This document shows positions 1 through 47,019 of a DNA stretch of 47,019 nt, piece by piece. A program made the translations under genes and the position numbers. The number at the start of each line of letters is the position of its first letter. Position 1 is the stretch's first letter. The DNA is from Nanobdellati archaeon (GTDB taxonomy: Archaea > EX4484-52 > WAPT01), in NCBI GenBank assembly GCA_027038505.1, contig JALVWC010000014.1, forward strand, positions 1-47,019, read 5' to 3'. The notes under the pieces were generated by a model. That model did not search any database, was not told the DNA's origin, and saw only the letters and a list, made by a program, of their open reading frames with translations.

Positions 1-330
1 GTTATTAATAGTAATGTTAAAAAATATATTTTTGGATACACTATTATAGATTCGGTCAGAGCCATAATAGAATTATCACCAGCAGAATTAGTTAAGATGT
101 ATGGATTAACAACAGAAAGAGCACTAATATTCACAAACATCACACACGGCAGGTCTCCATTCATAGCAATTAAAGTTACTAATTTAAGACCGGGTGTTGT
201 TGTATTTCATGAAATTGATAAATTAGATAGTGTTGGTAAAAGAATAGCGGAAGTTGAAAACATTCCCGTTATTCTTTCCAAAATAAGGAGTGTTGAAGAA
301 ATAATTAAGAGGTTAAAAGTTCTTGAATAG
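1..330 (+). CDS. C-terminal part of an archaeal predicted transcriptional regulator-like protein (5' end outside window)
   Basis: Frame 1 is open from base 1 (VINSNVKKYIFGYTIIDSVRAIIELSPAELVKMYGLTTERALIFTNITHGRSPFIAIKV...) to the stop at 330. Resembles COG1318-type archaeal regulators from memory only. Confidence 0.5.
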   Translation, partial: VINSNVKKYIFGYTIIDSVRAIIELSPAELVKMYGLTTERALIFTNITHGRSPFIAIKVTNLRPGVVVFHEIDKLDSVGKRIAEVENIPVILSKIRSVEEIIKRLKVLE

Positions 331-352
331 ACCCCTTCATTTCATCTGGATG
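329..352 (-). promoter_or_regulatory. ORB-like origin recognition box A
   Basis: Reverse complement CATCCAGATGAAATGAAGGGGTCT matches the archaeal ORB pattern (dyad half + GAAAnnAAGGGG G-string). Inverted relative to the box at 416-440. Confidence 0.7.
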
Positions 353-415
353 TTTATTATAAACATCTTAATTAATTATAACATAGTTATATTTCACAGC
401 AATAATTAGTTAAAA
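353..415. other. AT-rich segment between inverted ORB-like boxes; candidate duplex unwinding element
   Basis: tgtttattataaacatcttaattaattataacatagttatatttcacagcaataattagttaaaa, very AT rich and flanked by inverted ORBs upstream of cdc6. Confidence 0.5.
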
Positions 416-440
416 TCTCCATATGAACTAAAGGGGTCTC
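416..440 (+). promoter_or_regulatory. ORB-like origin recognition box B
   Basis: TCTCCATATGAACTAAAGGGGTCTC, same consensus as the boxes at 329, 8311 and 8394. Confidence 0.7.
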
Positions 441-524
441 TTTGTGGTAGTGTGCGATTGGTTTAAATTTTTTAATGACCTCACTCCAAATACACCGAAA
501 CTTCAAGTAATTCGTGTGGTTCAT

Positions 525-1763
525 ATGGAGAATAAACAACTCACACACTTCACAACACCAACACAACGAACTCTTGAAAATTTATTTGAAAGTTTTATGA
601 ATAAAGAATCTATTTTTAGAAATAAAGATGCGCTTTCTATTAAATACTCACCTGAAAAAATCTACCATAGAGACGAACAGATCAATACTTTAAGTAGAAT
701 TCTTGCACCTATACTTAGAAATGAGAAACCATCTAATGTTTTTATCTACGGTTTAACAGGTACGGGTAAAACTCTCGTAACGACTTACGTTACCACCAAT
801 CTTGAAAACTTCACAATAAAACACAACATTCCTTTAAAAGTACTTTTCGTTAATTGTAAAATGAAGAAAGTTGCCGATACTGAATACAGACTTTTGGCTT
901 ATCTTTCTTCTTTACTTGGAGAGGGTGTGCCTGCAACAGGGCTTCCGACCGATGAAGTTTACAGACGGTTTTATTCAGCACTGGAAAATATTGGCGGGAA
1001 TGTTGTTATCGTGCTTGATGAGATTGATGCCCTTGTGAAAAAAGTGGGTGATGAACTTCTTTATAACTTTACGAGGATGTGCGAAACGATGAAAGATGTT
1101 AATCTCAGCCTTATTGGCATCTCGAACGATCTATCCTTTATGGAGTATTTAGATGCCAGAGTCAAATCCTCCCTTTCTGAAGAGGAGATAATATTTCCAC
1201 CCTACAACTACGAACAGTTAAAGGATATCCTTTTTGACAGAGCCATGGTGGCGTTCAACCCGGGTAAGATTGATGAGGCAGCCATAACTAAATGTGCAGC
1301 CCTTGCAGCGCAGGAGCATGGTGATGCGAGGAGGGCACTCGACCTTTTGAGAATAGCCGGAGAAATAGCGGAGAGAAATGGTGATGAGAGGGTTGAGGAG
1401 AAACACATAGACTTAGCGGAGGAGAAACTCGATCTGGATAGGATGAGTGAAGCAGCAAGGGTGCTGCCGAAACACTCCAAGATAGTGCTTTATACTGTGT
1501 TGTGTTTACTCCGAAATAGGGACAAAGTCCTTACAGGAGACATACAAAAATACTATGAGCATGTCTGCGAGCAACTCGGCGTGAGACCTCTAACTCAAAG
1601 AAGGATATCTGATATTATCGCTGAGCTGGATATGCAGGGCTTGATAAATGCGAGCGTCATTTCAAAAGGTAGGTATGGTAGGACGAGGGAGATAACACTC
1701 TCCCTCTCAAAAGCGACACACGATAAAATACTCTTACAACTCAAACAAGAATTAGATTTATAA
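525..1763 (+). CDS. cdc6: Orc1/Cdc6 family replication initiator
   Basis: AAA+ Walker A GLTGTGKT, Walker B VIVLDEIDAL, C-terminal winged helix. The ORF track starts at GTG 444, but ATG 525 (MENKQLTHF) is a more likely start, leaving 331-524 as the origin/promoter region. Confidence 0.9.
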   Translation: MENKQLTHFTTPTQRTLENLFESFMNKESIFRNKDALSIKYSPEKIYHRDEQINTLSRILAPILRNEKPSNVFIYGLTGTGKTLVTTYVTTNLENFTIKHNIPLKVLFVNCKMKKVADTEYRLLAYLSSLLGEGVPATGLPTDEVYRRFYSALENIGGNVVIVLDEIDALVKKVGDELLYNFTRMCETMKDVNLSLIGISNDLSFMEYLDARVKSSLSEEEIIFPPYNYEQLKDILFDRAMVAFNPGKIDEAAITKCAALAAQEHGDARRALDLLRIAGEIAERNGDERVEEKHIDLAEEKLDLDRMSEAARVLPKHSKIVLYTVLCLLRNRDKVLTGDIQKYYEHVCEQLGVRPLTQRRISDIIAELDMQGLINASVISKGRYGRTREITLSLSKATHDKILLQLKQELDL

Positions 1764-1765
1764 TC

Positions 1766-3313
1766 TTGTCACAAAACCACTTAATTATGGACGCTGTCCA
1801 AAAACTCATTCAGGATCTTATGGAACGCGGAATTCTTATCGAGCCGTCGGCTTTCGATTTCATAAAACAACACAACATACCGCCCGATAAGATTTATTCT
1901 TTAAAAATCGAGGAGGGCGTACTCACAAGAAAACACCTCGAACCGCTTATCGGTGATGTGGGTTGTGAGGAGATCACATCTGAAAATAACGATACAAGAA
2001 ACACATCCAACTTAATTACATTTGTTGAGATCGTAAGGAAAAAGAAAAGAACAATCGCAGAGGAGTGTGATTTTTCGGTGGAGGTTGAGAACAAGGAGAC
2101 TAATAATGGAGAAATTTCCCAAAAAGGTGCGGAAATTTTCGTCGAAATGTTTAAAGATAGGTACGAAAGGCTGCGCGATTTACTCCTACACAGAGCCGAA
2201 CTCAGAAACGCGATATCTATTGGTAGGCTCAAGGATGCTAGAAACCTCGAAGGAGAAATTACGGTAATAGGGCTTGTCAGAACAAAATCAAAAACCAAAT
2301 CCGGGAATTACATACTCGAACTGGAGGACCCAACTGGCGTGGTGAGTGTTTTCGTCAGGGAGGAAGCTTCAAAACTGGCCGGATATGTGGTGGAGGATGA
2401 GGTTATAGGTGTTAGAGGCACTTTCAACGGAAATTTCCTGTACGCTTCAAATATAGTGTTTCCTGACATACCGATCCCAACAGGAGTAAATAAGGTGGAA
2501 GATCCTGTTGCGGCGGTCTTCATTTCCGATCTGCATTACGGGAGCAAGCAGTTTATGGTGGATATTGAAAGAAGGTTTCTTGGGTGGATAAATGACAAAA
2601 ATGATGAGCTCGCATCTAAGGTTAAATACATCTTCATAGCGGGAGACCTCGTTGATGGGATAGGGATTTATCCAGAGCAGGAGGCGGACCTTCTCATCAA
2701 AGACATATATAAGCAGTACGAGCTCCTAGAAAGGTTCATTGAACGGATTCCTGAACACATAGCGGTGGTGTTGTGTCCCGGAAACCACGACGCTGTTAGA
2801 AGTGCGGAACCACAACCACCCATCCCTAAAGACTTTGTCCCGAACCTTTATTCAATGGATAACGTTTTTCTTGCGACAAATCCTGCTTACGTGAGAATAC
2901 ACGCGATGGATGGGGAGGTAGGTGTTCTGGTTCTGATGTACCACGGTTATAGCTTCACCTCCATGATTGATGCCATGACGCCCATAAGGAAACACGGAAC
3001 CACACACCCACAATATGTTATGAGGGAGATATTGAAAAAAAGACACTTAGCTCCTACATATGGGTGTGTGATTCAGGCACCATATCCTAAAGATCAGCTC
3101 GTGATAGATAAAGTGCCGGACATATTCCACACAGGAGATTTGCACTCTCACGGTGTCGATAACTATAAGGGAGTAACTCTCATAAGCTCGTCAACTTTTC
3201 AGGGCCAGACTGCCTTCATGGATAGGGTCGGACACGTGGCGAATCCGGGTAAAGTGACGGTTGTGGAACTTAATACAAGAAACGTCAAGGTGCTCGACTT
3301 TTGCGGAGAATAA
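1766..3313 (+). CDS. polB: DNA polymerase D small subunit DP1
   Basis: OB fold followed by calcineurin-like phosphoesterase motifs (SDLHYGS, AGDLVDG, PGNHDAVR, HTGDLHSHG). TTG start at 1766; ATG at 1787 is an alternative. Confidence 0.92.
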   Translation: MSQNHLIMDAVQKLIQDLMERGILIEPSAFDFIKQHNIPPDKIYSLKIEEGVLTRKHLEPLIGDVGCEEITSENNDTRNTSNLITFVEIVRKKKRTIAEECDFSVEVENKETNNGEISQKGAEIFVEMFKDRYERLRDLLLHRAELRNAISIGRLKDARNLEGEITVIGLVRTKSKTKSGNYILELEDPTGVVSVFVREEASKLAGYVVEDEVIGVRGTFNGNFLYASNIVFPDIPIPTGVNKVEDPVAAVFISDLHYGSKQFMVDIERRFLGWINDKNDELASKVKYIFIAGDLVDGIGIYPEQEADLLIKDIYKQYELLERFIERIPEHIAVVLCPGNHDAVRSAEPQPPIPKDFVPNLYSMDNVFLATNPAYVRIHAMDGEVGVLVLMYHGYSFTSMIDAMTPIRKHGTTHPQYVMREILKKRHLAPTYGCVIQAPYPKDQLVIDKVPDIFHTGDLHSHGVDNYKGVTLISSSTFQGQTAFMDRVGHVANPGKVTVVELNTRNVKVLDFCGE

Positions 3314-3327
3314 AAAATAGGAATTTT

Positions 3328-3561
3328 CTATTCTTCGTCTATAATTTTTTTGATTTCCTCAAAAGAAAATATGTTTTTTAGCACATCGTGAATGTATTTG
3401 GAGTCCACGAGTTCCCTGAAAACTATGAGAACACTCTTTCTAATGTCCTCGTTATCAAGCTCATCAATTTCATAATCCTCAACATACTCGCTGTTCTTTA
3501 AAGCATTTTCAACATCTTCCTTTCTCGCATCTAGTATGATCTCAATCATCGACACGCGCAT
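3328..3561 (-). CDS. small acidic hypothetical protein
   Basis: 77 aa intact ORF in the gap after DP1 (MRVSMIEIILDARKEDVENALKNSEYVEDYEIDELDNED...); internal Met at codon 5. No family recognised. Confidence 0.55.
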   Translation of the reverse strand: MRVSMIEIILDARKEDVENALKNSEYVEDYEIDELDNEDIRKSVLIVFRELVDSKYIHDVLKNIFSFEEIKKIIDEE

Positions 3562-3639
3562 GAAAAAATATTGTGGTTGTTAACTTTTATAAACTTCTCT
3601 TATGTTTTTATTATGTTAATTTTGGAAAATTTTCCTATT

Positions 3640-3668
3640 TAAGCACCGAAAAATTTATATATAAATTA
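3640..3668 (+). promoter_or_regulatory. archaeal BRE/TATA promoter preceding the GC-rich structured element
   Basis: ccgaaaaatttatatataaattag, a strong TATA-box-like sequence with an A-rich BRE, roughly 25-30 nt before the GC-rich block. Confidence 0.55.
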
Positions 3669-3683
3669 GTATAATATATTAGG

Positions 3684-3972
3684 GTCAACCTTCTCCTTAC
3701 TAAAAAGAAATGAAAAATCGGGCTCGGACGGTGGGGGTTGCGTGCCTTCTTGCCTCCTCACCCCACCCTCCGATTAATTCCGTATTTTCCGGGAAGTTGA
3801 CAGGAGAAGCACATGACCCCGGTCGTCCACACCCCATCACACCAGAAGACAGATGGAATGCGGAGTCATCCCGGGATTATTCTGTGGAGCATCCCGGAAT
3901 AATGTACATAAATTTGGCTACCCACTTACAGAACTTCCATGGATTTAGATGAGTGTGGGTAGCCGCCATTTT
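3684..3972 (+). ncRNA. candidate structured non-coding RNA, family not assigned
   Basis: GC-rich block in AT-rich intergenic DNA. Helices: GTCAACCTTC 3684-3693/GAAGTTGAC 3793-3801 (one bulge); CGGACGGTGGGG 3725-3736/CCCCACCCTCCG 3761-3772; ATGACCCCG 3813-3821/CGGAGTCAT 3861-3869; CCATC 3834-3838/GATGG 3852-3856; GGCTACCCAC 3916-3925/GTGGGTAGCC 3955-3964. A T-run follows. Confidence 0.6.
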
Positions 3973-4053
3973 TAACAACCTCGTCGCAGAATATTAGTTC
4001 GTTTTTCTTTATAAATTTTATCCAAAAACTTTTTAAATACGTTCGGCAACCGC

Positions 4054-4713
4054 CTAAACGCTTGATTTGAGCTCCAACAACTCTCTTCTGAGCTTTGCGA
4101 GCTCGGTTAGATATTCCCTTTCCCTAGATATTCGAGACACTTTTCTTACTTCTGTTGTGGATTCCCCGCTTTCCACACTCTTTTTTACCTTCCCGCTTTT
4201 TTCTTGCTTTTTGCTCACAATTCCTTCGGTACGGGGTGTGGCTTCGGCCTTCTCCACGCTCTTTGCTTCGTCTGGAATGGTTGGAGTGCTGCTCTTTATC
4301 ACCTCATCCACAAGCTTGTCGATGGCAAGAAGCATCTCATTAACCATGGCTTCGGTTCTATTCAATCTTTCGTGGTTGTTCAGCACAACTCTACCAAGGA
4401 TGCTTATATTATCTGCTATCTTTTCAAGTGAAGCAACTCGTTGCTCTAACAGACTAAGCGAGGATGCGAAGCTATTGGTGTTGGGACCTGATGCCTTGCT
4501 GGAGGATTTCAGTTCATTAACAACAGATGCAATTCCATCTATATCCGTGTGAAGTTGGTGAAGGTAAGTGTAAATTTTCTGGAACTCATCTTGGATGTAC
4601 GAGCTAAGTTGGTTGTAGCTGCTTTCGAGTCCGAGAACACGTTTCTTTATCTCTTCAATTTCGTTGGTCGGTTTTTTTTCTTTCTTTTTTCCAAAAAGAA
4701 AATCTAACACCAT
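4054..4713 (-). CDS. coiled-coil hypothetical protein
   Basis: Heptad-rich sequence (EIEEIKKRVLGLESSYNQLSSYIQDEFQKIYTYLHQLHTDIDGI...). Likely start at internal Met (MVLDFLFGKKKEKK), since the longer ORF overlaps the divergent DP2 start. Confidence 0.6.
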   Translation of the reverse strand: MVLDFLFGKKKEKKPTNEIEEIKKRVLGLESSYNQLSSYIQDEFQKIYTYLHQLHTDIDGIASVVNELKSSSKASGPNTNSFASSLSLLEQRVASLEKIADNISILGRVVLNNHERLNRTEAMVNEMLLAIDKLVDEVIKSSTPTIPDEAKSVEKAEATPRTEGIVSKKQEKSGKVKKSVESGESTTEVRKVSRISREREYLTELAKLRRELLELKSSV

Positions 4714-4768
4714 ACGCTCTATATGGGACTGAAAGTAAATAAAAGTTTTGATATACGGATATGTTGTC

Positions 4769-7700
4769 ATGAAGCTCCGCGAGTACTTCGAAATGATCAG
4801 AAAGGAGTGTGAGAGAGCTTACGAAATAGCCAATAGGGCTAGGGCTAAGGGGTTCGATCCCGAGGATAGAGTGGCAATACCGGTAGCTGAAGACCTTGCC
4901 GCGAGGGTGGAAGGTCTTGTGTCGATAATATTTCCTCAATTATTCGATTCTGGGTTGAAGGAGAGGATAAGGGAACTGGAGAAAGAATACCATAAAAATG
5001 ACGAGAGAGTGGCTTTTGTAGCGGGAAAAGAAGTGGCTCTTGGCAAATTCTGCAACTTTTATTCAAAAGAGGAAGCTGCCGAAGCCGGTGTGAGGGTTGC
5101 AGTTGCATACTTAACGCTTGGTGTTGTTACAGCCCCTCTTGAAGGCATATCCAAGGTCAAGATCAAGAAAAATAAAGACGGAACGGAATACCTCGCTATT
5201 TACTATGCCGGTCCGATCAGAAGTGCCGGCGGTACAGCATCAGCCATGTCTGTTGTTGCCGCCGATTACATAAGAAGAGCTTTGGGACTGGATCGCTACA
5301 AACCGGAAGAAGTTGAGATACTCCGTTACTACACCGAAGTGGAGGACTACTACAATCGTGTTGCCAAGAAGCAGTACCATCCGACCAAGGAGGAGATAGA
5401 ATCCATAATAAAACATGTGCCTGTAGAGATTACGGGAGAGCCGACAGAGAAGCTGGAGGTGAGCAACTATAAGGATCTGGAGAGAGTTGAGACTAATAGA
5501 ATAAGAGGGGGTATGTGTCTGGTTCTCCTCGACGGCCTTCCCCTAAAGGCGGAGAAATTGCTGAAGAAGATAAATAAGTACGGCCGTGAATTCGGCCTGG
5601 AGGACTGGCTCTGGCTGGAGGAGTTCGTTCAGCTGAAGCACAGGATTCACGCTGCAAAGGAAATCGATGAAGATTCCAACGTTAAGTACGTGCCGAGCAC
5701 CAAATACCTTGAAAAGATCGTGGCAGGCAGGCCGATAATTGCGCACCCGGCAAGAAAGGGGGGTTTCAGGCTCAGATATGGCAGGGCAAGAACATGCGGT
5801 ATTGCCTCAACGGCAATACATCCTGCAACAGCTCACCTGATTGACTTTCTCGCAATAGGAACGCAGATGGCAACGGAAGCTCCGGGGAAAGCAACAGTGG
5901 TTACTGTTTGCGACTCAATAGAAGGCCCGGTGGTTCTCCTGAAAAACGGAGACATAGTTGAGCTCAAAAGTAGGAAGGATGTCGAAAAGTACAGAAAAGA
6001 TATTGTCAAAATATTAAGTCTAGGGGACATACTTGTGCCGTTTGGCGAATTCCTGTCCAACAATCATGTTCTACTTCCTGCAGCTTACTGCGAGGAGTGG
6101 TGGGCCCTGGAAGTTAAGAAAGCTTTGGAAGAGGGCAAGAAGTGCAGCATTAACTTAACAAAGTATGTGGAAAAACCATATCCTGCTCCATCCCTGGAGG
6201 AGGCAATAAAGATCTCGCAGGAACTGGAAGTTCCACTCCATCCTTATTACAACTTCTTCTGGCATGATATAACCAAAGAACAGTTGAAGCTGCTGATAAA
6301 CCACTTCTCCATGAGCAAGATCGAAGGAAACGAGTTAACCGTGAAGTTCGACAGGAAAGTTCACGAGGTTTTGCAGGAGCTGTGTGCACCGTGTGAAGTT
6401 AGGGATGAAAAAATAATACTGAAGGGGAAAAGTATTGCAATTTATTTCTGCCTTGGCAGTCCTGATGAAGGTAATGTGAAGGAATTTACGGAAATTGTGG
6501 ACTCCTGCACCTCCGTTATGGAAGCGCTACAGAAACTCAGTGGCATAAAAATAATGGAGAAAGGCCCCACCAGAATAGGGACGAAGATGGGGAGGCCAGA
6601 GAAGTCCGATAAGAGAATGATGAAGGGCAGACCGCAGATTCTTTTCCCCTGTGGACAGGAAGGAGGAAGGATGAGGAACCTAATGGAGGCCTACTCGAAA
6701 GGATACGTGGAAGCGGAGTTCCCCCTGTACAAGTGTGAGAAATGTAATGATTTCGTCTTCTACCCCACCTGTCCGTTTTGCGGAAGCAGAACAACTCGTT
6801 ACTACCAGTGCGTAAAGTGTAACAGGATAGTGAAGGAAGAGAAGCACTGCGGAACGGACGCGAGACCTTATGCTAAAATGAATGTGAAGATGAGGAAGTT
6901 TTTGGATGCCGCTCTCAAAAACTTGGGGATGAGCCCTCCCACACTGTTTAAAGGTGTGCGCGGTGTTTCGGGAGCGGAGAGAACCATGGAGAGGTTGGAA
7001 AAGGGACTGATACGTGTTGCACATGGACTGTACGTGAACAAGGACGGCACGATAAGGTACGATAGCACCGATGTCCCTCTAACTCACTTCAAACCGAAAG
7101 AAATTGGCATAAGTGTTGAGAAGTTAAAAGAGCTTGGTTACACCCATGATATTTACGGCAACGAGCTAAGGCACGAGGATCAGGTTCTTGAGCTGATGCC
7201 TCAGGACATAATAATCTCTGATAACGATGGGAGTTCTGCAGCGGAATACTTATTGAAGGTGGCGCAGTTCGTGGATGAACTTCTCGTGAGGTTTTACGGG
7301 CTTGAGCCATACTACAACGCCAAAACAAAAGAGGATCTTGTGGGAAAGCTGGTGATAGGGCTTGCTCCACACACCTCAGCTGGAATAGTTGGCAGGATAA
7401 TCGGATTCACAAAAGCAAGGGTGTGCTTTGCTCATCCCTTCTGGCATGCAGCGAAGAGAAGGAACTGTGACGGAGATGAGGATAGCATAATGCTTCTTAT
7501 GGACGCTCTGCTAAACTTCTCCAGAAAGTATTTGCCAGCTACACGCGGAGCTTCAACCATGGACGCACCCCTCGTTTTAACTGTACAGTTAAATCCGGAG
7601 GAAATAGATGACGAGGCATGGAACGTGGATATAGATGACCACTACTCCCTCGAGTTTTATCACGCCACCCTTCGTTATGAGATGCCCACCGAGGTTGAAG

Positions 7701-8224
7701 CTAAACCCAAAGTGGTGGAGGATGTGCTTGCACAGGAAGAGATCCACATCAAGTTCACTCACGATACCTCAGACATACACGATGCGCCATTCAAAACAAG
7801 GTACGTATTGTTGAAAAAAATGGAGGAAAAGATAGAGGAGCAGTTGAGGGTTGCAGAACTCATAAGGGCATGTGATGAGAATAAAGTTGCTGAGGCCGTT
7901 ATTGTCAACCACTTCATGCGCGATATAAAAGGTAACCTGCGAACATTCTCCAAGCAATCGTTCAGGTGTGTGGATTGCAACGAGAAATACAGACGTATAC
8001 CTCTGAGCGGGAAGTGTGAGAAGTGCGGTGGGAAACTTCTGCTCACTGTGTCCGAAGGCACCATAAGGAAATACGTCGAACCAACCAAAATGCTTCTGGA
8101 AAGGTATAAGGTGTCCAGCTACGTTATTCAAGTATTTCGCTTGCTTGAGAGAGACATAGATGATTTGTTTGGAAAAAAGGGAAGACAGATTAATCTTTTC
8201 AGTCTTGCATCAAATAAAGCATAA
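4769..8224 (+). CDS. polC: DNA polymerase D large subunit DP2
   Basis: Characteristic DP2 motifs: GPIRSAGGTASAMSV, ARTCGIASTAIHPATAHL, FWHAAKRRNCDGDEDSIMLLMDALLNFSRKYLPATRGASTMDAPLVLT, Zn-finger cysteines. No intein. Start at MKLREYFEMIRKECERAYEIA (codon 8 of the listed ORF). Confidence 0.95.
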   Translation: MKLREYFEMIRKECERAYEIANRARAKGFDPEDRVAIPVAEDLAARVEGLVSIIFPQLFDSGLKERIRELEKEYHKNDERVAFVAGKEVALGKFCNFYSKEEAAEAGVRVAVAYLTLGVVTAPLEGISKVKIKKNKDGTEYLAIYYAGPIRSAGGTASAMSVVAADYIRRALGLDRYKPEEVEILRYYTEVEDYYNRVAKKQYHPTKEEIESIIKHVPVEITGEPTEKLEVSNYKDLERVETNRIRGGMCLVLLDGLPLKAEKLLKKINKYGREFGLEDWLWLEEFVQLKHRIHAAKEIDEDSNVKYVPSTKYLEKIVAGRPIIAHPARKGGFRLRYGRARTCGIASTAIHPATAHLIDFLAIGTQMATEAPGKATVVTVCDSIEGPVVLLKNGDIVELKSRKDVEKYRKDIVKILSLGDILVPFGEFLSNNHVLLPAAYCEEWWALEVKKALEEGKKCSINLTKYVEKPYPAPSLEEAIKISQELEVPLHPYYNFFWHDITKEQLKLLINHFSMSKIEGNELTVKFDRKVHEVLQELCAPCEVRDEKIILKGKSIAIYFCLGSPDEGNVKEFTEIVDSCTSVMEALQKLSGIKIMEKGPTRIGTKMGRPEKSDKRMMKGRPQILFPCGQEGGRMRNLMEAYSKGYVEAEFPLYKCEKCNDFVFYPTCPFCGSRTTRYYQCVKCNRIVKEEKHCGTDARPYAKMNVKMRKFLDAALKNLGMSPPTLFKGVRGVSGAERTMERLEKGLIRVAHGLYVNKDGTIRYDSTDVPLTHFKPKEIGISVEKLKELGYTHDIYGNELRHEDQVLELMPQDIIISDNDGSSAAEYLLKVAQFVDELLVRFYGLEPYYNAKTKEDLVGKLVIGLAPHTSAGIVGRIIGFTKARVCFAHPFWHAAKRRNCDGDEDSIMLLMDALLNFSRKYLPATRGASTMDAPLVLTVQLNPEEIDDEAWNVDIDDHYSLEFYHATLRYEMPTEVEAKPKVVEDVLAQEEIHIKFTHDTSDIHDAPFKTRYVLLKKMEEKIEEQLRVAELIRACDENKVAEAVIVNHFMRDIKGNLRTFSKQSFRCVDCNEKYRRIPLSGKCEKCGGKLLLTVSEGTIRKYVEPTKMLLERYKVSSYVIQVFRLLERDIDDLFGKKGRQINLFSLASNKA

Positions 8225-8310
8225 ATTTCATATGCTTTTTTGGAGAATAATGTAATTTCATGTTATTTTTTCTATATCATATGAATTTAACCTTTTTTAA
8301 TGTTACGTCA

Positions 8311-8334
8311 TTTTCCACATGAAATGAAGGGGGG
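8311..8334 (+). promoter_or_regulatory. ORB-like origin recognition box C
   Basis: TTTTCCACATGAAATGAAGGGGGG, matches the same consensus as 329-352 and 416-440. Confidence 0.7.
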
Positions 8335-8393
8335 TTAAGTTCATGTACTTTTTTCACGCCACTCACCAAAATTTTTATAAAATTTATGGTATG

Positions 8394-8419
8394 TTTTCCA
8401 CATGAAACAAAGGGGTGTG
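8394..8419 (+). promoter_or_regulatory. ORB-like origin recognition box D
   Basis: TTTTCCACATGAAACAAAGGGGTGTG, direct repeat of box C 83 bp away; AT-rich aaaatttttataaaatttat between them. Confidence 0.72.
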
Positions 8420-8428
8420 TTAACTTCA

Positions 8429-9644
8429 TCATACCAAATAGTTCAGAATTACCGGAAAGATGAGCGCAGCCATCAGTAAACTCTTCTTCACCGCCATGCG
8501 GTAGGCAAGAATTCCGAGCAAACATGAAGTTAACATGACAAACACCCCCCAAGAATGATGCTTGGATGAAAGTCAAAATCATCAGAAAAAGCAATATTGC
8601 GATGCCAAGCTTTCCGTAGTTGATCTCTGTAAGGTCTGAAGCGAACCTTCTGCCAACTACAATTGTTATTACTGTTGCGAGTGATGCCGATACAACCGTG
8701 CACAATATTAGTAGGGGTATTGAGCTCTTCCCCATCCCGAGACTCTGCAGAGCTATCGCCACGCCAGATCTCGGCTTTGAAATTATGAAAATGGACATAA
8801 CTGCGATGAACGCATGCACGGTGTTCGCGCTTCCAAGCATGGCTATGAAGCTCCTCTCGCTCATCCTTCTTTTCAACTGAGCGACAATTATGGAACTCTG
8901 CGTGGGTGTTATGCCGGGTAGCAGTCCGGAAAGAATACCGGCAACGCTGCCGAGCAGGCTGTTACTCGTGATATCTCTCCAATTAATTTTGAAATTCAGC
9001 TTTTGTCTCTTTATGGATGGGGAAGTATATATGCTCATGATTATTGTGCTCAATCCGAACAAACCCGTGAGCATAGATACCAGCGCATCACCACTCGTCA
9101 TTGGTAAAGACAGGACAACTATGCCGAGAAAGCAACTGAGCAGAAGTATAATCGCTGCGCTTACCTTTTTCCTTTCACCCAACAGAAGAATGAACATTAC
9201 CCCGATGAGAATGTATGGTATAAACGACTTTATGGTGTTGTAAACTTCATTCCCAAACGAAAGGAGGAGTGGAAGGAACAACACAGCAAATAAGGATCCA
9301 AACAGTCCGCTCAGCGCTGAGTAAACCAAAGCAACGTAACCGTAGCCGCGCAGCGTTAGTCTGTGTCCGGGCAGCACAGACAGGCAGGTTGACTCGTCAG
9401 GCGCCCCGACAAAAATGGATGGGATAAAGTCAAGAAAAGTGTGAGTTATTGCCGCACTCATTATGAACACTATGGCTGGGGTGAGCAACAACGGATTTGC
9501 GGAAAGTAAGCTGCTAATAAGGCTAACAAACAGAAAAGCAGCGGTGTTAACGTGAAGACCGGGAATCAAACCCGTGAGCGTGCCAACAAATACTCCAAGA
9601 AGCATTGCAAGGAGACAGAGCACAATCGTGCTGACTAAAGGCAT
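8429..9644 (-). CDS. archaeal TctA/DUF112-family membrane permease-like protein with apparent frameshift
   Basis: Multi-TM protein with GLIPGLHVNTAAF and GLLPGITPTQSS. The listed frame (8277..9644) becomes non-membrane-like after the C6 run at 8545-8550. Removing one base restores SFLGVFVMLTSCLLGILAYRMAVKKSLLMAALIFPVILNYLV*, ending at 8429. Confidence 0.75.
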
Positions 9645-9678
9645 ATCTTTTTAAGGGTTAACTCCTTTTTAAAGCTGT

Positions 9679-10017
9679 ATGCTACCGGCAGGGATCAATC
9701 CTAAAGATATGGAGAAGCTCCTGAAAAGGATGGGGATGAACATCGAAAATATTGGTGATGCCAGAGAGGTAATCATTAAGTGTGACAATAAGGAAATAAT
9801 AATCAAAGAGCCCGTGGTGCAGGTTGTAAGGATCCAGGGTGTCCAGACCTTCCAGATACAGGGTAGAGCGGAAGAGAAACCACTCACCACCATCTCCGAT
9901 GAGGATGTTGAGCTTGTTGCCCAGCAGGCGAATGTCAGCATGGAGGAAGCCAGAAAGATGTTGGAGGAGTGTAACGGAGATATAGCGGAAGCCATAATGA
10001 GGTTGAAGGGTGAATGA
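9679..10017 (+). CDS. nac: nascent polypeptide-associated complex protein (archaeal NAC, NAC + UBA domain)
   Basis: MLPAGINPKDMEKLLKRMGMNIENI...VQVVRIQGVQTFQIQG...VELVAQQANVSMEEARKMLEECNGDIAEAIMRLK. Confidence 0.95.
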   Translation: MLPAGINPKDMEKLLKRMGMNIENIGDAREVIIKCDNKEIIIKEPVVQVVRIQGVQTFQIQGRAEEKPLTTISDEDVELVAQQANVSMEEARKMLEECNGDIAEAIMRLKGE

Positions 10018-10931
10018 AGCGTGCACACAAGCTAACACTCAATCGAAATGTAATTCTTATCGTGATCTTTCTATCCTATCTTTTTATTGTTGTTTTGCTC
10101 CATCATCGCTTTAAAGCACTGGAATGTAAATTGTCTGTTGCGGATGTACTCCCACTTCTTCTGGTATCTCTCACTGCAACCCTAATAAAGGGGGTAAGGT
10201 GGTACTATCTCCTGAAAGAAAGCGGAATAGAGCTGAGGTTTAGAGACACATACCTGATCTATCTTGCAGGCCTCATTGGAGTGGTTACGCCAGCTAAGGT
10301 CGGTGATGTTGTGAAGAGTGTGCTTCTCAAAAAAAAGTTTGGATTCAGACACAGAGTGGTGCTGCCCACAATTTTGATGGAAAGGATAACGGATGTTATT
10401 TCTCTTTGCATTCTGTCTCTCTTGGGTGTTTTGCGCGCAGGATCCGCTATCAAATACATAGCGATTGGTGTATTTGCAACATTTTTAATGGTGTTCATTT
10501 TGAAATCGGATACGGTCTTGTCTCTCCTGCTCTCCCGAATAGGAAAGGGTTCTAAACGCACGGCAGCACGCGTTATTCTGAGAAACACGAGAAAATTAAT
10601 GAAATTACGGGTAATCACAATCTCAACAGTTATAGACAGCGCTGGATGGGTGGTGGAAGCGACAATCCTTTATTATTTGATTCACCTTTACGGTTACAAC
10701 ATGGGATTTGCTTCTACGATCTTTACATACGTTTTTTCGGTGTTGGCTGGTGTGCTCATTTTCCTACCGGGCGGTCTCGGAGCGACTGATGTAAGCATGG
10801 TCGCGTTATTGGTGTGGAATGGAATTCCGGCTGCTACGGCAACATCAATTACGGCTCTATTCCGAATCTTCACTTTCTGGTTTCATGCGGGGATGGGGGT
10901 TTTCTTCTCCACTCTTGTGTCGAAAAAATAG
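10014..10931 (+). CDS. flippase-like / lysylphosphatidylglycerol synthase TM-region family (UPF0104) membrane protein
   Basis: Multi-TM; GVVTPAKVGDVVKSVLLKKKFG...ERITDVISL; FLPGGLGATDVSMVALL. ATGA overlap with the NAC stop. Confidence 0.8.
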   Translation: MKRAHKLTLNRNVILIVIFLSYLFIVVLLHHRFKALECKLSVADVLPLLLVSLTATLIKGVRWYYLLKESGIELRFRDTYLIYLAGLIGVVTPAKVGDVVKSVLLKKKFGFRHRVVLPTILMERITDVISLCILSLLGVLRAGSAIKYIAIGVFATFLMVFILKSDTVLSLLLSRIGKGSKRTAARVILRNTRKLMKLRVITISTVIDSAGWVVEATILYYLIHLYGYNMGFASTIFTYVFSVLAGVLIFLPGGLGATDVSMVALLVWNGIPAATATSITALFRIFTFWFHAGMGVFFSTLVSKK

Positions 10932-10964
10932 AATTTATATTTTTTGGGCTTTTGATATTGGGGT

Positions 10965-12464
10965 ATGGGGCAAAAAAAGAAGAAAAAAGAAAGGCAGCTT
11001 CTAAGTTCAATCAGGGACCCTTATAATATTATTTTAATCGCTATCTTCATCTTTTCCCTGATCATAAGGTTCAGGTATGCGTTTCTGCCAACGGTCTGGG
11101 TTGATGAGGGGAGATATTCCCTTATCGGCAGAGCTCTTCTTCATCACCCGTTAAGCTATAAAACCAACGTTCATGGAGTTGTGAAATCTTACCCGCCGCT
11201 ATATCCAACCTTGCTTTTTCTCGCTCAGCTCGTTCTGGGTGAGGGGGATTTCGCGACCAGAGTGGTAAATCCCATTCTGGGCGCGTTTCTCGTGCTGGCC
11301 GTCTATTATTTTGGAAAGGAGCTGTTCAACAGGAGGGTTGGCCTGATAGCGGCAGCACTGATGGCTGTTGCTCCCTACAGCATGTTTTTTAGCGACAGAA
11401 GATTGCTGGAGATACCACATGTACTCTTTTTCACGCTCGGCATAGCTTTCTTTTACAGCGGGTGGGAAAAGAAAAAACCGAGAAATCTTTATCTCAGCGC
11501 GATATTTCTCGCACTGGGTGTGCTGGTGAAGCAGCCCGGATATATAGCTCTTGCGGTTATAGGTCTGTGGCTACTCATCTTCTACAGAACCTCCTGGATC
11601 AAGGACAGAAAAATATGGAAGGCCGTGCTCATCTTTGCTCTTGTACTTGCTCCGTGGAGCATCAGGAGTCTCAAAGTGTGCGGTAAGCTCTCTTGCGAGG
11701 CAAGCTATGCCGTTTTCTGGTTTGAACACAAGGGTGGTGGGCTGGATGTTGTTCAAGACCCCCTTTATTACATCAAGCTGCTGCCGTGGATCCTGAACAA
11801 ATGGGTGTTTGTCTTCTCCTTCTTCATCGGAGCGGTGCTTCTCGTTTCTGATAAAAACAAAAGGAAAGAATTCGCACTCCTTGCATTATGGTTTATCGCA
11901 ATACTTTTCGTTTTTTCCATAACCCCTGTGAAGGTTCCGAGATATGTTATTTCCATCATTGTTCCCGGAATTCTTCTTACAGCATATGGTATTGAGAGAG
12001 TGACGTTCACCATCTTCAAGGACAGAACAACACAAGGTGTTATCTGCGTTCTTCTCACAGGGTTTCTGATGTACTCCTCTTATTCACAGGGTGTGTTGAT
12101 GATAAAGGCTCATGCGAACGACTTTTCAAAACTCATCGATGCGGGAAAGTATTTTGAGAACATACCACCCAATGAGGTGGTTGTGACCGCCACCCCCGAA
12201 ATAATAGGATTCTACGGCAACGATCAGAAAGCAATATACTACCCAAGGGATAAGGAAAAGTTTGCGGAGTATTTGTACAAGAAGAACGTCAGTTATGTTG
12301 TCCTCGATGCATACGAGAGGACACAACCGGCATGGACATGGAGTTTTGTGCCTAAACAGCCATATCTGATACCCGTAAAAACATACTACCAGGGGAGAAA
12401 GATTGCAGTAATTATCTACAAAGTCAACAGAACCGCACTTAGACAGTACCTGGGTGTACATTAA
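10965..12464 (+). CDS. GT39/ArnT-like membrane glycosyltransferase
   Basis: VWVDEGRYSLIGRALLHHPLSY and following multi-TM pattern typical of PMT/ArnT superfamily. Confidence 0.8.
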   Translation: MGQKKKKKERQLLSSIRDPYNIILIAIFIFSLIIRFRYAFLPTVWVDEGRYSLIGRALLHHPLSYKTNVHGVVKSYPPLYPTLLFLAQLVLGEGDFATRVVNPILGAFLVLAVYYFGKELFNRRVGLIAAALMAVAPYSMFFSDRRLLEIPHVLFFTLGIAFFYSGWEKKKPRNLYLSAIFLALGVLVKQPGYIALAVIGLWLLIFYRTSWIKDRKIWKAVLIFALVLAPWSIRSLKVCGKLSCEASYAVFWFEHKGGGLDVVQDPLYYIKLLPWILNKWVFVFSFFIGAVLLVSDKNKRKEFALLALWFIAILFVFSITPVKVPRYVISIIVPGILLTAYGIERVTFTIFKDRTTQGVICVLLTGFLMYSSYSQGVLMIKAHANDFSKLIDAGKYFENIPPNEVVVTATPEIIGFYGNDQKAIYYPRDKEKFAEYLYKKNVSYVVLDAYERTQPAWTWSFVPKQPYLIPVKTYYQGRKIAVIIYKVNRTALRQYLGVH

Positions 12465-13162
12465 TGAACTGGGATGGCGTTTACGTCATTCTGCCCACCC
12501 TGAATGAGGAGGAAGGTCTCAGTCATGTGCTCTTGGAACTAAAGAAAATGAAATTTCCAATGAGACAGGTTGTGGTCGTGGATGGACACAGCACAGATAA
12601 TACGCTTGAAGTTGCGAGAAATTACGGAGTCAACATAATTCTGCAGAGAGGTACGGGCAAAGGCATGGCCTTTCAGACATTCATGGAAGAGTTTCCAGTA
12701 AAAGATGAAAACATATACGTTATGCTTGATGCCGATTACAGTTACAATCCGAAAGAGGTTGTGAAGTTTGTGAGCACAATAAGAGAGGGTTATGATGTGG
12801 TTGCAGGAAGGAGGAAATTCTTCATAGGAGATGCACGCAGCTTCCTCCATATCTTTGGAAATCTTGCGATATCTTTTGTTTCCGCGATTCTTACACGCAG
12901 AATTTTCCTCGATATATGCACGGGATACTGGGCTTTTAAGGGTAGCGCCCTCAAGAGAATGAGGATAAAAACAAGAGGTTTTGAGCTCGAGGCAAATCTT
13001 TTCATCGAGACGGCACGGAAAAATCTGAAGTTCAGAAGTATCCCTGTTGACTACCGTGAGCGGAAGGGTAAGCGAAAGCTGAAAAGTCTTGATGGATTTA
13101 AAATATTGATCTTTTTGTTAAAGGAATGCTTACAGGATAAGGAGGGGTTGAGGACCGCATGA
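12464..13162 (+). CDS. GT2 family glycosyltransferase (dolichol-phosphate sugar synthase-like)
   Basis: VILPTLNEEEGL...VVVDGHSTDNTLEVA...VMLDADYSYNPKEV. Confidence 0.88.
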   Translation: MNWDGVYVILPTLNEEEGLSHVLLELKKMKFPMRQVVVVDGHSTDNTLEVARNYGVNIILQRGTGKGMAFQTFMEEFPVKDENIYVMLDADYSYNPKEVVKFVSTIREGYDVVAGRRKFFIGDARSFLHIFGNLAISFVSAILTRRIFLDICTGYWAFKGSALKRMRIKTRGFELEANLFIETARKNLKFRSIPVDYRERKGKRKLKSLDGFKILIFLLKECLQDKEGLRTA

Positions 13163-14346
13163 GCGCACGGATACTGATTTTCCACCCCTACCTCAAAGCG
13201 AGGGGTGGGTGTGAAAAACTGATAATGGAGTACCTTTCCAGAACGAAGTTTGATGCTGACCTTTACACATTCATCCATATAAAGGACAGGAGTTTCAAGG
13301 AGTTTGAAAATTTTAATGTAATCGAATTAAGGAACGGCTGGCTTACAAAAAGATATGTTGAATCTTTTTTTACCAGAGGTCTTGTTTTTTCCATCTACGG
13401 CATGTTAACGAAACTTCCTGTTAGAAAATATGACGCTCTTCTTATTTCTGCGGGAGGTTTTGCGGATCTTCTCTCTCTCAAAAACAAACTGGAGGGCAGA
13501 ACATTTATGTACTGCCATACTCCGTTGAGAGTCTCATCTGATGTGCATGACATAAAATGGGTGGAAAAGCAAATGCCCAGAAAAAAACTTATGTATTTTC
13601 TTGCCAGAAAGATGTATTCTCTTGTGGAAAAACTTGCATGGAAACGCTACGATTTTGTTTTTTTCAACTCGAATTTAAGCAGAAACCGTGCGATAACCAA
13701 GAACCTCACATCTATAGAAAAGACGGACGTGGTATATCCTGGAGTGGATCTTCCGGAGGTAACTTCCAGCACAAGCTACGGGAACTATATCATTTATGTA
13801 TCCAGATATGGTACGGCAAAGAGGCAGCTTGAACTCTTGGATGCATGGAAAAAATTTTATGAGAGGTATGAGCCCGATTTAACGCTTGTGCTTGTTGGCT
13901 CCTCGACCAAAAAACACTATTACCTCAAAGTTGTCAGGAAGGCATCCAAAATTAAAGGTGTTGAGGTATATGCCGATGTAAGTAATGAAGTGCTCAATGA
14001 AATTTATGGCAGCGCTATAGCCGGGCTTAATCTTGCATGGCGCGAAGATTTTGGTATAGTTCCCTTCGAGGTTCTGGCTTACGGCAAACCCTTAATTACT
14101 GTCGATGGTGGTGGCTTCATGGAGCTGATAAAAGACGCACCGTCTATGATAGTCATAAAAGATACTCTTAATGAGGAGAAATTCATCAATAGAGTCTACA
14201 ACGCTCTTGTTCAGTTTTGGAGGAACAAAGATTACTATCTTGATAAAGCAAAACAGAATCAAAAATTTGTTAAAAGCTTAAATCTCAGCTGGGACAGATT
14301 TGCAAGGGAACTTGACGAAAAGATTGAACGGCTGATTGGACGGTAA
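13159..14346 (+). CDS. GT4 family glycosyltransferase
   Basis: FHPYLKARGGCEKLIMEYL; YVSRYGTAKRQLELLDAW; AGLNLAWREDFGIVPFEVLAYGKPLI. Confidence 0.85.
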   Translation: MSARILIFHPYLKARGGCEKLIMEYLSRTKFDADLYTFIHIKDRSFKEFENFNVIELRNGWLTKRYVESFFTRGLVFSIYGMLTKLPVRKYDALLISAGGFADLLSLKNKLEGRTFMYCHTPLRVSSDVHDIKWVEKQMPRKKLMYFLARKMYSLVEKLAWKRYDFVFFNSNLSRNRAITKNLTSIEKTDVVYPGVDLPEVTSSTSYGNYIIYVSRYGTAKRQLELLDAWKKFYERYEPDLTLVLVGSSTKKHYYLKVVRKASKIKGVEVYADVSNEVLNEIYGSAIAGLNLAWREDFGIVPFEVLAYGKPLITVDGGGFMELIKDAPSMIVIKDTLNEEKFINRVYNALVQFWRNKDYYLDKAKQNQKFVKSLNLSWDRFARELDEKIERLIGR

Positions 14347-14594
14347 ATGTGTTCGGTGCGGGTAAGGAAACCGTCATTACTGACGGGGGCTGGTTTTATG
14401 AGAGGTATTTCATAAATGGACTTTTGAATGAATACTGCGGGGCTTATCTTATAGAATAACTTTCATACAGGCATACAGAATGATGGAGAGGAGGATTCAT
14501 TATTTTCTAAGTACTGTCGGTAATGTGTCTTCCGTACCGAAACGCGCTCAAAAGTGAAAAACTAAAAATTTAAAAACACGTCTTCACTACATCC

Positions 14595-16238
14595 TTGGGA
14601 GGAGATGTCATGGCGGATCATAAAAAACTGTTGATCATCGGTCTTGATGGCGCGACTTGGGACGTTTTAATACCCTTAATAGAAGGGGGCAAACTTCCAG
14701 TACTGGGGAAACTGGTCAAAAACGGCACATACGGAGCCCTGAGATCAACAATCCCGCCGGTAACGGGCGGTGCCTGGTTATCGATTGCAACTGGAAAAAG
14801 TCCGGGAAAAACCGGAATAATCGACTTTTTGAACAGGAAAGATCGTTCATACAGGTTATGTCCGGTGTCATCTGCGGACTTTAAGGGGCAAGCCTTTTGG
14901 GATTATCTCGGAAAGATAAACAAAAAAATCGGCATTTTTAACTATCCCATGTTATTTCCGCCTTACAGGGTTAACGGTTTTATGGTTTCCGGAGTGGGCG
15001 CATCCCCAGCAGATGAAATAACATACCCACCCTCGTTGAAAAACGAGCTTGAAAATGCTGAAAGGCCATATGAGGTGTCCATCTATTTTCACAGCAAAAG
15101 ATACGAAAACCCGGATTTGTTCATAAAAGATTTAAACGAGTTCTTGGATAAGTTCGAGAAGTGGGTCTATTATGTGGTTAAGGAGAAAGAATGGGATGTT
15201 CTGTTTTTGGTGGTCTCCGTTACGGACTGGGTGCAGCACATACTCTGGAGACACATAGACGAGGATCATCCCTGGTATGATCCAAAAACATCACCGAAGT
15301 ACAAGCAGGAGTTTATTAAATTCTGGCAGAGAATAGACGAAATACTCGGAAAGGTTTTGGAGTTATCCTGCGAAGATACAGCTGTTTTTATGGTCTCAGA
15401 TCACGGGTTTGGGCCCAATGATCAGACATTTAATCTGGCTAAATGGCTTGTAAAGAAAGGGTACATGACCCAGAAAAGGAGCATAAATAGGCTTGTTAAA
15501 AACTATGTGTATAAGATTGTGAACAAAACCGCTGTAATCATGGCAAAAACTCCGGTTTTCGGTTTAATGGAAAAGGTTTTTCTTAAAAGCGCCGAAAATG
15601 TGTTGGGAACAAACCTTATGGACGAAATTGATTTTGAAAAAAGTAAGGCATATTGTTTGGGACACACCATTCCCTTCGGAGCCATTTACATAAACGCAAA
15701 AAATGAAAAAGAAAAGAAAAAAATAAAATCTAAATTGATACATGATTTGAAAAATCTGAGTAAAGATATCGGAAAAAAGGTAGAAGTTCAGATATATGAA
15801 CCAAAAAAACTTTATTCTGGAGAGAAATCGGACCTCTTACCTGATATAATTTTTACCATAAATGACTGGCGGTGTGTCATAATCGAGGACAGGTTTGATA
15901 GACCTCTGTTTGAAGAAAAACCATTTTCAACAAGACATACAGGGACACACAGACTCAACGGCATCTTCTTAGCTTATGGCCCCGGTATCAAAAAAGGCTA
16001 TAGGATAACCGATGCAAAAATATACGACATAGCTCCTACAATCCTTCACATCCTCGGCATGCCAGTTCCGAACGATATGGACGGAAGGGTTTTGATGGAA
16101 ATTTTTGAAGAAGACTCAGAATTTGCAAAAAGAAAACCGAAATATGTTGATCCAAGCTACTACCGTACAAATATAGAAAATGAGAAAGAAAAGCTAAAAA
16201 CAAAAATAAAACATTTAAAAATGAAGGGAAAGATCTGA
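14595..16238 (+). CDS. AlkP-superfamily phosphodiesterase/nucleotide pyrophosphatase-like enzyme (COG3379-like)
   Basis: LLIIGLDGATWDVLIPLIEGGKLP; PPVTGGAWLSIATGKSPGKTGI; VFMVSDHGFG; GTHRLNGIFLAYGPGIKKG. Start may be ATG 14610 (MADHKK). Confidence 0.82.
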   Translation: MGGDVMADHKKLLIIGLDGATWDVLIPLIEGGKLPVLGKLVKNGTYGALRSTIPPVTGGAWLSIATGKSPGKTGIIDFLNRKDRSYRLCPVSSADFKGQAFWDYLGKINKKIGIFNYPMLFPPYRVNGFMVSGVGASPADEITYPPSLKNELENAERPYEVSIYFHSKRYENPDLFIKDLNEFLDKFEKWVYYVVKEKEWDVLFLVVSVTDWVQHILWRHIDEDHPWYDPKTSPKYKQEFIKFWQRIDEILGKVLELSCEDTAVFMVSDHGFGPNDQTFNLAKWLVKKGYMTQKRSINRLVKNYVYKIVNKTAVIMAKTPVFGLMEKVFLKSAENVLGTNLMDEIDFEKSKAYCLGHTIPFGAIYINAKNEKEKKKIKSKLIHDLKNLSKDIGKKVEVQIYEPKKLYSGEKSDLLPDIIFTINDWRCVIIEDRFDRPLFEEKPFSTRHTGTHRLNGIFLAYGPGIKKGYRITDAKIYDIAPTILHILGMPVPNDMDGRVLMEIFEEDSEFAKRKPKYVDPSYYRTNIENEKEKLKTKIKHLKMKGKI

Positions 16239-16279
16239 GAGAAATCTAAGGTTAAGGTGGGTGTGATTACAGAGAATCA

Positions 16280-16873
16280 TCAATACCAGGAATGATAGAC
16301 CTCCTTATTTTTAGTTCTTCTCGCCAGCTTCAAAGCATCAGTTATGGATTTTAAAAGATATCGAATTCTCATCTTTACTCTTTTTCTCACTCTGATGTTG
16401 CCAATGCGAAGGCTGAGGTTCTTCTCCTTTCTTTCAAAAAATGTTGCAAAAATTATGATGGGTAGTGAAATGAATAAGCTCTTAATGGGTCCAAAATATT
16501 CTATCGAGAAAAGCAAAGCATTTCTCGTAACGACATACACCTTGAACATATCCTTTTCCAAACTCTCTTTGGTTAATTTCTTTGTTGCATAACTCAAAAG
16601 ATGAATGACCTGTGAATCACAAACAGTAACACTTCTGTATCCAAATTTCTTTATTCTAAAAGAATATTCAACATCTTCAACCAAAAAGGGAGAGTACCTT
16701 TCATCCAATAATCCGACCTTTTCTATTACTTCCTTTCTGATTATTGGCGATGCCCCTAAAAAAACGTCAACCTCTTTAACACCTCTCGGTCTGATTCTGT
16801 AATCTTTCTCTGGAAGTGCCGTCAACACCTTTATCATTATGGATGCCAGATTATTGCCCAACTTCTCACCCAC
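16280..16873 (-). pseudogene. GT2 glycosyltransferase C-terminal fragment (N-terminal catalytic half missing)
   Basis: Contains only the distal GT2 part (VDVFLGASPIIRKEVIEKVGLLDERYSPFLVEDVEYSFRIKKFGYRSVTV); GTG start; in-frame stop just upstream; no nucleotide-binding N-terminus. Confidence 0.6.
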
Positions 16874-16976
16874 TTGTGCTTGGTTTTAGAGCTCTGGAGC
16901 AAGGATTTTGATTTTTGAATCCTGATGGAGTAAGCAATGAGCTACGGGTGGGTATGGAACAACATCCCTTTGATCC

Positions 16977-18038
16977 TTAAATTGCGGGGTGTTTGGTGTT
17001 AGAATTCAAAACCAATCGTCTAAGTGTTCTGAAATACGGGGCACCACCGATAATATTTTTACCGACTCTATATCCTATTGCACTACAAATTCCGGTTTTA
17101 ATCAACCACAACCCCACAGTAAACTTTTGATAGAAGTTCCCGTGTCTTTTAACTACCGTGACCATGTTTCTTAAAGACAATTCGTAAATCTTTCGTCTTG
17201 TTTCCACATCTAGCTTTTTCATCGTTCCCTTTCTCTTGTGCCAGACTATTGCATTCGGAACGAATTTCGCTTTCCAACCTTTCTTATGGGCTCTCCACGA
17301 AAGCTCAGCATCCTCGTAATATGTTATGAAGCTTTCATCGAACAGCCCAACATCCTCAAGCATCTCTCGTTTATACAAACACGCACATGCACAAGCTCCG
17401 ATGATTTCGTCGGTTTTATCGTCATATTGTCCCATGTCGGGTTCTCCCTGCCCCCTATCCACGACCATACCGAAACGGATTATGTGTCCCGTTGTATCTA
17501 TCGTTTTTTTATCAAATCTCATGACCTTCGGCTGAACCATCCCGATCCTTTCATCGCTCTCCGCAACCCTAACCATCTCTCTAAAGCAATTGGGGTGAAC
17601 AACCGTGTCGTTGTTCAGTGCGAAAATGTATTTGACCTCCTTATCCTTAAAGGCTTCTCTTATGCCTATGTTGTTTCCCTTTGCAAATCCGTAGTTTTTA
17701 TCAAGCTCAATCAACTTCACATCGGGGAATTGTTTTTTAACTGTGTCCTGCGAACCGTCTGTTGAGCCGTTGTCCACAACTATGATTTTATAGTTTGGAT
17801 AATCGAGTTTTTCAAGCGACTGCAAACAGTTAATGGTGTCGTCCTTATTATTCCAGTTCAGAATTATTATCGCAACTTTAGGATACTCCAGAATCAACTC
17901 CGTATTTTTATTATGTTCGTGACCCACCCTCACATGATCTACGATTTGATCCGGCATTTTATCACTCATGAACATTATATATTTTTTCTTTTCACATACT
18001 TCATATTGAAATAGGTTTTCTTGGAGATTTATAAGCAT
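16977..18038 (-). CDS. GT2 family glycosyltransferase (rhamnosyltransferase-like)
   Basis: VAIIILNWNNKDDTINCLQSL...IIVVDNGSTDGS...FALNNDTVVHPN...VGLFDESFITYYEDAELSWRAHKKGW. Confidence 0.88.
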   Translation of the reverse strand: MLINLQENLFQYEVCEKKKYIMFMSDKMPDQIVDHVRVGHEHNKNTELILEYPKVAIIILNWNNKDDTINCLQSLEKLDYPNYKIIVVDNGSTDGSQDTVKKQFPDVKLIELDKNYGFAKGNNIGIREAFKDKEVKYIFALNNDTVVHPNCFREMVRVAESDERIGMVQPKVMRFDKKTIDTTGHIIRFGMVVDRGQGEPDMGQYDDKTDEIIGACACACLYKREMLEDVGLFDESFITYYEDAELSWRAHKKGWKAKFVPNAIVWHKRKGTMKKLDVETRRKIYELSLRNMVTVVKRHGNFYQKFTVGLWLIKTGICSAIGYRVGKNIIGGAPYFRTLRRLVLNSNTKHPAI

Positions 18039-18116
18039 TTACGAATAGTGATGCCAGGTTCCCATTTAAGATTACAAAATCTTTCTGTAATCTTTCTTCT
18101 CACCTTGTTTAATAAA

Positions 18117-18989
18117 CTATAGCAATTTTATCGCTCTCAAATACCTTTTTAACCCTTCCTTCCATGAAGGCATTCTCAAACTCAGCTTTTTGAGTTTCGT
18201 ATTCTCAAGTGCTGAAAATCCCGGTCTTTCAGCAAGTCTGTCGAGCTCACTTGAGGAAATGGGTTCAATCTCAACATCCCAGCCGAGCATATCAAAAATA
18301 GATTTCGCAAATTCGTACCAAGAACAACAACCTTCATTCACCATATGATACACTCCGAATTCTGGTTCCAGCTTCAAGAACTTTACCAGAGTTGTGGCAA
18401 CATCTTTGGTATGGGTTGGACTGGTTATCTGATCGTCAACCACCCTCAAGATCTCTCCTTGTTTCGCTTTTTCTATCACCCAGTTAACGAAGTTACCTCC
18501 TTTACCGCTGGCTCCTGCTTTTCCATAAAGAGCTGCAACTCGAATCACATAATGCTTGGGAGAATAATTTCTCGTGAAGATCTCTCCAGCGTACTTGCTC
18601 GCTCCGTAAACATTTACGGGGTTTGGGGTGTCTGTCTCAACATAAGGTTCTCCTTTTTTACCGTCAAAAACATAATCTGTGCTTATGTAAATATTGACGG
18701 CATCTATCTCACTTACGACCTTCGCAACATTGAGAGCACCAACGGCATTCACATTAAAGGCTTCCTCCGCGTAAATCTCGGCATCATCCACCCTGACATA
18801 TGCCGCACAGTTAATTATGACGTCCGGTTTAATTTCTTTTAAAATTGTTAAACTTTTCAAATCGGTAACGTCAACATCCTTATGAGTTAACGGAATAACT
18901 TTAAAAGACGGGACTTCATTAAAGACCTCAACGATGTCTGATCCAAGCTGACCGCCCGCACCGATAACAGCAATTTTCACCTGCTCCAT
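18117..18989 (-). CDS. rfbD: dTDP-4-dehydrorhamnose reductase
   Basis: IAVIGAGGQLGSDIVE; VDDAEIYAEEAFNVNAVGALNVAKV; STDYVFDGKKGEPYVETDTPNPVNVYGASKYAGE. Confidence 0.93.
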   Translation of the reverse strand: MEQVKIAVIGAGGQLGSDIVEVFNEVPSFKVIPLTHKDVDVTDLKSLTILKEIKPDVIINCAAYVRVDDAEIYAEEAFNVNAVGALNVAKVVSEIDAVNIYISTDYVFDGKKGEPYVETDTPNPVNVYGASKYAGEIFTRNYSPKHYVIRVAALYGKAGASGKGGNFVNWVIEKAKQGEILRVVDDQITSPTHTKDVATTLVKFLKLEPEFGVYHMVNEGCCSWYEFAKSIFDMLGWDVEIEPISSSELDRLAERPGFSALENTKLKKLSLRMPSWKEGLKRYLRAIKLL

Positions 18990-19546
18990 TAAAATACATC
19001 ACCTTTCTCAATCAATTCTTTTAAGGTGGGCCAACTTCTGTCTTTCTCAGAAAGTACGGGATTTTTTATGGGCCACTCAACACCAACATCGGGATCGTTC
19101 CATATCAGGCCGCGCTCATATTCTGGAGCGTAAACATTATCCACTTTGTATATGACTTCCGCAACATCACTGAGCACGACAAATCCGTGAGCAAAACCAC
19201 GGGGTATGTAAAGCATATGCTTGTTTTCCTCAGAAAGTACAGCACCCACCCATTTTCCAAAAGTCGGCGAGTTTCTTCTTAAATCCACCGCCACATCAAA
19301 AACTTCTCCTCGCACACACCTCACGATTTTGGCCTGTGCGTAAGGTTCTTTCTGGAAATGCAACCCTCTCAGCACCCCGTGCTTTGATCTGGAGTGATTA
19401 TCCTGAACAAAATCACCTTTTATGCCTGCAATTTCAAACAAATCTTTTCTGTAAGTCTCCATGAAGAAGCCCCGATCATCCTCGAATACCTTTGGAATTA
19501 TCAGAATCACATCCTCTATGCCGAGCTTTTTGAATTCAAACGGCAT
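18989..19546 (-). CDS. rfbC: dTDP-4-dehydrorhamnose 3,5-epimerase
   Basis: DDRGFFMETYRKD; QDNHSRSKHGVLRGLHFQKEPYAQAKIVRC; YIPRGFAHGFVVLSD. Confidence 0.95.
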   Translation of the reverse strand: MPFEFKKLGIEDVILIIPKVFEDDRGFFMETYRKDLFEIAGIKGDFVQDNHSRSKHGVLRGLHFQKEPYAQAKIVRCVRGEVFDVAVDLRRNSPTFGKWVGAVLSEENKHMLYIPRGFAHGFVVLSDVAEVIYKVDNVYAPEYERGLIWNDPDVGVEWPIKNPVLSEKDRSWPTLKELIEKGDVF

Positions 19547-19552
19547 ATGTCA

Positions 19553-20503
19553 TCACTTGATCAGAGATTCCCACCACCATCTGTTTTTCATGTACCACTC
19601 GACAGTTCTCCTTAACCCCTCCTCGAAAGAGGTGGTCGGTTTCCATCCCAGCCTTCTTATCTTGGTTGAATCAATAGAATACCGATAGTCATGCCCGGGC
19701 CTGTCCTCCACAAACCTTATCAGGCTTTCAGGCTTGTTCAAATACTTTAAGATCAGCTTAACAACATCGATGTTCCTTCTCTCGTCGTTTGCCGCAACAT
19801 TATAGATCTCTCCGGCTTTTCCCTTTTTCATAACAAGATCTATAGCTTCACAGTTGTCCATCACATAAGTCCAGTCTCTAACGTTGGTACCATCCCCATA
19901 AAGAGGGAGCGGTCTGTCATGCATGGCAAGTATGATGAACTTCGGTATGAGCTTTTCTGGATACTGGTAAGGGCCGTAGTTATTGCTGGGCCTGACTATC
20001 ACAACCGGCAGTCCGTAAGTTCTGTGATAAGCTCTGCAAAGCATATCTCCCGAGGCTTTTGAGGCTGAGTAAGGAGAGGAAGGGTCAAGCCTGTCCTCCT
20101 CTTTAAAAGAACCTTCCCTTATGGAACCGTACACTTCATCAGTGCTGATATGCACGAACTTATCAATCTCCCTCTTCCTGACAAACTCGAGCAGATTGTA
20201 AACTCCAAAAATATTCGTCCTTATGAACGGTTCGGGATTTTTTATGGAATTATCGACATGTGTTTCTGCGGAGAAATTAACCACAACATCCACATCTCCA
20301 ACCTTCTCCAGATCCTCGGCTTTTGCTATATCGCCTTTAATCAGCTCTATCTTATCCATAATCTCCTTCAGGTTTTCCATCCTCCCGGCATACGTGAACT
20401 TGTCGAGAACAATAATTTCAGCATCACTTCCGTACTTCTGCAGAAGCAACCTAACGAAGTTGCTACCGATGAATCCCGCGGCACCCGTAACGAGGACCCT
20501 CAT
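19553..20503 (-). CDS. rfbB: dTDP-glucose 4,6-dehydratase
   Basis: VTGAAGFIGSNFVRLLL; ISTDEVYGSI; YSASKASGDMLCRAYHRTYGLPVVIVRPSNNYGPYQYPEKLIPKFI. Confidence 0.95.
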   Translation of the reverse strand: MRVLVTGAAGFIGSNFVRLLLQKYGSDAEIIVLDKFTYAGRMENLKEIMDKIELIKGDIAKAEDLEKVGDVDVVVNFSAETHVDNSIKNPEPFIRTNIFGVYNLLEFVRKREIDKFVHISTDEVYGSIREGSFKEEDRLDPSSPYSASKASGDMLCRAYHRTYGLPVVIVRPSNNYGPYQYPEKLIPKFIILAMHDRPLPLYGDGTNVRDWTYVMDNCEAIDLVMKKGKAGEIYNVAANDERRNIDVVKLILKYLNKPESLIRFVEDRPGHDYRYSIDSTKIRRLGWKPTTSFEEGLRRTVEWYMKNRWWWESLIK

Positions 20504-20513
20504 TCAGAACACC

Positions 20514-21569
20514 TCATACAAAAACCCTCGAATGATCCCCTATCACGAATTTCTTTCCTTTGGGATAACTATCTTCCCTTATAATTTTCACATCCCTCCC
20601 TATCAAGCTCTCGAGCAGTCTGCCGCCATTTATTATGGTTGTGCCGTCCATTATTATGGAATCCTCTACTTCTGTGTTTTCTATGACACAGCCATTACCT
20701 ATGCTCGTATACGGTCCGATGTAAGAATTCCTTATTTTGGTATTCTTTCCTATTATAACGGGCCCTTTGATTGTTGTGTTCTCATCTATTTCAACACCCT
20801 CCTCTATCACAACCCTGCCCACAATCCTGCCTTTGATCTCTGACTTTATGTTCGTTTCCAGATCATCAAGAATAAGACGATTTACATCTATCATGTCCTC
20901 CGGTTTACCGGTATCCTTCCACCACCCGGTAACTTTTGTCCAACCAACCCGGTAACCATGGTCGATCAACCACTGAATAGCATCGGTAATCTCAAGCTCC
21001 CCCCTCCACGAGGGTTTCAGATGATCTATGGCCCTATGTATGATCGGTTCAAAAAAGTAAATCCCAACAAGTGCAAGATTGCTCGGGGGGACCTTCGGCT
21101 TCTCCACGAGCCTCTTTATCGTGCCATCCTCGTTAAGCTCAGCAACTCCAAACTGCTGCGGGTTTGGTACTTCACACAACAAAATGGAGGCATCGAAATC
21201 ACTCATCATGAAATGGTCAAGATGATCTACTATTCCCTCCTTCAGTATGTTATCTCCAAGGTACACCACAAAATCATCGTTTCCAAGAAATTCTCTTGCT
21301 ACCTTTACAGCATGAGCTATGCCTTTGGGATCACCCTGATGTATGAACGTGATTTCAGCATCCCAATCCCTGCTTTTCACAGTTTCTATGACCTGTTCTC
21401 TATTCGGCCCGGTTATTATCCCTATTTCGGTTATTCCGGCTTCTATCAGATCCTCTATTGCATAAAAAAGCACGGGTTTGTTAGCCACGGGGATTAACTG
21501 CTTCTGCTGGGCGTAGGTTAGGGGTCTTAATCTGGTGCCGTGACCTCCAGAAAGTATCAGACCTTTCAT
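20514..21569 (-). CDS. rfbA: glucose-1-phosphate thymidylyltransferase (long archaeal form with left-handed beta-helix C-terminus)
   Basis: MKGLILSGGHGTRLRPLTYAQQKQLIPVANKPVL; hexapeptide-like C-terminal repeats. Confidence 0.95.
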   Translation of the reverse strand: MKGLILSGGHGTRLRPLTYAQQKQLIPVANKPVLFYAIEDLIEAGITEIGIITGPNREQVIETVKSRDWDAEITFIHQGDPKGIAHAVKVAREFLGNDDFVVYLGDNILKEGIVDHLDHFMMSDFDASILLCEVPNPQQFGVAELNEDGTIKRLVEKPKVPPSNLALVGIYFFEPIIHRAIDHLKPSWRGELEITDAIQWLIDHGYRVGWTKVTGWWKDTGKPEDMIDVNRLILDDLETNIKSEIKGRIVGRVVIEEGVEIDENTTIKGPVIIGKNTKIRNSYIGPYTSIGNGCVIENTEVEDSIIMDGTTIINGGRLLESLIGRDVKIIREDSYPKGKKFVIGDHSRVFV

Positions 21570-21931
21570 ATTGTTCTATAAAAATTCTGTAAATTTTTAA
21601 ATTCATATTACAGGAAGCCCCCATCCAAACTACCAAAATAAAAGTAAAGTGTAGAACTTAAGCGGGTTGGTGAAATTCTGAGTTGAAAAATCTTTCGAAG
21701 CTAGGCTTACGATACCACTATGTCTCAGAAAGGAGGAATTCTCCGCACTTCCCGAACGGAGGTGAATCGTTGATGCGATCAACACGATGAAAAAAATCCA
21801 TGAGATAAGTGTTGTCCCGCACCGCGAGAACTTCATCTCCGGATTGAATAGCCTCATGCCGCCAACGAAGCTAACGACCGGAATGAAAACTGTTTCTCCA
21901 CAATATAAACGGTGACATCACAACAAACACA

Positions 21932-22465
21932 TCACAAATATCCAAGTTCTCTCGCCCTTTCTATAATGAGTTCAGCTTCATCCTCAACATCCATTTTGTG
22001 GCTTTCAACTCTGACTTCCGGATTTTCAGGCTCTTCATAAACACCGTCATAGCCCGTTAAACCTTCAATCTCACCTTTCATGGCCTTTGCATAGAGCCCC
22101 TTGGGATCTCTCTCAATTCTAACCTCCAGAGGAGCGTAAACATAAACTTCCACAAACCTTCCTATTTCCTTCCTTGCATACTCCCTGACCTTTCTGTAGG
22201 GAGAGATCAAGGACACGATAGCTATTATTCCATTTCTGCTGAGCATCCTGGCAATGTGAATCACAATTCTATTATGCATCTCTCTGGCTTTCCTGTCAAA
22301 CCCGAGCTCAGGATAAAGCTCCTTTCTTATCTCATCTCCATCCAGCACCTCAACCTTGTAACCCATTTCTTTGAGTCTTTTTTCCAGAGCTCTGGCCAAG
22401 ACGGTTTTTCCGGCTCCGCTGGGCCCCGTGAGCCAGATCACGAATCCCTCGCGCATACCAGACAT
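21932..22465 (-). CDS. cysC: adenylylsulfate (APS) kinase
   Basis: VIWLTGPSGAGKTVLARALEKRL...VEVLDGDEIRKEL...GIIAIVSLISPYRKVREYARKEI...FVEVYVYAPLEVRIERDPKGLYAKAMKGEI. Confidence 0.95.
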   Translation of the reverse strand: MSGMREGFVIWLTGPSGAGKTVLARALEKRLKEMGYKVEVLDGDEIRKELYPELGFDRKAREMHNRIVIHIARMLSRNGIIAIVSLISPYRKVREYARKEIGRFVEVYVYAPLEVRIERDPKGLYAKAMKGEIEGLTGYDGVYEEPENPEVRVESHKMDVEDEAELIIERARELGYL

Positions 22466-23844
22466 TCACCCCTTAACGCGCTTTCAACACCGAAGAGCTT
22501 CAGAATGGTTGGAGCGAAATCATAGATGGTGCAGGTAATTTCCCTTCTCTCCTCCAGCCCCGGCAAATAGAGGGAGAACACGCCATATTTATCATGCACA
22601 GCATCATCCGGGCCGGTATCGTTCTCCCTCAAATAGGGACTGTCGTATCCTACTGTTCCAGCTGCCCTCCAGTTCAGATTGTCAAAGTAAACCATCATAT
22701 CCGGCTTATCTCCTTTAGCAACAGGATAGAGTCTTTCCGGATAGAACACCTTCGTATCCCACTTTTCACCATTCGGCCCTCTGATGCTCTTCAGCATTTC
22801 AGCAATTTCATCACGAACCTTCTCATAATCGCCTGGATTAATAATACCTTTTGCCTCTCTGCCTTTAACATTGAGGAAAACCCTGGAATAGTAGCCACCC
22901 CACGCCCATGCAACGCTCCCATCCCAATCAACCTCAACTTTATCCAAGCGTGTAGGACATTTAATGTTAATAGCGTTTCCACCTTTCACTTTGAGCAAGC
23001 CCTCCTCAATCAGCCACTGGTTTATGGCGAAAGCACCCTTCATAGCTTTTATTCCGTGGTCGGAAACTATAGCTACGGCTGTCTCATCCAGATCAACAAG
23101 CTTGAGAAGCTTGCCGATCTCCCTGTCCAGAAGTTTGTAGTAATCGGGAATAACATCCTTGTACTTGCTGTTCTTCTCATGAAGATGGTGATTCTCATCA
23201 AAGTATTTCCAGAAAGCGTGGTGTATTCTGTCAAGTCCTATCTCAACCAGCTGCACATAATCCCAGTCTTTTGTTTCCATGAGGTGTCTAACGAGTTCAA
23301 ATCTTTTTTCCGTCATCTCCCATATTTTTTCCTTAACCTCATCTCTTTCCTCCTTCCTGAAAACCACATCAAAAATGTAGTCCCCAACAGCTTTCTCCAC
23401 CTCAGCTTTCAGCTCCTTCGGGTATGTGTAATCACAGTTCGTATCGGGAGTTATGAAGCAGGAGACAAGCCACCCGTTTATCTTTTTTGGCGGGTAGGAT
23501 GGAGGCACACCCACAATTATGGATTTCTTTCCTTTCTCTCCGATGTAATCCCATACCGCTTTTTCTCTTACCATCAGGCTGTGAGCTATCCAGATGTCGT
23601 TATAAGATGAGCCCTTTCTGTGCCTGAACCCGTAAAGTCCAAGCTCCCCCGGAGTTTTGCCGGTGGCCATGCACATCCAGGCAGGTATGGTTATCGCTGG
23701 AATACAGCTCTTCATGGGGCCATAAATGGATCTGCTGAGCAGCTTTCTGATGTTCGGTAAGGAATCCAAAAATCTGTCAAACAACAGGTTGGGAGGAGCG
23801 GAGTCCAGCCCTATTACAACAACTTTCCTCACATCTTCGCTCAT
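22438..23844 (-). CDS. AlkP-superfamily enzyme embedded between apsK and sat
   Basis: VVVIGLDSAPPNLLFDRFLDSLPNIRKLL; CIPAITIPAWMCMATGKTPGELG; AVAIVSDHGIKAMKGAF. Overlaps both neighbouring ORFs. Confidence 0.85.
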   Translation of the reverse strand: MSEDVRKVVVIGLDSAPPNLLFDRFLDSLPNIRKLLSRSIYGPMKSCIPAITIPAWMCMATGKTPGELGLYGFRHRKGSSYNDIWIAHSLMVREKAVWDYIGEKGKKSIIVGVPPSYPPKKINGWLVSCFITPDTNCDYTYPKELKAEVEKAVGDYIFDVVFRKEERDEVKEKIWEMTEKRFELVRHLMETKDWDYVQLVEIGLDRIHHAFWKYFDENHHLHEKNSKYKDVIPDYYKLLDREIGKLLKLVDLDETAVAIVSDHGIKAMKGAFAINQWLIEEGLLKVKGGNAINIKCPTRLDKVEVDWDGSVAWAWGGYYSRVFLNVKGREAKGIINPGDYEKVRDEIAEMLKSIRGPNGEKWDTKVFYPERLYPVAKGDKPDMMVYFDNLNWRAAGTVGYDSPYLRENDTGPDDAVHDKYGVFSLYLPGLEERREITCTIYDFAPTILKLFGVESALRGECLVCARDS

Positions 23845-25004
23845 TCATCCTCACCCACGAAAGGATCGTCAAAGGATTTAAGCGCATCATACACTTCCTC
23901 TCTCATGAAGTGCGGAGGAACTTTTTCACCTCTCGCAATCATCTCTCTTATCTTCGTACCGCTAAAATACTCTCTGTATTCTTTTGGATGGGGACACACT
24001 TTTTCGTTCACTATGCTTTCGCATTTCTTGCAGAAAAAGAACTCCCTGAAGAACATCGGCACCATCCCGAGATCGGGAAACTCTTCGAATATCTCCTGGG
24101 CTTCGTAGGGTCTGTAGAAGTTACCAACTCCCGCATGGTCCCTACCAACTATAAAATGTGTACACCCGAAATTTTTGCGCATTATCGCATGATGCACAGC
24201 TTCTCTTGGCCCGGCATACCACATTTCATATCTGACCGTGGCGAGCACGGAAGCGTTTGTGGGGTAATAGCTCCTGAAGAGCACCTCATAACATCTCAGG
24301 ATAACCTCATCCTTATAGTCTCCTTTCTTCTTTTTACCTATGACAGGATTTATGAACAATCCGTCAACAAATGTCAGAGCCGCTTTCTGAACATACTCGT
24401 GCCCCATGTGCGGCACGTTCCTTGTTTGAAAAGCCACTATGGTGTTCCAACCCCTCTCTTTGAAGAGCACTCTCGTCTCAACAGGTCTTAATGTGTAAGC
24501 TGCGAACGGATTTTCAATCTCATTTAAAAGTTCTATCTCTCCGCCCACCAGATATTCTCCCATATTCATAACTTTCCTGACCCCCGGATGCTCCTTATTG
24601 GATGTCCCGAAGACCTTCTCGGAGAACTCCTTTTTATCAAATCGATATATTTCATCAACATACATCCTGGCAATTATCTCCCCGCCGTGAAAGAGAAGCA
24701 CGGCATCACCTTCATCAAAATTCACAGAGTCCTCTGGAGCGTCGAGCACTATCGGAATCGTCCACGGGAGATCATCAGGAAGCCTCATATGCTCGAGAAC
24801 AGAGGAGAGTTCATCACTCCTCATGAAACCCGTCAGCGGCGAATAAATTCCATGAGCTATGTTCTCAGCATCTATGGCCACAGCTGTGCTCACATTCAGC
24901 TTTGGAAACTCATCTTTCTCGCTCAGTATTCTCTCCCTCGTTTTTCTTGCAGCAATTTTTCTAATCAACTTGTCTCCGTGGGGTTTTGAGACCATATATC
25001 TCAC
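23841..25004 (-). CDS. sat: sulfate adenylyltransferase (ATP sulfurylase)
   Basis: FQTRNVPHMGHEYVQKAAL (ATP-binding QTRNxxHxGHE motif); GCTHFIVGRDHAGVGNFY; FSGTKIREMI. Confidence 0.95.
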   Translation of the reverse strand: MRYMVSKPHGDKLIRKIAARKTRERILSEKDEFPKLNVSTAVAIDAENIAHGIYSPLTGFMRSDELSSVLEHMRLPDDLPWTIPIVLDAPEDSVNFDEGDAVLLFHGGEIIARMYVDEIYRFDKKEFSEKVFGTSNKEHPGVRKVMNMGEYLVGGEIELLNEIENPFAAYTLRPVETRVLFKERGWNTIVAFQTRNVPHMGHEYVQKAALTFVDGLFINPVIGKKKKGDYKDEVILRCYEVLFRSYYPTNASVLATVRYEMWYAGPREAVHHAIMRKNFGCTHFIVGRDHAGVGNFYRPYEAQEIFEEFPDLGMVPMFFREFFFCKKCESIVNEKVCPHPKEYREYFSGTKIREMIARGEKVPPHFMREEVYDALKSFDDPFVGEDE

Positions 25005-25022
25005 GATAACTCATAAGCTTTT

Positions 25023-25256
25023 TCAGTCGAGATAGCCGAGAGCTCTCAATCTTTCCTTGACCTTCTCCTCTTCTTCTTTGCTGAACACCTCTTCTTTTTC
25101 CTCTTCCTCCAGGCTTGCGAGCACCTCTCTGAGCACATAAGTCACATAGTCGGAAACCGATGTGAATCCCGTATCTTCTATCCTTTTCTTTATTTTCTCG
25201 TAGAGCGGAGTTGGAATGGATACGGTAGTGTACTTCTTTTTCTTATCCTCACTCAT
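25023..25256 (-). CDS. ribbon-helix-helix (CopG/Arc-like) small protein
   Basis: YTTVSIPTPLYEKIKKRIEDTGFTSVSDYVTYVLREVL is a typical RHH pattern, directly upstream of sat. Confidence 0.75.
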   Translation of the reverse strand: MSEDKKKKYTTVSIPTPLYEKIKKRIEDTGFTSVSDYVTYVLREVLASLEEEEKEEVFSKEEEEKVKERLRALGYLD

Positions 25257-25678
25257 GTTCTCACCTCTTTAATTATGCTTAATTACATGTAATTAAATAT
25301 TATAAAGGTTGCGCATGATTGACCAAAATTAACGTCCAAGCATTAAAAATCCAAAACATTGAAAATGAGATGTCAATCATGCTGGAAGATCCGACACTGG
25401 AGCAGAATTCGTAATGATGAAAATAAAAAGAGGTTTTCGAAGACGAGATGTCAAGAAAGCTTTGAAAAAAGAAGCTTCTTTAAACCCTGATAGCAGAAGA
25501 AAACGATGTTTATGGGCTTAATACCGGTTATTGACAAACATTATCAAATACCTTATCCATAACCTGCTAATCAACAAAAACACTAAGCCATTCTGGATTT
25601 TTCTGTATTTGAGCTGCGAGCCCCCTGATGAATGTGAAGAAATTGTCGAAGCTGTTGCATCGATGTGTGAATGATAAT

Positions 25679-27253
25679 TCACTTCGCAATTCTTTTCAAT
25701 ATCTTGATCCACTTTTCAACAGGAAGGTCGAGTTTCTGTCCCACTTTTTTTACCATGACAATGTCCTCCTCATCAAATGCCCTCATAATTACGAGAAGCA
25801 TGGCATAAACGAACCCGAAAATCAGGAGGAACAGAACCGCCACAGGAATCGTAACTCTGATTGTGGAGGAGAGGAAACTCACGATGCCTATAGAAATCAG
25901 GCTGGCGAGAATGGATTTGAGATAGCTTGTTGTGAAGGGATGGATTCCCCATGAGATGTAAAGTTTGAACGAGTATAGAGCATTGAGGATGATGATGGCG
26001 GTTGCGGATGCTACGGCGGCACCAACCATTCCGTATCGAGGTATGAGAAGGTAGTTGAGCAGGATGTTTGTTGTTCCTCCGACCAGGCCGGCAAAAAACA
26101 GGAATCGTGTGTTCCCGAAAACGATCAGAGTGTATCCGTTCAGACCGAGCATAACATTTATGAGAAATGCGAAGGAGAGTATTCTCAGTGCCGAAGCTGC
26201 GGCGAGATAATCATGACCGAATAGTATGTTTATCACGGCCTTGGGAAACACGAACACGATAACAAATAATGGCAGGGCACCGAACATAACCCATTTGGTA
26301 AGAATCTGGTATATCCTGCCTATCTCGCTTATTTTGTTACGCGCGTACAATGAAGAACAGAAGGGCCCGTATATAAAGGCTATGAATCCAAGAAACATAC
26401 TGAGCTGTTTTGCGATCGGAACGGCAACGTTGTAAACACCCACCACTTTGCTCCCATAAAAATAACCAAGCATTACGGTATCGGTCCATGCCATCACGAG
26501 GGCTATGATGGATGTTACGGCAAGCGGAGCCGAGAATCCTATAAGCATCTTAACGGTCTTGAAATCAGGAACGAGCCTTTTGATCTCAACGCACTTTTTG
26601 ATTATCGTGCTGTACGATAGAAAAATGAAAAGATACACGACACCCACACCGAACACAACAGCCTTTATGTTCAGATTAAGAAGAGCGCTTAGCACAGCCA
26701 CAGTGAGTACTCCTGCAGGAATCCCCGCGTTGGATATCAGAGCCACGGTCTTGGCTCGTTCAATTCCCCTCAAAACGGCAACTTCAATCCCTATTAGGGG
26801 GGAGAGAAAGATGGCAAGTAAGCCGGCAAGAATTGCTGAAGATGCATCGGGGTTGTGCAGAAGGCGGATAGCTATAGCATCCTTCATGGTGTAAACGAAC
26901 GCGGTCACAAGGATCGCGGTCAACGAAACAGCAAAGAGAGACGAGATTATGATGTGGTCATACCTTTTCCGCTTACCCTTCAGATACCCTATAAACCTTA
27001 CAATTCCCTCTCCCATCCCTAAGGTGGCAACCACCGTGGAAATGGACAGTATGGTCAGGAACATCACATAAATTCCGTATTGTTCTGGTCCGTAATGTCT
27101 ACTCAATATAACCCTACTGAAGAAGGAGAAAAACTTTCCTACCACTGTGCCCGTGAAAAGATATGCTGCACCCTTCGCTATCCTTGTGAGGCCAACACCA
27201 ACGTCATTTTCCATGCAGGTAGATTGAACTTTATCTTTAAAAGAGATAACCAT
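25679..27253 (-). CDS. polysaccharide/oligosaccharide flippase (Wzx/MATE-like)
   Basis: GAAYLFTGTVVGKFFSFFSRVILSRHYGPEQYGIYVMFLTILSISTVVATLGMGEGIVRFI; multi-TM through C-terminus. Confidence 0.88.
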   Translation of the reverse strand: MVISFKDKVQSTCMENDVGVGLTRIAKGAAYLFTGTVVGKFFSFFSRVILSRHYGPEQYGIYVMFLTILSISTVVATLGMGEGIVRFIGYLKGKRKRYDHIIISSLFAVSLTAILVTAFVYTMKDAIAIRLLHNPDASSAILAGLLAIFLSPLIGIEVAVLRGIERAKTVALISNAGIPAGVLTVAVLSALLNLNIKAVVFGVGVVYLFIFLSYSTIIKKCVEIKRLVPDFKTVKMLIGFSAPLAVTSIIALVMAWTDTVMLGYFYGSKVVGVYNVAVPIAKQLSMFLGFIAFIYGPFCSSLYARNKISEIGRIYQILTKWVMFGALPLFVIVFVFPKAVINILFGHDYLAAASALRILSFAFLINVMLGLNGYTLIVFGNTRFLFFAGLVGGTTNILLNYLLIPRYGMVGAAVASATAIIILNALYSFKLYISWGIHPFTTSYLKSILASLISIGIVSFLSSTIRVTIPVAVLFLLIFGFVYAMLLVIMRAFDEEDIVMVKKVGQKLDLPVEKWIKILKRIAK

Positions 27254-28244
27254 AATGAATCAAAACGAGAACACATATCAGGAACTCTAAAGAGAGTATG
27301 AACACCACAACATCTCTCTCATAAACCTTCTTCTTGATTTTCTTCAGAATCCACAGTGCAAGGTGGGTGAAGTGGTAGATTCCATCGTACGGCATCTCGA
27401 GGCTGTTGTCCTTTTTCACTTTCCCGAACGCTTCAGCTTTGAACCTCTTCCTGAGATTGAACAGGAAATCGAAATAATATGGCAGGAATATCAGGACGGC
27501 GATCTTCTCCATGTTGCCGAGCACGGCCATACATGCAATAAATGCTCCCACACCGTAGGTTAATGTATCCCCCGGAAACACTTTTGCAGGATACCAGTTG
27601 TAAACAAGGAATGCAAGCAAAGCGAAAACCATGGCAAGGCCCATCGCCGCCAGCCAAACATAACCGTTCACATAAGCCACATAACTAAGGGTGGAGAGAA
27701 GCACGACACCCATCCCTGCCTCAAGTCCGTTGTAGCCAGCGAGCATGTTGAAAGCGTTGCTCGCACCCATCACACCGATGGGCACGATAAAAAGGGGATA
27801 GAGAATGCCAAAATTCACAGCTCCAACAAACGGAAGATGCATGATGCTCTTACCCGCATTGACTGCCGAGAGTGCATAGGCGGCAAGAAAAGTCAGAGGT
27901 GGCTTGTGCCACTGCCTTAATCCTATTTTCCATCCAAGTAGGTCATCGATCATACCTATAAACGCTATGATTAGGATTGTGAGAAGAGCTGCATAAATGT
28001 AATTCACAACATTCGTGCTTTTCTCAACGAAAACGAGTTTGGCAACAAGAAAAATTACGGAAGCCGTGAATCCGGCCATGACTGCTATCCCACCCATTTC
28101 CGCGACTTCTGGTTTGCTGTATTTATTCATGTCTTTTCCTACAAGACCAATCCTCTTTGCTGCTTTAATCCATCGCTTCGTAAAGAAAAAGGTCGCAACG
28201 AATGATAAAAGTGGAACAATAATCGTGCACATATTTATGACCAC
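27237..28244 (-). CDS. glycosyl-1-phosphate transferase (MraY/WecA/AglH-like, GlcNAc-1-P transferase family)
   Basis: KPEVAEMGGIAVMAGF; GMIDDLLGWKIGLRQWHKPPLTFLAAY; NAFNMLAGYNGLEAGMG; FPGDTLTYGVGAFIACMAVLGN. Confidence 0.9.
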   Translation of the reverse strand: MVINMCTIIVPLLSFVATFFFTKRWIKAAKRIGLVGKDMNKYSKPEVAEMGGIAVMAGFTASVIFLVAKLVFVEKSTNVVNYIYAALLTILIIAFIGMIDDLLGWKIGLRQWHKPPLTFLAAYALSAVNAGKSIMHLPFVGAVNFGILYPLFIVPIGVMGASNAFNMLAGYNGLEAGMGVVLLSTLSYVAYVNGYVWLAAMGLAMVFALLAFLVYNWYPAKVFPGDTLTYGVGAFIACMAVLGNMEKIAVLIFLPYYFDFLFNLRKRFKAEAFGKVKKDNSLEMPYDGIYHFTHLALWILKKIKKKVYERDVVVFILSLEFLICVLVLIHYGYLF

Positions 28245-28256
28245 CTATCAATTAAA

Positions 28257-30773
28257 TTAATTATTAAAAACGCTGTAATCTCTTGCCTGTCTGACCCAGT
28301 TCGTGCCGTTGTAAACTATGAGTCCCTTCCAGCCATACTTTTTCCACCACTTTATTAGTTCATTCCTACTCCTGTCCGGAATGATCGTGTGATTCACCTT
28401 GTATATCTTAATTTCCCCGTTATCGAAGACTTTGGTGAGATAATCTATGCCCTTCCCGTTCATGAAAAACAGTCTGTGAAACACAGAATTAAACATGTCC
28501 TTCGTGGCTAGAAGGGCGACAGATGATGTCAGTACCACACACATGTTCAGAGCTGGCTTGCCTTCGGGAACATCGAGTTTGTAGATACTATTTTGAGTGC
28601 ACAAGTATTTTATATAAGCGATGCCCCGAGGTGTGACCAATGCTATGCTACCTCCCAAACGCCCATCATTTTTAATAGGAACCCAGAGAGCATAGTTTCC
28701 GCTTCTATAAACAAAAACCGTAACATTACCTTTCCTCATTGTTCTCGAGGGATCGAGGAAGAAATAAGAATAAGATCTGATCTTGTAATAATCCTTCCTT
28801 TTTGTGATCATCTGGGCTATCTTGGACATAGCGGCATACTTACCTATCATGGACGCGTCGACAAGAACATAGTCTGTACCCATCATTTCCAAGAAGAACT
28901 TTTGCTGCGTCTCATTCATCATGCCTGTGAAATACTGCGCGGTTGGGATGTTTCTATTTGGAAAGTTGTTTCCACCGTCGAGGTTTGTGGACCTATTTCC
29001 CACGGTTTCGAACCAGTATCCAAAATCCCACCAAGATAGTACTGTGGCATTGGGTTCGGTTTTTTCCCGTAAAAATTTCATCGCCTCCTCCCAGTTCTTG
29101 TTGAAACTCGGGGAAAGCGATTTTGCAAGGACTCCTGCGTTAGCGATATACCCCAACATCCCCGTAAAAACAATGAACCCGAGCACCCCGTAGAGCACAT
29201 GTTTGATCGTTGCCGCATCCTCACCTTCAAGCGCAAGTCTTGAAGGAATACGTTCGATTGCCTGTCTGAAGAATTCCCATAACTTCGCAACACAAAATCC
29301 ACTCATTATCGAAAACATCAGAGCTAAACCAAACATCCATCTGATTTTGGAGAGGTAACCGAGCATGGCAACAGCAACCATTGAAAGGTAGAGTGCGGAA
29401 ACAACGCCCTTCTCACTTCTGGCCAGCATGAATATGACAGCCATGAACGGAAATATGAACATGGCTTGAGCTATTGCATGTCCATGTAATTTAAGGAATT
29501 GGTAATACGAAAAAAATGATATGAGTAATAAAGCCGTTACAAGGATCTTCTCCCTCCTTTCTTTAACCCCGCGAACACCTAAGTAAATTATACCAATAAG
29601 TGCGAACAACCACATAGGCAATAATTTAAAGAGGAATTTGAAAGAACTAAGGAAAGAATTATTCACATAGCCTGAAGTGACATAATATAAACTCAGACTA
29701 TGTGTGAAGTCATTTACGGTAGGGATTATGTCCTCAGCGACCGTCGACTCGACCAGCGCTTGGTGATAAAACAGGTAATGATGTATCCCCATGGCTATTC
29801 TTGCTATCGTACCGGAAACCATACCACCCACAATTAACCCGACTACTGCTAAGGAGAACATTATCGGCATGAAATATTCAAACTTCTCTCTCGAAATAAG
29901 ATTCTTGCGTTTGACGAACTCCCTAATCCATAAAAATACCAGAGCACCTATGTTAACAGCAAATATGGTTTTGGTTATTTTGTAAATTGGCATGAAAAGC
30001 GGGATCATTGAAAGCAAACATACGATGGTGTAGGTCTTCACAACACTCTCAGGGACATTGTTAACCAGCAGCAGTGCGAAAACAAACAGAGCATATCCCA
30101 GATATAGCTGCTGAACTCCCCCCCACATGGTGGCCATTATCGCCATACTCAGGCCAGAAGCTATCGCAGAGAAGACTGAATCCCTTTTTATCGCTCTCAC
30201 AAAAAAATAGAATGAGAGAAGCATGAAAAATCCAGCATTCGGTTCTTTTTCAAAGAATCCAGCCGAAGTTCTGAACATCACTCCCGCAAGTGTCGCGTAG
30301 AAGAATGCCGCAGCAAGCCCGGAGTACTTGTTGTATAGCTCTTTTCCTATCAAATAAATCAGTACGGTGAAAAGAGCACCCATAACCGCAGGCTCGATCT
30401 TGGCGTATATCCAAAAATCAATGGAATGCCTCAGAAGTTTTGTGAAGATGAGGTATATGAAAGCAGGGACTATATACATCCCGGGATACTCGTCATGTGG
30501 ATCTATACCAGTTGGGTAGTATCTCATCAAGTCAAGATGAGGCAGTTGTAGGCTGTGCGTTACAGCATACAAGTTCATTCTATAAAGATAGTATGGATCT
30601 ATGGCGGTGAGGTACTCAAATCTTGCGGGCAGAATTCTGTAGTAAAATGCAAGCATGGTTACAGCAACAACAAGAAGCTCGACGTGATGGTCATAAACGA
30701 AGTTCAGAGTACGATCGAGAAGACACTCGGATGGTTTTTTCTTGACCTTCAGACTCCCCTTTTTTGTTGCCAT
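28257..30773 (-). CDS. aglB: oligosaccharyltransferase STT3/AglB
   Basis: WWDFGYWFETVGNRSTNLDGGNNFPN (WWDYG-type motif), AIDPYYLYRMNLYAV first EL motif, multi-TM N-terminus. Listed ORF starts at 30872; ATG 30773 (MATKKGSLKVKKK) is likelier. Confidence 0.93.
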   Translation of the reverse strand: MATKKGSLKVKKKPSECLLDRTLNFVYDHHVELLVVAVTMLAFYYRILPARFEYLTAIDPYYLYRMNLYAVTHSLQLPHLDLMRYYPTGIDPHDEYPGMYIVPAFIYLIFTKLLRHSIDFWIYAKIEPAVMGALFTVLIYLIGKELYNKYSGLAAAFFYATLAGVMFRTSAGFFEKEPNAGFFMLLSFYFFVRAIKRDSVFSAIASGLSMAIMATMWGGVQQLYLGYALFVFALLLVNNVPESVVKTYTIVCLLSMIPLFMPIYKITKTIFAVNIGALVFLWIREFVKRKNLISREKFEYFMPIMFSLAVVGLIVGGMVSGTIARIAMGIHHYLFYHQALVESTVAEDIIPTVNDFTHSLSLYYVTSGYVNNSFLSSFKFLFKLLPMWLFALIGIIYLGVRGVKERREKILVTALLLISFFSYYQFLKLHGHAIAQAMFIFPFMAVIFMLARSEKGVVSALYLSMVAVAMLGYLSKIRWMFGLALMFSIMSGFCVAKLWEFFRQAIERIPSRLALEGEDAATIKHVLYGVLGFIVFTGMLGYIANAGVLAKSLSPSFNKNWEEAMKFLREKTEPNATVLSWWDFGYWFETVGNRSTNLDGGNNFPNRNIPTAQYFTGMMNETQQKFFLEMMGTDYVLVDASMIGKYAAMSKIAQMITKRKDYYKIRSYSYFFLDPSRTMRKGNVTVFVYRSGNYALWVPIKNDGRLGGSIALVTPRGIAYIKYLCTQNSIYKLDVPEGKPALNMCVVLTSSVALLATKDMFNSVFHRLFFMNGKGIDYLTKVFDNGEIKIYKVNHTIIPDRSRNELIKWWKKYGWKGLIVYNGTNWVRQARDYSVFNN

Positions 30774-30811
30774 GCTCCCAAATAAAGACGATGAGTTTTT
30801 TAAGAGTTTCC

Positions 30812-31648
30812 CTACACCCCATAGATTCCAGCAAAACACAGAATGATCCAGATCAGAAGTCCGATTAACCATGCCTTGTCGAGAAAGATCAGCTCGGTAT
30901 TTCTGGCAATCCTGTCATCAACCTCAGTAAGATAAAGGTATCTCAACACCAGAAATGTCGCCGGGATTAAACTGGACATAAGAAACATGTTCGTATGTTT
31001 GTTCTGGAAGGAATAGAGGGCATAGCTCACCAGCACGATCGAAGCGAGGATGGTGCGCATTTTGTCAAAAACATGTTCTTTAAGCCTGTCGTTTTTTATC
31101 CTCGCATCCCCCATCCTTTTTCCGGACGCCAGAAATAAAGCTATAAAGAAAATCATGACAACCAGCCATGGCGATACCTCGACTCCAACAGCATATGCTC
31201 CTGCTACGGCTCTTATTATGAAGTTGAACGCCAGGCTGTGAATATCCAAAATTTCAATTTTTTTCAGAAAAAAAGAGTATAAAGATGTGTTGATCACGAG
31301 CAGAACAGGGAAAAACAGGAACGAAACGCTGACCATCAATCCAGTAACGGTGGAGAGGATTAGGAGGGACAGAGCAACAATAACGGCTTCCCTTACACTT
31401 ATTTTTCCGCTCGCAATCGGTCTATATTGTTTTTCCTTATGCTTTCTGTCATCCTCCCTATCTCTTATATCATTAATTATGTAATTAAAAGATGAAGCAA
31501 AAGCAAGAGAAAAGAACGCAAACACACTCTTAGCAACACCATCAACACTAAAAAGCACACCTCCAAAAAACAGACCAACAAACACCACAAGATTTTTGTA
31601 CCACTGGTGCACTCTGAGAAGCCTGAGGTAATTCTTTATCACATCCAT
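30812..31648 (-). CDS. UbiA-family prenyltransferase, decaprenyl-phosphate phosphoribosyltransferase-like
   Basis: LRLLRVHQWYKNLVVFVGLFFGG...NYIINDIRDREDDRKHKEKQYRPIASGKISVREA, the DPPR-synthase-like NDxxDxxxD motif and flanks. Confidence 0.82.
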   Translation of the reverse strand: MDVIKNYLRLLRVHQWYKNLVVFVGLFFGGVLFSVDGVAKSVFAFFSLAFASSFNYIINDIRDREDDRKHKEKQYRPIASGKISVREAVIVALSLLILSTVTGLMVSVSFLFFPVLLVINTSLYSFFLKKIEILDIHSLAFNFIIRAVAGAYAVGVEVSPWLVVMIFFIALFLASGKRMGDARIKNDRLKEHVFDKMRTILASIVLVSYALYSFQNKHTNMFLMSSLIPATFLVLRYLYLTEVDDRIARNTELIFLDKAWLIGLLIWIILCFAGIYGV

Positions 31649-31802
31649 AGTTACAAAATAATGGAGAGAAAGTCATTTATTTATTCTACAGAACCGGGAT
31701 CCAGAAAATGTTTATGGATGGAAACTCTACAGTGTGTCTTTGTGTATTGATTCTCACTCATACACTCAAATCTAAAAAACCTTGCGTGGATAAAATCCTT
31801 AC

Positions 31803-33215
31803 ATGAAGGCTTTTCTTTTCTACCCACCCGGAAAACAATTCCAGCGCGGCGAAGATAGATGTCAGGCAAATGTTGATGCTTCTCCAACAATGACACAGAG
31901 GGCACCCATAGATATGATGTATGTTTCCGCGATTCTGAAAGAGAAGGGAATAAAATGCAAATTCGTAGATTATCCCACAGAAGGAAAAACCTGGGAGGAT
32001 TTTGAAAGAGACGTTAAGAAGTTTTCTCCGGATATCGCGATAATGAGCGTGACCACAAGCAGCGTGCTTCATGACATGAAAGCGTTCAGGATCATAAAGT
32101 CCATTAACGAAGAGTGCAAAACCATTGCAAAGGGTTCCATTTTCTTCGTTGCTCCAAAAACGGTTTTCGAAAAATTTGAGGAGTTCAAATACATGGATAT
32201 TGCTGTTAAAGGAGAGATTGAATTTACCATAGGAAGTATTGTGGATAATCTGAACAAACTGGAGAACGTTAATGGTATTCTTTTTCGGAAAAGAGAAAAG
32301 CTAAAGGACACGGGCAGTCCCGTGCTCGGAAATCTGGACGATTTGCCTTTCCCCGACAGGAGCATAGTCAGGAACGAACTCTACATACGACCAGATACTG
32401 GTGAAGCGCAAACAACAATCGAGACTTCCAGAGGATGTCCGGGCCTATGTATTTATTGCTTAACGCCGATCATTTCCGGAAGAGTTCCGAGGTATCGCAG
32501 CGCAAAAAATATTGCAGATGAGATTGAAGAATGCGTGGAGAAACACGGTATCAGGAACTTTTTCTTTCGCTCCGACACGTTCACCATGAACAGAAAGCTC
32601 GTTAAGGAGGTTTGCAGAGAGATTGTGGGGAGAGGTCTTGATATTAACTGGGTTGCAAACTCGAGGGTGGATACCATAAACGCGGAAACGCTTCGATACA
32701 TGAAAAAATCAGGATGCTGGCTAATTGCTTTTGGCTTTGAAACTGGCAGCGATGAGAGCAAGAGGAAGATAGGAAAATTCACAACAGTCAGGCAGGATAT
32801 TGCCGCGAGAGAACTGTGCAGGAAATTTGACATCCATACCTACGGATTCTTTATGATGGGTTTTCCATGGGAAACGAGAAGCGATATTGAAACAACCATA
32901 AATCACATGTTCAAACTTGACTGCGAGTTCGTTGAGCTTCACATTGCGATTCCGTTCTACGGGACAAAGCTCTATGAGATTTGCAAGAGAGAGGGCCTGA
33001 TCAAGCATGAAATTCTCGGTGCGGATTACTTTGAAAATCCTCCTGTCGGAACAAAATATGTTAGTGTTGAAGAGCTCATAAGCATAAGGAAAGAAGCTTT
33101 GAAAAAATATTACACAAGGCCGAGCTACATCGCAAGGATGCTTCTTAAAGCAAAGAACCCGAAAGTAATGGCAAACTACATAAAATATGGAATAAAGCTT
33201 TTGAAGTGGAGATAA
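31803..33215 (+). CDS. B12-binding-domain-type radical SAM protein
   Basis: N-terminal B12-like domain (PIDMMYVSAILKEKGIKCKFVDYP), then ETSRGCPGLCIYCLTP with CxxxCxxC, FGFETGSDESKRKIGK. Confidence 0.88.
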   Translation: MKAFLFYPPGKQFQRGEDRCQANVDASPTMTQRAPIDMMYVSAILKEKGIKCKFVDYPTEGKTWEDFERDVKKFSPDIAIMSVTTSSVLHDMKAFRIIKSINEECKTIAKGSIFFVAPKTVFEKFEEFKYMDIAVKGEIEFTIGSIVDNLNKLENVNGILFRKREKLKDTGSPVLGNLDDLPFPDRSIVRNELYIRPDTGEAQTTIETSRGCPGLCIYCLTPIISGRVPRYRSAKNIADEIEECVEKHGIRNFFFRSDTFTMNRKLVKEVCREIVGRGLDINWVANSRVDTINAETLRYMKKSGCWLIAFGFETGSDESKRKIGKFTTVRQDIAARELCRKFDIHTYGFFMMGFPWETRSDIETTINHMFKLDCEFVELHIAIPFYGTKLYEICKREGLIKHEILGADYFENPPVGTKYVSVEELISIRKEALKKYYTRPSYIARMLLKAKNPKVMANYIKYGIKLLKWR

Positions 33216-33397
33216 GCGGAAAATTGCTTTGTTGAAAACCGCAAATAGAACAAACCTAAAACGAGCATTTTACCGCATTTGACTTATATTATGAAAATTC
33301 ACCCAAGGTTGTTTTATTTCTTTCCCTTACTTGGCTCCTGTTTTCAACAGAGTAAAAACAAACTTGCAGCCCTTGATGTTAAGAAAATGTTAGTTGA

Positions 33398-34492
33398 TCA
33401 GAGAGTGTCATCTCCAAGGAAATCCATATCCGCAACTTTCAGGAATAATTCTTTATTCTCATCTATCATTTCTAGCAGCTCACCTATTTCATCCTTACTC
33501 AACGAGTCGAAAAGCCTCCTTATTATCATTCCAACTCGGATTTTTGTTCCAATTTTTTTTTTCCACACGTTTTCATAGTTTCTCAAGAAAAATCCCTTGC
33601 TGTAATCCCCGGATTGCAAGGCATGAATAACGGATTCGCTCCCTATTTTTGCGCAGATGAGAGAATATATGACCCCTCCCCCGGAAAACGGCTTTACCTG
33701 TGAGGCGGCATCCCCAAGGAGAATGACGTTGTCATCCACGCTTCTATCTATAAGGCCGAGAGGAATGAAACCGGCTTTAATCTCGTTTCTATCCAGCTTA
33801 TGCTCGAATCTGGCACAGAATTTTTCAAGCATTTTAACGGCTTTGCCTTTCTCACATCCCAATCCGTACTCCACCACTCCGTCATTTCTGGGTATCCTCC
33901 AGGCAAAGAAGCCAGGAGCAAATTCATCATCATAATGAATCTCCACAATATCGCTCTCCATATCGTCTCTAACATAAGCAAGCGCAGCGCTCAAAATTTT
34001 AAGCTTCGTCCCCACTCCGAGCAGTCTTCTAACTCTACTCAGAGCACCATCAGCTCCGACAACAACCTTTGCTTTAACCTTCCTGATTAAGTCATCTTTC
34101 TTGAGAATACAAACAGCAAAGCCGTTTTTCCTTTCCACGTTCACAAGCCGCCATCCGAACTCAACATCACAGACCCTACTTGTTTCTTCAATTACATGCG
34201 CGTCCAGCACAGCTCTATCCATCACGTAAGCTTGAGTTGAGCTTCTTTTGAGTTCGAGACCTATCTCCCCTCCAGCAAAGAACCTTGCCCCTTTAATCCT
34301 GTTCGTAATTGCATTTTTCGGATAGGAGATTAAGGAATCTATCCTCACACTTATCAGTCCGGAGCACACTTTCGGGATGAAGTTAGGTTTAGCATCGACA
34401 ACGAGAACATCATGACCGGCTTCTCCAACCCCACTTGCAAGCGAGCATCCAGCAATCCCTGCTCCAACAACCACAACATCCTTCTCTTCCAT
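33398..34492 (-). CDS. geranylgeranyl reductase family FAD-dependent oxidoreductase
   Basis: DVVVVGAGIAGCSLASGVGEAGHDVLVVDAKP; VVGADGALSRVRRLLG; VILLGDAASQVKPFSGGGVIYSLICA. Confidence 0.88.
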   Translation of the reverse strand: MEEKDVVVVGAGIAGCSLASGVGEAGHDVLVVDAKPNFIPKVCSGLISVRIDSLISYPKNAITNRIKGARFFAGGEIGLELKRSSTQAYVMDRAVLDAHVIEETSRVCDVEFGWRLVNVERKNGFAVCILKKDDLIRKVKAKVVVGADGALSRVRRLLGVGTKLKILSAALAYVRDDMESDIVEIHYDDEFAPGFFAWRIPRNDGVVEYGLGCEKGKAVKMLEKFCARFEHKLDRNEIKAGFIPLGLIDRSVDDNVILLGDAASQVKPFSGGGVIYSLICAKIGSESVIHALQSGDYSKGFFLRNYENVWKKKIGTKIRVGMIIRRLFDSLSKDEIGELLEMIDENKELFLKVADMDFLGDDTL

Positions 34493-34543
34493 AACCCAAA
34501 TTTGACACTAAAATTTAATAACGAGGAAAACCATAAACAAAGT

Positions 34544-35062
34544 ATGTCGTACACCTATTTTACGCTTGCCCTCATCTGCTTCCTGCTTGCTGGAGTTCTG
34601 GAGTTAAAGAGCAGGAAGACTGTGAGAAAATCAAGGGCAGGAACGGGAGTATACGTGGAGATCGGTGAGAGAAAAAAGGAGAGGAGAACAAGAGTTAAAG
34701 AGATTGAAGATGTTGTTAAGGAAGAAAGATCGAAGTTCGATCACCTATTCAAAATACCATTCAAGAAGAAAGCAGATGAGAACACAAGAGAGCAGATTCT
34801 CAGGGAAGCGGAGACCCTCCCAGACATCCCGAAGGTCGGGGAGGAAGATGAGCTCACATCTTACTTCAGAATAGAGGATAAGCGACCACTGACTACCTCA
34901 GCTTCGGAAAGGCGAAAAGAACAGAAAGCTGAAGTTAAACCGGAGGACTGGATTTTTATCGATCCGAAAAAACTTGAGGAGGAAGAGAAGAACGGAAGAA
35001 AAACACAGGAGAAGAAGAATCAAAGTGAGTGGACACCTCCTATATTTTTTGATGATAGCTAA
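34544..35062 (+). CDS. hypothetical protein, single N-terminal TM helix and charged tail
   Basis: MSYTYFTLALICFLLAGVLELKSRK... then K/E-rich region. Upstream extension in the listed ORF overlaps the divergent gene and is unlikely. Confidence 0.6.
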   Translation: MSYTYFTLALICFLLAGVLELKSRKTVRKSRAGTGVYVEIGERKKERRTRVKEIEDVVKEERSKFDHLFKIPFKKKADENTREQILREAETLPDIPKVGEEDELTSYFRIEDKRPLTTSASERRKEQKAEVKPEDWIFIDPKKLEEEEKNGRKTQEKKNQSEWTPPIFFDDS

Positions 35063-35137
35063 CCACATTTTTGTTTAGTTTAAGTATTTGAGGAATGACT
35101 GATCACGCTCTTGCTTCGGTACACCATCCAAAACTTT

Positions 35138-35158
35138 TATATATTTTAAAACAATAAA
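35138..35158 (+). promoter_or_regulatory. archaeal TATA-type promoter for leader + small ORF
   Basis: cttttatatattttaaaacaa about 115 bp upstream of the 40-aa ORF. Confidence 0.45.
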
Positions 35159-35251
35159 ATAGAAAAGGCGGTGCTCGTTTAACTCCTCTGGAAGTTCTCA
35201 CATCCCAGTAAGGGGGTAAAAAACAAAATAATTAACAGTGGTGAGTGTAGT

Positions 35252-35374
35252 ATGGCTATGGAGTTTGATCTCCAAGCACTTCTGGAGATGAAGAGACAAA
35301 TGATCTTTAAAGGAAACTGGAAGGAAGTAAAAAGAATTAATAAAATGATTGAACTCAGGAAGAAGAGCATGTAA
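35252..35374 (+). CDS. 40-aa small protein (not in the supplied ORF track)
   Basis: ATG GCT ATG GAG TTT... translates to MAMEFDLQALLEMKRQMIFKGNWKEVKRINKMIELRKKSM*; ggtgag upstream as possible SD; preceded by a TATA-like promoter. Confidence 0.6.
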   Translation: MAMEFDLQALLEMKRQMIFKGNWKEVKRINKMIELRKKSM

Positions 35375-35519
35375 CTCTTTCTTTTTCTTCTTTAATTTTT
35401 GTTTTAAATTAAGTTATTTGATAAAATTGTATTTATGAAATTTTGTTCTTGAGCGCGGTATTTACGGTTTTTTCAGAACGTTCTAAAACATTTAAAATAA
35501 TTTTAGCCAATATATCCAT

Positions 35520-36146
35520 ATGCCAATAAAAAGGCTCTTACGTTTTTTCAACAGACTTTTCAAGAAAAAGAAACAAGTAAAACTCGGGATTTATGGTCCG
35601 CCCAATGGCGGGAAGACAACACTTGCCAACAGGATCTGCCTTGATTGGCTGGGAGAAGAGCTGGGAAGTGCATCCCATATCCCGCACGAGACTAGAAGAG
35701 TTCAGATGAAAGAAAGGGTTGTGATACAGAGCGGTGATGGAAAAACATTAGATCTGACAGTGGTGGACACTCCCGGCATAGCAACCAAGATAGATTATGA
35801 GGATTTTGTTAAGAAGGGGTTATCAAAAAAAGAAGCCAGAGCAAGGGCAAGAGAGGCCACACGCGGGGTAATTGAGGCCATAAAATGGCTCGACAACGTC
35901 GATGCGGTTATTGTTGTTCTCGATGCCACAAAAAATCCTGTGGATCAGGTGAATGTAACCATTTTAGGAAATCTGGAAGCTAGAAAGATACCGTTCATGA
36001 TTGTCGCGAACAAAATAGATCTTAAAAAATCAAACGTAACCCGAATAAGGGAAGCATTTCCCAATACCAAAGTGATAGGTATAAGTGCAAAGTACGGCCA
36101 TAACATGGATAAGTTTTACGAAGCACTGTTTGAGCTTATCAACTGA
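35520..36146 (+). CDS. archaeal Era/Der-like GTPase
   Basis: G1 GPPNGGKTT, G3 DTPGIATK, G4 ANKID, SAKYGHN. Confidence 0.92.
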   Translation: MPIKRLLRFFNRLFKKKKQVKLGIYGPPNGGKTTLANRICLDWLGEELGSASHIPHETRRVQMKERVVIQSGDGKTLDLTVVDTPGIATKIDYEDFVKKGLSKKEARARAREATRGVIEAIKWLDNVDAVIVVLDATKNPVDQVNVTILGNLEARKIPFMIVANKIDLKKSNVTRIREAFPNTKVIGISAKYGHNMDKFYEALFELIN

Positions 36147-36151
36147 AAATT

Positions 36152-36538
36152 GTGCATGACACGGTGGAATACATGAAAAAAATAAGCATAAAGTTTATAC
36201 CTTACGAAAAGATGAAAAAAAATATGGAACTTGTTTTCGACGAATTAAAGAGAGGGTCTATCGTAATAATTGATTCCAAACTGAGTCCAGAAGAGGAGAG
36301 CGAGATCATAACAAAAACAATGGAAAACGTTGATCTGAAATTTAAGGGCATTGAAATCTCAACGATGGATGTGAGTGTGGATAGAAACGAGAGCTCCGGT
36401 GGGAAATTTACAACGCTGATCGTTGAAAAATTAAGGAGAATACTCACGGGGAGGGAAAGAGGAATAACGATCATAGGATCGGCAAACTTAGTCAAAAAAA
36501 TAGAAAAAACACCGGAGGAATTATTACTCTACATGTGA
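36152..36538 (+). CDS. DUF2073 family protein
   Basis: FIPYEKMKKNMELVFDELKRGSIVIIDSKLSPEEESEIITKTMENVD, immediately after the Era-like GTPase as in other archaea. Confidence 0.75.
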   Translation: MHDTVEYMKKISIKFIPYEKMKKNMELVFDELKRGSIVIIDSKLSPEEESEIITKTMENVDLKFKGIEISTMDVSVDRNESSGGKFTTLIVEKLRRILTGRERGITIIGSANLVKKIEKTPEELLLYM

Positions 36539-36543
36539 TCTAA

Positions 36544-36933
36544 ATGCCCCATAAATGTGTTAGATGTGGAAAAGTACATCCGGACGATGCCGACTACCTA
36601 CTTCAAGGATGTGATGTCTGCGGTTGCAGGTTTTTTCTGTATGTGAGCGAGAAGAATCTTAAGAAAGCGGAAGATGTCATTCAGGATTTAACTAAAGAAG
36701 AAATTTGTGAAATAGAAAGGGACATAAGGATGATTCTTGAATCTGAGGATAACGAAGCAAAGGGTAACGAAATCGTTGTTCTCGATATTGAAGCCATAAG
36801 GGTGATTAAGCCGGGAAAGTATCTCATAGATTTGGTGAATCTGTTCAGCCAGAAACCAATAGTGATTCGTGTTGCTCCGGGGAAATATCGAATAGACCTA
36901 TCTTCGGTCATGCCATCAAAGCATGAATCGTGA
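36544..36933 (+). CDS. Zn-ribbon protein (COG3364-like)
   Basis: MPHKCVRCGKVHPDDADYLLQGCDVCGCRFFLYV with paired CxxC; third gene of the conserved cluster. Confidence 0.8.
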   Translation: MPHKCVRCGKVHPDDADYLLQGCDVCGCRFFLYVSEKNLKKAEDVIQDLTKEEICEIERDIRMILESEDNEAKGNEIVVLDIEAIRVIKPGKYLIDLVNLFSQKPIVIRVAPGKYRIDLSSVMPSKHES

Positions 36934-36941
36934 TTCGAGCT

Positions 36942-38450
36942 TCATTTTGTTTTTTCGGTTATGATGTATTCCACTATCTTTGAATAGGCAGGCCTTGTTA
37001 CGAGGACACCAATCCAGACACCGATGAGGGTTGTCACAGCAAAACCTTTCATTACTCCAACACCTGTGTTCAATACCATCATCGGGAACATAGCCGCCGT
37101 TACGGTTGCTGCCGCAGTCAGAATGATGGTCAACGCGCGCTTCAGTCTCTGCTTCAGACTGAGCTCCGATATCTTCTTCTTTGTGCTGACTCTCTCCAGA
37201 GTTTCATCCGTTATGATTATCTGATGGTCGACACCCGTACCTATTATCGCCACTATACCTGCTATTGAAGGTAGGTCAATCGTCCATCCTATAAGGGCAG
37301 CTATCCCCAGAATAATTATGAGCTCCGCTATCAGAGTGATCATAATACATAAGGATATCAGTGGGTGTCTGTAGCGCACGAGTATAACAATCCCGACTCC
37401 CAAGATCGCCACGAGTATGGACAGAATAGCATATTTCATAAAGTATTCTCCGAGAGTTGGAGATATGCTCTCAACGCTCATTATCTCTATCTTGGACGGA
37501 AGTGCGCCACTCTCGAGTATTGACTGGAGTTTTTTCATTTTCTGTAGCGCTTCCTCCCGTGTTTTTGCCCATCCAGTCACAGTGGGCATTGTCAATGCTT
37601 CTCCTTTCAAACTGCACACGATGTTCAGCGAATCCATAAGCACGTTATCCATGTAAAGCTGGAGCGGCTGGTCAAGATAGCACTCCTTTCCTCTGAACAC
37701 CTCCTTCATATCTCTCGTTACCTTCGCAAATCTCTCCGCGGAAGCTTTCGTGGTTATTATTGTAAACATGAATCTGTAGCCGTCGCCTTCCCTCTCAACC
37801 CTAGCATGTTCGACATCTCTGAAGACAGTGGTTATATCGTCCCCGGTATAGATGAGGGCCGAAAAAACAACCTGTGATTTGGTGTAATTCTCATAAGTTA
37901 TATTGACATCGTCAAGATCAAAGGTATCGTTCACGTTAAGCGTGAGATTGACTCCATTCCCTTTCAAAGCTATTTTTCCGGTGGTGGAGTTAAGCACGAT
38001 GACATCGTAACGTTTTCCGTCAAAAACAAATACTCCCTTTCCGTTTTTTATCTCCACAACTCTAGGTATTCTTGCTTCAAATTTTCCTTGACTTTCCAGA
38101 AGATCACGAAGCGATTTCTCATTAAAGCCTGCTATTTCCAACTGCAGGTACTTCTTACCTCCCAGCTCAACGGGCCTCACAACCATCTCCTTCAGCCCGT
38201 AGGCATTGAGTCTTGTCTCTATCACACTTTCTGTTTTCTGGATAGCGGCATCGCTTTGATCCTCAACATAAATCAGGGCCCTCAATCCTCCCTGAATATC
38301 AAGCCCGAACTTCAGAGAGGTGTTCAGGTGGCCCTTCCCGTCTTTACCCACATAATAGGATGGCCTAAGCGCAATGATCGAAATTGTAACAAGAAGTATC
38401 ATAAGGACTACTCTAGGTTCTTTTAGCAGTTTAGGCAATGATGTCATCAT
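36942..38450 (-). CDS. secD: protein-export membrane protein SecD
   Basis: LKFGLDIQGGLRALIYVE; DLPSIAGIVAIIGTGVDHQIIITDETLE. Confidence 0.93.
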   Translation of the reverse strand: MMTSLPKLLKEPRVVLMILLVTISIIALRPSYYVGKDGKGHLNTSLKFGLDIQGGLRALIYVEDQSDAAIQKTESVIETRLNAYGLKEMVVRPVELGGKKYLQLEIAGFNEKSLRDLLESQGKFEARIPRVVEIKNGKGVFVFDGKRYDVIVLNSTTGKIALKGNGVNLTLNVNDTFDLDDVNITYENYTKSQVVFSALIYTGDDITTVFRDVEHARVEREGDGYRFMFTIITTKASAERFAKVTRDMKEVFRGKECYLDQPLQLYMDNVLMDSLNIVCSLKGEALTMPTVTGWAKTREEALQKMKKLQSILESGALPSKIEIMSVESISPTLGEYFMKYAILSILVAILGVGIVILVRYRHPLISLCIMITLIAELIIILGIAALIGWTIDLPSIAGIVAIIGTGVDHQIIITDETLERVSTKKKISELSLKQRLKRALTIILTAAATVTAAMFPMMVLNTGVGVMKGFAVTTLIGVWIGVLVTRPAYSKIVEYIITEKTK

Positions 38451-39319
38451 TTCCCACCTCTATCAATGTAGATTTTGAGGATGGATACGTTCTGAAGCCA
38501 AGTGAATGGAATGTCCGCACAAAGACCAAATACTATTATGGCCGACAGATTTTTGAGAACGTCTGCGGGAGTTATGAAATGGAGAGCGAGCATCGCAAGG
38601 ATGGATGTTGTTGTCATGGTTATTCCAGTCTTTGCGGAGCTTTTTATTCTCTCCTTAACTGTTGCATCTCCCCTTTTCAGCACACGACTCGACAACAAAA
38701 TGTCGGTGTCCACGGAATAACCCAGAAGAATGAGAAGTGCCGCGAAAGTCGCGAGCGTCATCTTTATTTTAAAGACATCCATAAGTGCAACGGCGGTGAT
38801 TATATCGGATATGGCCGCAAGGATTATCGCCACGGACGGAACAAACACCCTGAATGTTAGGAACACTACAATCGCCATGCCTGTAAACGCTATCACAAAC
38901 ACCTTGATAGCCTGCTTCCAGAACGCAGAACTCACAGCCGGGCTTATGGAGTAGACGGATGTATCGACAACTTCTATCCCAGCGTTGCTCACAGCTTTCA
39001 CCACATCATCTTTGTTGAGCTGGGTTCCGCTCTCAACTATCAGCAGGTAGTTTTCGGAACTCTTACCTTTCTTAACGACAACATTTCCGAATTGTTGTCT
39101 TAGAATGTGGGCAATTTTGTTCAGGTCAAAGTCGTTTTTTGTAATGAGAACAATCTGCGTCCCTCCAGAAAAATCAAGACCCTTCTCAAAAAGATTTCCA
39201 GAGGAGATGTAATGGTATGCTATAATTGACCCGAAGATAGCAAGCAAGCTTAGAGATATAGCAAGCATAACGTATGGCCTGTCCAGAAGAACATCATATA
39301 TTTTTTCTATACTCTTCAT
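38447..39319 (-). CDS. secF: protein-export membrane protein SecF
   Basis: KGLDFSGGTQIVLITK; LLILLGYSVDTDILLSSRVLKR. Internal ATG at 39319 (MKSIEKIYDVLLDRPYVML) is the likely start. Confidence 0.9.
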   Translation of the reverse strand: MKSIEKIYDVLLDRPYVMLAISLSLLAIFGSIIAYHYISSGNLFEKGLDFSGGTQIVLITKNDFDLNKIAHILRQQFGNVVVKKGKSSENYLLIVESGTQLNKDDVVKAVSNAGIEVVDTSVYSISPAVSSAFWKQAIKVFVIAFTGMAIVVFLTFRVFVPSVAIILAAISDIITAVALMDVFKIKMTLATFAALLILLGYSVDTDILLSSRVLKRGDATVKERIKSSAKTGITMTTTSILAMLALHFITPADVLKNLSAIIVFGLCADIPFTWLQNVSILKIYIDRGGK

Positions 39320-39499
39320 GAAAAATATAGAATGTACGGATAATTTTATAAAATGTGATGGTCTGAAGCCGGGCTGTTCTAATTCCATCTTCACCGCTTC
39401 CGAATTTTCAGCGAACACAGAATCTGTTATACCACAACTGGAGCAAAACGGACTTTCAACAACTCTTTCAATCATGCCTTATGGACGTTCTGATACCTT

Positions 39500-40092
39500 G
39501 TGTTCGGCGTTCCAACTCCGTTGTCGAGTGATGCGATAGCATCTTCTGTCAGCATCCTCAGGGTGAACAACACTTACAGGAGCATAGGCATATGCCTGGG
39601 ACTTAACTTCACGTAAGGGGGAAAGATGGATAATTTTTCGAGAATGCTCGCGCATCTTCCCGCGATGAACATTTGCAGATGTGAAATTTATTCCTCAGTT
39701 ATTGATGAAAAATTCGTCTAGGAATTGCATACGGACTTATTTTGAGTGGAGTTGCCATGAACATCGCACACTCGAGCAGACCGGAAGTGGCCAGAACATA
39801 ACATATGCCATACTCTGGACAGGATTATCGGGTTTGGCAGTGTTCTCAACGGGCTGCAGGCCGGGTTTGCAACTATACCCACCACATTTTTCCAGGGGCA
39901 GAAAAAAGAGCATGAAAAATACTCGAATTGTACGATAAATTTGGATTTCCAACAAAGCTAAACGAAATCGGGATTGATGAGACCACATTTTTTGAAGCGT
40001 TCAAAAATGGAAATAATTAGAGGAGTACACAATTCTGAACAAGTATGATGTTAATGAAATTATAAATGTGGCAAAGAAACTTCATTTATAAA
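39500..40092 (+). pseudogene. decayed glycerol-1-phosphate dehydrogenase (egsA-type)
   Basis: Islands of G1PDH similarity across frames: VPTPLSSDAIASSVSIL (about 39508); GIAYGLILSGVAMNIAHSSRPEV (39721); LYDKFGFPTKLNEIGIDETTFFEAF; YTILNKYDVNEIINVAKKLHL*; separated by stops and frameshifts. N-terminal half not visible. Confidence 0.72.
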
Positions 40093-40145
40093 AAAATTCG
40101 ACCGCGCATCTATTAAAAAATTTTCTTCATTAACTAAAAATCAAT

Positions 40146-42590
40146 ATGGAAAAAGTGGTTGCTCAGCTTATCCATGTGGATTATTTTGTGGATAAGAACA
40201 GGCCCGTTATAAGGCTTCTGATGAGTGATAATGAAAAAAGAAAGATTGTCGTGCTTGACGACACCTTTGAACCGTATTTCTATGCCATCCCCGCAGAAAC
40301 CGTTCCTATCGAGGAGTTGGCGGAAAAAATAATGGACATAAAAATTCCCGGAAAGGACGGAGTTGTAAGCCCAAAGAGAGTTGAGGCGGTAAAGAAGTTG
40401 GTTGGGATTGAAGAAAGAACCTTGCTCAAAATCACTTGCCACCTACCATCCGATGTTCCGAAGTTAAGGGAAGCTGTTGCAATGGTAAATGGTGTCACGG
40501 GGATAAGGGAATTCGACATTCTTTTCCACCGGAGATACATGATAGACAGAGGACTTGAGCCGCTTGACTGGTACGAGGTGGAGGGAGACAGAACACTTTA
40601 TGATGATTTTCCGTGCGATACTGCTTTAAAGGCAAGAAACATAGAGAGACTCTACAAGCCTGAGGAAAAAATGCGTATTGCAAGTTTTGATGTTGAGAGT
40701 ATAATGGAAAGGGGTGAGATGAGGCTGATAATGGCAGGTATTTACTTTGATGACGGTCATGGCAAGGTGGCAACAAGCATTGATGTTGACGGCAGAGACT
40801 TCGTGGAAAGGGTGGTGGGCGAAAGGGGCATAATAGAATGGGTTGTTAACACTCTAAAAATGGAGGAACCACACATTATCGTAACTTATAACGGCGATGC
40901 GTTCGACTTCCGCCTATTGAAAGAGAGAGCTTCCAAACTGAAAGTGGAACTGAAATTCGGGAGAAACGCATCTCTCGTTTTCAAACGGAGGGGGAGAACG
41001 AGCTATGCTGAAATAGAGGGAATGTCTCATATAGACCTATATCCATTCGTCTCGACCATCATGGCTCCGAGTCTGAACACAGAGGTCTTCACGCTCGAGG
41101 CGGTCTGCCAAGAAATTCTGGGTGAGGGAAAGTATGAAGTTACGTGGGAGGAGATAGAGCACAGCTGGAAGACCGGAGAAAATCTGGAGAAAATAGTGGA
41201 CTACAACTACAGGGATGTTGAGCTCACAATGAAGCTGGCCAAAGCACTACTTCCGAATATTTTTTCACTTGCTTCCCTTACTTATATGACGCCGGTTGAA
41301 GTGGCGAGAGCGAGCTACAGCCAGCTTGTGGAGAACTTTGCGATAAGGAAGGCATACAAGATGAATTATGTTGTTCCAAACAAACCGACAGTTGAGGAGA
41401 TGGACGTAAGGAGACAGGAAGAGAGCTACGAGGGAGCAATAGTTATAGAACCAAAACCCGGGCTGCATGAAGATATAGCGGTATTCGACTTCCGATCTCT
41501 ATACCCATCCATCATAATCACCCATAATATCGACCCGTTCACCATAAACTGCAAATGTTGCACCCCCGAAGAAGCATACAGGGTGCCGGGAAAGCCGTAT
41601 TATTTCTGCAAGAAGAAGAGAGGATTCATTCCCACAATTCTACGGGAGCTGATAGAGAAGAGAATGGAAATAAAAAAGAAGCTAAAGAAAGTGGAGGATA
41701 AAGTGCTGAAGAAAGTTCTTGATTCAAGACAGCAAGCAATGAAAACGGTGGCAAACGCGTTCTACGGTTATCTGGCATTTGTTGGCTCACGTTTCTATGA
41801 TAAAAGGTGCGCCGAGTCGGTAACGGCTTTTGGAAGGTATTACATAACCATGATAGCGGATATGGCCAGACAGCACGGGTTTGAGGTGATCTATGGTGAT
41901 ACTGACTCCATTTTCCTCAAGATGAATGGAAAGAAGAAGGAGGAGGTTATGCGCTTTCTGGAGGAGGTCAACTCGAAACTTCCGGGCATAATGGAGCTCG
42001 AGTTCGAAGGCTTCTACAAGAGAGGGCTCTTTGTGAAGAGAAAGACCGGAGAGGGTGGGGCAAAGAAGAGATATGCGCTCATCGATGAGGACGGAAGGAT
42101 GGTTATAAGGGGTTTCGAGAGAGTAAGGCGAGATTGGTCAAAACTTGCGAGAGAAACTCAGGAGAAGGTGTTGTATCATGTTCTGAACGGAGAGGTCGAG
42201 AAAGCTGTCGAATATGTGAGGGATGTAATCGAAAAGCTGAAGAAGGGTGATGTTGATAAGGAGGACTTATGCATTTACACGACCATCACAAGAAGTCTTG
42301 ACTCGTACGAGCAGATAGGCCCGCATGTTGCCGCAGCAAGAAAAGCAATGGCCAGGGGAGTTGAGATAAGGCCCGGAGAAACCATAAAATACATAATAAC
42401 AAGAGGTACAGGAAGCATCTCAGACAGAGCGGAGCTTGCCATTTTTGCCGAGAGTTACGATCCGGACTATTACATCAGGCACCAGGTGCTGCCTGCTGCA
42501 ATGAGGATCCTGAGCGTTCTCGGTTACACCGAGGATATGATACTGTCCGGGACAAAACAGACAGGACTATTCCAGTTCATGAAAAAATGA
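40146..42590 (+). CDS. family B DNA polymerase
   Basis: Exo I IASFDVES; YNGDAFDF; Pol A FDFRSLYPSIIITHNIDP; Pol B KTVANAFYGYLAFVGSRFYDKRCAESVTAFGR; Pol C YGDTDSIF. No intein. Confidence 0.97.
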   Translation: MEKVVAQLIHVDYFVDKNRPVIRLLMSDNEKRKIVVLDDTFEPYFYAIPAETVPIEELAEKIMDIKIPGKDGVVSPKRVEAVKKLVGIEERTLLKITCHLPSDVPKLREAVAMVNGVTGIREFDILFHRRYMIDRGLEPLDWYEVEGDRTLYDDFPCDTALKARNIERLYKPEEKMRIASFDVESIMERGEMRLIMAGIYFDDGHGKVATSIDVDGRDFVERVVGERGIIEWVVNTLKMEEPHIIVTYNGDAFDFRLLKERASKLKVELKFGRNASLVFKRRGRTSYAEIEGMSHIDLYPFVSTIMAPSLNTEVFTLEAVCQEILGEGKYEVTWEEIEHSWKTGENLEKIVDYNYRDVELTMKLAKALLPNIFSLASLTYMTPVEVARASYSQLVENFAIRKAYKMNYVVPNKPTVEEMDVRRQEESYEGAIVIEPKPGLHEDIAVFDFRSLYPSIIITHNIDPFTINCKCCTPEEAYRVPGKPYYFCKKKRGFIPTILRELIEKRMEIKKKLKKVEDKVLKKVLDSRQQAMKTVANAFYGYLAFVGSRFYDKRCAESVTAFGRYYITMIADMARQHGFEVIYGDTDSIFLKMNGKKKEEVMRFLEEVNSKLPGIMELEFEGFYKRGLFVKRKTGEGGAKKRYALIDEDGRMVIRGFERVRRDWSKLARETQEKVLYHVLNGEVEKAVEYVRDVIEKLKKGDVDKEDLCIYTTITRSLDSYEQIGPHVAAARKAMARGVEIRPGETIKYIITRGTGSISDRAELAIFAESYDPDYYIRHQVLPAAMRILSVLGYTEDMILSGTKQTGLFQFMKK

Positions 42591-44529
42591 GTGCTATCTT
42601 GCTTTTTAGGGAGTTGATCAGCATTCTTATTCTGCCAAGAGGTGTGTAATCATAAATGATGTGGGATGTCACAACTTCGCCTGAACGATTATGCGAACTT
42701 CTACCAGCATTCTTGTGTTCCCATCCCTCATTCTGTGGGGCTGAGAGAAGCGGTAGAGCTGTGGTATTGCAGTCGCAAATCTGAGTGTGAGGTGCTGGCA
42801 GGATCACAACTTTTGAATCCACATCACACTTCTTTTTGTCTTTTGAAAGTCTAATTCTGAGGGTACAGGTTTTTGTAATGTTAATTTCCTTTATTTTGTT
42901 TTTTAGAACGATAACTTTTGTTTCGTTTGGCAGCAGGACGAGGTCTTGTCTGTTTGCCAACCAACCCCCCTTGCTAAAGAGCTTGCCCTCACAGATAATA
43001 TATGAGTAAATGGAGATGTTGATCCGATTGGCTGGGTTATGACTTTTCAGTGAGATACGCGTAGTTAGGTCACCACCCCCAACCGCAGCAGGAGAGTGTG
43101 AAACATTCAAGATATCTGCGAAGAGACATCTATTTGGAAGGGTCGCTTTCTCTTTTGCTCTTGTTCTTAAAACAGAGCATGTTGAAGTTTTCGTTACGAC
43201 TTCTTTAATACACCGGGGAGATGCACCGTCCTTGATTGTTATCAACCATTCATCCTTCGAGCCCCACGAACTTTCGGCAACAACAAAGTATTTGCCGCCT
43301 CTCAACCTTCTGTTGCAGTTATATCTTATCTGCACGGGAAGATAGATAGTATAATTCTGATTCTTTTTGTAAAGCTGGATTGAAAGTTTTTCGGAAGCGT
43401 ACCTGTTGGAGGATGCACTCTTAATGTAAACATATACAGTCCTTTTGCTCTCACACCCGCGGTTTGCGACCAGCTTAACACGAAGGACATCCCCGAATTT
43501 AACGTTTTTCGCATTCACGTTTTCTATTTTCACCGTGGGTTTTACACATCCATTGTTGCTTGAACCAACTTTGCTCTTTACCACAACCATGGTACGGTTA
43601 TAGGTAAGGTTTGTGAGGTTGACGGAGGAAGCAACAATTCTGGCGTTTATGAAGAAAACCTCGTAACCCACCTTTCTGGATGGAGTCCACCGACGTGTCG
43701 TGGTGCATCCCTTTTGTCTGCCCTTACCGATTTCTATTGTGGTGTTGTGTGGGGACTTCATCACATCTCCGTACAAATTTTCAATCGAGTACTCCACAGT
43801 TAGATTGACAGTCCTGATTGGAGAGGCGTTGAGGTATGCGCATATTCTGTAGGTGAGAGTTGTGTCGGCATCGCAGACCAAACAGGAGAGGTTTTCAATT
43901 TTGAGCTCTATAGAGTATGTTGATTTTCTTTGACCTTCCGTTACATTACTTGTGTTGCAGAGGTTGGCCTTCAGGGGTGTGGGATCGGCCAAGATAATTT
44001 TATCGTTGCAGACTTGAACTGATAACCCCTCCCTGTTAAAGGATTTATTATAACTAAGAAAGCTGATCACGCTGCCATCAGCATTTTTTAGAGTTACGTT
44101 GCCTCCATCATTTTTCAGCCCTCCACATATGCTGCTTGAGTTCACGTGGAACACAAATGTCAGGTTGGTTATGTTGAATGAGCTCGCTACCTCGCTTCCG
44201 CTGCCACCGTCGGTGATCAGAGCAAACCCGCCGGGGGGAAGAGCAGTCGAGTAACTGGAGTTAACGAGCAACGATGTGTTATTCGCCCTCTCCACGTACC
44301 CCGGGATAATGGAGTTGTTGCACAGCAGATAGGAGGAGAGGTTTACAGGGTTGTTACCGTCGTTGTATATTTCCACGTACTCGTTGTAATTGTCATTCTG
44401 CGCGGGGTTGAACATGACTTCCGAAACCATAAGCGAAAAAGAAATATAAGAAAGGAACGGAAAGATGAGAAGAAAGGTTAGCAGCGTTTTCGTTCGAAAA
44501 CTCGAAAACCGCATTCTAAATTTAGTCAA
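42577..44529 (-). CDS. exported lamin-tail-domain protein rich in N-glycosylation sequons
   Basis: Hydrophobic N-terminus (TLLTFLLIFPFLSYISFSL) then VSEVMFNPAQNDNYNEYVEIYNDGNNPVNLSSYLL (LTD), many N-X-S/T sites. Confidence 0.78.
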   Translation of the reverse strand: MTKFRMRFSSFRTKTLLTFLLIFPFLSYISFSLMVSEVMFNPAQNDNYNEYVEIYNDGNNPVNLSSYLLCNNSIIPGYVERANNTSLLVNSSYSTALPPGGFALITDGGSGSEVASSFNITNLTFVFHVNSSSICGGLKNDGGNVTLKNADGSVISFLSYNKSFNREGLSVQVCNDKIILADPTPLKANLCNTSNVTEGQRKSTYSIELKIENLSCLVCDADTTLTYRICAYLNASPIRTVNLTVEYSIENLYGDVMKSPHNTTIEIGKGRQKGCTTTRRWTPSRKVGYEVFFINARIVASSVNLTNLTYNRTMVVVKSKVGSSNNGCVKPTVKIENVNAKNVKFGDVLRVKLVANRGCESKRTVYVYIKSASSNRYASEKLSIQLYKKNQNYTIYLPVQIRYNCNRRLRGGKYFVVAESSWGSKDEWLITIKDGASPRCIKEVVTKTSTCSVLRTRAKEKATLPNRCLFADILNVSHSPAAVGGGDLTTRISLKSHNPANRINISIYSYIICEGKLFSKGGWLANRQDLVLLPNETKVIVLKNKIKEINITKTCTLRIRLSKDKKKCDVDSKVVILPAPHTQICDCNTTALPLLSAPQNEGWEHKNAGRSSHNRSGEVVTSHIIYDYTPLGRIRMLINSLKSKIALIFS

Positions 44530-44569
44530 AACAAATTATATTAAATTTTTGTTTTATCAACTTGGTAAC

Positions 44570-45460
44570 ATGCTGAGAGACGAGGAAATAGAAAAATATC
44601 TTGCTGCGGGTAGGATGGTGGCTGATGCACTTGAGCTCGCAAGGAAAAAGACAAAACAGGGCGTGAGTGTTTCTTCCCTTGTTTCGGAACTGGAGAATTT
44701 CATAGTGCGTGACGGTGGAGAGCTGGCATTCCCTGTTAACATTTCTCTTAACAATTGTGCCGCACACGATACAGCGGATATAAGTGATGAGAGAGTCATT
44801 CCCGAAAATGCAATCGTCAAGGTGGATGTGGGAGCGCACGTGGATGGGTATATAGCTGATGCCGCCGTAACCATCGATCTCAGCGGAAAATACGGAAAAC
44901 TTGTAGAATGTGTTGAGGAGGCACTGAACAGGGCTCTGGAGCTCTTCACCCCGGGAAGAGAGGTTACGGAGATCAGCGAGGCGATACAGCACACCATAGA
45001 GGAGTACGGATACAAACCGGTGGTTAATCTCACAGGACATAAACTTGAGAGGTACAACCTCCACGGAGATGTGACAATTCCAAACATCAAGCTCAAGGTA
45101 CCGTACAGACTGAAAAGAGGAGATGTTTTTGCCGTTGAACCATTTGTCACAACGGGAAGCGGGAAGGTTGTGGAGAGTGGCGATGCCAAGATATTCTCAT
45201 TCCTGAAAAGGGCAAAGACAAGAAACCCCGTTGCCAGAAAGATTCTGGACTTTGGGGAAAAGAGGAGAGGTTTGCCCTTCGTTCTTCGGTGGGTTTTTGA
45301 GAAGAAAACTCCAATGCTTTCAATCGCGATTAGGGAGCTTGTGAATAGCGGTGCTCTTTACGATTACCGTCCCCTTAAAGATGTCGAGGGAAGTGTGGTT
45401 GTACAGGCAGAGCACAGCGTGATTGTGGATGATGATCCCATAGTTTATACTAAAATTTAA
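44570..45460 (+). CDS. map: type II methionine aminopeptidase
   Basis: FPVNISLNNCAAHDTA; VKVDVGAHVDGYIADAAVTI; NLTGHKLERYNLH; VFAVEPFVTTGSG; VVQAEHSVIV. Start at MLRDEEIEKY. Confidence 0.95.
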   Translation: MLRDEEIEKYLAAGRMVADALELARKKTKQGVSVSSLVSELENFIVRDGGELAFPVNISLNNCAAHDTADISDERVIPENAIVKVDVGAHVDGYIADAAVTIDLSGKYGKLVECVEEALNRALELFTPGREVTEISEAIQHTIEEYGYKPVVNLTGHKLERYNLHGDVTIPNIKLKVPYRLKRGDVFAVEPFVTTGSGKVVESGDAKIFSFLKRAKTRNPVARKILDFGEKRRGLPFVLRWVFEKKTPMLSIAIRELVNSGALYDYRPLKDVEGSVVVQAEHSVIVDDDPIVYTKI

Positions 45461-45477
45461 AACAGAGAGAAGATTCC

Positions 45478-46542
45478 TTACTGAAGTACGTTCAAACCCC
45501 TCCTTTTCTTTTTACCGAACGAGTTCACGATAACAGCAAGCGTAAGCATCAGTCCAACAATAACTATGGCTTTACCTATATTTGTTAGGGTTAGCTGATT
45601 TGTTAACATAAGCTCGGCAAGGGTATCGGTAAGGAATGTGAGCGCGATTATCATTATTTCAACTCCGAGGAGTGCTGTTATTTTCCTGATCTTCTTGTCG
45701 ATGTAAGCCCCTACACACCACGCCATCGCACTTATTCCGAAGGTATAGATAGACGCATTGAGAAATGTTAATATACTCTGCAGGATTCCGACAGGATTCG
45801 CGTTTTCAACTCCCGAAACACCCGTAACGATGCCGACTATGAAGAAAGTTACGGATGTCAGGTATAGGAATAGGGATATCCTCATCTTTCTCGCAGAGTC
45901 CATTATGGCATTGATCACATGGGCCACATTCTCCTCCAGCTGGAAGCCCTTGAGGAATAAGTAAATTCCCAGAAAACCTATTATCAGCCTTATCGCTGCA
46001 GAACCAAAAATGGCATAAAATATTAGCGCGACTGCAGGCATACCTAAAAACATTCTGGAATATCTAGCATCATTGATCATATGTCTCACAAAATTGTAGA
46101 TGACAAAATACGTGCTCTCTAACTTTGCAGCTTGATTCACTATGACTCTATCAAGATACACCGCAGGAACTTTTCTGTTAATCAATGGCAAAACTTGTTC
46201 GTCACTTGCACCATCAGAAACAAAAATCACCTCGTCCGCATCGAACTTTTTCAGAACATTCTCAAGCTGTTCGTTGATCCTTCTATCAGACTCTATCCCT
46301 AACTTCTCGCTGCCGGTTATCACCGCAACTTCAACTTTTTCACCCTTGTTCCTTAACTCATCATAGAGTTGCACAGCCCTAAAAATGGCATTAACATCGG
46401 AATCCGAGGGATCCGCTAACCCTAACTTTTCTGCAGCATCTAATACAGCATCTCTTCCTATTATTGGACCTTTCACATTTGCCTTTACACCAAGATCATC
46501 ATCTCTATCCACACACAGGACGAGTACTCTGTTTTTGACCAT
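45478..46542 (-). CDS. DUF373 family membrane protein
   Basis: RVLVLCVDRDDDLGVKANVKGPIIGRDAVLDAAEKLGLADPSDSDVNAIFRAVQLYDEL, then several TM helices. Confidence 0.9.
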   Translation of the reverse strand: MVKNRVLVLCVDRDDDLGVKANVKGPIIGRDAVLDAAEKLGLADPSDSDVNAIFRAVQLYDELRNKGEKVEVAVITGSEKLGIESDRRINEQLENVLKKFDADEVIFVSDGASDEQVLPLINRKVPAVYLDRVIVNQAAKLESTYFVIYNFVRHMINDARYSRMFLGMPAVALIFYAIFGSAAIRLIIGFLGIYLFLKGFQLEENVAHVINAIMDSARKMRISLFLYLTSVTFFIVGIVTGVSGVENANPVGILQSILTFLNASIYTFGISAMAWCVGAYIDKKIRKITALLGVEIMIIALTFLTDTLAELMLTNQLTLTNIGKAIVIVGLMLTLAVIVNSFGKKKRRGLNVLQ

Positions 46543-46595
46543 GACAATTCTATCGAACTATAACAATAAATAAGTTGAGAACATAAGTGTTAACT

Positions 46596-46941
46596 CTCAC
46601 ATTTGCTTTTACATAGGCATGGATTTTTGCATTATGCTATCACAAAACCTTTTTGGACAGAACAGTCATTCACAAACATCATTGTTTTCAGAATTTTTCA
46701 GATCCATAAAGGAAGCCTCACATTTGGATACCTGTATTGTTCCTTAAACTGTTTGTGAATGTAGTTATGCTGTTGTTTGTTTGGTGGATCTGTTTTTCTA
46801 TCATTTTACACGCGTTTATCAATATCTCATCGAAATTTCCATGGTTTGTCAGATTTCATTGATTTCTCTCACAAACAGTTCAAATTTTTTGTTTATTATG
46901 GGGAATTATTTCCCATTTATTTCTTTAAACTCTCACATTTT
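46596..46941. repeat. intergenic short-repeat cluster (CTCACATTT x3; TCACAAACA-type x3 in both orientations)
   Basis: CTCACATTTG 46596-46605 and 46717-46726, CTCACATTTT 46932-46941; ATTCACAAACA 46668-46678, AACTGTTTGTGA 46747-46758 (inverse), TCACAAACAGTT 46869-46880. Confidence 0.55.
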
Positions 46942-47019
46942 GACAAAATTTTTACAAATTTTACCAAAATTTATATTTTAAAGAAATTAAAATATGTCGA
47001 GATATTAAGATATTATGGT

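Follow-up and report, generated by a model that had tools for sequence, protein, structure and literature searches.

Two near-identical ORBs in direct orientation lie just past the 3′ end of polC, the gene for the large subunit of DNA polymerase D, and to this array we would give about an even chance of being an auxiliary array for Orc1/Cdc6 binding, distinct from the origin yet linked to it, and most likely serving as an initiator sink or brake; the origin itself is likely the inverted ORB pair around an AT-rich stretch upstream of cdc6 (332-436). The sites themselves, their rarity, conservation, orientation, and position, and the skew pattern of relatives are observed; Orc1 binding, the relative affinities, and the sink function are inferred. 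The window, that is, the whole stretch of DNA analysed (47,019 nucleotides), is one entire 47-kb contig (G000:C14) of an assembly of 880,593 bp in 34 contigs that is 94% complete.

The cdc6-Side Pair and the Neighboring Genes

The gene order in the window is cdc6/orc1, DP1, DP2/polC, a convergent tctA-like gene, and nac, and the cdc6-polD genes are bracketed by two ORB clusters (332-436 and 8314-8415), as an earlier note on this DNA had described. The features on the cdc6 side are as follows.

332-350, minus strand: cdc6-side ORB, left half of the inverted pair (consensus and profile match)
351-417: stretch separating the two inverted ORBs, a candidate DNA-unwinding element for the predicted oriC (AT 0.84)
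418-436, plus strand: cdc6-side ORB, right half of the inverted pair (consensus and profile match)
444-1763, plus strand: cdc6/orc1, Orc1-1 type (Pfam Cdc6_C and Cdc6_lid; likely start ATG 525)
1766-3313, plus strand: DP1, DNA polymerase D small subunit (Pfam DNA_pol_E_B and Metallophos)
4748-8224, plus strand: DP2 (polC), DNA polymerase D large subunit (Pfam PolC_DP2 domains)

The genome has an Orc1-1-type initiator gene in cdc6 (444-1763), the closest solved chains to its product being 2qby_A (7e-108) and 2v1u_A (1e-99); its start is probably ATG 525 rather than GTG 444, since alignments to relatives with solved structures begin near residue 28 of the shorter form, and those to most homologues at residues 35-40 of the longer one. 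A second, divergent Orc1/Cdc6 paralogue (30% identity) is encoded at G000:C13:43548-44411, on a contig with no ORB match. The relatives of polC include a sequence from a 'DPANN group archaeon' (95% identity) and one from an archaeal MAG (81%). Between DP1 and DP2, a GC-rich segment (3682-3975) is a candidate non-coding RNA gene, with a TATA-like sequence upstream and a terminal hairpin followed by T-rich DNA; it folds better than shuffled sequences (z -2.6, 1/200), is conserved in part in G001, and gave no credible match to Rfam.

Direct ORBs in the Gap between polC and tctA

The convergent polC and tctA genes are separated by a short gap in which the array is housed.

8225-8428: gap between polC and tctA, 204 bp (polC stop 8224, tctA stop 8429-8431)
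8311-8344, plus strand: array ORB 1 with its 3′ extension, GGTTAAGTTCAT (core 8314-8332; consensus and profile match)
8369-8387: AT-rich, TATA-like core amid the direct ORBs (84% identity to G001, 16/19)
8394-8428, plus strand: array ORB 2 with its 3′ extension, TGTGTTAACTTCA (core 8397-8415; consensus and profile match)
8429-9644, minus strand: tctA-like membrane protein gene, frameshifted in the assembly (Pfam TctA 9.6e-50; intact in G002 and G001)

The two boxes, TTTTCCACATGAAATGAAGGGGGG (8311-8334) and TTTTCCACATGAAACAAAGGGGTGTG (8394-8419), are both on the plus strand with a spacing of 83 bp, and AT-rich aaaatttttataaaatttat separates them (spacer AT 0.72); re-reading of the sequence bore out the coordinates, sequences, and orientation that the earlier note had given, together with its claim of a consensus common to the array and the cdc6 boxes, of which there are four exact sites. 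The array boxes agree with the Orc1-1-type ORB consensus TTCCA...GAAA..AAGGGG with G-string, and Orc1 would be predicted to bind them, given this agreement and the Orc1-1-type protein encoded by cdc6.

The earlier note had also held that the boxes are masked by a run-on ORF (8277-9644) and become non-coding once a frameshift is corrected, and relatives agree with this: tctA is open in G002 and G001, its stop aligns with window positions 8429-8431, and a length difference of one nucleotide in a G run (about 8545-8551), which may be an assembly error or a real mutation, shifts the window's tctA into the run-on frame, so that the array boxes are non-coding. Coding constraint from that ORF is ruled out, the ORF being a frameshift artefact. 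In the alignment of the gap to the congener G001, the extended boxes are identical at 64/69 positions (93%) and the remaining spacer at 65/120 (54%; Fisher p = 1.3e-8), with a single substitution in the core and extension of array ORB 1. A 3′ extension like TTAACTTCAT is common to the array boxes of families f1 and f2 (window 8333-8344 and 8416-8428; L101 9492; L140 11102) and is missing from the cdc6-side boxes; it could bind another factor or reflect common descent.

Searched genome-wide, the motif proved rare rather than frequent. With the consensus of the earlier note, itself read from these four sites, four matches at up to two mismatches are found in the window against 0.04 expected from shuffles, and the whole assembly of 880,593 bp holds four exact sites, all on the window contig, and two further matches with two mismatches on another contig; because the pattern derives from the same sites, the relatives provide the stronger independent support. 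An order-wide ORB profile of 27 positions, derived from 32 ORBs that were taken from the order and from its neighbours, returned the same four sites from the assembly (E 9.2e-6 to 2.6e-4; next match E = 1.6), and scored the array sites (25.5 and 25.2 bits) above the cdc6-side sites (21.9 and 21.0), a ranking that is partly circular, with the window's own sites among the profile input, and in which score is a stand-in for affinity. Chance occurrence of the array boxes is ruled out by the shuffles, the assembly counts, and the profile E-values; four strong sites in an 880-kb assembly are not chance. No exact match to the ORB was found in viral contigs.

Conservation across the Order and Beyond

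When the 3′ flank of polC was compared in related genomes, as the earlier note had suggested, the boxes were found to be conserved: direct arrays of two to four ORBs lie past polC or at the 3′ end of tctA in five of the order's seven families, and in 19 of its 34 genomes, many of them fragmented.

f1: G000, G001, G002
f3: G004, G010, G015, G019, G022, G026, G028
f4: G005
f6: G007, G012, G021, G025, G031; G017 at tctA
f7: G013; G008 with a single weak box

The order polC, array, convergent tctA, and nac is repeated in f1, f4, and f6, in some genomes with inserted genes, and in f3 a metallo-beta-lactamase-fold gene replaces tctA. No array was found 3′ of polC in G003, G006, G011, G016, G018, and G020, in some of which the visible flank is short. 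Families f2 and f5 have no array at polC; in the f2 genomes G003, G009, and G014, strong boxes lie between a P-type ATPase gene and a divergent kinase gene, forming in G003 and G014 a direct pair 37-38 bp apart, and in f5 the ORB sites are scattered. Outside the order, G166 carries a direct pair in the same orientation about 1.6 kb past DP2, in G243 a strong box is flanked by DNA polymerase B and tctA, and no array was found past DP2 in G044 and G049. The arrangement is common in the order, not unique to it.

Several further features were observed in these genomes. At L189 (G243:C65:15000-27000), the strong ORB, which has a weaker outward partner and lies 3.6 kb from cdc6, sits where the DNA polymerase B and tctA genes converge. 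At L186 (G229:C1:582000-594000), three minus-strand ORBs at about 585.5-585.8 kb and three plus-strand ORBs at 591.5-591.7 kb lie 222 kb from the main cdc6. In G007, a LAGLIDADG-type gene sits between polC and the ORB array (L126:1248-1916), and in G006, G008, G016, G018, and G040 the matches of DP2 split near residues 904-919 inside a single long, uninterrupted frame, the pattern that an intein would give.

Which Cluster Is the Origin

The position of the origin was approached through the GC skew at third codon positions per gene strand, fitted with a single switch point against a null of gene-order shuffles; such skew is a long-term average, taken here on single MAG contigs with uncurated long ORFs as genes, and the shuffles ignore gene clustering, so that it bears on the origin only indirectly. 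In G004, the switch falls exactly at the cdc6 ORBs, with a gain of 79.5 against 43.4 at the array and a maximum of 51.8 in 300 shuffles, and the skew on plus-strand genes is equal on either side of the array (0.44 and 0.45). In G008, with 48 kb between the loci, the switch is at cdc6 (41.2-41.8 versus 10.6 at the array). The strongest signal, that of G010 (478.9), places the switch between the clusters, and by likelihood nearer to cdc6 (463.7) than to the array (441.2). No significant switch was obtained for G000, G001, and G002, which are the genus of the window, or for G005, G013:C11, and G243, the last included to test for an origin on the tctA side, and the weak switch of G014 lies away from its array.

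The box geometry also differs between the loci. The cdc6-side pair points outward around DNA of AT 0.72-0.89 in 10 of 12 genomes, whereas in G017 and G027 the two boxes lie close together and face inward; every array is direct, with AT mostly 0.54-0.78.

A bipartite or extended origin, in which Orc1 bound at the array would loop to the cdc6 pair or add MCM loading and so promote initiation, is possible but rather unlikely. It would suit the distance between the array and the cdc6 pair, which in f1, f3, and f4 stays at about 10 kb or less despite the inversion of cdc6 relative to polD in f3, as well as the best switch of G010 between the clusters and the AT-rich or TATA-like DNA 5′ of many array boxes, as for a half-origin. 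However, the tctA-side box of G008 lies far from cdc6 and the ORBs of f2 and f5 lie elsewhere, which indicates that close linkage is not required, and in G004 the switch is at cdc6 alone.

That the array is a second, perhaps conditional, replication origin is improbable. Archaeal origins are conventionally marked by ORBs (PMC4010727), those of the array are strong and lie beside AT-rich DNA, and dormant origins are known in haloarchaea (PMC4595724). Nevertheless, no genome tested has a skew switch at the array, and in G004, G008, and G010 a cut there is worse than one at cdc6 by 22-36 log-likelihood units. The array also departs from the layout of the oriC1 type, both boxes being on the plus strand without inverted ORBs around an AT-rich unwinding element, and is not directly adjacent to the initiator gene, lying 8 kb from the cdc6-side pair. 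A standard origin completed by a weak inverted partner box was considered and rejected: no such box was found in the region, and no other site in the window scores at least 8.

Other uses of the array, or its being a relic, are unlikely even when taken jointly. A non-replicative use of Orc1, whether to insulate convergent genes from each other, to terminate their transcription, or to regulate an unseen short transcript, has a low probability: in most f1, f3, f4, f6, and f7 genomes the genes on either side of the array converge, and TATA-like sequence lies 5′ of several boxes, but the strong direct pair of f2 sits between divergent genes and no Rfam family was detected in the array region. A functionless remnant of a former origin or of a duplication or rearrangement, which the differing location between families and the one weak box retained by G008 might suggest, is highly improbable in view of how strongly the boxes are constrained within the genus and of the consensus boxes in five families.

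A Probable Auxiliary Initiator-Binding Array

Among the three functions that the earlier note had put forward, a second origin fits poorly with a switch at or near cdc6 in relatives and with the absence of an inverted layout, the best fit is with titration or some other auxiliary role that involves Orc1 binding, and a bipartite origin is possible. In the proposed sink, Orc1 produced from cdc6 would fill both loci; forks leaving oriC would copy the array soon after firing, so that high-affinity sinks would be doubled, free Orc1 would fall, and re-initiation would be discouraged, along the lines suggested for the oriC2D of Haloarcula hispanica and the datA of Escherichia coli. This role is favoured by the presence of only four strong sites genome-wide, two of them in the array and the array pair scoring best, by the conservation of the boxes beside a diverging spacer, by the recurrence of direct arrays in five families, by the skew and box geometry described above, and by the nature of the array as a cluster of initiator boxes outside yet linked to the origin; given the convergent flanking genes, there is no obvious promoter for it to regulate. 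Against a sink, two boxes are few for titration, compared with 11 in the haloarchaeal oriC2D, f2 and f5 are without an array at polC, and in the genus of the window the skew gives no guidance.

More broadly, though this is less likely than not, a conserved two-locus initiation system may be shared by the DPANN archaea of the order and by some outside it, consisting of a weaker inverted cdc6 pair as the origin and a stronger direct array beyond polD that would control re-initiation or form the second half of a bipartite origin. If so, origin-linked control of the initiator would extend well beyond haloarchaea. The prevention of re-initiation is poorly known in archaea, and a literature search returned no paper devoted to origins of replication in these uncultured lineages. 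An array that is compact, conserved, and clearly placed relative to the origin offers a concrete site for testing initiator titration or two-part origins. It is also a warning that the motif alone is insufficient to call an ORB cluster an origin.

Comparison with Known Systems

The oriC1 of Sulfolobus has two inverted ORBs around an unwinding element (ORB3-DUE-ORB2), both of which are needed (PMC12141716), and the window resembles it in ORB consensus, Orc1-1-type initiator, and nearby AT-rich DNA (PMC12141716, PMC4010727); the cdc6-side pair is the match to oriC1, whereas the array is direct. The location beside cdc6 and other replication genes recalls the oriC of Pyrococcus (PMC4010727, PMC12141716). 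With datA of Escherichia coli, a proposed initiator sink outside the origin that is duplicated after firing (cited in PMC3936714 and PMC4010727), the likeness is one of analogy only, the initiator and boxes being unrelated. In Haloarcula hispanica, oriC2D is without origin activity alone, can be deleted only if oriC2 is absent, and lowers the copy number of an oriC2 plasmid; it has 11 ORBs, although a two-ORB construct still gave an intermediate effect (PMC3936714). Its function is based on deletion and plasmid tests, whereas that of the array is predicted, and its ORBs directly follow cdc6E, whereas the two to four direct ORBs considered here lie past polC, about 8 kb away in the window, in an unrelated lineage and linked to an Orc1-1-type gene. 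Like oriC2D (PMC3936714), the array forms an ORB cluster of its own that is tied to an ori-cdc6 unit and placed off the origin.
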